A stretch of 64,000 nt of DNA, taken from positions 434,001-498,000 of the forward strand of contig CM066302.1 of assembly GCA_033807695.1 (NCBI GenBank), given 5' to 3'. A program made the position numbers and the translations under genes. The notes under the pieces are model-generated. The model saw only the letters and a list, made by a program, of their open reading frames with translations, was not told where the DNA came from and did not search any database. Positions 1-64,000 of this stretch are shown one piece after another. Within the stretch, counting starts at the first letter, position 1. Each line of letters begins with the position of its first letter. This stretch comes from Daedaleopsis sinensis. Taxonomy: Eukaryota > Basidiomycota > Agaricomycetes > Polyporales > Polyporaceae.

Positions 1-1808
1 TGGAGGAACATCCGCTCGAGCGGTCGCGCCACTCGTCTTGACTCCCCATCCTTCCCAGGGCCCAGTCCTCCACCGCCATGCTAGTCCCTCGTCCCTGGAT
101 CCGTACCTGTGCGTCATTTAGACATCCCAAAATCAGCGCAAGCCTCCTCCGTACCTCCTCCGAAGCACCATGCAGATTCGCCGTGGGCCGCGCGTCGTCG
201 TGCCTCCCACGATTGGACGGTCGTGCTATGCGCTGCGCCGACTCGCTGGCTCCCTGTCTCTCATTCATCCGAACGCTATGATATGCGGACTGTCCGGACC
301 ACATATGAGCCTCTGCCTGCGGCATCCGCATCTGGTGAGCGCGCACGACCATCCGCCACACTCTCTCCGTAACTTGCTTATTCTACTCTCTGCACTAAGG
401 ACGGATCACCGCCTGCCCACCTCGTGGATCAGCTCCTTGGGAGACGCCTTTCACGAAGGATGCCGCTAGAAGATGAGAAGCCACGACTCTTTTGACTTTT
501 ACCCGGGACGGGCGGACGGGACAGGTACGTTCCTCCCAAGCGTCACGAGCATCTCGTCTGGTCTCCTATAGCCGAGTTCTTGCCCAGGAATTGCGATCTC
601 ACTTTTGAGATATGTGCCCGATTGCTCCTCAACCCTCACTGCCCTCCGGTACGTCCGTTATAATCCCGTAGCGGGACGTGTCATGTCCCGCACTCCATTC
701 TCTCTTCCATGTACGCGGGGACCCCCAATTCTTCCACAAGGCGAACATCCTCATCGACGTGTCCTCCGTCGCGGCCACATCCCCAGAGCCATGCGAACGC
801 GTGCGTCCTCTCACTTTCCCTACTGCTCATCGTCCTAATATGGTACAGCAGAACTGCTTCTCGTCCCAAACACCATTATCCGCAGCAATCTAGCAGGCAG
901 CCCAACTGTTCCACCACCCGACGTACACCCCATGAGGAGTCGGCGATCCATGGGTCACGACACCGTTCGAACGAGCAGTGCTCTACACTATACGCGGATG
1001 ATGCTAGACGCTACCAGACGCAGTAAGTCATCCTCAACATCCCAACCTGTCCCACACCTGAACGGCTCTCCTTCAGGCATGTCTCCTCATCACAACGTTC
1101 AGGCGGCCATAACATCCCAACATGCTCGCCACCATCGCCGTGCCCTAGAGTCGACCCAAAGGCACTTGCACATTTATCTGCACCGGCGCCCCCGATGCAA
1201 TACAGTAAACTATCACCTTTCTTCTATACTTCCACGCAACGTAATATAACGTCGTCGACTGTGTCATCATTTGTCTATCCTACGCCATACCAGTCTGGAT
1301 CGACTCCAACCTCTCCGCCCAACGCACAGTCACTACAAGGTCATGGGTCTGCCAACGATCCGGAACAAGTGAACACGCAATATAGATTCAAAAGGAATCC
1401 AGGTTTCACCGGTATGTGAGCCCGCCAAATGCATCGACTTCAGTTTGAATTTAGCATGGTGTTAGCAGCGAACCGGGTACAATCTACGCGGCGAGATGAC
1501 AATTGCCACAAACCTCGCTAGTCTCTCGGTGTTGACTGCTTCGTAATCGCGAAATTTTGACACACGACTCTCCACTAGTGACAGTGCCCCTTCTAGCCAA
1601 CTCGAACATACTTCTAAGATTATACATAGTAATAGTATCTCGCATAGTTTTGGCCGGCCCGGACGCAACCGGGGCGCGCTTGTCTATCACTTGATCTGAG
1701 CCGCTCCTCCGAGGACGTCGATCAGTAGTACTAGTTCAAGTCCTCGAATTTGCCACATCCTCCCCCGTCCTCCAATTTCCGCTTATCGTTGATTCCCTAT
1801 CGTGCACC
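1..1808. other. No convincing gene; upstream region of F-box gene
   Basis: Only short overlapping frames on both strands, none with a recognisable domain or a coherent set of introns. The last part (about 1690-1808) is pyrimidine-rich and leads into the start codon at 1809, so it probably holds the promoter and 5' UTR of that gene. No TATA box stands out. A gene ending to the left of the window cannot be excluded. Confidence 0.4.
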
Positions 1809-3749
1809 ATGCATCAATGTCTCCTTAACGCCAACATCTACCATAACATCTTGCAATTCGTTCGCCTCCAATTTCCATGTGACAAGGATCCGTTCCACGG
1901 TTTCCATCAGTACTGGGACGTCAATCCTGCGCTCGTGTCGTTGGCCGTTACATGCAAAGTGTTCCTCGAGCCAACTTTGAACATGCTTTGGCGTAGTCAA
2001 ATCTCGTTGGCAGCACTTGTCCGGACCCTTCCGGATACTGTGTGGACGAAGAATATACTGAGATGGGATACCCGCGGTGAACCGTGCTACTTTCTTGTAC
2101 GTCCTGCTTCTGAGATGTGAAAATGTAGTGCGATCCTGATGCTAGACATCTACGCCTAGACACCAATGAGACCTCCGCTCGCGTCTGAGTGGAAGAGGTT
2201 CGACTACTACGCACGACGCATCCAGGAGCTTGGTTTCTATCCTGTGGAGTTCGCAGACAACGCGAGTTCCAATATGGTAGCCCCTAACACGCTTGGAGAG
2301 CGATACTCTGTGCATCCACGTTTGGTGTTGCTTTTAGGTATCTCTCGTCGTCAACAAGAGCTACTTCCCAACCTCGTTCGTCTCCGATGGAACCTACGGG
2401 ATGCCAGTTGCACAGAGCTACTTCCGATGTTTTTCGGACCCAAGCTGACTTTCCTCGCTATCAGTTTTGGCACACCACCACAGACCAAACTCACGGATGA
2501 TGTTGAAAAGACTCTGAACTCCATTGTCCACTGCTGCCCTAGTATCACGGATCTGGAGATCCCTTCGGAGCACCCAGATCCCGTCGTCGTAGCAGCGGGA
2601 ACATGGGCAATCCGCTGCCGGCGTTTGGAAGGATTCTATGTCAACACTAGGGCCGATGGATGGCCAAGTTCACTACTTCAGCACCTTGCTGAGGAGCCCT
2701 CCCTCCGGAAATTGCGACTCTCGATGGACGAAGAGATGGCGGAGCAGGATATACCCCTTCTGCGCGAGTGTATTCGCCCTCCATTTCCGGCGTTGCAGAG
2801 GCTTCGGATTGTCCTCGACCAAACCCTGGCACCCTGTAGCGAACTCATCAGGATCATGAACAATTGCGCTCTGCACACCCTCAGTATCGGCGTTTACTTC
2901 AGCGTACCCCCTGCCGAGCTCGAGGAGTTATTCATAGCTCTGCGGGATCACTGCGCGCCTCATACACTCCAGGTCCTCGAAATAATGACCCCGCATGACG
3001 AGAAGTTTGTTCTAGAGAACGAGGGTACCGCCGAGGGGCAGTTCCATCTGGGTGATCTCGAGCCCGTCCTTCTCTTCCCCAACATACGCCGCTTTTGCCT
3101 CGAGCTGCAATTATTCTTTGAATTCGACAACGACGACATCGTGACGATCGCTGATTGCTGGCCATTGCTAATCGACCTTCGTCTCGCATCCTATGGATTC
3201 ATCCTTCCTACCGAGATTACATGGGCTGGCTTCGCATATCTGGTGTACAAGTGCCCCCAGCTCCAGCACTTATGTCTCGCGTGGAATGCCACTACCGAGG
3301 ATGTCGCGTTAATGACCTCACTTCCCGACTTCCGGCCCAACAGAGCACTCCGCTTTCTGTGGGCCTCGGACAGCATTCTACCCGATTCGGTCGAGCACTA
3401 TGCCGAGTGCCTTTTCGCCGTTGCGCCACTCGTGCATAGCGTTTGCGGCCATGTCCATGAAGACACGCGACGTGGGATGATCGCCCAAGTACATCCCGGA
3501 TCGTTCTACACACAAGTCGAAACAGCCCTGTGGTATCTCAGACGGACTCATATGCGAGAGGAGTTCGGGTTCTTGGACGAGTACAGTATGTGACAGAATT
3601 TAGTGTCCCCGGCGCGAGAGCTGACTTCCTCTATTCTGTGCACAGTCCCAAACGAAGTAGAAACGATGAACGATTTCTACGGAAAATCCGATGTGCCTCC
3701 GTTTCCATATGTCAAATTCGACGACTTTGGCTTTTATAGTAGGCGGTAA
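1809..3749 (+). CDS. F-box/LRR-like protein (F-box gene 1)
   Basis: Three exons fit in phase: 1809-2096, 2160-3585 and 3646-3749, separated by GT-AG introns of 63 and 60 bp, giving 605 residues. The N-terminus has the layout of basidiomycete F-box-like proteins: a helix around NIYHNILQFVRLQF, then LVSLAVTCKVFLEPTLNMLW. The rest is a long leucine-rich region with irregular repeats (for example LPNLVRLRWNL, LQRLRIVLDQTL, LRKLRLSMDEE), as in F-box/LRR proteins. The family acts as substrate adaptor for SCF ubiquitin ligases; the substrate here is unknown. The first splice joins GEPCYFL to the SEWKRFDYYARRIQ block typical of this family; the third exon adds a short tail ending DDFGFYSRR. No frame damage is seen. 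The same broad family recurs at 41-45 kb on the other strand, but this copy is divergent. Gene call strong; F-box assignment by pattern only. Confidence 0.85.
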
Positions 3750-4365
3750 TCCTTTGTGTTTCCTCAAGACCTTCTCAAGGAAACCGCGGAGGTAAGCTGC
3801 CTGCTACTCAGGATTTGCGAACATGTCACTTACAACCGTCATTGCGCCTCGGCAATACAAGTTGCTTCTGCTGCGCAGCATGCTGTCTTTAGTGGATTCA
3901 CTCGCATGATCGCAAGTTAACGTTCAATTTCCCACTAGAGATGTGAAGTGCTATGTATACGTATACATAATACGTAGCTACCAGTACTACTCACTGCACA
4001 CCCCCGCCTGAGGCCTGAGGCCTGACTCGGAATGCTGCCGTCCCGACTCGATCGCTAAGGACGTTCATTTCCAAATTCATCGCGACATGTCTAGCCCAAC
4101 TTGAACTTTGTGTATGTTACTCACTTTTTACTTGCGAGGCTAACCAGCTGCCGCAGCTCCTTACTGGCAGCCACTATTAGGCAAGCTCACCACTCGGATC
4201 CGCTTATCGAAAACGTTCCTGTGTCGATTGATCCCGAGCATGGTTGGCGTAATCGGAGTTGTCACTGGTCATAACGATTTACTAGCCTTTCTCTGCTGGG
4301 CTACATAAGTTCCCCCATCGAACACACTCCCCTGACGAGCTATCCCGGGAGGGCCGCAGAGCACG
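3750..4365. other. Intergenic
   Basis: No coding signal. A short perfect tandem of GAGGCCT-type units lies at about 4008-4025. A weak TATA-like stretch (tacataag) near 4302-4309 is about 60 bp before the start codon at 4366 and could be the old promoter of the hydrolase pseudogene. Confidence 0.4.
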
Positions 4366-5245
4366 ATGTCCTGCCCCGACTGCGTCTCCGGCTACGTGCA
4401 CGATGTCACGCACAAAGGCACCGAGATCAAGATTGGGAACATTTCTGCGTACGTGACTGTGGATGAAGACTCGAAGCGCGTCATCATCATCGGCGTAGAC
4501 GTATTCGGCTGGCGGTTTGTGAACACACGGCTCCTCGCAGACGAATATGCCGCGCAGGGGTTCAGGGTGTACGTACCTGACCTGTTCACTGGTGAGTTCA
4601 CATGTTCCCTGCGCGCCCCTGATCACGTCAGGATAGGGCGGTGAGCTGCGCGTGCGACCGCTTAGTATAATGCTCACCGAACCTCCACGCAGGCTGGCAG
4701 CTCCCGCCCTGGGCACTCAGTCCGCATGACCCTACCGCGGAGCTGGAGCTGTCCTTCATCCAGCGCTACGTCGCGCGACCCGTCTCGCTCCTCGTCATCG
4801 TCCCCTTCATCATCTGAAATATGCCGCGCCAGGTGTCGATCGTCTCTGTAGTCACGTCGAGCCTGCGCGCCGCGCACCCGTCCGCAAAGATTGGGCTCGT
4901 CGGCTCTTGTGCTGGGGCGGGCACGTGGCGATCCCCCAGAACTACCTGTTCTACGCGACGGTCGCGTGCCACCCGTCGTTGGTCAGGTTCCCCGCGGAGC
5001 TTGATGGAATAGAGAGCCAGTTTAGCCTGGCGGCCGCAGAGACGGACCGAGGGTTCAACCGCGCCGTGGAGGAGACGGAGAAGATCTTGCGGGAGAAGGG
5101 GCTGCAGGCTGTCGAGGTGAAGGTGTATGTCGGTGTGCATCACGGATGGACCGTTCGCGCGGACATGGCAATCGAGGAGGAGAAGATGGGGAGGGACGAG
5201 GCCGTGAAGCAGGTCCCGAACTGGTTTGGTAGGTATCTGAGCTAA
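4366..5245 (+). pseudogene. Dienelactone hydrolase family pseudogene (nonsense plus frameshift)
   Basis: Exon 1 (4366-4591) begins MSCPDCVSGYVHDVTHKGTE and contains DVFGW and YAAQGFRVYVPDLFTG, the classic N-terminal signature of fungal dienelactone hydrolases (alpha/beta hydrolases with a Cys nucleophile). A 101-bp intron (4592-4692) is consistent in phase. Exon 2 keeps family sequence but has an in-frame TGA at 4815-4817, where family context suggests a Trp codon. The frame then breaks at about 4902-4908, just before the nucleophile motif: SAKIGLVG is read in one frame and CWGGHVAIPQN in another (net +2 or -1). From there the frame is open to 5245, including the His region VGVHHGWTVRADM. The nucleophile Cys and the His are therefore present but cannot be reached by normal translation. 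Without the lesions the product would be near 250 residues, the usual size. A sequencing error could explain one lesion, less easily both. Confidence 0.8.
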
Positions 5246-5969
5246 GCTGTGTGTCGCATTCTGTGTAGCCAGCCCCTTGTAGTGCCAGTGTATACTCCCG
5301 TCTATAAATTGAACGGTGTCACAGTGGGAGGTACAGTCACGACTGTGGAACGAACAGTTAGATACATGCGCAGATAAGTCTATGTGCGGAAGTGACGAGA
5401 GCACCGCTGTCGTGCTTCCAATACCCGTGCAGTGAGGCCTGGTCACTCAAAAGACCCTCAAGATGCTGCATTGTTGGAGCGGCGGGCGACGGTGTTGCAG
5501 CAGTAGGCCCCGAGCTAGGACAGACGTTCGCGTCAGGCTTGCCATCTTGGGACGGATGCTGCGCCAACTCTCCCGGTGGGCCCGTCCGTCGGCACTCCCT
5601 CCGCCCCAGAGACCCTCGCCATCACGATGTATACCTTCGAGCGCTATCCTAGTGGTGACCGCGACCGTCGAGGTGGTGAGCACTATGCTCTCCGAGTCAC
5701 TGACAATGGAGGCCAGTGCGAATAAGTTACACGTCAGCGTAAACGAGTTCTGACCCAGATTAACAAGACGAGCTTTTGAGAATCTAAGCAAATGTGAACA
5801 ACGTTTCTATATGAGATGAGTATGGAGCAGACACTCACTGCTCGCTGAGCGATCTTGAAATTGGAACCAGTGAGATCGGAGGAAGAGCCGGTCTATGTAG
5901 TTCAAGTAAAGCAATGAGCCCGGTTAAGCTCCTCGCTATATATAAGCTACTAACGGCTTTCAATTTTGT
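5246..5969. other. Intergenic
   Basis: I see no gene. Short antiparallel frames at about 5360-5790 overlap on both strands, with no recognisable domain and low codon coherence. The stretch just before 5970 is AT-rich and leads into the tRNA gene. Confidence 0.4.
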
Positions 5970-6068
5970 GACGCTATGGCCGAGTGGTTAAGGCGACAGA
6001 TTCGAATACCTCGGCGTTACGTCATCTGTTCGGCATTGCCGGCGCAGGTTCAAATCCTGCTGGCGTCG
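5970..6068 (+). tRNA. tRNA-Ser(CGA) with intron
   Basis: A full cloverleaf can be drawn. The acceptor stem GACGCTA (5970-5976) pairs with TGGCGTC (6061-6067), with G as discriminator. The D arm is in GGCCGAGTGGTTAAGGC. The anticodon stem ACAGA/TCTGT holds a loop beginning TTCGAA, giving anticodon CGA (Ser, codon UCG). About 17 nt, starting just after position 37, form an intron in the anticodon loop. The long variable arm CGGC-ATT-GCCG is diagnostic for type II tRNAs such as Ser. The T arm is GCAGG-TTCAAAT-CCTGC. A T-rich run at about 6069-6077 would serve as Pol III terminator. The exact intron ends could shift by a base. Confidence 0.93.
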
Positions 6069-6222
6069 TTACTTTTTCCATACGTATCTCGCCAGGAAGC
6101 TGTCAAGTCGTAAGTACACAAGCGGGCAGTCCGTAGAAGAAATATGGAGCTGCTACGCGTGGACCCTAAGTGGGGTTGTCAGAGGGTAGACAGTTGAGAC
6201 GTAGAGCAGAATGGCATCCAAG

Positions 6223-6530
6223 AATCCTTGATCCCGCTTCCATCACATCTGCGCGTGTTAGACCTGCAAATTCACATCTCCAGGCATTTTATTCCGCCCA
6301 TAAACCAGGAGCCTCAATCCGTGTCGGAAAAAACTCTCACAGATTTACGTGACACAATTGCAAGGCTCGCACCGTCTTTAGAGCAGTTCACCGTGAAGCT
6401 CGTCCCGAAGTACATTCACTGACTGCCAGTCTGGTGACTTCCTCGGGGAACAAATTCCAGACGACAATGTAGATTTTGATCGGTACTCTCCGGACTACCT
6501 TGATATGCACTCCTACGTACAGCTATGACA
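6223..6530 (+). pseudogene. 3' fragment of an F-box gene, paralogous to the 43-45 kb gene
   Basis: The frame from about 6228 reads IPLPSHLRVLDLQIHIS, then DTIARLAPSLEQFTVKLVPKYIH. This aligns with the last exon of the F-box gene at 43498-45142, which reads IPSPLRVLELHLSF, then RTISSLAPFLERVTVKPVPKYV. A stop follows PKYIH. The matching acidic/aromatic tail (GEQIPDDNVDFDRYSPDYL) continues in another frame, so the fragment is frameshifted. No F-box domain or upstream exons are found to its left. It is a relic of a duplicate on the opposite strand and about 37 kb from its relatives. Confidence 0.7.
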
Positions 6531-9500
6531 ACAACTACGGCTTCGATCCTGATTCGAGCGAACCTACTAATATGAGAATGTCGAATAGTTGTTGCGTAAT
6601 TCTATATACCAATTCTCGTAAATGCTGAACTCTGATGTCCCATGATACCTTGTAGCGCAGGAAAGGATAGATGAAGATACATAGGAGAAATCAAACTAGT
6701 AACTCTGTTTCGGATGTGTCGTCTACAACCGTCACCGCATTCTGAATCGCACACTACAAGCTATGTCCGAAAATACTCACTGAATTGGGTTCAAGGATAC
6801 TTCCAGCTCTACCGATCAGAAGCGTGATGCTATAACTTTGTAAAATTGAAGCAATCGTCTCCATACACGCCGAAGAAACGGAACAGCTCACGGAAAGGAT
6901 GATGACTCTGAGATGTCATCATCATGAGCGCAGGACATCCTTTCAGAATTGCTCCCATGCTGACTCGAAGCGAAGCCTGGCTGTGAGAGATTGGTCTCGA
7001 GAGGTTCTGTGCGCCGTCCTAGTGGCATTATGGCATCCCTGTCTAGGCCGGGGCATCGCGAATTGCCTACGCATCTTAAAATGTAGACATCCATTCAGCG
7101 GTATTGCGACGGCGAATAGTTACTGAATAGCTTGCCAATGAGCTATACTCACTATTACGGCATCAACCTCACCCGCACGGTGGGTGCTGTCTTTACTTGG
7201 TGGCGGTGACAGAGAAGGTGGGTTTGAGTGTCCTGACGTGGTCGCTGGGTTGTTCTGACGATGATCCAATCTCCGCCGTGGACCCCACACACATACAGAC
7301 CGAACGATGCTGCGACCAAAGCAGGACACCTGGAAATAACTCGAAGTATGCAACCTTGGATAGATTATCTGCCGGTGTGATGTTCGAAGAACCGAGGAGT
7401 GCTACCACTCGTAGCGAGAGAACCAGAAGGAATTACGTTCGTCGTGGCATCTGTGCGGCGGTGACCCTGTCGATTGCGCGATCATTCATCCTTTCAGCTG
7501 TGTAGTAGACCTCATTGATTTGCACTCGAGCGAGAATCCAAGGGCAGAGACGCTGTGCGTGGCTTGGATCATCGTGTTGCGTTGTAGATAGCAGAGCTTG
7601 GTATGAGGTGTGCCGAGTAATACTTGAAGTCCTAGGGGGAACCTTGGCTTACGGAAGGTCACCACTGAGTAGTCCTCAGCCTGTGTCCGCGCCACCACGA
7701 GTCAACGGTAGTGAGTCAATCGAACCTTGCTGTGTGGCGCATGCGGGTGTAAAAAGGGGGGGACAGTCACGATATAGTAGTAACACCTGTCATCATTGCA
7801 CGGTCATTGCCTCACGGTTATTAAAGCAAAGCATTGAGGGGCTTACAGCGTGAACGGCAACGATGTGTTAGGTATCATGGTAACAGTCCAAATGTACTCA
7901 TAAATAAAACCACCTGCGATAACCACGGGGATCCAGAAGTTATCGGTGTTCTGTTCGCCTGTATCGGATGAATAGCGAGGCTATCGGGCATCCCGGGGAT
8001 ATCCTGACATCGTTGGAGCCGGATCATCTCTGGGGCATTGGGCGAGATCGTTTCAATGTGGCCGAGGATCAAAGAGATTGTCCGCGACAGTATCTTGATC
8101 GCGGATTACGTAGTCGAGCTGTCGTCGACTCGGTTCTCTGAGGGTGCAAACCTGCAGTGAACGTTCAGGACATTTGTTTGTTTGCGATTCAATAGGTAAC
8201 AGTTTGGGATGTGATACATGCTGCTGTAGTATGGTCAGTGAATATCCAAGCTCGAGACAGAGGTAGACCGCAGTCAACGCAACTCACACGACACGCCACT
8301 ACACGGGAGAGCATCAGAGTCACATTTCTGAAGGTTTGCCCGTTAACGTTCATGACTCAATGCATCGTGAGGTAACCGTGCTCACGCTTGCGCTAGTAAG
8401 CGCCTTGGGATCAAATGGAGCACAGAGATCTGGGAAAGCCGACGAATGAGTAGGACTATCGAATGACGTGTGTGCCAGGTTGTAGCCCAAACTCACAGAA
8501 TGTGGCAGGTGGTAAGTCGCATACGGCCTAGATTCATGACTATCAGCTCTCAGGAGGTAACTAGTACATGTATCAATGCAGAGCTTTACTTGCTATGCGT
8601 CCGAATGATCTTGCGTGAATATCCATAGCATTGGATTCCTCGTGGACTCCGAGGTCTAAGTACTTAGTGAATCTGTCGAGATATCAACACGTTATCGAAA
8701 TCCAGTGGTGCATTTCTCACCTATCTCGGCCACATTGGTAACTTGAAGTAGAGTGCTCAGCTAAATACTGCAGTATTACGTAGTCGAGATTCGATGATTG
8801 AGGGTCAGAGGAGAAAGGAAACGGCAGATACCAGTGAGTCTGAGCGAGAGTTTCAGCGCTTGTTTGTGGAGGCTGCGGTTGTATGTAACGTGGCAGCGGC
8901 ATTTGCCGCAGGCCTATTTTTCCCTATGTCTTCAACGTGTACGGCACGTCCTTTGTTCTTCATATCACCCTGCGACTTACGATACATTGGGAGTAGGTGA
9001 GTAAGTTCTGGGAGCTATCTTTGAAGTACGCGGTGTTAAATGTGGCGCTTACTACTATATCCATTGCGATTAGGACGACAATCGCCAAAATCCACAACTT
9101 CACACTAATGCAAGTAGTAGACCCACCAATCCTTAGCAGTTGTGCTACCTGAGGTGGTGACTTATCTCCCTGTGAATAATACCATTATACACCAGATACA
9201 AGGGGTAGGTGTCGACCGCCGAACCTTGATCACCGGATTGCTGTGCACACTCTTACGACGCGCACTACCACTCATTCAAAGGGACAACCATCTACCCGCT
9301 CCTCATGGCGACAGGCACACGAGTATAGCGACAGACGACCGACCACCGTGTGGAATATGCGCGCCCTGTGTAGCGTCTACCCTCGGTGTTTGAAGGAGTG
9401 CCGTAGATCGAAGTCCGAGGACCCAACTCTTCGTCACGGATTCCACCATGTGGCGGGATAAATCAGACAGCTGATGTATCCTTGTTCCTTGCTCGGGACG

Positions 9501-10800
9501 GATGAATATACTGACTATCGCTGACTGAATAGAGGGCTGCACCTGATCGAAGACCTCGCTGGCGTCCACCTCCGTACGTGTACACGAAGAATTTCCTGCA
9601 GTTGCCAGCCATCTTGCACTTCAAGACCCCGATCAATTTCACACATGCAGCCGCTGCAAAGAATGAGCAGAGAAGCCGGGACTGACCGCTATTTCTGCTC
9701 AATCAATGTGTTTGAACTCCAGGTACAGCGTCTATCTCTTCTACTTCCCTTGAGGTACGCCTGCTGTTGACGGCCACGAGAGCAATATACCCTGGTCAGT
9801 CCATTGTCGTGCTTGAAGTATCCGACGCCATAGAAAAGCTGACGGACATATGGACCTGAGCCGCCTTCGAAACCTAAACGCATCTCGGATTGTACAACGG
9901 CTGCCGGAGCTATACCTCCACTGGGCCGTATGCGGACGGTACGCGTATGCGCAGAGCCGCATTCAACTGGCGGGCCCATTGAGCGAACCCGTGGCTTCTC
10001 TCCGGGAGTCGGATGATGCGTCAGCAACAGCACGAAGGCCGTAGGCCAGCGATCTGGACTCCGAAGGACATCAGCGGAACAGCATCCAGCATCTTCTCGA
10101 CCACGATCGTGGACGCACCCTTCCAACAAGGCAACAGGGCCCGCCTAGCGAAGAGGTACCTTTAGCGCGGAGAATGGCCGCAGCTCGCGAAAGGAACACG
10201 TTCGTGAACGACGTCGAGAGCATGTTCCGAGCCCCGCGATCGCATCGTCGGTAGCTTCCCGGAACGCTATCATCTAGTCGGGTCGAGCGCTCCTGCACTG
10301 CTCGTATGGTGAACAAGGTACTCAGCCTCATTATCAGTCGACACAACAAACAGAGAACTGTACGTGCTCACTCAAGTAGGTAAACGCCCTGCTCCATCGA
10401 GGAACGACCGCTTACACAGACCGCTCGCAAGAGGCTCGCATTCCGAACAGGGTAGCCGCGAGTACAAACGGCAGCTCCATGTCCAGCCGATGATAACGCG
10501 CTGCCGTTGAGCCGCAAAGCGGCGTCCAATAATGACATTCACCCATGCAGCATCGTGGGTCAAGGCTGCGCTGCCCGGAGAGCCCGAGTGACCGACCGTC
10601 GCATACTTGGCACTGAAGCAAGCCGTACTGTGGCCACAGTAGGGCCCTGGGACAGCTCCAACGCTGTTAGGGATCGGAGTAGATCGCGAGGTGTCGGAGA
10701 TGCCTAAAGGAAGCTTTAGTTCTTGTACGGTCAGTATTCAGTTCATACCGCCGCTCAGCACGCATTGTGCTGTATACGTAGTCCGCTCGTTGCGTCGTCC
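6531..10800. other. Gene-poor stretch, nothing resolved
   Basis: Normal base composition, with scattered splice-like signals on both strands, but no exon chain I can assemble and no recognisable domain. The 13-bp word ttacgtagtcgag occurs at about 8104 and again at about 8775 in otherwise different sequence. The longest minus-strand frame (9689-10129) has no domain I know. It may hold decayed genes. Confidence 0.35.
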
Positions 10801-12470
10801 GTTAGACGATAGCTTGCCTTTTTCGTTACTTGCGATGCGGAACTTCACTTGATAAACCTGAGCAGAACAGGGAGAATGTAGAAAAGTCGCCCGATGTGAT
10901 GTCATGCGCAGGTTTAGCGACCTTCACGATAAGAACGCTTGCGGGGAGGCACTTCTTGCGCAGTGGATGTAGTCGGATATGCGATAGTAAGACGCGCCGG
11001 AGCCCCGAGATGTTCCCCGGGTGGTATAGGCTGCGCAACGTATTGGGGAAGCCCATGCTTGAGCTTGAGCTTGCCATCTCCAAACCTGTTCGATAATTGC
11101 GCCTCGGCGCCGGAGGGCCATATGTAGCTTACGTACGTGACGCACAGCGCACAGGAGATCGGCGGTAGCACGCGGCGATTGGAGGGCGGGGGGTGGATCA
11201 AGGAGCACAATGGGCCACGGGGGGTTGTAAGAAGGCCGGTAGCCTCGTGGAGCGTCCCGCGGGATCCTTGCGCTATTAGTGGATCGCGTTCCCTTGCTAT
11301 CTGCTCATGAGCCGAGCATCCCGACCGGCGGGACGCGCCACATCTCGTTCTCAGAAGCATGCGCCTTCCGGGAGAGAGCGCGAGGCGAGTCACCTGCGAA
11401 GCCGACGTCGCGAAGACGCGCCATGGGCCGGTCGTTTGATCGAGTGGGTAGCTAGTCGGAAACGGTATCAGCGGCTCATGTTTACCGTCGTGCTGGGACT
11501 TACATTCATTATCGCTCGTCGGAAGAGCCCGGTTGACGACGTAGCCGTCCAGCCTGGGGACAGTGTCGACTTCTCTAGCACAGCTGACGCCTGCGGATGA
11601 CGGATCAAGCGACCCGACGAGCACGACAATGCTCATAGAACATGCACAAATGGGGTAGCAGTCGCGATTATTCGCGCTCAGCAATCGTGCAGCCGAACCC
11701 GCGAACTAACTGCCACAGGGCACGGCAGGCTTCGACGTCCCTGTCGCCAGTGCGTGTTCAATATCCACACGACAGCCGAAGCATGAGACAAGGGAGAACC
11801 ACTGAGCTTCCCCGACCCCTGCCCATCGATCACAGACGCAGCGGACAAGCAGCGCCGACGCACGCCCCGCCTGTCTGCCTGCATGCTACCAACCTCCCGC
11901 CGAGCGGGCGCTCTCCCCGTTCGCGAGCGGGCAGCGACTCGCCCTGCCAGCCCTCCCCAACGCCCGGCACGTCCTTCGCCGCAGCGGGTCGTACCCTCTG
12001 TGACGGCAGCAATGCACGGAAGGGGCCAGTGCCTGCGCCCGCGCCCGCGCCTGGGCGCCGGCCTCGGCATTGGCACTGGGCAGCACGTCCTGGCCCGCAT
12101 CGCACTCTCGCCCATGCACATGGGAACGCCGCGTCGCAAAGAGGGGAGACGAGCCCCCGTCCGTCCGTCCGAGCGCTCCGCCGCCTCTCCAGCCCGAGCC
12201 GTCCGCATGCGGCATGGCGGGCCCAGGGCAACGTGGGCCCCGTCCCTGGACGAGCTCGGGCACACCGTCCCGCGGCGTACAGACTGAGACGTACGCGTGC
12301 GTGGCCTGCGCCAAGTCTGCGTCTGCGTCTGCGACTGCGCCTTCTCGTCGCTGTCGCGCCGTATCGCGGGCGCCCGAGAAGCCTGGGTGCCGGCGTTCCA
12401 TATGCGCGCCTGCGTCTGTCCACCGTCCCGGCAACTTTGCACTAGCGGGTGCGCGAAGCCCTCCACGTCA

Positions 12471-12552
12471 AGGCAGAGAGCAGAGAGCAGAGAACAGGGA
12501 CAGAGACAGAAAGCAGAGTGCGGAGAACAGAGAGCAGAGAACAGAAAACAGG
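12471..12552 (+). repeat. Purine-rich AGAGCAG-type cryptic repeat
   Basis: About 80 bases built almost entirely of variants of cagagagcagaga, with C as the only frequent pyrimidine. Strongly strand-asymmetric and slippage-prone. Confidence 0.8.
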
Positions 12553-15500
12553 CACCAGCACCGGCACGCAGCGGCATAGCGGCAGACCCCCATCCGTCAA
12601 CCGTACGGCCTTCGAACTTCGAACGGGGGGTGCGGGTTACTGACGGCAGCCGACGCCGAGTCGCGCTCTGGGGGGCCGCACAGAGCCAGGTACGGCGGCG
12701 GACGACGACGATGGCATGCCGTAACGGGCCTGCAGGAAGCCCCCGGGGCATGGGACTCGTCGGGCGGGCGCGCCCGCGCCATGTGCAGGAGACGGCTTCG
12801 CGGTCAGACTGCCGTGCACGGCGACGCTACGTGGACGTGCGAGACGTGCTTCCCGCGCGTCGGGTCGGGTCGGGGAGGCGGCTGCGTTTGCGTCTGCGCA
12901 CTTCCCTGGGGGGATGCTGGTGGGGAGCACGGCAGCACCGTCGCGGAGCCCTCCCTCTGGGCCGGGGGTGTGCGTGTATGGAGCTCTTGCGGGCGTCTTG
13001 TCTTGAGCTAGTCTGGCGGGCGCAGGGACGCCGTGAGTGGCAGCGGGCTGGCCGTGCGGGAATGGTTAATAGCGCGACAAGGCCGACGCGGGGGGTCGGC
13101 GGGCTGCGCTGGGAGGGAAGATGGGAGTCGAAGCGGGCATCGGACAGCGCAATGCGTACGTAGGGCTGGGCCTGTCGACGCGGCCGGGCGCTGGTGCGGG
13201 CAGTGGTGCTGGGCAGGAATGGAGTACGAACTTCCGTCGGAGGGGCAGAAGGGCGTAGGGGGCGTCCTGGGCCCCAGCTGCGCGGGCTGCCCAGCCCGTC
13301 GTTGCGAAGACGAAGGGCGGGCGACGTGAAGCAGGCTGCATGCCGAGTTCCGCTTCCAGAGCGCCGCAGCAGGCAGTCTGTAGAGAGAGGATGCTGCGCA
13401 GGGCCCGGCGCGTCCGAGTCGGGAGCATCCTTCGTGCGGAGCGGTGAACGGTGCCAGCCCACATCGGGTTAATGGTGGACGCACGCAGAGGATGTCGGCC
13501 CCGTCCAGGGAGGAAGTCGTCGGCCTCCTTGAAACACAGAACGCCCGCAGATAGGAGTCCGGCGTGCAGGCTGGGCGATGGCGAGCATCGAAGAGCGTCG
13601 CAGAGAGTGCAGACGCACGTCCAGGAGTGCCGCTCGTCCCGTGTTTGGGCGGGCTGGAGAGCCGGAGAGTACGTTCGACGTGTAGGGCACTCAGCCCAGG
13701 CGCGCCCGGTTTGAATAATGCAATATCCCGCTCGTGGTATGAGGATTGTGGTTTGTCTCGGGCTCAGGACTTCCGAACGAGATGCTTGTCAGCGTGGTGA
13801 GTCTGCGCCGCCCAGGTCCTCAGTGTCTATCTGCTGACTCACATGCGTTTGCGCATACATACCTCGGAACGATGAGCACACGTCGAACAACCTCTGCGGA
13901 TGGATAGAATGCCGGGTCGCATATCCTCCTGGGTAGTGCGACATACACATACGACTCCGCCGCCAGCAGCAAAGTCGTTATCCGTCCCTCCACACACGTC
14001 GTCCGCCGCCTGTCTCTCGGACACCCGCCACCACGATCCCGAGGATTATCACCGTGCGCAGCGCACGATCGCAGCTCACTTACCTCCAGCTCGAGTCGAC
14101 AGCTGCAGTCGCGTACGAGTATCGGGAACAAGCGCGCCCGCGGCAGGGAGGAGGCGGAGGAAGACATGAGCCGCCCGTAGTTGATGCCGGCCGCGGCTTC
14201 CATGCCTGCGAGTCGCGTCGGTCGGGCGCGGGTCTTGTTCAGCCCATGCGCGGACGTCGCCCGAGGACGCCGGTATATGTTGACTTGCGGATCTGGTTCA
14301 CGCGCCCAAGCTCGGTCTAGAGGACTTAGTCGGAGACGTCGACGGCGACGGCGACGGCGACGGGCGGAGCACGTTCGCCATGATCCGCAGCCCTGGCCGG
14401 CTGGGGTGAGCCAGCAGACTATTGCGGACGCGCATGGGCGCGCGGATGCAGGCGGGGCCACGAAGGGATCGTACTCGGGCGGGGGCACGGACGCGCGTGG
14501 GGCTCGGTGCGCGATGTGTCGAATCGACGCGGAATCGGCGACCAGACAGGCTTCTGGATTCTCAGATGGCCGGCGCGAGGGGCTGGTGCGAGCTGTCACG
14601 GCCGTTGGGGTGCGTGGAGGTGGGGGTGCCGCGTGACAGGGAGAGTGACGGAATATGCGGCGGTCGAGGGAATTCTATGGATATCGTCCAATAGCGGGCG
14701 TAGCGTGTGCGAGAGGGAGAAGCTCGATAGCCTCGTGGTCTCTCCGTCTGTTGTCGACTCCCAGCGGTGCACCCGGTGGGTGCACGAGTGGAGAACGTGA
14801 AGTTCCTGGAAAGTCGAGAGAGGGAATATTGCGGGACCCTGCGGCGTGAGAGGTGGGTTGCGGATGGGATATCGACGCCCGGATCATGGAACCTATTTTG
14901 CGCTCCAGGTCAGTCAGTTCGATGTGTCCCAGGTTAATCGGTCACCCACCAGTAACATGCGCCGAGTCGTAGAGATACCGGTGACGGATGGCAGGCCATT
15001 TGTTGGAAAGCGTTCAGCGAGGACTTGAAGGCGGCAATGCGCGTAAACTTGAAGTCGGTGAGGACACAGCATTCAGCCGAGAAGTCTCCGCATATGGCTG
15101 GTGCTTGCTCTGTGGAACAAGCGCAGAGGTGGGCGCTGGAGCTGGGCAGAATACGGCGCCACAGAAGGTGGCGAGGAGACGTAAAAACGCTATCGGTATC
15201 ACGAGTGAGTCAATGCTGCGGCATATCAGGTCTGCATTCGTACGAGACGCCGTCGTCGAAAGGCATATCCTCTTCCCCCGGAGGGTCCACCCAATCACGG
15301 CGATGAACGCAAAAGGGTTTTCCGCGGACTAAGAGACGGTGTGGGCATCGAGCGCAAGAATTAGTGCGGCTAGAGAGGGACTTACGTCGGAAATGCTGAT
15401 GAGTCGCGATCGGAAGCTCGGATGTCCACATTCGAGAGCGAGGCTTACGTCGAAACTATGGACTGACAGTCGCTGGTGGTATCGCAACGATGTGTAGGAA

Positions 15501-17930
15501 GAGCATCGATAGCCCCATGATACGCACTGTCGTCCTTGCTCTGTTCCAGAGCCTGAGAGAGCATCAGACCGTCTGAGCAGTTGTGGTCCAACGTCGACAA
15601 CAGAAATTGAAAACTTACACGAACCATGTGGACTTTGTCCATACGTGTCACATAGGTGTTCTTCTGGGCGGTTGGACTCGTGCGAGAGCTAAGTGCGCCG
15701 GATAGCTGTGCGTATGTGGGACTGGAAAACGACCATATTGGCCGAGGAGTGCGTGGGTGAATACAAAGTCACCGGTTAGGACACGGCGGTCGTTGACGCT
15801 GGCGGTTGCAGGAGGGGCTGCGGCGGTTGCCGACTGGGCGACTGATGCGCGCCGGCGGTGCATTCCCCGCCTCGTCGGTCTCTTCCCAGTCTCTTCCCTT
15901 CCCCCTCGTCCCTTCCCTCAGTGATCTGCACCTGGGCGAGCACAGAGCCAAGGGCGCGAAGACTCACACTCTCCTCTTTGCTTTGGTCGCCGCCCGGCCT
16001 CCTCTCGAAATACCACGCTTCGTGCCCGTGCCAGCGGGCGATCGTACAACGTTCAAGACGCCGCTCCGTACTCGCGAAGGCCGCCCCGAGATTTCCACGG
16101 GCGGAGGGCCTGACATGGACCTTGTCCTCCGTGTCGAGTAGGAACACACAGCCCGTCCCACACATCAAGTTCTCCCGCGCTCACAGTGGTCGACCGCTCG
16201 CTGATCGCACATGTCCATCGCCCGCACGATCTCTTCAGTCTTTTCGACCGCCCAATATGTCTCAATTGCACCCGAACGCAGCGGACGATCTCTTCTTTGT
16301 GCCCGCACCAGCGGTAAGGGTCTCCTCGCTGAGATCTCATCTCCGGATGTTGGCGCGCGAGCCTCTCGATGTCCCATGGCCAGGCGCGATACGGCATCCT
16401 CGGCTTGACGCGCATCTCACAATTCCTTTCGTTCCTTCTAGCGCAAGCCTACTGGACATCTGGTATGTCGTCAGCGACGCTCCTGTACCTACACTCTCGT
16501 TCTCGGCGCAAGCAGCGGCTGGAGCCGACCACGGACGTCGACGCGCATGGGATCTTCTCCCTCGACCCGTGGTGGACAAGCCACGACCCTGCACACACCA
16601 GAAGGAGGCCACGCGATGCATGCACATTTGTGATATGGACGGCGTGTGAGGCTGTCGACGACTAGCACTTCATGTCGCCACTCCTCGATCCACGGGCCTC
16701 TTCGACCTCCTGGATCCTCCGCTTATCGAGGCTAGCGTACCCATAAACTATCCTAGGAATACTCACGCTTCGCATCCGCTGCAGCTTCTGGTGTAATCTC
16801 AGTCGGCCTTATCCCGCACGTTGACTGTCCGTTCCCTGGCCTTAGCTTCGTCCTCCCTCTCAATGTCCATCCACCCGCTCTAGATGCGGCGTTCAGCAGC
16901 ACCACCGACTCTGAGACAACCTCGGCCATCCACCATCTCTCCTTCGCTCCGAAATTCGTAATCAACTTCAATCTCAGGCTCTACGGCTCGTCCAGGCACT
17001 CTCCCTACCTTCGCCTGTACAGGATACTGCGTGTAAAGTAAGTTTCCTGTCGGCCATGGACATCACTCCCTCGCCGGCCAGACCAGAAGCACGCGCCACA
17101 CTCCTTTAGAACCCCCCAATCCTATCATGTTGTCGGTAATGTGCTGAACCTTACAATTTACGGCTGGCCGTCTGCAGCAGCTGACCTCCCCCGCCCGCGC
17201 CCGCGGTTCGCGAACGCCCAGGCCCTCCCGCCGCAGCGGCTCGTTCGCACAAGCCTAATGTTGTGGGGCTCGCGCCTGCACTCGTGCAAGATCCCGAGCG
17301 CACGGTCCGCGCAATGGCCCCCTCGAGCTCCGCGGTCCGCTTCCTCCTCCTCGAGCTTCCTACCTGCGCCCCACGCGTAGCCACCCGGTCACGTCGGCAG
17401 GAACGACTCGCACTTGTGTGGCTGATCACGCGCACGGGCAGCCGTCTCGTAACCCGCCCCACCAGATGACTTGCGCCCGTCCGGCATTCCCGCGCGTGCG
17501 CTCGAGGCTCGAGCAGCACCAGGACCAGCGCCTTCGCATGCACATGCACACGCACATGCACATCCAGCTCCATACATATCCACTTCCACCTCTACATCCA
17601 CCGTCGACCCGCGGCCAGCAGCTGAACCTGAACCTAAACCTACCCGGACGAGATCGCTCCTCCCCCGGATTCGTGCGCGAGCGGGCGAACGGGCGCACTG
17701 GCGCAACGGCGGCTGCCCCACTGGCGTTCGCGCATTCGCACATTCGTTCGTTCGTTCTTTCAATCATCATCCGAGCATTCGTGTGTTCTCGTATTCGTGC
17801 GTTCGCGCGTTCTTACTTCTCCCCCCGCCCATCCCGCAGCCGCAGCCGCAGACGCAGCCGCAACCTACCTACATACCGGCGGTCTTGCACCTGGTCGTCC
17901 CGATGCCCGCTAATGTTCTGCTCCCCCCAG

Positions 17931-17974
17931 GTCCCGTGTCCCGTGTCCCGTGTCCCGTGTTCCGTGTTCTGCGT
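17931..17974 (+). repeat. GTCCC/GTGTCCC tandem run
   Basis: Repeats of the 7-mer gtgtccc decay at the right end into gttccgtgttctgcg, the pattern of an ageing microsatellite. Confidence 0.8.
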
Positions 17975-20900
17975 TCCGCGATTTGCCACGAGCCTGGTAA
18001 GGCCCTCCTCGCTTTGTCTACATTGCGTCCCCGAGAAGCCGCCCCGACAGGACCCGCGCCGCGCAGCACGACGCGTCGGCGAGACGGCAAGCCCAGCAGG
18101 GACGCGCCCGCCCACACGCCCACGCCCACGCCCATCTTCCGCCTCTATCTGCCCACGGCGGGTCGCCTGGAGCTCGACGACATGTACGATGCACAGCGCC
18201 GTGCCCCTCCCCGTCGAAGCAGGGGAAGCTGCGCGCCGAGCGCCCGCGAGGAACGAGGAACGAGCCTGTCCGCCGGCGTTCTGCGCGCAGGGGCTCGCTC
18301 TCGGCCGTGCGCCTCCCCGTGCGCATGCGCATGCCTTAAGCTTCTCCGCGTTCGCGTTCGCGTTAGCGCCCGCGCGCACCCGGCCGCGCGCCCCAATCTG
18401 GAGGTTCGCAAACTCTATCCCGGTTCGACGTCGGCGTGGTCTCGATCGTGCGCGGGAGGGAGCGTGCGCGTGCGCTAGCGGGGGGCCGCGGATCTCACGC
18501 AAGACCGACCGCAGACGCGACGCGACGCGACTCAGTGGGTGGGTGGTCCGCGCAAACACCAAGTATGTCCTTGTTCCTTGCTCCGTGCTCCTTGAGGCTT
18601 GGAGGACCCGCGAACGCCCCGCGAGAGCTCGCGCGGCTGGCTTGCTGGGCGCAGAACCTGAACATGTGCATGATGGCTGTGGCTGGTGTGGTGCCCCACG
18701 CCAATTCAACTTGAGGCCTGGGGCTTGAGCATCCCTCGTACTCACGCTCGATCACGAGTTGAGCTGAGCGGGGCCGGCCGTCGTCGCCTGATCGGGATAC
18801 GGGGCATTGTGGCACGCTCGGCCGCCATCGCCCTCGCCCTCGCCTTCTCCTCCGCGTGTGCCTGTGCGTGGAGACCGAGAGCCGAGCGCCGAGGGTGCGT
18901 GCGTGCGTGCACGCACGCACGCGCGGTGTATTCGCCGAGTGGTGGCATGGCCATGGCCCATGGGTGGGAGCACACCGTGGCCCGAGGGGAGGTGGCTTCG
19001 AATCTCTCGAATGCGTGCCCCTTCGCGTTCCACGCCCGCCTTCGAGACGTCCGCGGCGCTGGCGCCCACGGCGCCCACGGACGAGAGTGCAATATGCCTC
19101 GATATGTCCCGCGCACATCTCAGGACGGCCCAAACCTAGTACGTGTCCATGTGTATGTACTTCCTGTGTACTGTGCATTGACACTGTACGGTGCGCTTCC
19201 GGCTGTCGCCTTGCAAACTTGAAGCTTGAAGCATCGAGTCAGCCATACCAACAGGCCTAGGACTACAGTGCGTTGTTGAAGAGGGGGGCTTGAATGCGGG
19301 CCTTGGCCTGAGGCTTGTGCGCACGCAGCTCACGCGTTCGTGCCGTGCGGTCACTGAGGTTGCGGTTCGTGTGCGGGCGTATGCAAGTGCGTCTCTCAGG
19401 CCAGTGGACGCGGGTGGGTGCAGTTGCGCCCGTATGTTCAGGAACTGAGCACTGAGTGCTGAGCAGTCCACGGCGACTTCGCCAGGCCGTGGCGGATGTG
19501 TGTGTATACTGTACGTATCCATATCCGTGTGCGTATAGCAAAGAAGACCGCCGCTGTTCGCGAGCCTGCACGCGTGCGAAGCAGTACCATACATACTTGC
19601 GAGGGCGCCGGAAGTCACTCCTGGGACGCAGGATGAGGCGAGTGCGTCGTGTCACTGGCAGGACCTGGGAAGGACGGTCACAGCGGAAGTGTGCGGGCCT
19701 AGCCGTGGTGCGCGCGTGCGCGTGCTCGTGCTCGCGCTGCACGAGATCCGGGAGACCGTGAAGCTTTAGAGGAGCCTGAGCGTGTGTCCGCATATTCGCG
19801 AGCGGTGCCAGGCTGCTCTGAATTGCCCACAGACAGAACTCTGTCTTTGTACATATTAGTAAGTGCCGTTCGCACGGACAGGCAAATAAACTACCAGTCG
19901 CAACCACCACCGTCCGTCCATGGCCACGGTCAGACGTTGGCCACTGCTGGGAGAGGACAAAGCGTGGGCACGCATACGAAACGACGGGTCCAGCGTGTCA
20001 CCCGGTGCCAGGGGAAGCCGGCTGACGAGAGTGCGCTGGGCGAATGGGGGCGTGGGCCGTCTGCCCGCAGAAATACATGATCCATGATCACAATCGCACA
20101 GGGGCCCCTGCCGGCCACGGGACTCGTGAAAGAGAAAACGAAGAGAGGGAGGGACGTAAGGATCGTCGGTCTGCCAAGGCACGCCTGCGCATGCGCGCGC
20201 GCCAGCGTGATTCGTGGTTCGTGATTCGTCGTTGGCGGTTCGCGATGCATGACGGCATGCGAGAAGCCCACCGCCCGCGCGGGCCCGTGCACTGGGATAC
20301 GGGTGGGGTACGGATGCGGCGACGGCGACTTGCTGCTGCTTGCCATTCCCGACCTGCGTGCACGCCCCGCCCCCCTGGCTCCGAATCTCGAAGGCCTGAA
20401 GCCTGGGGCCTGAGATCGTGCTCGGTGGCCGTACACGACTCGGCGGCCGTCCTGCTCTCCGGATAGCGGTGCACGCTAATTCAGGACGGACATGCGTCGG
20501 AAGAGATCGAGAGCAAGGCTCCTGTTGCATGCATCCCGCCCGTCCGTCCGTGCTTCCAGTGTCTAGTTCCCAACTGTGGCAACGCTGGCGAGCCAGACAG
20601 CGTAGGAATCCCGGGCGAGCAGCACCACTCGCATCAGAACACGGAATTGCGCCCGTAGACACACCTGCAGAGTGGGTGCGAGCTCATAGGGATACGCTCC
20701 GGTCTATGCGGGACTAGCGCTGCCTCCCGGGATGCTAGTGGGCGGACCGAGGGAGAGGTGTGCGAATGACGGACAGCTATGACGGGCGACGGGCGATAGA
20801 CGATAGGCGATGGTCGACGGTCGACGATCATTTTCGTTAGCCTCACGAGCTAAGTACGCTTGTCCGAGGTCGGAGTCCTTAGTCCGTGTCTCGGTGTTCG

Positions 20901-21189
20901 TCCGTGGGAGGGATATCGCTCTGGCAGCTGGCAGTGGCGGCGAACGGGACAGGAGGCGCGACGGGGCTCGAGCGTGCAGTGTCACCCACCCCTTCCGAGT
21001 CCGAGGTGTGGGGAGTGAGTTGACTGACGTGCGGACGGCGACGGGTGGGCTCACAGATAGCCTCGGGCGTGTCACGCAGCCAGCCCCGGACGGGTACTAG
21101 CCATCGCGGGACACGACAATCGTGGTGCGGGTGGTGCATATCTGGCCAGCACTAGCAGAAATAAATGCTGGCTTCTGCCACTCGGTGCT

Positions 21190-21220
21190 TGGCACTCAGT
21201 ACTCAGTACTCAGTGCCCAG
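21190..21220 (+). repeat. ACTCAGT tandem run
   Basis: Repeats of the 7-mer actcagt with point changes. The reverse complement of the same word family forms the run at 34111-34153, and shorter versions lie at about 19443-19465 and 32803-32825. Confidence 0.75.
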
Positions 21221-24200
21221 CCTTGAACCAAGTACCAAGTGGAACCCAGAACAAGCTCCGCACCTTCCTTCCCGGGCAGGTCCTTCCGCAGCCAGAGTCG
21301 GGCCTCGGGACTCGGGACTGGGAGCAGGTTAGGCATTCCGTGTCCGGCGCCAGGCTGCGCATCGAAGACTCCCACAGCGCACTGAAGCTTCCCGAGGCGT
21401 CGTCGTCGTCGTCGTTCGGCAGTCGCGAGCACCAGCCTGAGTGAGGATCCGTGGGGGCCGCTGCCAGTGGGGACGGAGGCGCCTGTCGGCGAGTAGCGGC
21501 ACGGCACGGGCGACGGATGCGGATGCGGATGCGGTCGAGTTTCCGAATATCCTCCTCGAGTCTCCCCCAACGGCGAATCCGAGTGTGAAGCCGTTACGGA
21601 TGCGTACGTACCCTGCAGCTCTGAGCCCGGGTCGATCATGGCTGGAGACAGAACCAGCGGCCAGCCGCATTCCTCGCGTCCCAGCGCGACGTCGAGAACG
21701 TGGCCGGCGGTGACGGCCTTGACGTTGGGCAGGCAGGGAAGCCAAGCGCCCGGCGGAGCCGCCCGTCCGCCTGTTGCGTTCTTGATTCTGAATCGCTAGT
21801 ACTTAGTCGTCCTTCCGGGAGCTCGGCACTCGGCATATCTGCAGCAGCCGTGTGGGGGGAGCGTAATAGCGGTCTGCGGGCTTGACGAGTCCGTGCGTGC
21901 GTGCGTGCGTGCGCGCGGGGGCATCTTCGGATGTGCGGGCGAAGAGCGTCCAGGCATCAGTCCGAAGGCCAGAACTGGAAGAGCGGACGGGGGGTTAGGC
22001 TGGGGCGAGAGAGGAACGCGAACCAGCGCAGGGCCGGGGACGGCAGTACGTGTGCGCGTGCGACCCGCGGTCACGGGCTCCGGGGAGACGGCGGATGCGG
22101 GCGCGGGGCGGGCGAGGGCGAGCAGCAGGAAGCCCACTGGCAGATCAGAGGGCTCGAGGAAGACGGGGCGGGTGGATTTGTCATGCCAAGGTTCAATATG
22201 CGCGAGAAGACGGAGAGGGCGTACTGATATGTCGCGGCACGGTCGGGTTAGGCGACGCGTTATTCGGGACACGAGCCGCGCCGCCGCCCGTGCGCTGGCT
22301 CGCAGCAGGCCCGGTTGCTGGGGGACACGTCGCACACCACGGCGGCGAGTGTGCGTTTCTGCTCGCTCGTCGCCGCCGTGTGCGGCTCGTGCGCGGACCG
22401 ACAGCACATAGCATGCGTGTGCGTTCGGGAGAGCGAACTTTGACTCAACAGAAGAGTCGATGACGCAATGCGTAAGTAATGGTCGGAAAGCGGGAAGGTG
22501 TCGTGGCGTCAATGAAGAGGCCCTTGGGAAGACATGCGAAGTTCGAGCGCGTCCATCGCCGTGCTGTCTGCGCGAGGTGTCAACGACGGCGCACTAGAAG
22601 CAGGAAATAACGTCGTGTACGCACATATGGAGTGGGTGCTTGTCAAGCTCGGGTTCATGCTCGGATCCTCGAGCTCTGGTTTTCTTTCTCTTTCTGTTCA
22701 TTTGGGTAGGTGATCTTGGTACCCGTGTGGCTGAGCCGGTGAGATCATGATACCTGGAAGAGCGGGCATGATAGCCACGCTATATTTGAGACGGTGTAGA
22801 GGAGCCGTCGGAACAAACAGCGGTTGGACCTGGGCCTTGCGTCAGCGATAGCCACCCTGCGCACGCTATGACTGAGCGAACGTTACCTGGCGCCACCTTA
22901 AGGACCATTTGGACGATCTCTGGAGAGAAGAGAACAGTCCGAGCGCAGCAGGCCACTCGAACCTGGCACTTCCCCCGGTCTACTATCGACGGTGAGCAGT
23001 CACCAGCCATCGCTCCACACCAGCATAGCCTGACCGAGTGGAGACTCGTCTTCCCATTCGTTGAGTTCTTGTGCGCTTGAGACGTGTGAACGCCAGGGCC
23101 ATGTCCCTGTCTCCCTTTGTCTCCTCGAACGCAAGCGCGATGCCAGCATCCGAGGTCCCCGACACACCGTCGGCTCGAAGGCGGCACAACCCTAACGCGC
23201 ACGTACGAGCCTCGAGCTCCCGAGCCCGTTCCATCGCGTCTGCACTAGTACTTGGCTGTGAACTGGAACGCGAAGCCTGCGCAGGGGACGGGGAAGGGGT
23301 CGACGCAGCGCGCTGCAGCGCCCGTGCGCATGCGCACCGAGCAACGTTTCTCGTCCGTCGTGGCACGAGTGCGGCATAGAGCATCCTAACTCTAGAGTCA
23401 AGGCCGAGCGTCAGGCAAGGGTGGCTTACCCCCCATAGACCCCCGTGCGTCTGTGTCGAGCTGTTCTCCCTCCCGGCGTCCCCTCGAATCCGACCCCAAT
23501 GATTATGCTACGACACGTTCTCCGATCGATTGAGAGGCTTCTGGTCGGGAGGAGATGTATGCGCGCCAAAGCGCGTAGGATTTTCGCGGGAGTCCTTCTC
23601 GGTCATCACCGTCGATGTCAGCACGGATGATGAGCCTGCTGTGATACATTGCGGTGGAACACGTACAGATTTAGTAGCGACTTCCCATCATAGGAGATCG
23701 CAGACGCAGCCTGACGTCGGCCGAGGCGAAGGACTTGAGTCGGACCTAAGCATGAGCTTGGAGCGCGGGGCTGCTCGTGCATCAAATGACAGCTCACTGC
23801 AGATCATACAATATCAATAGTTAGCCCTCGAAAACAACGACCACCACTAGTACTAGTCCTGCCGATGGAGCGAGTGCAAGACAAGCGTTTTGATGGGGAC
23901 TGGGCACCAAGTATTGAACGGCCCACGGGGAGGACGAGAGATCACGTCTTCCTGATCGCTACACTCGCGCCACCGATATCGATCGACCGTCGAGTCTGCA
24001 AGTTCAAGCATTTGCGCGGGTGCGTATGCTCGGATCCGGAGTCGTCTCGGATGTCGATGAACAAGTACTGGCGTCGCCCGACAGTCTGTCTGCGACCAAG
24101 CCGCAACGTCATCGTCCTCTGAAGCCGACTGTGTACCCAGTCGCACCTCTCTCAGACTCTCCTCTCCGCAAGCTCAACGCTGGTCGGTCGGATGTCCTCC

Positions 24201-27200
24201 GCCCGCGCATCCGGATCCGTTGCGGGAGCTGACGGTGCTGCGCGCGTGGGAGCCCGAAGAGGACGGTGTGCTTGTGAGACGGATTTGCGCAAGCCCCGGA
24301 GCCCTCCTCGAGGCTCGAGCGGCCTCGGGCGCGGAATAAGCAATAATGCCCGCCCGCTCGACGCTCGTCCGCATGCATCACTGGCGCATCCGCCGCGCGC
24401 AAGCGAGCTCCCTTGCATTGTGCAACACTCCGCGGCAGCTACTAGTACCAGCAGCACGCCTCCGCCCATGCGCCCTCTGGCAGGTCGCGATCGGGCGTGC
24501 GCCGTCGCCCGTGGAAGGTCTTCTCCGCGTCCAAGCTCGAGTAGGCAGGGCCTTGGTACTGGTACGTTGGCTGTAGCTTCCATGCCTCGCTGACAAGCAG
24601 AGCAGACTCGTGAGCGGTGCAGATCGCAACGCGACGGAGATTTGCACGCAGCGGGCTGAGACATACCGGCACGGTCCTGGGTCTGGCGAGATCGTGGGGC
24701 ACCGGAACCTGGCCACTGCCAGCAGGAATAAAACATCGCCAGCTCAGGATGGCGCGGCGCGCTCGGCACCGCCCGGGCGCTCACGATATTAGCCGGGATT
24801 ACGCCGACAGACCCAAGTGGCGACGTGGCGTCCGCCTCGTTCCCTCCTTGCCGCCAAACGGCAACTACCGCCCTCCAGCACGCCCACGCGAGATCGCCAC
24901 GAGGCTCGCACACGCCAGGACGCCGGGAGGACTCGAGTCAGCTCGAGTCTCGAGGACGGGCACTGGCATCGGTCGCGGAGCCCCTGTGTGGTTCAAAAGC
25001 CCCGCACCGCACGCGTCTTGGGCGGCGATCCTACTCCATTGTTTGCGCATGTTGATTGTTTTCCGACATATGCATCATGATATGTTGTGTGTCCGCTCAG
25101 CTCTTCTTTTTCCGATTCCCGACGGACGCGAGCCCAGACCGCGGGCTGCTGACCCTAGTACGGCCGCTAAGGACGGTCAGCGCCGGGCCCGCGCTGGACC
25201 CACTGCTTACGATGGCATTCAATTCTGCATCCCGCTCGGGGGCTTTTGCGATTGGCACTGCGCAGGGCCTCTCCTCCGGCGCCTCCGGATCCTCTGCTTC
25301 CGACATCATCGCGACACGACATACCGGGCTCACCGCACCGCACCAAATTTTGGCCTTTGCTCACAAGCTCGCGGGAGTCCGAGATGTAATCATTGCATTG
25401 TGACGCTCTAATCAGTGATCAATCGCGGTAAGTGGTGAATAGTACTAAGTAGGATGATACAGCGCGCTTAATGACAAGTTGAACGTACTAGCGACTGTGA
25501 CACAACACTGGCTGTACTTACCGACTCCTCTCCGACTCTCCAGCGCGCCCGAAGCCCCCGGAGCCCCGCCACTTACGCGGTGTGTTTCGCATCCCCGTGT
25601 TAGGGTCCCCGACGTCCGTAAGTATGTAGCCCAAGTCCAGGTTCTCCGCGCGCAAATTGCGCTGCGTCCGCGTCCGAACGCAAGCTTGTTGAACGCGAAG
25701 AGGCGAGGGCCGCGAGGCAGATGCCGAGGCCCCGAGCCCATGCCAGCATGGTGGCACTGGTGCGTGTCGTCATCAGATAATACTTACGTCCCTCTCGACT
25801 CTCTTGTGCCAGCGTGCAGTCAGTACTTAGTGGTTGCCAGGGAGGCACGTTCCCCGTTCGCGACGACACTCGAGTCGCATACGGCCGTCAATATTGATCC
25901 TGTTCAATGTTCATCAGCAGCATCAGCAGCATCATCTGCTAAGTAGGGCCACACTTTGAAACGCGTCCGCGACATATCACATCCATTTATCTCTGTCCCT
26001 GACTTAATAGCCTAGGATATCGATGTTACCTGATGATGTTGCTCTGCAGGTGGCCGTGGCCTTCGAGACAGTCACAGCGACGGCCGTTCGCGGTTCTGCT
26101 GCGACGCGGTGGACTTGCTGGCTGTGTACACTGTAATGCGCTCGCTGCGGACATGCTTGCCGCGACACGCATACGCATACCGATACGTCCGTCGTGCCTC
26201 ACTAAGTATACGCATAGGACGCGAGCCCGAGCGGGACGGAATCGAGCCTCGTGGCTGGCACTGGCAGCGACGCGCGCCGCGTGGCCGCCACGACGAGCCC
26301 TACTTAGCAGCACCCGAGAGACCGCTGGCGAGTCCAGTCCTGACACATCGCAACACACGCGCCCCGGAGGTTCGTGCGAGGCCTTAGCCTCTTAGTATTG
26401 GTGGCTGACGCGACTCGGACAGCGTCCGAAGCCTGCAATTACTTACTTGGTATGTTCTCCTCCCACGTCGGGATTGGTTGATTCGCAGCGGCATGCGCTG
26501 ACATCGTCTGTGCGCATGACACGGGCACGTCGGCCATTGGCTCGTGCGCGATGATTCAGAATCAGATCATGGGCCAGGGCAGCAGCTGCGACGCGGAACA
26601 CGTGCGGGCGCAACTAGAAAAAACCAAGAGAAGAAAACGCAAACGCAGACGGATCCGGACGTTTAAGACATATGCCGTATGTCGTATGCCGTATGTCGGG
26701 CGCGCGTGCGTGCGCAACAGCACCCGTGGATTGTCGATATCCTCGAACGCATCCGTCGCGCGACGCGTCATGCATATGGGCATTTCCATTAGCCCCGGTG
26801 AGTGGCCAGTGCCACAGGTCTGTCTACATCATCATGCCAGTGCCAGTGCCAGTGCCAGTGTCGATCGCGAGATCCCACTGCAGCACAGGGTCGCGCGCGC
26901 TAGCCAAACACGCGCGCGCGAGAAGACTCAGACTCAGACTCACCCCTACTCACCCACAGACAAAGAAAGACTGAGAGATGCTCCAATTGAGGGAAGAAGA
27001 GACGCGTGCGCGCGCGTGCAGCCTCGGGCCCCACGCGAAGAGAACGCGGGCAGAGCGCGCGCGTCATCGCGATCGATCCATGCGCCTCGTGCAGCGAATC
27101 CGCGCACACGTCAATCACCGCTGCCACGCCGCGGGCTCGCTCCCGCCGCAGCGCCCGCTCTAGTACCCGGATCCTGGCGCGCTTCTGGGACTGTGCAGGC

Positions 27201-27227
27201 TCAGGAGACTGAGACTCGGGAGCTCTG

Positions 27228-27266
27228 GAGACTCGAGACTCGAGACTCGAGACTCGAGACTCGAGG
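27228..27266 (+). repeat. (GAGACTC)5 tandem repeat
   Basis: Five perfect head-to-tail copies of the heptamer gagactc followed by a partial unit; degenerate copies of the same word extend to the left. Confidence 0.9.
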
Positions 27267-27556
27267 ACGCGCCCCGCTGCAGCTGTGCATGTGCGTGCGC
27301 CGACGACCTGCTTGCACAGACGCGGCGGCGGTACGCAGACAACGCTATGTAAACGCTCGCGGGACGGTGGGGATGGGGTGCGCGCGGGGGTGGCGGGTGG
27401 CGGGGGCAGATCCCGCGGTAGTGTCACTGTCGTATGCGTATGAGGCCGCACGCACGCACGTCCGCGCCGCATCTGCACCCAATCTGCGCGCGCGCACCGT
27501 GCGTCGTCGCGGGGTGGTGACCGGTGATGCTTCCGCTGGCTAGCGGCGGTCCTCTG

Positions 27557-27628
27557 TGGGCGTGGGCGTGTGCGTGTGCGTGTGCGTGTGCAAAGACAAG
27601 GACGCGGACGCGGACGCGGACTTGTTGG
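27557..27628 (+). repeat. Adjacent GTGTGC and GACGCG hexamer runs
   Basis: A run of gtgtgc hexamers (about 27557-27590) is followed within 10 bases by a run of gacgcg hexamers (about 27600-27624). CCCGAA units occur about 70 bases further on, so several unrelated hexamer arrays cluster here. Confidence 0.8.
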
Positions 27629-27893
27629 ATCCGAGGTGCGTGCGCCCGCTCGCCCGCTCGCCATCCGCGGTATAGTCCCGCTGCGTCCAGACTAGAACCC
27701 GAACCCGAACCCGAACGCGCCGCGACATGCGTATGTCGATGCACGTCACGCAAGGCTCGCCAGTCCCAATCGCCGCGGGGCGAGCGCCCTCTAGAATCCG
27801 TGGGCCGTTCGTGGCTCGTTAACGTTTCTGTATTTCCGCTAGCGCTAGCGTTCTCATACGCATTGGCTCGAGTTCGCCGGTGACGTTCGTCGT

Positions 27894-27917
27894 GCATTGG
27901 CATTGGCATTGGCATTG
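27894..27917 (+). repeat. (GCATTG)4 hexamer repeat
   Basis: Four perfect gcattg units. A run of gcggat units follows at about 27980-28000. Confidence 0.9.
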
Positions 27918-30283
27918 GCGTGGGCTGGGGAGCTGTCAGTGTCAATGCACACACGCACGGCGGGCTGGGGCTGGGGCTGCGGATGCGGATGCGGATGCGG
28001 CTGGGATGCGGGCACGCGCGCGATTGGACGGTGCGGTGATTGGGTGCGGGCCACGCTCCAATGGCGCGCGTGCGACCCACTGTCCTACTATCCCACCGTC
28101 CTGCTATCCCACCGTCCCACCGTCCTGCTATCCCAGCGGCCACTAGGGAGGCGAGCTGATTATGATTGGGTGTGCGAACGGTGCCAGACGGTGGACGGTG
28201 GACATGCCGCTCCCCTCGCATATGCATGTGTCGGGCAGCGTGCAGGGTAGATGGATGGTGCACGCACATAGCTATGTGGATCGTCCACCCTGGACTGGGT
28301 CAATGTCGCCGCTCGCGTTGTTTTCTGGCTCGGGCGGACTTGCACTTGCAGGCTTGCAGCGCTTGGGCAGTTCAAGTCCATTGCGGATAACGTGATGACG
28401 TGCGCGAGGTGCGCTCGCTGTGCCGGAACCCGACCTCCGTTCTTCGTCCTCGTCCGTCCTCCGTCCTCCGCCTGCGCTGGCGCGACCCTGAAGCATCAAC
28501 ACACGTACGATGGTACGGACTCGGAGGACGCACGTATCAGCCACAGCAGCCTATCACCGACCACCCTGAGCAGCGGCCAGCTGTTACAGGGCGCACGCGT
28601 CCGGGTGCCCTGGTCCGATTTCGAATGCGCGCGGACCGCGTCTATCTGGTCTGATCCTATACGCGAGTGCGTATACGCACGTACGTACGCATACAGGCCT
28701 CGCGCACGATTAATTGGCAGGTCGCAGGTCGCCCCCCAGAGTAAGTATCGCGCTGCACAAGTATCGCGGCCCTGGGAGGAGCGAACCCGTCTCGCGCGTG
28801 CGCGTGGGGGCGGCCAATCGGAGGCGGGCGCGCGCGCGATTGGCTGGAGCGAGGTTCTTACCGCACGATGACGTGCATGGGAGACGCGGCGAGTGCGCGA
28901 GTGAACACGGGCGGGCGAATCGGCGTATATGTCGCTGCGCTCCTCCTCGCGTCACGGTGCGCACACGCCCGTGTATGCATGCTGGCGCCCTCGCTCGGCC
29001 GCGACAACGCCGCGCGCGAGGGCCCGGGACGCGACGTTGCTGCGCGGGAGGTCGAGGACGGGCGCGCACGCAGGCACGCAGAAAGGCAAAGAACGTACGC
29101 ACGCACGCACGGAGGAGGAGGTGTGTCTGGCAGACGCATCACGATCGCCGCCCGCGTCGGCCTCTGATCCTGTTCGACGCAGGCCGGGCTTCTAGAATAC
29201 CCCGCTGGGAGCCCCCGGAGGATCCTGCAGGCAGTCGCGTTCCCCATCGCGCTCGCCCGTCGCCGAGCTCGCCGCCGTGCACGACGCCCGCCAGACGGGT
29301 CCACGCGGGGCACGCGGGTGCGTCCGGGGTTTGGGTCGCAGCGGGGCGCTGGGACGGTACTGTCTGCGATGGGCGGGAGCCTGGAAGGCGGCTGGTGCTC
29401 GTGTTATCGCGGGCATTCACCGCAGGCACCCAGACTGGCGGGCGCGTCTTGCGGAGAGGGGGGTGGTTCAGTGCGCGGGAGACCGAGGTTGGCGCAGGGA
29501 ATTGGCCGGGTGTGTGGCTGGGAGGGGACGGCGTCCAGGATTCCGGTTGCTGGCATTGGCGTGTGCGGCGGCGGCGGCGGGGGGAGGGCGGAGGAGGGAG
29601 AGCAGGAGCGGGCGCTGGACGGCAGTCGAGGGAAGCGGGGCGGGATCGGCAGCAGGCAGGACATCTCGGGCGAGGGCGAATCCGAGGACGTCGACTCGAA
29701 CCGGTCCCTCGCCCGCGCCTCCCCCGTCCCACTCCGGCGCGACCACTGCTCGATCCGGCGGCGCGCTCCCTGCCCGACGGGGGACCCTGGGGGACCCCGC
29801 GAGTGCGCTCCGTTCGCGATGTCCACCTCGCGCGGCCGGCCACCACCCGGCCTCGGCCACTCCCCCTCCGGCCTTCCTCGACGGACACCACCAGGAAGCA
29901 GTGCAGCCGAGACGGGTCGGCCAAGTACAGAATTTCCGCATCGAACCCTCCGTCCTCCGAGCTTCTGCGTCGAGTCCTCCTCACGCCCTCCTCGCGAGCC
30001 CCCCGCCGCCCCCGCCGGTATCCGTCCACATCCGCCGGCTGGGACGGGCGGGCTGCCCGGTGGGGACAGCGCGGCCGTGCCAGTGCGCGGACGGCCCAGT
30101 CGCGGGCGCAGGAGGGGAGCCCACAGCTGCTCCTTCTCTGCTTCTGACTGTACGGAGTTTTCCACGGCCCAGGTAAACCCAACTTCCGCATTCGGAACGC
30201 GTTCTAGCGGGCGTCTGCCATAATATTCTCAAGACCGACCCTTTAATTTAGGCCAATACCGGTGGGCTGGGACCCAGCTCGCC

Positions 30284-30353
30284 GGGATCTCGGATTCTGC
30301 GTCTAAAACTCGAGATCTCGCATTATACTCTCCGGCGCCTGCCCGAGATCTCG
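30284..30353. promoter_or_regulatory. Palindromic CGAGATCTCG pair upstream of TEA gene
   Basis: The perfect 10-bp palindrome cgagatctcg occurs at 30311-30320 and 30344-30353, a spacing of 33 bp (about three helical turns). An imperfect copy, gggatctcgg, is at 30284-30293. All lie 165-235 bp before the start codon of the transcription factor gene. A CCAAT-like gccaat is at about 30252. Spacing and symmetry suggest a site for a dimeric regulator; no factor is known to me. Confidence 0.45.
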
Positions 30354-30396
30354 TCTCTGTCGTATTTACACTCGGTTCCCCTTCGCTCATATACCG

Positions 30397-30403
30397 TATA
30401 TAA
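30397..30403 (+). promoter_or_regulatory. TATA box of TEA gene
   Basis: The sequence tatataa lies about 116 bp before the start codon at 30519, followed by a long CT-rich leader typical of strongly expressed fungal genes. Confidence 0.6.
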
Positions 30404-30518
30404 TCTCTGCCCTAATCGTCCCCTCCTTCCCCCGCCGTCCCGCTCAACTCCTCCGCCCCCCCTCCCCCCCATCCCTCTCCACGCCGCCGTCAGCCCCTTC
30501 TCGACCGCCGCGTACACC

Positions 30519-32420
30519 ATGGCTCCCAACCACCGCGACAACATGGCCCAGCACATCCACATCTCCTCCGCCGACGACCTCTCCTACTCCGTCTCCGCCT
30601 CCAGCGGCATCAATGACACCATCCAGACCATCGTCACCGGTCGCAAGTGTTGGAAGACCATGAAGGGCAAGGGTGAGGTCGTGTGGCCCCCATATCTCGA
30701 AGCGGCGCTGGTCGAAGGTTCGTACATGGCTCTTTATCACCCCCGCCCCATGTATGCGTCCACATCCCTTGGCGCGACCTGTCGGCGTCCCCGCACCGCG
30801 TTTTGTTGACTGTATGCGCGTCGTTCAGGTCTCGAGAAGTACCAGCCCGTCGAGTCCAGGACTTCCCGCTCCTTCGGCCGCTTCCCCATGCGCAACAAGT
30901 TTATCTCCGACTACATCTTTCAGGTCACCGGAAAGCGCAGGACCCCGAAGCAGGTCGGTTCGCGCCTCCAGCAGCTCCGCGATACGACCGAGGGCAAGCG
31001 CAGTACGTCTCTTATTGTCAACGCACCCAATTAACCCTCTCTTGCTAACCTCGGCCCTTTATCAGTACTCCAGCAATTGTCCAGCCGCCACATGGCCATG
31101 ATGCAGCCCAAGTCCGCACAGTCGCGCGCAGACGCTGCCGCAGACCGCAGCGCGTCCGCTGCCCCGTCCTCCTCGTCCGCCGGCCCTGCAAGCCCCAGCA
31201 CGCAGCGCGCACGCGTCACCACGAGCTACGTCTCGATCGACGTCCTCCCGGATCGCGGTACCCCTCCCCCTCGGCTGCCCGCCCTCTCCCCCGTTTCTTC
31301 GTCCCCAGTGGCGTCTTCGACGCTCGCGAACTTTGTGCCCACCCCTTCCTCCCCCACCTCGCCGTCCTCCGCTACCGGCATGGGCCTCGGCCTCAACACC
31401 TCTGGCCCACGCGTCCTCAGACACATCGACCCCACCGTGACCTTCATGTCGCGCGCTGCCCTCCAGGCGTACTCGTCCTTCAAGGTCATGCGGTCTGGGG
31501 TCGGCTCATCGCAATCCCCTCTGCACGCCGAGCGCACCGAGCTCGAGCTGCTGTCCAGCAGTTGTATGCCGGGCTCGCAGTGGTCGAGCGAGATCGAGTG
31601 CACGTTCCTCTACCGCACCCCGTTCGTCCCCCGCTTCTGGGACGCGTTGTGCCGCGCGTCAGGTGAGTATACGCGTCTCCAGTAATGCATCCCCGTTTGG
31701 TACAGCATGTACTTACATGGGACGTTGACGCAGATCCCTCGGCGTACACGGTCATGCAAGAGATCGTTCGCTACGGTGCTGCGGAGGAGCAGCCTGCACC
31801 CGAGGACGTCCTCCTCTCGATCGTCTACCAATTCAACAACGTCTCCGCGACGACTCCTCCGCTCTCGCCCGACAGCACCGCCTTTTCGACCGATGCAAGT
31901 CGCCCGGGGACCGCCGGCAGCCAATTCTCCTCGGAGAGCACTGTGAGTAGTCGAGCTTCCATTCGCGTCGTACGACCCTCAACGCCTTCGAGCAGCCGGA
32001 ACTGGGCTCCGAGCTGGACGACATGATGATGTTCAACTGCCCGCTCGACGTCCCCGCCATCTCGCACCACCCGCACGGCCCCCTCTCCTCGTCGCACGCC
32101 CTCCACCACGGCGCGGACATCAAGCCCCCCGCGCTCATCCACGCGGACGAAGACGCCTACGCGAGCCTGCCCCCGACGCCGACGTCGCCGTTCGACTTCG
32201 CGCCGCCCGGCCCCGGCTGGCACGGCGCGCACCACAGCCCGCTCGCGCAGCCGCAGTCGGACTGCACGCGGGCGATGTACAGCATGGCCGCGAGCATGGG
32301 CGACGTCGCGATCGCGGGCAGCGGGCAGTACATGAACGTGAGTCGTCCCCGCGCCTCGGTCCCGCCCGCCCGCCGTTGAGCCTGAACTCCGCGCAGAACT
32401 TCATGGGCCACTACATGTGA
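30519..32420 (+). CDS. TEA/ATTS-domain transcription factor
   Basis: Six exons fit in phase: 30519-30717, 30829-31002, 31066-31662, 31734-31942, 31996-32337 and 32397-32420; introns are 53-111 bp and the product has 514 residues. Residues about 41-128 form a TEA/ATTS DNA-binding domain: GRKCWKTMKGKGEVVWPPYL, then GLEKYQPVES, RFPMRNKFISDYIF, TGKRRTPKQVGSRLQQLRD. The family includes animal TEAD, yeast Tec1 and Aspergillus AbaA, which bind CATTCY-type sites and control development. The middle is Ser/Pro/Thr-rich and disordered. A better-ordered block (HIDPTVTFMSRAALQAY to FWDALCRAS) may correspond to the cofactor-binding half. The tail has LPPTPTSPFDFAPP and ends NFMGHYM from a tiny last exon. 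The start has a strong context (accATGG). It is isolated, with gene-poor DNA on both sides. TEA assignment is firm; the biological process is inferred only from the family. Confidence 0.95.
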
Positions 32421-33482
32421 GGCGTCGCGCTTGGGCCTGCCCGCACGCTAGTGCGCGCGCCGAAGACGACACCCGCCCGCCTCCCTATCAGCGCCGCGCC
32501 GCGCCGCGCATATACCCAGTCCTGCGCCGCGTGCTATGTGCGCACAAGCTGCGCGCGTCGATAGGCCGGCACGGCACGGACGCGGACGCGGACGCGGGAT
32601 CGCGCCGCGGTCTTGGAAGGTCGCTGCTGCTGCTGCTGCTACCCTATGCCCGTCTTAATCTGCCTCGTCTCGTCTCCAGCCGTCCGCCGAGCCCGCCGCT
32701 TCCGGTTCTCTGCCCTGCCCTGCCCTGCGTCTTCGCTTCGCGCTATCGTACCCACTGCATCCTTAATCGCGCCCGCCCGCTCCCAGCCCCCGCCACCCTC
32801 GTTTAGTGCTCAGTGCTTAGTGCTCGCACCCGCTCGGACTGTTTGCGCCCGTTATCCGGACTTGCATATACGCATACGCATACGCATACGTTATCTGTCT
32901 CATTACTACTGCTGCCCCCGCCCGTGTGTCTCATTACCACCGCCGCCCCGCCATTGTTACCATACGCCTGCTGCTCCGAGTCCGAGTCCCCGTCATCTCC
33001 CACCCGCCCCACCCCCTTCCGCCGCCCGGCTTAGTACCATGTCTCCATGCACACCGTGTCCGCGTCCGTGTCCCCGCATCTGATCCGGATCCCGTCGTCT
33101 CCCGTCGCCATTGTGTTCCGCGCGCCGATCTAGTAGTACCATATGACCGCTGTGTATACCACCATTTTCTGCTTACCCGTGGCCTGGATATCGTTTGCAT
33201 CTTTTCGCGTGCGTGCGTGCGTGTCTATTCGCTTTTCTCCTTTCTGTTTTCCTGGATGGTCGATTTTTACACATCGGTACGACCTCTCTCGTTCGTCTAC
33301 GTTCCCGCCCCGCCTCGATAATAGCTCCAGCTCCCTCGCCATGTAATCCTGTACCCGTACTCGTACCCGTACTCGTACTCGCCAGCTCCGAAATTTACCG
33401 CGTAGCGTAGCGTACTTATCCTGACTCACGAAAGTTATAACCTAGTACTCCAGCGGGAGGTTAGTCCGTGCCCGTATCCGTG

Positions 33483-33572
33483 CCCGTGCCCGTGCCCGTG
33501 CCCGCGTCCGGCTGTCCGTGTAAATGTAAATCAGCCAAGAGCCCTGAGCAGGGGCACGGGCACGGGCACGGG
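33483..33572. repeat. Inverted repeat of CCGTGC / GCACGG hexamers
   Basis: A run of cccgtg hexamers (33483-33503) is matched by its exact 21-base reverse complement at 33552-33572, with a 48-base spacer. The arms can pair in several registers and would form a very stable GC hairpin or cruciform. It lies about 1.1 kb downstream of the TEA gene stop codon. Confidence 0.85.
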
Positions 33573-34110
33573 CGAGAGCAGACTTCGTGCGCACGCTGCG
33601 GAACCTTATGATTTATGATTTATCCGTCCGACGTCCGACGCCCTGCTCTGCAGCTCTGGAACGTCGAAGCTGGAGCCCGCCGCGCACTTCATTTGAATTC
33701 GAGCTCGGACCCGAACCCGAAGGCGAAGGCGAACCCGTCCGGCGAATACGCATTGTGTGCTAAATAGCAATACATGCACGCCGGCAGCGTGTACGCGTAC
33801 GAGGCGGAGTACGAGCTAAACTGACGCGTTTGCTTGAGTTGCAATTGGACCAGCAGCCCGCGCCTGCGCGCCTGCGCGCCAAGTTCGTACCTTCGGACTT
33901 CGACAACTCCGCCACGGCCATGCGAGCTAAAACCGAGCCCGTTCCACTGCGCGCCCGTTCATTCATTCCAGTTCCAGGCCTCGCCCGTGCCCGTGCCCGT
34001 GCGTGTGCGGCCTTCACACGCACGGACGTCGTTCGCGCCTTCGCGAGGTACATGAGCCGGTGTGAGAACGCGCGCGATGCGGGTAGTGAGGGGCCCCAGC
34101 ACCAGCCCTG

Positions 34111-34153
34111 CCAGTGAGCACTGAGTACTGAGTACTGGGCACTGAGCACTGAG
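34111..34153 (+). repeat. ACTGAGT/ACTGAGC tandem run
   Basis: Degenerate heptamer repeats of actgagt; reverse-complement counterpart of the run at 21190-21220. Confidence 0.75.
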
Positions 34154-37100
34154 AAATGGGCGGGGACCGGGGACCGGGGCGTTGGTTAACGTGAGCGTTA
34201 ACGTGCTTTCGCTTTCTGGGTACCATACATGCATGTACCGGTGCGCGTGGACTCTGGGAGACACGCACGGCGCGGGGCGCGGGGTGGGGCACGTATGCGT
34301 GTGCGTGTGCATTGAGTACTGAACAGGATCGGCGTCGGCCAGCTTCATCGTCACCGCACGACGCACGACGCCCGCCGGCTGGCAAGCCGCATGTCGAGAC
34401 TCGAGACTCGGAGTTCGGGGTCGTGGCGGACATGTGTTCCCCGCGCGGCGCGTGTCTTCCCGCGTCGACTTTCGGTTTTGATTTTGATCTCGATGCTCGG
34501 CACGGCCCCCAGCTTCACGCGCACGCCTTGCAGACGTCTTACTTACACTCCTGGTGTAGTGTCCTGGCACATGCGCGCGCACGAGGCCTGCAGCCGCCTG
34601 ACCGGGACCCGGGCCTCCAACACGAGACGAGACGAGACGAGACCGCGCAACGACTCGGACGATCTTGAGTCTCGAGATCGAAGACCGAAGACGCGTGGCG
34701 CGCGGAGCAGAGTTGGGAGATCGCCCGCGAATCGGGATCGCCTACTGACCATGGCCAAGTGCGATCGCAAGTTCGAGTTCGAGGTTCGAGGTTCGCGCTC
34801 CGAGGACCGAGGTTCGAGCTTCAAGGTCCAAACTCCATTGGCATCAGAGTCTCCGGGACCGTTCGTCATGTGTCGTTCGGGGTGCTCGGGGTGCTCGGGA
34901 TGCCCCCACGGCTCCGAGTCCGATCGCAGACTGCCGCCGCCGACGTCGACCGCCTGAAGGTAAGTAAAGCTTCCAGTGGCGTCGAGTACACCGAAGCTAC
35001 ACCGAAGCCACTTCTGTGCCGCCGCGCACTAGTGCTGACGAAGGGTTACGTTAGCGTCACGACCTCGCAGTAGTTGTCCACTCACACATGTCTACTCAAT
35101 ACTGAACACCCGCCACATCCTCATGCCCCGGGCCACGAGCCACAGCCAGCTGATGTACCCATCGCAACGGAACGCGGGGGCGAGACGCTAGGGCATCCCC
35201 GCTCGAGCAGATGCATGGAGGTGTGGCGGAGGTATGGGATGCCAATCACGTACACGGTTCATGAATCACGAACCTATGCTGCGCCGATCGTGATGATGCG
35301 TTCCGGAAGATGGGTCCGAGCGCGATCGAATGCCAGGTGAGTTGGCCGCATCTGCCACGCTGGTGGTTCCAACACCGTCCAAACCCCAACTCCAAGCTTC
35401 AAGCTTCGAAGCTTCAAGCTCAAGCTCGATTGCGATTGCGATTGAGACTTTCACTGCGACTAGAGAGGAGGTGCCGAGGCCAGGGCCGTCGCCGTGGCCG
35501 GTTCGTGAATATTTGGCTAACGTTCTCCTGGGCCCGGAGAAGTCGATCGGGAGGAGTCGAATGGGGGCCACTTCTATCGGCTGTCGTCTGTCGTCCGACG
35601 GATGGGCGTGCGAAATTAGAATCGTCAGAGCAGAGATGCGACGGTGGATGCAGGGTATATTTAATACGCGGTGCGGGGACCTCGGGGGAGACGACGATGG
35701 CGGGACGGGGCGGGTGATGACGGAGGGATGTACGCAGTGGAATCATGTGCGTGTGGTCGATGGGTTACTGATGATTACTTGTACATGTGTAGTCGCTGAA
35801 CAGCAAGGTAGAAGAAGGTAGAAGGGGACAGCGGACGAGACAGAGATGCGTCTTTCTGTCGCTGTCTCATTCTCTGATCCCCTTGCACGCTGTTGGGCTA
35901 CTAGCCTGGTTCAAGTAAAGTCATCGGATCCGGAGACTGGAGGAGACTGGTGGACTCACCAAGGGACAAGGGTCCAACATCGAGCGATCGACGGTTCAGG
36001 CACGTCCTTGGGACGAATAGGCAAATGGTCGATATTGTGAGGGCTAAGTATCCGACAGGCGATTCGAGTGCAATTTCGTGTCTTTCCCTTTTTGAGTACA
36101 ATCCGGATAGGATTGCGGAAGAGTCGACATCATCGGTCCTGGTCTTTGGGCCGCACATAGCCGTACTTGTACGAGACATCATCGTAGTCGAGCTAGAGAA
36201 GGCTAGGGGCCGACCGATCGTGGTTTCAAGCCCAGATGACGCGGTGGCGTTGTCGCGCGAGTGAGACATTCATGGCGCAGCGAGTTTCTACGTCACAAGC
36301 TATCACGGAGCAGCTCGAAGAGGAGTGGAAAGAACGTCGGGTTCCCAGATCGCATCCCGCAAGGGCGAACTAGCCAGTTCCGCGCTCGTGTAGTCAGTGG
36401 GTAAGTACAAAACAATATGACCGGCTCGCGCCTTGTATGGTGTTCGAATCCGTGCGTACCGCGGCAGGTCGCAACCTCGTTCCTCGACCAGCGCGTATCC
36501 GGAAGATCGTCCATTTGTCGGACACCAGCGTAAGGAAGTGATGCTATCCCCTAGTACCAGTCTTGCGCGACACGACTGTGGCAGTGAAAGGAAATGCGTG
36601 AGGCACAACCGTCCCCGCCAGTGCGCATACACTCGGATGTAGGGTATCGCATCGACGGAGGGCTCTCGACGAACCCAAGCGCGTAACAGGGACGAGACGT
36701 CTCCAAAGCACCCGGGCGTGCCCGATGAGGGACGTGTTTTCGCGGTACTTCCTCCCGCTGTTGTGCAGACCCGAACGGCGCTCGCCCCTTGCGGTCGGAC
36801 GACAGTTGCTCTAGGCCGCTGCCACAGTTCAGGGCCTAGGGTCCTATACAGTGCGGAGGGCCAATTATAGACGGTCGAGCTTTGAACCAGTAGACAGGAT
36901 GGGGCCCGAGGCCCGAGGGACGATTGGGAACAACCCAGTGAAAGGTGTACTGGTGCGTAGTTCGCCAGACTGTGTGCCCCTGGACGCTAGAGCAGACGTT
37001 CACTTTGATCCTGGGCAGTCGGATGTCAGAGGCACCAGTGCTACAGAGAATCGAGGCCGCGAGTGTGTCACTGTCTTCAAACCACTCGCAAGTAAGGGGG

Positions 37101-40100
37101 GATATCCGGCGAGACGGAGGGCCGGTCGAGTGCTGAAGCGCCGAGGTGTGACAAGCAGCCTTATTCGACTAGTCGACGAGCGGTGGTGTCAGCTGCGACG
37201 GGCCCCGGCAAATGTTCTAGGATGGTCTAAGGCACAACCAGATCTGAGAGAGCATGCCGAGCGGGGCGATGGTGCTATAGTTGACTGTATCGGGGTAGTC
37301 CGAACAGTTTCCGTACAGTTCCGTAAAGCCAAGCCTTCAACATGTGTGGTACCAGATATCAGGGCAGCCACGAAAGCTCGCGGCGAAGGTTGAGCGTAGA
37401 GAGCACCAACTGTAGCTCCACAGACCAACGAAGCGGGATGCGTCGTAGGCCAACATCGCCGCTCACTCTGAGCGATGCCGCGGGTCCCATATGTAGGCGA
37501 GGCGGGAATAGAAGTAACCAACAGATTCGAAGACATTTGAGTCCATCCACCGAGCCGGCCGGGGCATATTGAAGACATCGGTGTTCTGTGTTATGGACCA
37601 GCGCGCGGTGCGCTTTCTCCACCCTTTGTAGACACAAAATGCGCACTCCTCGGCACATCGCAGAGACAAGAACCATTGGGCGATGTCAGCCGAGTGTAAA
37701 GAGCGGCCCACGCGTTTTCTTCAAGTCAATGGGTTTCGCGACGGTTGGTAGGGTCGTGGCCGGTCCAGGGCAGCGAAGGTCAGACGTGAGTACAAGCACA
37801 GAACATCGAACGTGCTCAGGCTACAGGGGGTGCAGTCCTGGTCGGCCAAGGAGGGCACAACGCCGAGCGGAAGATAGTGCGGGGATGAAGTCGCCAAAGA
37901 CGTACAGATCAGGCTTTGAGGCTGAGTGAAGGCCATGCACGCGCAGCACTCTTCTCCGTGCGGTGCGCGTCCAGCACCCGCTCCAGGCCCCGAGGACGCA
38001 CAGTTAGGCGCGGTGTAATAAGCGCGGACACCGGGCCTCACGCTTTCGGAGGAGAGGCTCGCGATCCGAGTCCCGAGCCCTCGAACGCAGGAGGTGCTGT
38101 GCTGGAGCAGGCTCGAGGATCGAGTTGGGAGAAGAAACGCCAAGCTAGTGTCGTCACCACCACCTGAGCGACACGCGAGTCGCATGCCTCATGTCCCGTG
38201 TGTCCCGTGTCGAGATGCTCGGGGTTCGACATCGCGTATCGAGAGGTCGAACACGGATACCGCCCGGAGACGTCTACGAGAGCGACAGAATCAAAGATTT
38301 AGTCCCGGGGGCGGAAATGATGCGGCGGAAGAAGACGCGAAGCGGGGGCGCGTGAGGCTTCGGGAGTTCCGCCCGCTACCCGCTATGCCTTCTCGAGAAG
38401 GGGTGGGCTATATGCCTGATGCATCGCGCCGTGCCGACGCTTGTTAGATGCAGTGCGTATACGTCGGGATCGACTTTGCGCGCTTTCCGAAAAGCTGGGG
38501 TAGCGCGTAGGCGAGCTGCGAAACGGATGAACAGGCGGCGTATATGGGCGAGATCCTGCCCGTTCTCGAACTCAGCGCCACGCTCATCTTGAGCTGAAAC
38601 TACATGCCTGCGGTGCACGGCAAACTTAACCCGTACAACATATCTGTGTGCGGCTTGTGGCGAGCAAGGTCGTAATAGCTGATTGTTCCGCGCTGGCAGA
38701 TAGACTTGCTCGAGCGCTCTGTGGGGATTGCTCGGGACGTATGGCATGGCTCGGCGTTCTAGCCCCTGCGCAGGTGGATAAACGCACCACATTGAGCAGT
38801 CGGGCACCTTGAGCCAGTTTCATGTACATCTCCGTTTTGACAGCAGAGCTTCTCGCCGCAGAGCACAACGCGTTCAGCATGCTTCTCGGGGTGCATCTTC
38901 CTCTCTAGCGCGAAACGTGGATATGGAGATGACAATGAGACTCTGTTGTGCGGAGGAGAACGAGACCAACCTTCCGAAGGGGGATAAAGTGTTGCGTTGC
39001 GAGACGAACAGAATGCCGTCGAGCCGCGCGTTTATGGATAGATTGAACATCGGCAAGGCTGGCGGCGGACATGAGCATTGGATACACTCCGTTTCCCAAG
39101 CTATCTATGACGATTCCCCAGGTGGATTCGCGTGAGCAGGCAGCTGCGGGCCATGCACGATGCCATCGCTCGCTGAGGACCTGCCGGCATGCATCCTGGA
39201 CCACACAATTGAACGCGTGCGGACGAAGGCTCCTGCATGGGCAAGAGTGACGGGTCAGAACGCGTCCGCCGGCTTCCTCTCCGCATGTCCGCTCCTATGA
39301 TGAACACAAGAACAGAAGACATGGCGGTCAGTAGTGCACCCGGCGTGGAAAAGCGGATGCCCAGCCTTCCCACTCGCGTCCAGACCGCCCCTCATGGCCT
39401 CTCCATCTGGTAAAAATGCCCACGGTATGGTGAGGAGAAGAGCCGATGCACGATGTTACTCTTCTCCCATGAACTTCTCTTGTTCTGGTGTCTCCGATCA
39501 TAAGGTCAAGGGACTCGCACGTAGCTCCGCAAGACGCGCTGTCCACTCACAGAGTGAGCGTGCGGTCGGGGACCGCGCTGCCGCCATGAACTCCAGCACG
39601 ACAGAGAGCTGATGCGGAGCAACGCTGGGCGGATACAGCACCCTGAGAACGTCGGATGAGCATGTTAACACTATATCACCCTCGAAGACAGAAGAAGCGT
39701 ACTATGTTTGTGGCTTAAAATAGCGTAACGTTCTGCCGGTAGTTCCTTACTCTTCACGGACGTCATTGCTACGCTCTAGATGCTTTGCGTCCGTGCTCCG
39801 CACGGGGAGATGTGCGTAGAAGAGACACGTACCAGAAAACACCGCGATATCTAGTGATCATGTGTGGGAGTAGGATGTGGTCGACGTTCAAACGTTCACG
39901 GGCGGTCGTTGATTGTGGTCAAAGAAGATTCTGAAGCCTCGGATGAGTGATCGTGCTATATGTCGCAAGAAAGAAACTTGCCGTGGCGGAGAGAACCTTG
40001 CTCTGCCATCTTGAACTCAATCGCTATGTTTCCCACATCCAGACTTTCGGTCTGATCCTCCTATTCAGGTTACACGCCGTGATGAAGGTATAGTCTGTGA

Positions 40101-40411
40101 ATGACCTACCCGTGAGACGAGCTGATTTGTCATGCCGACTATATTTGTGGGAGACAGCTGGTACTGTGTGGAACAACCTCGAGGAATGTAGGTTGAGTTA
40201 CAGAAAATCTTGTTTGCAAGGTCTGTGCTATGTGGGGGGTGTGCCTGCGAACGACGATCCGGTGGCTGGGATAAGCGCATACAATCAGCTGCGCTTGCGA
40301 GAGCATACGGAATGATAACTGCTATACCTCAGGATCACAGTCTCAAAGTAAAGGCATCGTGTTTTGGCTCTCCTTTTCCAATCTTTCGAGCAGAGGTGTA
40401 GAGTATATGGT

Positions 40412-40500
40412 GGGTAAGAAGCAAAGACGTGTATGGCGCTTAACTAGTAACTGCCTCCGCCCAAAGCGGGAGAGGGCGGGTGCACAGCCACACCGACTCT
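40412..40500. repeat. Segmental duplication, non-coding copy 1
   Basis: Two blocks, 33 and 41 bases long, are identical to the sequence at 42709-42800, with a short divergent spacer. Weaker similarity continues for about 150 bases (a minus-strand frame reading AYFADRV here and AYFADRI in copy 2). It lies downstream of the F-box gene at 41027-42569. Confidence 0.85.
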
Positions 40501-41026
40501 CCCGACTCTAACCGACTGCGAGTCTGACTTGAGTTTCACTTTTCTGACTCTCACTACAGTACTTGCTTATTCCCGAGAAGACTACGCGATCTGCGAAGTA
40601 TGCCGAGTCGAGATTCTCACCGCTCATTTCGTCGGACATCGAGAAGGCTTTGAGTGGGTTGAATTCTTGACGGCAAATTCCGCGAGTGGCGGCGGCACGA
40701 CGGCCTCCATTAGTACGCATAAGAGTGAAGAACAACGACATCTGCTCGGAATTGGAGAGTGTGCGACTCCATCGTGATTCGTGAGGTAGAAACAGAGCTG
40801 TTCAGGCATACCGGGGTGCGACCGTTTACGAACAAGCTCGACTCCTTCCACAAGCGGAAAGAAACTCCGGGATCGCGAGGAGGTCATCATATCAAGAAGG
40901 GTCGATATGTTCCAGCAGTGTCGTGTACTCGTGTACGAACTGAACCTGCTCCCAGTCACATAAATATCTTTGTACATGGACATAGTAGCAGATCACATAC
41001 CGTCATCAAGAACGCTCGTCTCAGCA

Positions 41027-42569
41027 TCACCACCCTTCGTCATCGTCTTCGATCATGAACCTCGCAAAGTCTTCAGTGACTTGGCTCTGCCCCTCGCCAC
41101 TCGATATAGACGACGTGTCATCATCAAGGTCTGGATCCGTGTACCCACTAGTCACGACGGAGACCTCTGTCAGGAACGTCAACACGGCGCATAAGCGGCG
41201 CTCTTCAGCTCCTAGGTCCATGTTTCGCAGCTCTTGCTCGAGTACACTAGCCCCGTTGCAACAATGTGACCGTTTGCGTTTCTTAAGGAGGGCCGGGTGG
41301 TAGTTCAAGGTCAACACTAGGGATTGGAGGGATGAGAATGCGGCAAGGGAGGCCCGGATAGCATCCTAACAGTTGCATATGAGTAGGCGTACCGCACAAG
41401 GGGAATAAACCTACCATAATGATATTGAGACGGATCTCGTCCTCATCGGGCAGCAATCTGACTTCGAGCTCCAGTCTTCGCAATTGGTCCGTCTGCCGCA
41501 GCACCGTGGAGAGCATACCGTTCTCGCCGAGAACGGTCGTTCCCGCCACAGCGACGATGAGGTGCGAAGGGCGCATGTCCGAGACAACGTCCACGAGATA
41601 CCCGCCGTTCCTTGTCGATATCGAGTCGAGCACTCGTAACGTCGGAACATGAGAGATGAGACCAAGTTCATACAGGTCCACAGCAGTACCCGACACCTCC
41701 TTCAAGCGCGCCCAAGTACAGTTGTAGATTGCTTGATCCGACCGATTCGAAGCTCGTCTGCTGAGAAATGGGTTAAGAAAAGGTTGCTCCTCCGCCGCCT
41801 CGAGTGGTACCTGAAGAGATAGGTACTCGAGGCTAGGGTAGGCGTGGATGTACACGATAATGCCTGGCACCGTAGGGCCTGAGTACCCCATTGTGAGCCT
41901 GCGGACCAGAGGATACACGACGTCGTACTTGATGACCAGCGGATCGACCTCGAAGCCGTTTCCGGAAAGCTCTTGGAGTGTATTCGAAGAGCGGATGAGG
42001 AGAAGGATCGGGTTGCGCTCGTCTGGGTCGGCAGGTGAGCTCCATGTGTTGAATCGCTCGAGCCCCAATGAGGCAGTCGCAAGCGAGGACGATAGAGAGC
42101 GGATGAGATCGAAGGAGCGCAGGTCACTACGATCCATTTTGAGGTGTTTGAGAGTGGTCAAAGAGGCGAAAGCGTGAAAGAGCGAGTCTCCATCATCCCC
42201 ACCTCCATCGCAGGCATCCGAGTCAGATGTGAGGATTGCTTCTGCGTCAAGCAGGGCGAGAGACTCGAGCTGTAGGGAAGGGTGTGCGATGAGGCCCCTC
42301 AGAGCGTGCAAGGCGCGGGGGGAAATGCCGCCTGCGAATATCTCGAGACATCGCAGATGGCGCACACGACTACCACCATCCGCAAGTGCAAACTTTGCGA
42401 AGGAAATGATCTGCTCGGTCGACGACAACGCGATTTCGCCTTCGAGGAGGTACCTCGCGCCAGCGCTCCGAAGGACGCGACACGTCATTGACATTCTCAA
42501 CCTGCCCTGAAAAGGGGACACTTCCAGGATTGCAAGGAGAATGTCGAAGGGAAGTGCAGGATCGTTCAT
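41027..42569 (-). CDS. F-box/LRR-like protein (F-box gene 2)
   Basis: Two exons on the minus strand: 42569-41415 and 41365-41027, with a 49-bp GT-AG intron in phase 0, giving 497 residues. The start MNDPALPFDILLAILEVSPF is followed by MTCRVLRSAGARYLLEGEI, the F-box pattern shared with the neighbouring paralogue (MNDIVTRLPFDVIVHVMPYS, then MTTCRVYYDEGPRHLLHGGV). The body is leucine-rich and ends with SLQSLVLTLNYHP and an acidic tail (DPDLDDDTSSIS, FMIEDDDEGW). Reading through the intron gives a shorter tail ending LELPPGPP, but splicing restores the block matching IPLPS-LRVLELHL in the relatives. Predicted role: SCF ubiquitin-ligase adaptor of unknown target. Confidence 0.85.
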
Positions 42570-42708
42570 GATAGTGGGTCCTCTACATCTCGGGCAAACT
42601 ATCAGTGTCTAAAGCACGCCCAGTATAGTATCCAAAGCACGTACAGTGCTGTTTTAGTATCGATTCAATCTACCAAGCAGTAGGGCCTTGAGACGGAGTC
42701 CGATCAGA

Positions 42709-42800
42709 GGGGTAAGAAGCAAAGACGTGTATGGCGCTTAACTGCCACAACGCGAATGGCCCAAAGCGGGAGAGGGCGGGTGCACAGCCACACCGACTCT
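42709..42800. repeat. Segmental duplication, non-coding copy 2
   Basis: Near-identical to 40412-40500. Between the two F-box genes, about 140 bases upstream of the start codon of gene 2 and about 700 bases downstream of the stop codon of gene 3. The similarity extends leftward on the minus strand through atgcgatctgcgaagta at about 42902-42918. A third, more diverged copy with gcatgagtcattggcaagta lies at about 45517-45555. Confidence 0.85.
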
Positions 42801-43497
42801 CTGACCGACGAGTCGGAGTTCATCTTACTTTCTTACTTTCACTGTAGTCCTTGCTTCGCCCTTCACGAGCGTACTTAGCATGAGTCACTGGGCAGTACCT
42901 CTATGCGATCTGCGAAGTAGGCAAAGTCGATAATGTGAATGCTCATTAGTAAGCGCCATTCGAGTCGAACATCCATTTGTTTTTGTTCAAGTCGCAGACT
43001 CCACTGTGCTGGTGAGTAATAGACAGCTCTTAGGAGAGTAGTAAGCTCGAATAAGCGCTGACATGGGTAATTTGATGTCTCCAGTATGAAGATCATAGTA
43101 GTAGTTGGTACTTGGCGGGCATGCAAGCCTCGCGCGTGTAGATTTCTGCTTTGAGCCGCCTAACGGAATCATTCATCTATTCGTCTTCTTGGATACCAAT
43201 AGGGTCCGATGGTATGTCAATACTGGCTGTTAACTATGTAGGTTCGAATGCATAAACCAAAGACCGAAGCGGCAGCGCTCAAGAGATATTTCGCGAGGAC
43301 TACTTTGACCTACTATGAGCAATCAATTAGATACGAGAGTATAGTACGGCTCACTTTCTGTGCCTATAGAAAGCGTAAAAGTGCTCTCCAACACCTTCCC
43401 CTGCGAGGTCGGGAGATGCAGATGAGTGGTCATCATGATGACGGTCGAACGACTGAAAGAGCAACACGATGACGTACCACGATATCCTTTTCCATTC

Positions 43498-45142
43498 TCA
43501 CCGCCTTCCGATCCGCTCAGCACCACCAACAGTCAGAATCAGTTCTGTAGAAGTATCCATAAGCGTCGAGTCGACATAGGTGAGGTCGTAGTCCATCCTC
43601 GCGTCGTTGTTAGAATATTCCTCCCCGCCCTGATCGAGGTCGGGCCAGTCGGGAACATACTTTGGCACAGGCTTCACCGTCACGCGCTCCAAAAATGGTG
43701 CGAGACTTGAGATGGTCCGACCCAGAGCTTCAAGAGCATGGTGTGACGTTACTTGACATCGCTCCCCGGCTAGTTGCTGGGGTAGAGTAGCATGGGACGG
43801 GCCTGAGAAGCTCAAATGCAGCTCCAGAACGCGCAGAGGTGAGGGAATAGGAAGCAGAATGTCTCGTATGCTCTTCTACATGTGTACAGAGCCTCAGTGG
43901 TATGGTGCAGCAACAAGTCGTATATGACTTACCAGGGTCCCCTGGCCATCTTTATCGTCCTCTGAGACCGGGAGCTCTACCGCAATCCGCAATACTCGCA
44001 AGTCGTTGTATTCTTGATCGCGGAGGATGCTCATAGCGGTGTCGAAGACATCGAGATCGACTGTGCCGAAGGAGAGCTCGGTAGGACGAGTATCTGACAA
44101 CACCTCACGGAGAAGAGGTGGATGATCGACCGTGTCGAGGCGCTTCCAGATATGAAGCCTAGTGACATGACACGAGAGTCCCAGAGTATGGAGTGTCTGT
44201 ATCTCTCCTAGACACTCCTTGAGGACCGGCCAGGATCCATCACGCTCCTGATCACCCTTGTTGCGTCGGCGCATACCGCGCGCCTCCACGGGGTCATAGT
44301 ACGAAGCAGACGCCACGGTCTGGCTGTCGCCAGGGATGAGTTCGAGACGTGAAAGGTTTGGAAAGGTTCGAACGAGGGATATGGTGCGCAGATCGGCAAG
44401 TATTGAAGAATCGCAAACCATGCCAAAAGTCTGCATTTTAAGGAATGATTGCCCTATACGAGAGGATGTCACCTTTCGATCCATAGACACAAGCATGAAA
44501 AAACTCACCGATTTCATCGAAACGATTGCACCGCAATTGCTCTAGAGTATCGGCGTGGCGTTCCAGAAGGCGGTGGCTTGTCAATACTGAAGTCGTCCCG
44601 AGGAATGGTTGACAGGAGATTGAAGCTGTCACGAGGTGGGAAGGGAGATCTTGGACGACTGCAATAATCATGTCAGGACAGTATATGCCCTGATCTGAAC
44701 GCGCGTGGAGCACCAGATGCTTGATGGTAGTGTGCCCGCCGAACGCAGCCTTGGATTCGGCGATGGAGTCAAACAGAGTATCACTTGCGTGCAGGATCAA
44801 TGTATCGAGACACAAGTCAGGACACCGCAATAATCTCATGAGGCAAGCCTCTTTGATCATCGACTCTGAGGGGCGGAAGCCGATGAATTCAAGAGGATGG
44901 ACATCGATCTCTAGTTGCTTTAGAAACAAGAATCGACTGGTGCCCGGTGCGAACATGAAAGTCGCGAATCGCTTGACGTCTTTCATCGAACGAAGGATTA
45001 CCCCGCCATGGAGTAAATGTCTTGGTCCTTCGTCGTAGTAGACTCGACAGGTAGTCATAAGCGCAGCGACGACTGAGGAAGGGGAGTATGGCATAACATG
45101 GACAATCACGTCGAAAGGGAGCCGCGTGACAATGTCGTTCAT
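43498..45142 (-). CDS. F-box/LRR-like protein (F-box gene 3)
   Basis: Three exons on the minus strand, 45142-44509, 44453-43933 and 43875-43498, with 55- and 57-bp introns; phases agree and the product has 510 residues. The N-terminal F-box-like segment and the LRR-like body match gene 2 in order: an LFLKQLEIDVHPLEF strand, LCLDTLILHASD, FPNLSRLELIPGD, LREVLSDTRPTELSFGT, and a last exon with IPSPLRVLELHLSF. The last exon ends ILTVGGAERIGRR, shorter and less acidic than gene 2. It is a tandem paralogue of gene 2 (same strand, about 0.9 kb apart, duplicated flanks). Its last exon is also the parent of the fragment at about 6223-6530. No lesion is seen, so it is probably functional. Confidence 0.85.
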
Positions 45143-46534
45143 GATCTAAGAGATCATCGTTAGTTGTAGATTGCAAATCATACATGTTGCATACATTAGG
45201 CAGTAGGCCTCGTTGCAGCTCGTGTAAGATTGTTTCCAAAAGGAATGAAAGGAGACTCTGGGGAGGAGGATAGAACAACTTGAAGGAGGTGCGAGATATA
45301 TCCGAGCACCGACTACCGCAGCACATTTGGCGTGAGAAGCGCTTCTGAAGAGCGGCAATCTCCTCAAAAGGCAGGAGCGGGAACTTGGTGAGACACCGCC
45401 ACCCCGACATCTCGCAGATCAGACTCTCAGGTCCGACCTAACTCTAAATTTCGTCCGACTAGGTTCTTATTACGACTTTCAGCAGTACTTCTTTCAGCCT
45501 TCCCTAGAGTACCTGGCATGAGTCATTGGCAAGTACCGTTGCTATGCGATCTGCCCGACGCTCTGACCCGGCGTCAGCGTTTTCGTCGAACCTTATCCAG
45601 TGGCTGCCACAGTAGGCTGCAGACTGCAAGGCTGGGTACGCTGGCGTGTGGGGCCCTCTTGCAGATCAGATACCTACGAATTTCTATCTAAGTTCCATGG
45701 ATTCGCTCAATCATACTAGAGCCGCTAGACGAAAAGAGGTCGGTCACAACCAGTTCTCTTATCGCCTCGGACCTTACTCGGACCACTGACACGGATTCTT
45801 AACGTCAGTTCGCTACATTGTAGTCGGCTATTAGCGGCATCGGGCCCAATCTGTACCATAAATCGAAAGGTGTGTTTTAATGCGTCGTCCTGCATTGAAC
45901 GTTGAACAGTGAACAGTAGTTAATGCTTGCAATTCATTTTAGTTGTCACGAAGTCGGGAAGATGGGCCGAGTCTCCGACAACGAGTCCATCATGAGGTCA
46001 GTAGTGTCCTTGCTATACTCGCTGTATCTTACGAGCATTTCTCTAACACGTGCAAACTCAACTACGATGATAGGTCACATCTGCGCTTGTCTGCAGAGAC
46101 AATTTCAACCAAAGCGCTATGCAGCGCCGCTGGCTATTGAACTGTGTCGCACAGGTACGCCTCCGGGCGGGATGCTTGTCCCCCTTTACCCCACGCACTT
46201 TCACACTCGGCGTACCATCCCTAGGCTTACCGCGTCTCGCCCTGAGGTAATGTTTATTGTATCTCTTCCCGCCGGGGAGTGGTTAATTCAGAGTCCATCA
46301 GCTAGTGTGGTTCTCGACAGGCTAGAGTCTCCCACACACTCTCGAACAACATAATTCTATGGGCCTGTGGCGACATATCGTTCTATGGTGAGCGCAATCC
46401 GCAATAGCAGTAGACCCTCCTTGGCACGATCTCTGCCTCCTGCACGGAGTATAAAGGGATGGGTCTCAGGCGGACTTGCTCAGCATCGAGCTGAAGCAAC
46501 TCGTATTTCTCTTTCAAAGCTATCGCACAACGCA
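45143..46534. other. Intergenic; diverged third copy of the duplicated flank
   Basis: About 45430-45560 carries a decayed copy of the F-box flanking repeat, suggesting a lost third gene unit to its right. A 173-codon minus-strand frame (44889-45410) overlaps F-box gene 3 in another frame and is probably chance. Nothing else is supported until the promoter of the next gene. Confidence 0.4.
46450..46455 (+). promoter_or_regulatory. TATA box of repeat-precursor gene
   Basis: The sequence tataaa, in the context ggagtataaaggga, lies 85 bp before the start codon at 46535, the normal position for a regulated fungal promoter. Confidence 0.65.
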
Positions 46535-48415
46535 ATGAAGCCGATCCACTTGCTCCCCTTCCTCCTTCTCGCACTATTTGCTGTCGTTGGAAAGGTATGA
46601 ATTGTATTCTTTTACTTGCTCTACCACTGTACTGACTCGTCTCTTCGTTACCCTGTGTACAGTCGTTGCCGCGGGACTCGTACTATGTCAGAGTCAAGGA
46701 TGACGTTGAGGGTCCAACGTACGCGTGGGCCATAGGTGCGGAGGAAGAGCGCCGTCTCAGCGAGCTGCTCGACCACGACATCCGGGACCTCGACTTCGTC
46801 GGATTCAACATGAATACTGTCCCCCGGGTGTGTTCTCACTGCGGCAAAGAGACGGAGATCATTGACTGGTACGTGGTCTCTTTGAGATGTTATCCCGCTG
46901 TCCAGTTCTTATAGTCAACGACATTGAACGCCGCTAGGTTTTGGACCGCGCTCGAACGGGGCATCCACTCCAAGGAGTGGCTAGTCCAGATGATGAGAGA
47001 GGGACGGCTATCCCAGAAGGACGCACACGACGTGTACTGCTCTCGCTGTGGACACTTAACGGTATTCCGGGACCCTACTGGCGATGAAGGCGGAATGCCC
47101 CATATCTCGCATGCTACAGTGTGTCGTGTTTTCCGACACTCTTGTTTACGCCCTCGCTTACATGCTCTACAGCCGTATGACCGCACTACTCGGACGTTCG
47201 CTAAACGTGAAGTCGTAAGTAGCTATCTCTCATGAACGACTTGCAGAGCTCTACTCGCTGACCACCATGGCACAGGAACCCGTGTCAGAGGTTCAGGATA
47301 ACGTCCCTGAAGAGCTCAAGGACGCTGTCAGTCATTTGGCCTCATGGTTTTGTCATATTTGTTCTGATTTCCACCTTCTCAGGATTTCGGTGCGGCCGAT
47401 GCTGCGTCTTCAGAGACCGATGACCTCCCGAAGTGGCGCTCCGCCTGGCTCGTCAAGAAGGACAACATGCCCGACGAGCTTGAGACAGATGACCTCCCGA
47501 AGTGGCGCTCCGCCTGGCTCGTCAAGAAGGACAACATGCCCGACGAGCTTGAGACAGATGACCTCCCGAAGTGGCGCTCCGCCTGGCTCGTCAAGAAGGA
47601 CAACATGCCCGACGAGCTGGAGACAGATGACCTCCCGAAGTGGCGCTCCGCCTGGCTCGTCAAGAAGGACAACATGCCCGACGAGCTTGAGACCGATGAC
47701 CTCCCGAAGTGGCGCTCCGCCTGGCTCGTCAAGAAGGACAACATACCCGACGAGCTGGAGACAGATGACCTCCCGAAGTGGCGCTCCGCCTGGCTCGTCA
47801 AGAAGGACAACATACCCGACGAGCTGGAGACAGATGACCTCCCGAAGTGGCGCTCCGCCTGGCTCGTCAAGAAGGACAACATGCCCGACGAGCTTGAGAC
47901 CGATGACCTCCCGAAGTGGCGCTCCGCCTGGCTCGTCAAGAAGGACACAATGCCCGACGAGCTCAAGACCGTGACGGAGACGGAGACGGAGACGGACGAG
48001 CTCCCCAAGTGGCGGTCGGCGTGGATTGTCAAAAAGGACAACATGCCCGATGAGCTCACGGCGGCGAACGCTACGTCCGAGTCCCAGCCCGAGTCCGCCG
48101 AGCTCCCGAAATGGCGCTCTGCGTGGATCGTCAAGAGGGACGACGCTCTGGGGGAGTCCACAGTTAAGGTACGTCGTCACTTCTGAGTTTCTCATGATAT
48201 TGAGATGTATATCGCACGTCCTGGCAGGAGGGAGCTGCGTCCGAGACCACCCACGCGGATTCGGCTCAACCTCAGGCTGAGGACGCCGGCGAAGACGGAG
48301 AGCTCCCCAAGTGGCTTTCGTTCTGGCTAATCAAGAAGGACAACGCGCCTGACGAAGTGAAGGCCAGGGTACGTTGGTACTATTGCGAAATTGTAAACGA
48401 TGTCTGACGCAGTGA
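46535..48415 (+). CDS. Secreted tandem-repeat precursor with CxxC head and dibasic sites
   Basis: Seven exons join in phase: 46535-46594, 46663-46868, 46938-47214, 47276-47326, 47383-48168, 48228-48368 and 48413-48415. Introns are 44-69 bp; the last splice creates a stop straight after KAR. The product has 507 residues. Residues 1-20 (MKPIHLLPFLLLALFAVVGK) look like a signal peptide. Residues about 25-130 form an unknown head with Cys77-x2-Cys80 and Cys123-x2-Cys126 (CSHCGK, CSRCGH), a possible zinc ribbon. From residue 211, eight near-identical 23-residue units carry DDLPKWRSAWLVKKDN then MPDELET; three diverged units follow (ELPKWRSAWIVKKDN, ELPKWRSAWIVKRDD, ELPKWLSFWLIKKDN). Every unit has two or three Trp and a KK or KR pair, so Kex2-type cleavage would release about ten 21-residue peptides. 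This matches the architecture of fungal Kex2-processed repeat proteins (Ustilago Rep1, UstA-type RiPP precursors, pheromone-like precursors), but I recognise neither head nor core. An optional 54-bp intron (47119-47172) inside exon 3 keeps frame. ATG 47267 has a strong context and could start a shorter form without the head. Confidence 0.75.
47419..47970 (+). repeat. Eight 69-bp tandem coding repeats
   Basis: Units begin at 47419, 47488, 47557, 47626, 47695, 47764, 47833 and 47902, exactly 69 bp apart, differing at only a few positions (cttgag/ctggag, aca/acc, atgccc/ataccc). Diverged units begin near 47998, 48100 and 48298. Because 69 is a multiple of three, all six frames stay open here, which creates long false frames on the minus strand. 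Confidence 0.97.
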
Positions 48416-51400
48416 GGATGGTACCAGGTTGCCGATGAACAGGACTGATGTCCACAATAGCTCTTGAAACGAACTTGGAGAGCTCGGAGTTGTATGTTTG
48501 TGAGCCATTTTACTTATGATCTCGATTGGCGCTGCGCACTGGCTTACTGTCGCTATTGATAGGATTGCGAGGCCCTGGGAGGGAGTAGAAATCACGGGAG
48601 TATGAATCACGAAGGCTTACCAGACGAGGGTGGTTTTGAAATGAAGTGTCTCCTCTCTATGTACTATGTAGTCATCGTGTCTCAACAATATCAGCAAGCG
48701 AACTCGTCGCATGAACAATCTGCTCGACTCTTCACACGCTCGTAAAAGGGGAGTAAAACAGCTCATGTTTATTGGGGCTGGTTACTACAAATCCGCGTAC
48801 AGGATATGTTCAAAATGTCATGCTGGCGCCGTGCTAAAAAGTATGGCAGAGACCAACCTAGTAGCCGTCGAGCTCCAGCACGGAGGTGCGGCACCAATTG
48901 CCCATGATGAAGGTGTCGGTGACTCCCCTGCGAGGAACAGCCGGTCTGCAGTAGAGTTCTTGAATGAGGTCGGTATATCGACCGGCAGCGAGGAGCAGTA
49001 TCTTCCCTATACGGCCAGCAAGGAAGTAATGGAGCAAGATTCGTCGGCTCCGCCCGCTGTTTCATGTTGCCGGACTTGGACGCAGAGTCGAAGACCGTAG
49101 ACGACATGGCGAGCGAGACCGATGTTGCGCGTGCCGGAGCGCCCCCGCTACAGCGTTGCCAAGGCGGAGGAGAGTGGAGTCCGTCTGCACAGGCGGCGTG
49201 AGCACAGGCAGCGTGAGCAACAGGATCGGAAGGTAACGTCCACTTCATGGCGGCGGTGCGCTTAGACTTCTTAGAGTCTTCTTTGCGATTCGTCGGCTTT
49301 GCCCGGCTGGTGCCGCGGCTGCTGGTTTCGCCGAATGTTCCGCGCTCATAGGTCACTATGAACTTGGGGGAGTCGTTGAACGCATTCTGGGAGACACGCT
49401 GGACCTTGAGCACGCTGCACTGAAGAGGACGAGATAAGTGTACGACGACTTGTTTATGAAATCTATATGCCCACCTCTCTGGTTAGGTCTTCATGCCCAC
49501 CAACACGAACTTCACCACTTCGCTTGACCGTGTTCCCGCCGTTTCGTTTTAGAAAAGGATGCCCGTGGAGGGAGAGAGGATGAACCGGCGGCCTGGATGG
49601 CGACCTGCGATTGGATCGAGCTCATGGGATGGCGGACGTCTTGAGTTCCGGCGACTTCCGTGAGCCGTTTTGTGCCCTTTGAGGCCGTAGGGGCGGCTTC
49701 CATGTACGCATCCCCGTCTGCTTGGTGGTCGGATGCCGACGTGTTCGACAAACCGAAACTCGTTGTCGATCACCAAGGCCCGTTACTCGTACCGCAGGCG
49801 GTTGTCCAGGAGTCTGAGAACGAAGGGCGCGTCGTAGGGGAGGAATGCCAGTGGCAGGGTGAGGTAAGTAGCCCAGCGTCGAGCCTGAGTGGTTAGGGAT
49901 TGATCCGTGGGTCGTCCTCTGCAAGGCTGGTCTGCGCCGGGCTTTCCCCTCCCACTATCGCCTCGGAAGCTATTGCCGTTGTTCACCGTTGGAGGACCTT
50001 CCGCTTGTGGGACGTTGACGCACTCGTGCATCTCGAGGTTATAGAAATTGAATCCAGCCATGCTGCGGAGGGGCCGGTGAATCCGATAAGGGTCGGGTAT
50101 GGGGGTAGCGAAGGAGAAACCGATGGAGGATCGACGACGCTGCACGAAGCGAAGTCAAATGGACGATCAAGAATCATGGACACTATGATGAACCCACGAT
50201 GAAACGGGGCGCATATTTTCTGCGTAGGGACGCGTCATTGCATCACGGTGAACGCGGGTGAATGGGCAACGGTGGACGACGGATATTCAGGATGTCGCCA
50301 CCGAAACATGAGGGGATGGCGGGCGATGGTGGAGGAGCTGGGTAATCGAGTAAGGGGAGACCCGAAAGGGTCCCAGGATAGCGCAATGGCGCGGGTTGGC
50401 GTGCGAGGCTCCATGTTCTGCGAGTCGGTAGCCACAATCTGAGCGTCGGCGGCCGGTGTGAGTAGTCGCGGATGAGGACTACGGGGTCACTGAAGGTACT
50501 TCGTTGTGGAGCATACTTGTAATCAGGATACAATCGCTCGTGCTCCCTCTTCGCCTCCTCCGCGAGACGATAAAACCTCGCTTTCGCCGCCTATCCTCGT
50601 CGAGGTGGGCCATGGCAAACCTCAACATTCCGCGTGGCGGGTTGCATGTCGACCTGGCAGGATGTCGCGGGGGGTATTGAAGGGATGTGCCACCTAAACA
50701 TATGGACGTTGAGCACGCTAGTCAAGGCCTAGCTTCGATGCTACGACGCTCACCATCATATCGAGGAAGAGCCGGCACTATTGCCACTCAGTGACCTCAT
50801 CAATGTAGAGCTCCTCGATCCATCCCCAGACAGCGACTCTTCGACGACTCACGCAAATAGGTCAAGTGCTGGTCTCGGGGTCGGGTTGTCGTCGACGTCC
50901 TGCCTCTCCGAACTGCACCGCAGCTTTCCTTCTATAACTACAACGCAATCTGGGCCGCAATCAGCATCCAACCCCACTGGGACCCGTTCAAAGACACTCA
51001 CCGACGACCTTTGCACACTCTCTGAGCCGCCTGCGGACCGCGCATCGTGTACTTCGTCGTACGCCTCCGAATCGCTTTTCTCTGCGTCGTCGGCCAGCTC
51101 GGCGCTACACCCTCGGCGGGCGGCGTGGTCGTATATCCTCTTGCTTAGACGAGGGAAAGTGCGGCGAGAAGGCGGGAGCGGCGTGGCCGCTTCCCGAGGT
51201 GTGTCGGATGGCATCGAGGTGACTACACAGTCCGATGGCAAGGTAGTAGGACTTCTGAGGAGTTTGTCTGTGAGATAAAAGGGGGCAAGTAGTTGGCGGA
51301 GAGTGGAGCGGCATCGAAGAAGTGGGTGTTGCTGGAAAATCTGAGAGCTCCCGGCTTGGGGTTATAAGCAGCCAGCGCAGTACTAAGGGCTTTCTTGCGT

Positions 51401-52828
51401 GTGCGAGGAAGGCAGTACTCACCGAGAGTGGCAAAAATGGCCTTACACGCCGATATCCCTACAAGTCCACAGCGATTCGCAGTCCTGACAAAGATTTTCG
51501 TCGCAATCCCTCAAAGACTTACATGCATAGTCAATGCGATGCGCGCAGAAGTCACAGAATTGGAGTCAAACGATAACAAACATAGCGAAAGTAGATGATG
51601 GCATTGACGAAAGGACGAACCGAGATAATACAACGCCGACTCGAGCTGTTCTTTGGCACCTTTCGCTCGAATCCATCCTCTCCTCTCGTCCATGCTCCCT
51701 CTCCTTTGACGCGATATACGCGTTTGAACCCCCACAGCTCTATACCGTAGTCCGTGTTCTTGTCCTGCCCTGTCGTTTCGTCACCTTTGTTTCGCCCCGC
51801 AGTCGAGCCAATCCAATGGCGTCCTGCAGACATGCCATAGTCGTTTGATGCAGGTCCGAAACCTTGCTTGTGAAATGGTGCTGGGCTCCCTGAGGCCTTT
51901 GTACGCACCGATTGCTGCGGCGAATCTCCGCGGTGTGAAGAGAATTTGTGGCTAGCACACGGTGCAACATACGCAGGTGCAAAATTGATATACCTTAGGA
52001 CCAAGTGAGATGCGAGGAGTCATTTTCGAGCGTAAAACGAGTGAAAGTAGACAATTAAAGACTAGGTTGCGTTCAAGAAGGGACATGCGCGAAGCCAGAC
52101 AAGCCTCTCAGGCGTCTAGGCTTCGATTTGCAGACTCGGCTTTCGCCGGCTAGTACATGGGAGAGTCAGCGCTAGCGCATGATGTCCATTGAATCTGATC
52201 TGAATCATAAGGCGAACGGTGATAGCAGTCATTACTCTAGCCTCTAGGTTTTCTACTTCCTATCGCTCAGACAACGCAGTAGTCTCTATATAACACGCTT
52301 TGATTCCCCAGGGTCAGTGCTTCAGCCAGACGACTTCAAGAACACTTTGAAGTCACTCATGTCCTTTCCGAGTTTGTCTCCGCTAGGCAGACGATAAAAA
52401 ACCTATTGACGGGAGGGAAGGACCTGTGCCTGATACTCACGCTGCTGCGATTTCGATCACAGGAAGTCGCGGCAACAATACGGAGTTGTAACTATGCCTC
52501 TAGGATACCATCTGCGCCTTTCCGCCGTTCTGGCTAGCTTCAATGGTATAGCGACCGATATCCTGTCGCCACGAAGAGGCTGGAAAGCGAACAGCCAGCG
52601 TATTATGAGTAGGTTCACGCATACGACCCGCGAACATACAGCATACTTGCACTCGTCGCTGTTGTAAAGGCTGCATGATTGGATCAGTCTGTGTCTTGTC
52701 GCTCGAAGCCTTCCCTCGACACTGCCTCGTGCAGTAGTTCGCAGTTCATTGCAGCCGGACTGCCTCATAAGCAGGCTCATCTGTTGAGTACCTCTACTCG
52801 TACCATCCGCTTTTTCACCGACCTCCTC
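48416..52828. other. Unresolved region, possible degenerate coding
   Basis: No model I can defend. At 49.5-51.3 kb both strands hold overlapping Ser/Pro-rich frames (plus 50781-51278; minus 50849-51241 and 49622-50533 in pieces), and a good donor (gaggtaagt) occurs on the plus strand near 49862. No domain is recognised and I could not chain exons. A minus-strand frame at 51552-52004 is likewise unidentified. This could hide one real gene of low-complexity type. Confidence 0.3.
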
Positions 52829-54316
52829 ATGTCTTCTCGCACTGACAACTTCAGCGCCTCGCAGCGACGGATTCTGCGCACAGTCACAAACAATGCACAG
52901 AACCGTGGACTCGTCTTAGACCACAGATGGTCGGACCTCAGCAGAACCCTCGTGCAGATGACGACGTGTACCATGTCCCTCGGTATAGATCTCCGCGCAT
53001 CATGCAGAAAGCTACTAAGGCCTTTCGCGCTGATCATATGCAATCCTTCTAGGCTTCTTCACATTGCTCGTACTCGCCACAATTTATCTAGCTATGTGCG
53101 AGGCTCTATCCATACGCATCGGCCAAACCAACTGATGTGAATACCTCGTAGGTCGAGGAGACACAAGAAAGACAGCCTCACGATGTTCGTGACCGTCAGC
53201 ATCATCTTGGCCTGGATGTCGCATATGGCAATCACGACTGTAGCTGTGTCAAGAGCGGTCCAGGACTTCACCGTGGTGGCGAGCGATATCGCAGAGCTCC
53301 GAGCGCACGTCGAGCAGGCCGTGCAGTACCTCGCCACCCTCGACCACCGCTTCTTCAGGAATGGGCCTGCGAACCCATTCATCGCAAAGCCTGCGTACAC
53401 GTTGCACAATTGTGTTGGCACGACAGCCCTGGTCGCCGACGTAAGTGGGCCTCCCGCGCCAGGAGTATACTCACCCACGAGGCTCCGCACAGGTCCTCGT
53501 CCAGCAAGCGGCATTCTCCTACTTCAGCTGGCTCCTCGCGAAAAAGCGGAAGCTCGTCCTCATACCGCTCGCGCTGCTCTCCCTCGCCGCCTGCCGGAGC
53601 GCGTATGCGCTCATGGCGGAGAATTGCACGCCGGAACGTGACGTCGCCACCCTCTCTAACATCGAGCTCGCGCAGAAGTGGAGCGCCGCGGACGTCGTCT
53701 CTCTGGACGACACCACCGCCCTCCTGAACCAGCTCACGCGCAAGTTCGCGCTTGCGCTCGCCGTGTACTGGATCTGGTGCGTGTGCTGCGACAGCCAGGG
53801 ACGTGTGTGTGAGCAGTCTCATAGCGATCGTTTGACGACAGGACGAACGGCGACGCGATCAATGCGTACTTCAGACCGCCTCCAGGCAGTCGCGCCCCGC
53901 GAGTACGGTTGCGCACGCTCGGACTCGTATTTGGGCTGCCGGCGTGTGTTGCGTTGGTACGTACATGCCAGTGATACTCGCGCGTCGGATGTTCCCCACG
54001 ACTGACGCGACGCTGCATGTCCACAGGTCCTGTTCGCTCTGGCCGAGTCGTACCGAGGCGTCCAATCCAAGTCGGTTCTCGGGTATGCCCTTCTGTCCGC
54101 CTACGACAGCACTGTTCCTACCTTGCTGGTACGTCTCTTCTTTGAATATCGATGCGTTAATGTCCTATATTGACTAGCGTGCAGGGTATGTACCCTTCGA
54201 TTGCGCATATCACCAACTTCGCCGGTGTCGCTGGTGCGGATGACGCGGATTCATCTCCAAGCGAGAAACCGTTGGCGGACAAGGCAGATAGTCCGGGAGA
54301 AGATGTCGAGCCCTAA
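52829..54316 (+). CDS. Seven-TM integral membrane protein, fungal-specific family
   Basis: Seven exons fit in phase: 52829-52982, 53053-53095, 53152-53440, 53493-53776, 53842-53956, 54027-54128 and 54185-54316; introns are 52-70 bp, giving 372 residues. Hydrophobic segments in order: FFTLLVLATIYLA; FVTVSIILAWMSHMAITTVAV; ALVADVLVQQAAFSYFSWLL; LVLIPLALLSLAACRSAYAL; FALALAVYWIW; LGLVFGLPACVALVLFALAE; LLSAYDSTVPTLLGMYPSIA. An acidic, Ser-rich tail (DDADSSPSEKPLADKADS) follows. The layout matches the large basidiomycete families of seven-TM proteins of unknown function, in which a basic cluster (here SRRHKK) follows the first segment. I cannot give a substrate or ligand. It is the only complete member of an array continuing at 56.4-58.7 kb. 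No lesion is seen. Confidence 0.8.
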
Positions 54317-54937
54317 CAACGCAGTTTTTGAGGAAACGAGAAAGGGGGGGTGTTGAAAAGAACGCTGCATCTGCGGATGTCAGTGGGCATGAGTAATAGA
54401 CAGTAGTAGTCGCGGCATTACTAGACCTCTGTGCGAATGTCGAAGAATTCATGTGTAAGTAGTCGGCGCTGCCAGCGGTAGTAAGTAGCCCCATGCATTA
54501 TATTCGCTACCAACCTGAGGGAGCATCTTGGCTTGAGAGAGCTCCGCTGGCCTAGCCGAGTAGTATGCCTTCGAATGAATGACTCTTCTACGCTGCGCAG
54601 CTTCTGTTCAGGGGGATGTTCAAATTTGAATGGAGGAAGCTGTTTCTATTCAGATGCTCAGTCAGATCATCCAAGGATCACAATGCAAGCGAAGGTTCCA
54701 TTGCATGATGCGTAGCCACTTAGGTCGGCATCCATGACTAAGGCGGGGCCGTCTGTTCCCTGATTGCTAATATTGAAAGTGATGTTGTGACAGTCGTGTT
54801 GAGAAATAGATCCATATAAGCCGTACAGAGCCGGACATTGGCTCTAGCACCTGCCCACATGCTCATATAAGGCCCCGGAGAGTCGACAGGAAGAAACACT
54901 CACACACCGCCGAACTCTTCGTAAAACGTCCAGGCCG
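54317..54937. other. Intergenic with promoter of YCII gene
   Basis: No gene. A TATA-like catataag at 54864-54871 is about 70 bp before the start codon at 54938. Confidence 0.45.
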
Positions 54938-55402
54938 ATGGCAGCCCCAAGCCCAAAGAACGTCTTCCATGTCCATATTCTGGACATACCTCTTTCTAGA
55001 CGTGCCAAGCACACTGCTGCACATATAGAGCGTCTTATGCCGATCGTCGAGAGCGGCGCCATCGGTGAGTAGTACTCGTTCAGAGTGAATAGTCGGGCAC
55101 TCACACGCGCGCCCCATCGCAGTTGCTGCCGGAGCTTTGCTTCCGGATGGTGTGGTCATGTCCGACCCCAACTCATTTGAACGAGCAAATGGCTCCGTGG
55201 TTTTCCTGCGCGCAGAAACCGTGGAAGAGGTGTGGGAGATCCTAACAAATGACCCGTTCTACACGTCAGGAGAGGTGGTGAGTTGACTCCATTCGGGAGT
55301 AGGGAGACTGAGAGCTTAACGCACACGCACATAACCTCACTTCCGCAGTGGGATATCTCGAGCATCAAGGTCACCCCGATGCTACTGGGAGTCCCGAACT
55401 AG
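54938..55402 (+). CDS. YCII-related domain protein
   Basis: Three exons, 54938-55064, 55123-55277 and 55349-55402, with 58- and 71-bp introns, phases 1 and 0, give 111 residues, the normal size for a single-domain YCII protein. The fold pattern is clear: NVFHVHILDIPLSRRAKH (first strand and helix), HIERLMPIVESGAI, AAGALLPDGVV, then ANGSVVFLRAETVEEVWEIL, TNDPFYTSGEVWD, IKVTPMLLGVPN. The NGSVVFLRAETVEEV and DPFYTSGEVWD blocks are the hallmark of fungal YCII/EthD-like dimeric proteins, whose biochemical role is mostly undefined. Because it is split into short exons it gives no long open frame. It sits between the membrane protein gene and its decayed copies. Confidence 0.88.
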
Positions 55403-56388
55403 AACTTGAACTACACGATGTCGTTTAGTACTAGATCTGCCACAGCAGTGCCAGCGGACGCCAGATAGATGATACACTCCTAGCATTAAATGCCGGTTTA
55501 TGCCAAGAAAGTTCTGCAGTGCTCGGTGTAGAACGCTTCAGATCACGAGAGTGGAAACCAATTGAAGCAGGCCTGGTCACGGTCACGATGGTGGAGGAGT
55601 GGGAGAGACATCAATAGGCGTCCAGATTGCCGTATGTGGTCTCGGAGTCTGCCGGGTCAACTCGGAGGCCACGTCGCCCCCCCGACTCCTCTTTGATTCG
55701 AATGGCTCAGTCACCTTGGTATCAGAACTTGATGGGACTCTTGATATGCGCATGGCTTTTTCACCACTCACCACAGGGACGTCTGAGGTTGTCGACCAAC
55801 GGCATCGTCTTGTTTCGTCATTCAGCAGCTTTGACGCTTGTGACGCAGCCTGAGTAGCAAAGTCATACACTGACTGTTCAGGCTAGCTATCCTGGCACTC
55901 TATCTGCTTGACGCGAAGGTGAGTAGCCAAAACTACCTGTTTACTCTCCTCTCATACTCACTAACCGTCTCCTAACAAGACGATCATGACGGAACACCAG
56001 GAACAGGTCGGTTGAATATTAATCAGGCTTCGATACCATGCATGAACTTAAAGGCATTTGTGAGCCCTGCTGCAGCTCAGGGCTATGCTATAATTGACGT
56101 CTATAGGGAGTCATGATACACCTCAGCGCTCCCTGTCGGGTCTGCGAAGAGGTGACCATCTGATTTGCTTGATTCAGACGCATTGCCTCGTCCGAACGTG
56201 GCTCTCGACCTCTCCCTCAGAGGACTCTGCTGGACATCTTCAAATGGAACGAGAGCCAAAAATCTCTTCCAGACTTGTCTGGAGCCATGGAGATGGATGA
56301 AAGTCTTGGCTCTCGTATCGATTGAAATTTCGACGTTCTCACCCGCACCCCCCTAGGCAGTACTAGTTCGCAGTTTCGTAGCCGCATC
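55403..56388. other. Intergenic; short unidentified frames
   Basis: A plus-strand frame at 55599-55853 (84 codons) has no recognisable domain. Nothing else is seen. Confidence 0.35.
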
Positions 56389-56960
56389 ATGATCGCGCAC
56401 ATCCATTCTTCTGACTATATACCCAAGGTTTTCCTCTCCCCGCGCTCCCCAAGCTTCAGCGTCACGAACACGGACTTTGCACTTGAGCGCGACTCAGTCT
56501 GCTGCGCTGTTCGTGGAACACAGATGGTCCAGCCTCGACGAGGCTCTAGTAGACCCTGTCATGCGGATGACAGGATTGAGTTCGTCTTGTTCTCGTTTCT
56601 CCATTGACACCGCTGATGCAGAGCCTTCAGCATTCTTCACGATGCTTATCATCGCTGAGGTCTATGTGTCCGTGTGCGGAGCATCAGACCTCACCGGTTG
56701 GTCGGAGTCGCTGATAGTATTCGCACCCAGAATGAATGAGCGTGTTACCGCAGCTGCTGCAGAAGACGTCCTACCGCGCCATCTCCAGCGCCGCTGTGAG
56801 TCACGAATCTCAGGCGTGAACTTTGTTTGCGATCCCTATCCGAACAGGCCCTCATCGAGTACGTACTTGGCATTCTCAAATCAGTTGGTCGTTGACGGAG
56901 TTCCGCAACCTTTGTTTGCTGCCAGCATGGACGCTCTGCTGCTAGAGGCAGTACGACCGT
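56389..56960 (+). pseudogene. Truncated copy B of the seven-TM gene
   Basis: The frame from about 56477 reads ALFVEHRWSSLDEALV followed by MRMTG, matching exon 1 of the intact gene (LVLDHRWSDLSRTLVQMTT); the DNA match is obvious around acacagatggtc. Further on, SAFFTMLIIAEVYVSV corresponds to its exon 2 (GFFTLLVLATIYLAM). No counterpart of exons 3-7 follows, and the start of the copy lies in a different frame. I read it as a 3'-truncated pseudogene. Confidence 0.6.
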
Positions 56961-57122
56961 GACAGCGCCTCCTCATCGCAAGTACATGTCATGCACCCGG
57001 CTCATATCGTCCATGTCTGCTCGAACTCGCGACACGGCGCCCCGTTAAGACAGACCGCAGTCTACCGGCTATTCATATAAACAACTCGCGTACGCGAAGT
57101 CCCCATACCACATTCCTCGATC

Positions 57123-57545
57123 ATGATGTTCGCCGACGATGGTCTCCGGCAAAGTCTCATGACTGCACAGATCCATATCTTGCACACACTCGCTCACGTC
57201 GCTCAGCTCAGTGCGGCGAACATGCCGACCAGGTGGTCCATCTTCGGCTCGATTCTTGCCGAAATGGTATCACAGGCTACATCCTCGAGTATGTGCCCGA
57301 GCCCGTGCACTCACATCGACTCACTTGACTTATATTGCCTGCAACGCGTCTGGTCCAGGTCTCGCCACGATGCTGGTCTTTGCAAATATACATCCTGCCA
57401 TGTATGAGATCTACTCCTTTTCACTGATCACGTTTGCTGAAATATACACAGTGTGAAGAGACGTCTCGGGGTCGATATCACTCTCTTCGCGTTTGTCATC
57501 CTTCTCTTGGAGTGGCTGCCTTTCAGCGCAGCCTCGACTGTATAG
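57123..57545 (+). pseudogene. Truncated copy C of the seven-TM gene
   Basis: The first exon-like part starts MMFADDGLRQSLMTAQI and holds MPTRWSIFGSILAEM, the position of HRWSDLSRTLVQM in the intact copy. A possible intron (donor gtatca) leads to GLATMLVFANIH. After another break, KRRLGVDITLFAFVILLLEW and AASTV correspond to RRHKKDSLTMFVTVSIILAW and AITTV of exon 3. Two consecutive TAG codons end it, so later membrane segments are missing. Confidence 0.6.
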
Positions 57546-57611
57546 TAGGACGCATGCTCGCATTCGCTATTACGCATTCCCTCATTTAGCAACTACAGGT
57601 CTATCCCCACG

Positions 57612-58062
57612 ATGTTTCCAGATGTTATCGAGCCACACTCCGACTCTCTCTATGTACTACTATACGCTGTGAGTAGCAATATCACATTGGGTCCCACCTT
57701 CAATCTGACACTTGCTGATACGGGTAGACAGAACGATAGACCAACACGTAGATGGGAAAGCTATGCCCGCAGACGGCAGCTACTCCTCCTCATTGGCATG
57801 CTCATCTGACCGCCCACGTATGTAGACTGCGCACGGCGCTCCGTGTACGGGGTGTCAAGTGGTACGGACCGATAGCGCGGTCTCTGTTCGTTCACTGCGG
57901 TCAGTCATTCGTCCTTCAAATCTTCTGCTGTCTGTCAACATTGACGTCGTCGCCTTCAGGACTGCTCGCTCATCTTCATACGTACACCTTGTCGCTGGAG
58001 AATATCAATACAGCCGCGTCTACGTCGGAATGCGACCGCAACACTGGTGAGTGGCAGTGACT
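57612..58062 (+). pseudogene. Possible further degenerate copy in the array
   Basis: Starts MFPDVIEPHSDSLYVLLYA with a donor-like gtgagtag, and later has hydrophobic pieces (SFVLQIFCCLSTLTSS) in another frame. The similarity to the intact gene is too weak to align with confidence. Its position between two clear copies is the main reason to list it. Confidence 0.3.
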
Positions 58063-58140
58063 ACGGTGACTAGCAGCTCACCTTAACTCTACAATAAGGG
58101 ACCCATACGGCTCCAGGTGCAGCATTCTACCTCTACGATC

Positions 58141-58690
58141 ATGTCTTTATCTTCCAACGACTCGAATAGCCCTCATAGCTGGAATGCCACGCAGATATAC
58201 GCCTTCCAGGCTAAAGGCACTCAGACCTTTGTGAGAATCCTGCTACACAAGTGGTCAAGCTTCAGCTTATTAGGTGAGCATGGACATGTACTCCCCGACC
58301 TGAATATGTTCCTTCACTGATTGCCTGACTTCTAGGCTTCTTCACGATGCTCGGCATCGCCGTGATATATGTATTTGTGTATGTGACGCCGTGAACCTCA
58401 CATCTACAGTGATGTCCATCTGCTGAAACAAATACCTAGCAGCGCCAAAAGACGCAGGAGGGATCTAACACTCCCCGTCGTCGAGCTCGTTCTAGGATGC
58501 ATTTCTAGCATCCTCTGCTCGACTATGGCCGTCTCCAGGGCGATACAGAGCCATTCAATAGTAGTGTTCCGCTCAGTGACCCACGTACGAAGAAGCATCG
58601 ACCAGCTTGTGCAATATGTCGGCCAGATTGATACAAAGGAGCCGGTGATGGGTATCAGGTAGTTCTGCGCCGGTATTCGATACTTAGGAA
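58141..58690 (+). pseudogene. Truncated copy D of the seven-TM gene
   Basis: Exon 1-like MSLSSNDSNSPHSWNA continues to LLHKWSSFSLL. A GT-AG intron (about 58275-58336) leads to GFFTMLGIAVIYVFV. After a short gap, RRRRDLTLPVVELVLG, then TMAVSRAIQ, SVTHVRRSIDQLVQYVGQID aligns with exon 3 of the intact gene (RRHKKDSLTMFV, TVAVSRAVQ, HVEQAVQYLATLD). The frame ends at TAG after MGIR and no exons 4-7 are found before PanB. It is the best preserved of the truncated copies. Confidence 0.65.
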
Positions 58691-58934
58691 TTCGCGTGTA
58701 CATTACAGATTAGGAAGTCTATTCCAACGGAACACAACCACTTATATTCGGATGACTCGCTCTATGCTCGTTTTCGGGAGAGTCACGCGGGATTGGCAAT
58801 CGCTAGAGACCCTAGCACAAGTACGGTCGTTCATGGACACGAACGGCTCCTCCAAGTTCCCCGTCGAATACACCATCACGATGCCCTAGATACATACCGC
58901 GATAAAGATAGACGCGCTCAACTTAGCACGAAGA

Positions 58935-59944
58935 TCATTCCGTCCGCGAGCCCCCGCCCGGCCCCTCGCTCTCCGCCAACTGCACGAAGCGCTCCCACTG
59001 CGCCTTCGGCATCTCGTAGCTCTCCGCCGCCGCGGGGAAGCTCCGCTCGCGCACGGCGTCGACGTAGCCCCGCACGCCCTTCCCGACCTCTGCGCCTACG
59101 TCCGCGAAGCGCCGCACGAACTTCGCCTGGTGCCCGTGCCAGGTGCCCATCACGTCGTCCCACACGAGCACCTGCCCGTCCGTCCCCGGGCCCGCCCCGA
59201 TCCCGATCGTCGGCACGCGCTTCAGCTGCTGCGAGATGTACGTGCCGAGCGCGTGCGGGATCGCCTCGAGCACGACCGCGAACGCCCCCGCGTCCTCGAG
59301 CGCGACCGCGCTCCTGAGCACCCCGAGCGCGGCGTCCGCGTCGCGCCCCTGCAGGCGGTACCCCGAGAGCATGACGTGGCGCTGCGGGAGCAGCCCGACG
59401 TGCGCCATGACGGGGATGCCGACGCTCGTGAGCCGGCGCACGGTGTCGACGAGCTCGAGCCCGCCCTCGAGCTTGACACCCTCCGCGCCGCCCTCGCGCA
59501 CCATGCGCACCGCGGCGCGCACGGCGTCCTCCGCGCCCGCGTAGTACGTCCCGAACGGCATGTCGGCGACGAGGAGGGGCGTGCGAGAGCCGCGCGCGAC
59601 GGCGCGCAGGTGGTGCAGCATCTCGTCGAGCGTGAGGCGGGTGGTGGAGTCGTAGCCGAGGCAGACTTGTGCGAGGGAGTCGCCGACGAGGGTGATGTCG
59701 ACGCCGTGCGCTTCGCACGCGCGTCCGGTAGGGTAGTCGTAGGCGGTGAGCATGGTGATCGGGGTGCGGGACGCTCGGAGCGAGTGCAGGTGCTGGATGG
59801 TCACTTTCTTCCGTGGCGCGCCTGAGGGAGAATTCTCAGCTGGCTGTCTCAAGTCGTAAGTATAATGGGAAGCAGGGCGTTGCGGAACCTTAAGCAAGAT
59901 CCTGCAGACATCGGCATACTCAACCACGTGTTGAGCGAAGACAT
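58935..59944 (-). CDS. panB: 3-methyl-2-oxobutanoate hydroxymethyltransferase (PanB)
   Basis: Ketopantoate hydroxymethyltransferase makes ketopantoate from alpha-ketoisovalerate using 5,10-methylene-tetrahydrofolate, the first committed step of pantothenate and CoA synthesis; in fungi it is usually mitochondrial. The conserved domain begins at RKKVTIQHLHSLR and carries ITMLTAYDYPTG, ITLVGDSLAQVCLGYDST (metal and substrate loop), LLVADMPFGTYY, EGVKLEGG, GIPVMAHVGLLPQ, and IGIGAGPGTDGQVLVWDDVM. All expected motifs are present, with small variants (AHVGL where GHIGL is usual). The open frame runs back to 60011 without an ATG. The likely start is ATG 59944 (MSSLNTWL) joined by a 98-bp intron (gtatgc to ctcag) to SAPRKKVT, but the N-terminus is unresolved. 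The C-terminal tail ESEGPGGGSRTE is short. GC and third-position GC are very high, which opens antisense frames. Confidence 0.93.
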
Positions 59945-60854
59945 CTGAACGGAACGGCGAATCGTGTGGCGATGCGTGACCCTCCGAAGTGGTTAAAACC
60001 CTTTCTTGCACGCATTCATAGGGCTACAATGTCCCTACTTACAACGAGGTAGTTTGAGGCGCCGCCACACCTGTGGTACAACGGCGCCAAAAACTTCTGC
60101 GCGACAGGACTCACAAGCCTTCGACAGCAACATCATGGACGGCACACGACACAATCCGCCCAAGGATGCGAAGTTACGTATGCGATAAAGACGTACCGGT
60201 ACCGGCAATGCCCTGACGCTCCTCCGGTCGCGCACTGAACCATCTGGGAGCGCACGCTCGGAAGGGGTGATGGGTGAGAGGAAAGTCCGGAAGCACCGTT
60301 GGGCGCCGCGAACGTTTGAGGGATCTGAGCATCATTCACGACTTCTCTGCGTAGTTCGCGGTCGGGCTTTGAGATGGGAGTGAGATAAGGGAGGAGATGA
60401 GAGGCAGGGCGCGGAAAGGGGCCGTTAGTTTTACATCGGAAAAATGGGCTTCCGACTCGCCGAGTGATTTTGACAAAAGATCCTGCTCAGCTGCGCCCCA
60501 CCCGGCCCCGACATCATCGTTGTCTCGAGTCGTCTCAGCGGACCTCTTCCGGGTGGCAGAACGAAGGGCGTATGGAACGACTGGTATATGCTCCCGCGCC
60601 TGCCGGTAATCATGCCCCGGTTGCCGGTGCATCGTATGGTTGCAAGAAATCGCGTCGCATTTTGTCGTTCAGAGAGACAATAAGCAAGTTGTATGAGTCT
60701 ACGGTGCAAGATATCGGTACAGGTCGTAGTACGAGTCGTAGTGGCAAGAGGCAAGAGCCTGGAGAAAATCCCAACCACAAGCTGAGCTCCTGCTCAAGTT
60801 GAAACGATCTCACATCAAGCCCAAGGTATAGTCCCGCAAACGCCCCTATACGTA
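59945..60854. other. Intergenic between PanB and tRNA-Thr
   Basis: No coding signal; short frames only. The left part should contain the PanB promoter. Confidence 0.4.
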
Positions 60855-60926
60855 GCCCTTATAGCTCAGTGGTAGAGCGCGCCACTCGTAATGGTGAGGT
60901 CGGTTGTTCAATCCAGCCTGAGGGCA
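60855..60926 (+). tRNA. tRNA-Thr(CGT)
   Basis: The acceptor stem GCCCTTA (60855-60861) pairs with TGAGGGC (60919-60925), discriminator A. The D arm is AGCTCAGTGGTAGAGC. The anticodon stem CGCCA/TGGTG holds loop CTCGTAA, anticodon CGT (Thr, codon ACG). The T arm is GGTTG-TTCAATC-CAGCC. A T4 run follows at 60930-60933 as Pol III terminator. It has no intron and 72 nt, standard for a type I tRNA. Confidence 0.95.
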
Positions 60927-61180
60927 ATGTTTTGCGTCATGCGGTCACACATTTTTGAAACAACAGAAAATAATTGCATTAGAACCACATATAAGCTACT
61001 GCATGTAGTCTCCGAGACTCAGAACCATGTAGAGCATCGAGCAGCGTCGGAATTTGGACTTGATAGCCCTACCCAGAGGTGTATTGTTAGCATAGGACGA
61101 TGTTTAGTCGAGTGCGAGCAGACCCACCTGAGAGCGAGAGTGCGTAACAAGTGGCAGACCCGCCGCGGCGCATCCCCAGC
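60927..61180. other. Intergenic
   Basis: Nothing seen; includes the 3' region of the secreted protein gene on the minus strand. Confidence 0.4.
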
Positions 61181-61492
61181 TCAACAGTTGTGGATGCCCC
61201 TCGTGCACGACGTGCAGTACGCGCCCCCGACGCCGTTCTCGACGCAGCACGGGAACTCGGCTCCGTACGTGGCCTTGCACCACGAGTTCACGATCGGGGT
61301 CCCGGAGCCACCCGCGTTGTCGAGCGTGCAGCCGCTGGTGCGGGTGATGAGCGAGCCGTCCCACTCGCGCAGCTCGATCGAGCCGTCGGCGCGCCGGCAG
61401 GCGTTGCGCTTCCCGAGGAGGTCGGTCTGGTGGCTGGCGACGACGGGTGCGGCGAGCGCGAAGAGGGCAATGGTGATGGCGGAGAGCTGCAT
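61181..61492 (-). CDS. Small secreted cysteine-rich protein
   Basis: A single-exon frame of 103 residues. Residues 1-20 (MQLSAITIALFALAAPVVAS) are a textbook signal peptide, followed by HQTDLLGKR, a short propeptide ending in a Kex2-type Lys-Arg. The mature part would be about 74 residues with eight Cys in the order C-C-C-CC-C-C-C (RNACRR, SGCTL, NSWCK, EFPCCVE, AYCTSC, HNC), suggesting four disulphides. This is not the hydrophobin spacing. The start has a good context (atcaccATG) and a TATAAATA box 122 bp upstream. Such proteins in basidiomycetes are often effector-like or cell-wall associated; I do not recognise the family, so no function is given. Confidence 0.85.
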   Translation of the reverse strand: MQLSAITIALFALAAPVVASHQTDLLGKRNACRRADGSIELREWDGSLITRTSGCTLDNAGGSGTPIVNSWCKATYGAEFPCCVENGVGGAYCTSCTRGIHNC

Positions 61493-61613
61493 GGTGATGG
61501 GGTGGGCAGAAAGAGTGGTTGTGGGTGTAGTTGTAGTGGATGGAGAAGAGTGCGAGTGACCTGATGGTTGGTGTTTGCTCTGATGCTGCCGATCTGTGAG
61601 CAGCAGCGGTCAG

Positions 61614-61621
61614 TATTTATA
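61614..61621 (-). promoter_or_regulatory. TATA box of the small secreted protein gene
   Basis: On the minus strand tataaata lies 122 bp upstream of the start codon. Confidence 0.6.
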
Positions 61622-63460
61622 CCACTGGGTCAACCGTGACGAGATACAGCACCTGCCATTTTCGTAGACGAATATGAGCACATCCTCTGGGGCACCGCTT
61701 GGGCAACGGCACCCTCAGTCTCCGAGTCGTCCCTGCGCGAGGAGTACAGCGCACAGCGCCCGCTGTCGATCATTAGCCTCAAACGCCAACTTGGCCCTCC
61801 GGCTCCGACCTCGCAATGACAGCACAGCGCAATTCAGGTAAGGGATGCGGACAAGAGTACGAGAGGATGCTGTGTTGAGTACACGACGATTTGAAACGCC
61901 AAGGAGCGCTGACGCGACAAGGGCCAATCGAAGCATCGAACGCGATACAGCCGTCGCGCACAAATGGATCACCGTGCGTTGAGGTCTCCGAGATGGCCTT
62001 TGAGAGGTGTATGAGATCCGCACCTTTGGTCGGTACTTGAGGCCTGAAGCCTGAGGCCTGACAGCATCGCCAGTCGCGAATCCGACTCCGCAAAGCAGAT
62101 CCGGAGATTTCAATGAGCCATTTTATGGGGCATGCTCATGCGAGGAGCTCAAGTCTTGACGTTTCAACCGGGATCAACGTGACATGCCAGTAGTACTTAG
62201 GACGTCTATAGTCGCATACGTCAGCGTAGGAGACCTGCCATTACCAAACTAGCATTATTAGGGCTTAACTCTAAAGGATTCAACCAATGTCACGGTACGC
62301 AGCTCAGCCTGCAACGCTGCAACACGCGCACATTTGAAGAGAATCGAAAAGCTGAACGTTGAACGTGAACGGTTGTCGGAGGAGGAGACTAACTTAGTGC
62401 GAGTTGCACCGCTTCAGGCGCAATGCGGACAATGCCGAAGGCTACGAATGGCCTGGAATGGAAGTATAGACGCGTGTTACGGCACAGATAATTTCTGCCA
62501 CGACCCACTTTTCATCCTGCTAGTCCTTGCACTGCTCTAAACCAATGCTCTGCCAATGCCTGTAAGCCACTAGTCATCTCTACTATATGCGTGGTGCCGT
62601 CTGTCTCTGCGGAACTTGGAAGACAAACACTACCTATCCGTTCAAGCTTGCTCCTGCCGCGCCCGCAACCCTCCTCCGAGGCTGCCGCCACTACCACCTC
62701 GGCGGCGGCGGACACGACGACCGCCTCAGTAGCGGCGGATACGGCCGCGACGTCGTCGGCGGCTGACACCACCTCCTCGACTGCCGAAACTACCACTGTC
62801 GAGAGGTCATGCTAGCGCAGCACAACAAGCTCGTCTCAAAATCTAGGATGAAACCTTCACTCGGAGGCTGAGTTGCTGACGGATGGATGGCGGTCGGGAT
62901 ACTGGGTATGAAGGGTCTTGGTGTCCGTGCATCCCGGGCCCTGGCCCCTGCTCAAGATTATGGAGGTACGATCTATATCCTGCACAATATTCTTCAAAAC
63001 GTATCTCCCCATAAGGCTCCGTGCCTTTCTACAAATGAGCATGCATACATAAACCAGAGCAGTCGTCGTCGCTCTTGGACCCTAGGCTCGCGAGCATCGC
63101 AAAGGTCGACGCCTCAGGCAGCGCATATAGTTTGCATATAGTCAATACACAACGACGATACGACCCTCGACCGCGTGGCCGGCATTCAATATTCACGTCC
63201 AGTAGCACTGGCCAACATGGGGCATATGTGCTGGTGACATCAAAATCGTATCGGTCACTTGAACCATGCATGTCATCTGAATCCTCCAGCATCTCTCTCT
63301 TCTCTCCCTCACCCTGGATTCTTGCCATCCCTTGGACCTGTTCCACGCGTCCGGATTTTCTTGCTCTAGGCGGTCTCATAGGTCATCACTATCTTAACCG
63401 TTGCCGTTCGAACGTTGATCGTTCAAATTTCGGTCGCTCATTGTCTTCGACACACAATTA
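61622..63460. other. Intergenic; Thr/Ala-rich frame of doubtful status
   Basis: A GGCCTGA-type palindromic tandem lies at about 62038-62062. The plus frame ending at 62815 is mucin-like (EAAATTTSAAADTTTASVAA to TTTVERSC) and could be the last exon of a secreted or GPI-type protein, but I cannot find an upstream exon with a start. The opposite strand is also open there. The last few hundred bases are CT-rich and serve as promoter of the glucanase gene. Confidence 0.35.
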
Positions 63461-64000
63461 ATGTCTCCCCCTCGAAATTCCGTCTTGAACCACGCCTCCC
63501 TCGCAAAAGACGAGCCCAGCGATGAGGTGTATCTCCATCCGTCGAGTGCACCAAAATCCCCATCTCGACATCGCCGGTCGTGGTTTCTTGCAGGAGGCGC
63601 CCTCATCCTCGTCGTGCTCGCCGTGGTTCTCCCAGTCTATTTCGCGGTGAATAAGCCACATCAACTCAGCCACACCAACGTCATGACGGGTCACGGCTCC
63701 GGTGCGCAAGGTACCTTTCAGATAGGTGGCGACGGCAGCACGGTGACCAAGGAAGATGGGTCGACGTTCACATACGGGAACTCTTTTGGAGGATACTGTG
63801 AGTATCACTCCTAGATATGTCCATCTGATCCTGTCAAGCTGCCTACATGTGTACTGATTTTGCATTTTCACCAGGGGTGTCAAATCCTGAGAACCCGTAC
63901 GACAACTCAGCGAAAGCCAACTCATGGACTCCTGCGCTCAACGAGAGCTGGGACTGGGGCAGAAACCGCATACATGGTGTCAACCTCGGCGGTCTCTTCG
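63461..64000 (+). CDS. Exo-beta-1,3-glucanase, GH5_9-type membrane form (5' part)
   Basis: Exon 1 is 63461-63797; a 77-bp intron (63798-63874) splits a Trp codon; exon 2 starts at 63875 and runs off the window. The protein starts MSPPRNSVLNHASLAKDEPS, a cytosolic tail, then RHRRSWFLAGGALILVVLAV, a single signal anchor (type II membrane topology). A Gly/Ser/Thr-rich stem follows (GDGSTVTKEDGSTFTYGNSF). The catalytic domain begins with NPENPYDNSAKANSWTPALN, SWDWGRNRIHGVNLGGLF; the GVNLGGLF motif is the N-terminal hallmark of fungal glucan 1,3-beta-glucosidases of GH5 subfamily 9. The enzyme trims beta-1,3-glucan at the cell surface during wall remodelling. The catalytic glutamates lie beyond the window. 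Confidence 0.92.

What the first reader, a model, noticed from the sequence alone, without database searches (positions are those of the whole stretch)
46535..48415. Secreted tandem-repeat precursor with a two-CxxC head: possible new peptide system
A signal peptide, an unfamiliar head with two CxxC pairs and at least 11 Trp-rich modules each ending in KK or KR. Eight units are near-identical 69-mers, so the array is either young or being homogenised. The layout fits a precursor that a Kex2-like protease cuts into about ten copies of one Trp-containing peptide, as in Rep1, UstA-type RiPPs or pheromones. I recognise neither head nor core from any described class. The Trp-x3-Trp spacing (KWRSAW) could allow cross-linking or amphipathic assembly.
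Basis: partly seen in the sequence, partly recalled or inferred. Interest (0 to 1): 0.9.

Follow-up and report, generated by a model that had tools for sequence, protein, structure and literature searches.

The report
Mushroom peptide precursor, conserved head, Trp repeats
A wood-decay mushroom gene appears to encode a secreted protein that is probably cut into about ten copies of a tryptophan-containing peptide; it belongs to a little-described gene family in which the front part stays alike while the peptides behind it change from gene to gene.

Summary
Eight spliced exons (46535-48448 +) encode 495 aa: hydrophobic signal segment, a head with C-x2-C-x42-C-x2-C, one KR, then 11 units W-x3-W-x2-K[KR] (10 KK, 1 KR); eight units form a 69-bp tandem array at 97% match. 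But head and core are not unique. The head is a conserved family (precomputed label PF26731.1 on 31 of 38 matches; model not held locally) in Fomes, Trametes, Cubamyces, Earliella, Daedaleopsis and others, with seven loci plus a decayed copy in this genome. In 18 of 30 members with a tail over 60 aa, 73 W-x2-dibasic units end in KR 50, KK 18, RR 5 times, mostly followed by Asp/Glu. So this is a Kex2-processed repeat protein (KEP) by the published definition, not a dikaritin: no UstYa match found lies within 0.8 Mb of any copy. Unusual: heads stay more alike than tails in all ten pairs I compared (for example 83% against 26% within one species). Three relatives, two from other orders, appear non-secreted with one Trp motif, a possible ancestor. 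Processing, products and function are inferred, not shown.

The parts
46450..46455 (+). TATAAA, 85 bp before the ATG
   Evidence: consensus match only
46535..46594 (+). exon 1: hydrophobic signal segment MKPIHLLPFLLLALFAVVGK
   Evidence: hydropathy maximum 2.95; similar segment in paralogue C11a and D. nitida P0020; SignalP was not available
46663..46868 (+). exon 2: head, first CxxC (CSHC)
   Evidence: alignment
46938..47118 (+). exon 3: head, second CxxC (CSRC)
   Evidence: alignment
47173..47214 (+). exon 4: end of head PYDRTTRTFAKREV with dibasic site KR (residues 160-161)
47276..47326 (+). exon 5: acidic link EPVSEVQDNVPEELKDA
47383..48168 (+). exon 6: ten W-x3-W units, nine ending KK and one KR
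47413..47963 (+). eight near-identical 69-bp units inside exon 6
   Evidence: 97% matches, no indels; pairwise differences
48228..48368 (+). exon 7: eleventh, divergent unit ELPKWLSFWLIKKDNAPDEV
48428..48448 (+). exon 8: C-terminal VADEQD and stop (least certain exon)

Best explanation
The gene encodes a precursor of the Kex2-processed repeat protein (KEP) kind. Step 1, supported by sequence: an N-terminal hydrophobic segment sends it into the secretory pathway. Step 2, inferred: a Cys4, zinc-ribbon-like head folds and is cut off at KR160-161. Step 3, inferred: a kexin-type protease cuts after each KK/KR, with Leu or Ile at P4 and Asp at P1'; a Kex1-like carboxypeptidase then trims the basic residues. 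That would give seven copies of D-N-M/I-PDELETDDLPKWRSAWLV (21 aa) and four longer Trp variants per molecule. Step 4, shown by comparison: in this family the head is kept while the repeat cores differ gene by gene. The peptides most likely act outside the cell on other organisms or as signals; that last step is by analogy with studied KEPs only.
For: Eight-exon open frame with head exon sizes kept in the paralogue. Head dN/dS about 0.08 by NG86. 73 W-x2-[KR][KR] units in 18 of the 30 family proteins with a tail over 60 aa: KR 50, KK 18, RR 5; P4 is L/I/V/A in 51 of 73; P1' is D/E in 56 of 73, and D/E at P1' exceeds that tail's background in 15 of 18 proteins (units within one array are not independent). 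Kex2 sites that are cut are enriched for acidic P1', P2' and P4' (PMC2515848, passages); P4 preference is aliphatic (PMC8528282, passages). Paralogue C12a has four units with dibasic residues on both flanks, KK-AENAGWCQRCVLGNWII-KR and variants. Earliella P0009 has KR-EPEA, a Ste13-like XP/XA start. A kexin-type gene is present: P-domain and S8 matches side by side on C2, 3704560-3706071.
Against: No transcript, peptide or protease data. 10 of 11 sites after units here are KK, and Kex2 takes Arg at P1 'almost exclusively' (PMC8528282 passage). Conservation runs across the site (WLVKK-DNMPDEL here, WLIKK-DDMPEEL in C11a, and even a Trp-less ARR-SNLPEEV in Earliella P0015 and P0016), as would also be seen if it were not cut. 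Some members have a head but no W-x2-dibasic unit (P0014, P0015, P0016, P0022, P0023), so the head may have its own role. In 3 of 18 proteins the P1' preference is absent (C11b, P0011, P0031).
Confidence: 0.77

Rival explanations
1. The repeat region is not cut at KK. It stays as a long alternating acidic/basic, Trp-studded extracellular polymer, for example a surface or cell-wall protein.
For: KK is a poor Kex2 site (PMC8528282 and PMC6339444 passages); the conserved block spans the KK; in the main array the spacer is net -6 and the core with KK net +4.
Against: Relatives have KR or RR at the same place (55 of 73 units); unit number varies and core types are swapped between related genes, which suits excised peptides better than a scaffold.
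Confidence: 0.12
2. The head is the main product (a secreted zinc- or disulphide-stabilised protein) and the repeats are a disposable tail.
For: Head more alike than tail in all 10 pairs compared, for example 83% against 26% for two genes of Cubamyces lactineus; members without W-x2-dibasic units exist; AlphaFold gives the head of P0017 pLDDT 85-97 over residues 21-90 and 73 and 88 over the next two tens.
Against: W-x2-dibasic units recur far above shuffles in most members with tails, and the WCQRC..GNW core is kept in this genome, Daedaleopsis, Trametes gibbosa and Polyporus arcularius, so cores seem to be under selection too.
Confidence: 0.08
3. A RiPP whose Trp residues are cross-linked by tailoring enzymes, as in dikaritins or similar.
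For: Multi-core precursor with conserved Trp pairs; the genome has at least 12 UstYa matches.
Against: No UstYa match found within 0.8 Mb of any of the 7 loci (the search scores best candidates only). No tailoring domain in 20 window ORFs scanned with Pfam (19 of the 56 ORFs of at least 190 aa, plus one of 181 aa; intron-split genes and the 37 others can hide one). KEP peptides measured in Agaricomycetes are linear and minimally modified (PMC9769878 abstract).
Confidence: 0.03

Closest known systems
KEX2-processed repeat proteins (KEPs) of fungi (Le Marquer 2019, Umemura 2020, Vogt 2022)
   Same: Signal segment, repeated units, dibasic sites between them, under 800 aa; some known cores end in Trp (for example ...AADW, ...PSW in PMC9769878 results).
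   Different: In the parts of these papers that I read, KEPs are compared by their repeats; this family is defined by a conserved Cys4 head shared by genes with different cores. Mainly KK here. In Umemura's main text 'Trametes' occurs twice, both under type G-1/P-2, a Tyr-rich type. Supplements, where members may be listed, could not be read.
PF26731 (precomputed domain label on 31 of 38 matches)
   Same: The head is presumably this domain; the label sits on head-only proteins such as P0017 and P0029.
   Different: The model is not in the local Pfam, so its name, span and score could not be checked; no paper in the library holds the string PF26731.
Rep1 of Ustilago maydis
   Same: Repeats with Kex2 sites (PMC2515848, PMC8528282 passages).
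   Different: No Ustilago protein among the named matches. Rep1 itself was not fetched for comparison.
Dikaritin (UstA-type) precursors
   Same: Signal segment and multi-copy cores at Kex2 sites.
   Different: No neighbouring UstYa found; core is not the Y-x-I-x type of PMC7329392.
Ascomycete alpha-pheromone precursors
   Same: Kex2-type multi-copy precursor, Trp in the core; Ste13-like XP/XA in one relative (P0009).
   Different: No XA/XP start at the window's sites (KK-DN, KK-DT, KR-DD, KR-EV); no MF-alpha match at E up to 1 in Pfam.

Membership tests
KEP | N-terminal signal for secretion | tested here: met
   Hydrophobic segment, hydropathy maximum 2.95; like segment in paralogue and D. nitida. 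SignalP itself not available.
KEP | At least three similar fragments between dibasic sites | tested here: met
   Seven 21-mers plus four longer Trp units
KEP | Kex2-type dibasic sites (KR, RR, KK) between repeats | tested here: met
   10 KK and 1 KR after units, 1 KR after head; KR or RR in 55 of 73 family units
KEP | Actual cleavage and release of peptides | not testable with these tools
   Needs peptidomics
Dikaritin (UstA-type) | UstYa/DUF3328 gene nearby | tested here: not met
   12 UstYa matches in the genome (a lower bound), none within 0.8 Mb of any of the 7 loci
Alpha-pheromone type | Ste13 XA/XP dipeptides after the Kex2 site | tested here: not met
   Sites read KK-DN, KK-DT, KR-DD, KR-EV; seen only in relative P0009
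Rep1 | Sequence kinship with Rep1 | tested here: inconclusive
   No Ustilago protein among the named matches, but the search needs shared words and Rep1 itself was not compared
Zinc ribbon | Two CxxC knuckles | tested here: met
   Both motifs found in 34 of 46 rows held (the rest are mostly fragments); first-to-third Cys distance 46 in 32 of 34, 43 in P0011, 63 in P0033
Zinc ribbon | Match to a curated zinc-ribbon model over its cut-off | tested here: not met
   Window protein 19.7 bits, best of 8 proteins 21.1, cut-off 24.8 (Zn_ribbon_NUD); 13 of 18 members match it at E up to 1. One relative, P0029, bears a precomputed PF09297 label.
PF26731 | Match to the Pfam model | tested here: inconclusive
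   Label precomputed on relatives only; model not held locally

The most novel reading that the evidence does not exclude
A KEP family born from a non-secreted Cys4 protein: the ancestral form (still seen in Gloeophyllum, Pleurotus and a metagenome) has no signal segment and one C-terminal P-R/T-W-G-K/R-W-W-L-D motif. In the polypore lineage it gained a signal exon, and the single Trp motif was multiplied, first as one exon per unit and here as a tandem array in one exon, gaining dibasic cuts. The head was kept as a dedicated carrier or folding domain (a neurophysin-like role) behind which the organism swaps peptide cargoes: one head, many cores.
Probability: 0.2. Interest if true: 0.75.

Novelty: new variant of a known kind. 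Interest (0 to 1): 0.5.

Why it matters
Most mushroom KEPs have no known function (PMC9769878 abstract) and the surveys I read compare them by their repeats. A family with a conserved head gives a handle for finding such genes, including those whose cores have changed beyond recognition, and lets one ask why the head is kept: does it escort, fold or silence the peptides? If the non-secreted relatives are truly ancestral, it would be a traceable case of how a repeat-peptide precursor arises. It also yields exact peptides to look for.

Full report
What is there. The window lies at C3:434001-498000 of a 51.6-Mb, 24-contig genome. On the + strand, eight exons from 46535 to 48448 encode a 495-residue protein: MKPIHLLPFLLLALFAVVGK, a head with CSHC and CSRC, KR at residues 160-161, an acidic link, and eleven units of the form LPKWRSAWLVKK. 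Tandem Repeats Finder scores the eight-copy 69-bp array at 1032, the highest of 23 rows in the window. The first seven copies differ from each other at 0-3 of 69 bases; the eighth differs from them by 4-6. None of the six variable positions lies in the codons of LPKWRSAWLVKK.

Is the gene model right? The paralogue C11a at C11:3318825-3320588 has head exons of 60/209/181/42 bp (window 60/206/181/42) and a like signal exon. Annotated proteins of Daedaleopsis nitida (P0020, exons 1-2; it starts further upstream and runs on after exon 2) and Fomes fomentarius (P0002, exons 2-3-4) are joined at the same places. Substitutions between window and C11a are mostly silent (head dN 0.125, dS 1.50; exon 1 dN 0.071, dS 1.48; NG86, dS near saturation; YN00 failed on the head). 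TATAAA lies 85 bp before the ATG. A start at ATG 47267 would discard a head under purifying selection. No transcripts were available.

The family. A search with residues 21-215 of the whole protein gave 7 proteins (E up to 1, 327 candidates); a profile of 11 sequences gave 20; a head-first profile of 18 sequences gave 38. In the last two only about 8000 candidates sharing most words were scored, so counts are lower bounds. Of the 38, 31 are named and 7 come from unnamed sources. The named ones are from Fomes, Trametes, Cubamyces, Lenzites, Earliella, Daedaleopsis, Polyporus, Cerioporus and Dichomitus (polypores; only Daedaleopsis was looked up, the rest is recalled) except Gloeophyllum trabeum (Gloeophyllales) and Pleurotus ostreatus (Agaricales). 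31 of 38 carry the precomputed label PF26731.1. In the own genome there are seven loci: this one, two on C11 about 41 kb apart and four on C12 within 175 kb; at least two of these look damaged (C12:2170 lacks the first CxxC, C12:2275 has a stop in a unit), and C7 has a decayed copy. In C11a four of six units, and in C12a four of four, sit on their own small exon; in the window ten units share one exon. So the array grew inside an exon here.

Cores. Of 30 family proteins with a tail over 60 residues, 18 have at least one W-x2-[KR][KR] unit, 73 units in all: KR 50, KK 18, RR 5. The 12 without are P0014, P0015, P0016, P0019, P0021, P0022, P0023, P0024, P0028, P0030, P0034, P0035. Of these P0024 and P0028 (TYGWDTISCLT-KR) and P0030 (FYHPRLWAKAPH-KR) have other KR-ended repeats, and P0015 and P0016 have a Trp-less remnant ARR-SNLPEEV. 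Other core types: WCQRCVLGNWII-KR in this genome's C12a and in D. nitida P0011, with WCQRC variants in T. gibbosa P0010 and Polyporus arcularius P0013; RWPGNWIA-KR-EPEA in Earliella P0009; YWHSSNWAV-RR in P0012. In ten pairs that I chose, head identity was 51-91% and tail identity 26-73%, head above tail in 10 of 10; two Cubamyces lactineus genes give 83% and 26%, window against C11a 83% and 41%, while pairs with the same core keep 60-73% in the tail (P0024/P0028, P0026/P0004). In the head tree (36 rows) the four WCQRC genes of three or four genera group together but weakly (83/76), while the two YWHSSNW genes and the window/C11a/Fomes group are well supported: some cores are old, others change between close sisters.

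How it probably works. The three KEP papers I looked at mention KK as a possible Kex2 site, one of them as a weaker one (PMC6339444 and PMC7329392 passages; PMC9769878 screening section, which cut in silico at KR, RR, KK and RK). Features here that favour cutting are Leu/Ile at P4 and Asp at P1' (PMC8528282 and PMC2515848, passages). Against it: Kex2 prefers Arg at P1, and the conserved block runs across the KK. The exchange of KK for KR at the same place in relatives is my main reason to believe in cutting. The genome has a kexin-type gene (P-domain and S8 matches side by side on C2). Predicted main products: DNMPDELETDDLPKWRSAWLV (five copies) and its M-to-I form (two copies), then four longer Trp units.

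The head. Both CxxC motifs are found in 34 of the 46 rows held; the rest are mostly fragments, but P0008 and P0021 are longer models in which the first pair is not seen. First-to-third Cys distance is 46 in 32 of 34. Pfam zinc-ribbon models match only below their cut-offs here; one relative, P0029, bears a precomputed zinc-ribbon label. AlphaFold gives a compact helix/strand head (P0017 model: pLDDT 85-97 over residues 21-90, then 73 and 88; pTM 0.66). I could not place the fold: PDB by sequence gave nothing, the VIA second look gave nothing for either model, and Foldseek did not accept jobs.

A possible origin. P0034 (Gloeophyllum), P0021 (Pleurotus) and P0035 (metagenome) form a 100/100 clade opposite the 33 others (root at midpoint only), have no hydrophobic N-terminus (hydropathy maximum -0.05 to 0.75) and one motif P-R/T-W-G-K/R-W-W-L-D at about the place where the repeats start in the others. 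The resemblance to the repeat unit is weak by shuffling, and repeat-poor secreted members score as well. A missed signal exon is possible: P0013, P0026 and P0028 are polypore models that seem to lack their N-termini. No such protein was found in the own genome. Hence probability 0.2.

Literature. I read of PMC9769878 the abstract, results parts 1 and 2 of 3, the screening method and the discussion; of PMC7329392 passages and part 2 of section 6; of PMC6339444, PMC8528282 and PMC2515848 passages. Nine searches listed no paper whose title or abstract start concerns this head or these cores; otherwise only their listings were seen. Supplements of the KEP surveys, where single members may be listed, were not open to me, and the library holds open-licence papers only.

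Verdict. A real gene and a real repeat array; a KEP by the published definition, as far as sequence can tell; a variant in that it belongs to a head-defined family with exchangeable Trp cores.

Noticed in passing
window 58935-60023 (-): ORF with ketopantoate hydroxymethyltransferase domain (PF02548, E 4e-102); ordinary metabolic gene.
   Followed up: no
window 60855-60926 (+): tRNA-Thr (CGT).
   Followed up: no
window 41283-45145 (-): ORFs that look like F-box/leucine-rich proteins by eye; no Pfam match at E up to 0.01.
   Followed up: partly
L026 about 4080-5200 (C12:2275280-2276400): Paralogue with YWHSSNW-type units in which one unit has a TGA stop where the next unit has TGG; probably a decaying gene.
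   Followed up: partly
L034 (C7:2926117-2926230, -): Decayed head copy with several stops.
   Followed up: partly
L025 (about C12:2169850-2170800): Family copy in which the first CxxC of the head was not found, with Trp/KR units scattered over different frames.
   Followed up: partly
L024 (about C12:2100600-2102060): Paralogue with four WCQRC..GNW units flanked by KK and KR; the two Cys could form a disulphide in the peptide.
   Followed up: partly
P0009 (Earliella scabrosa): Array of RWPGNWIA-KR-EPEA units with Ste13-like XP/XA starts, an alpha-pheromone-like layout in a basidiomycete.
   Followed up: no
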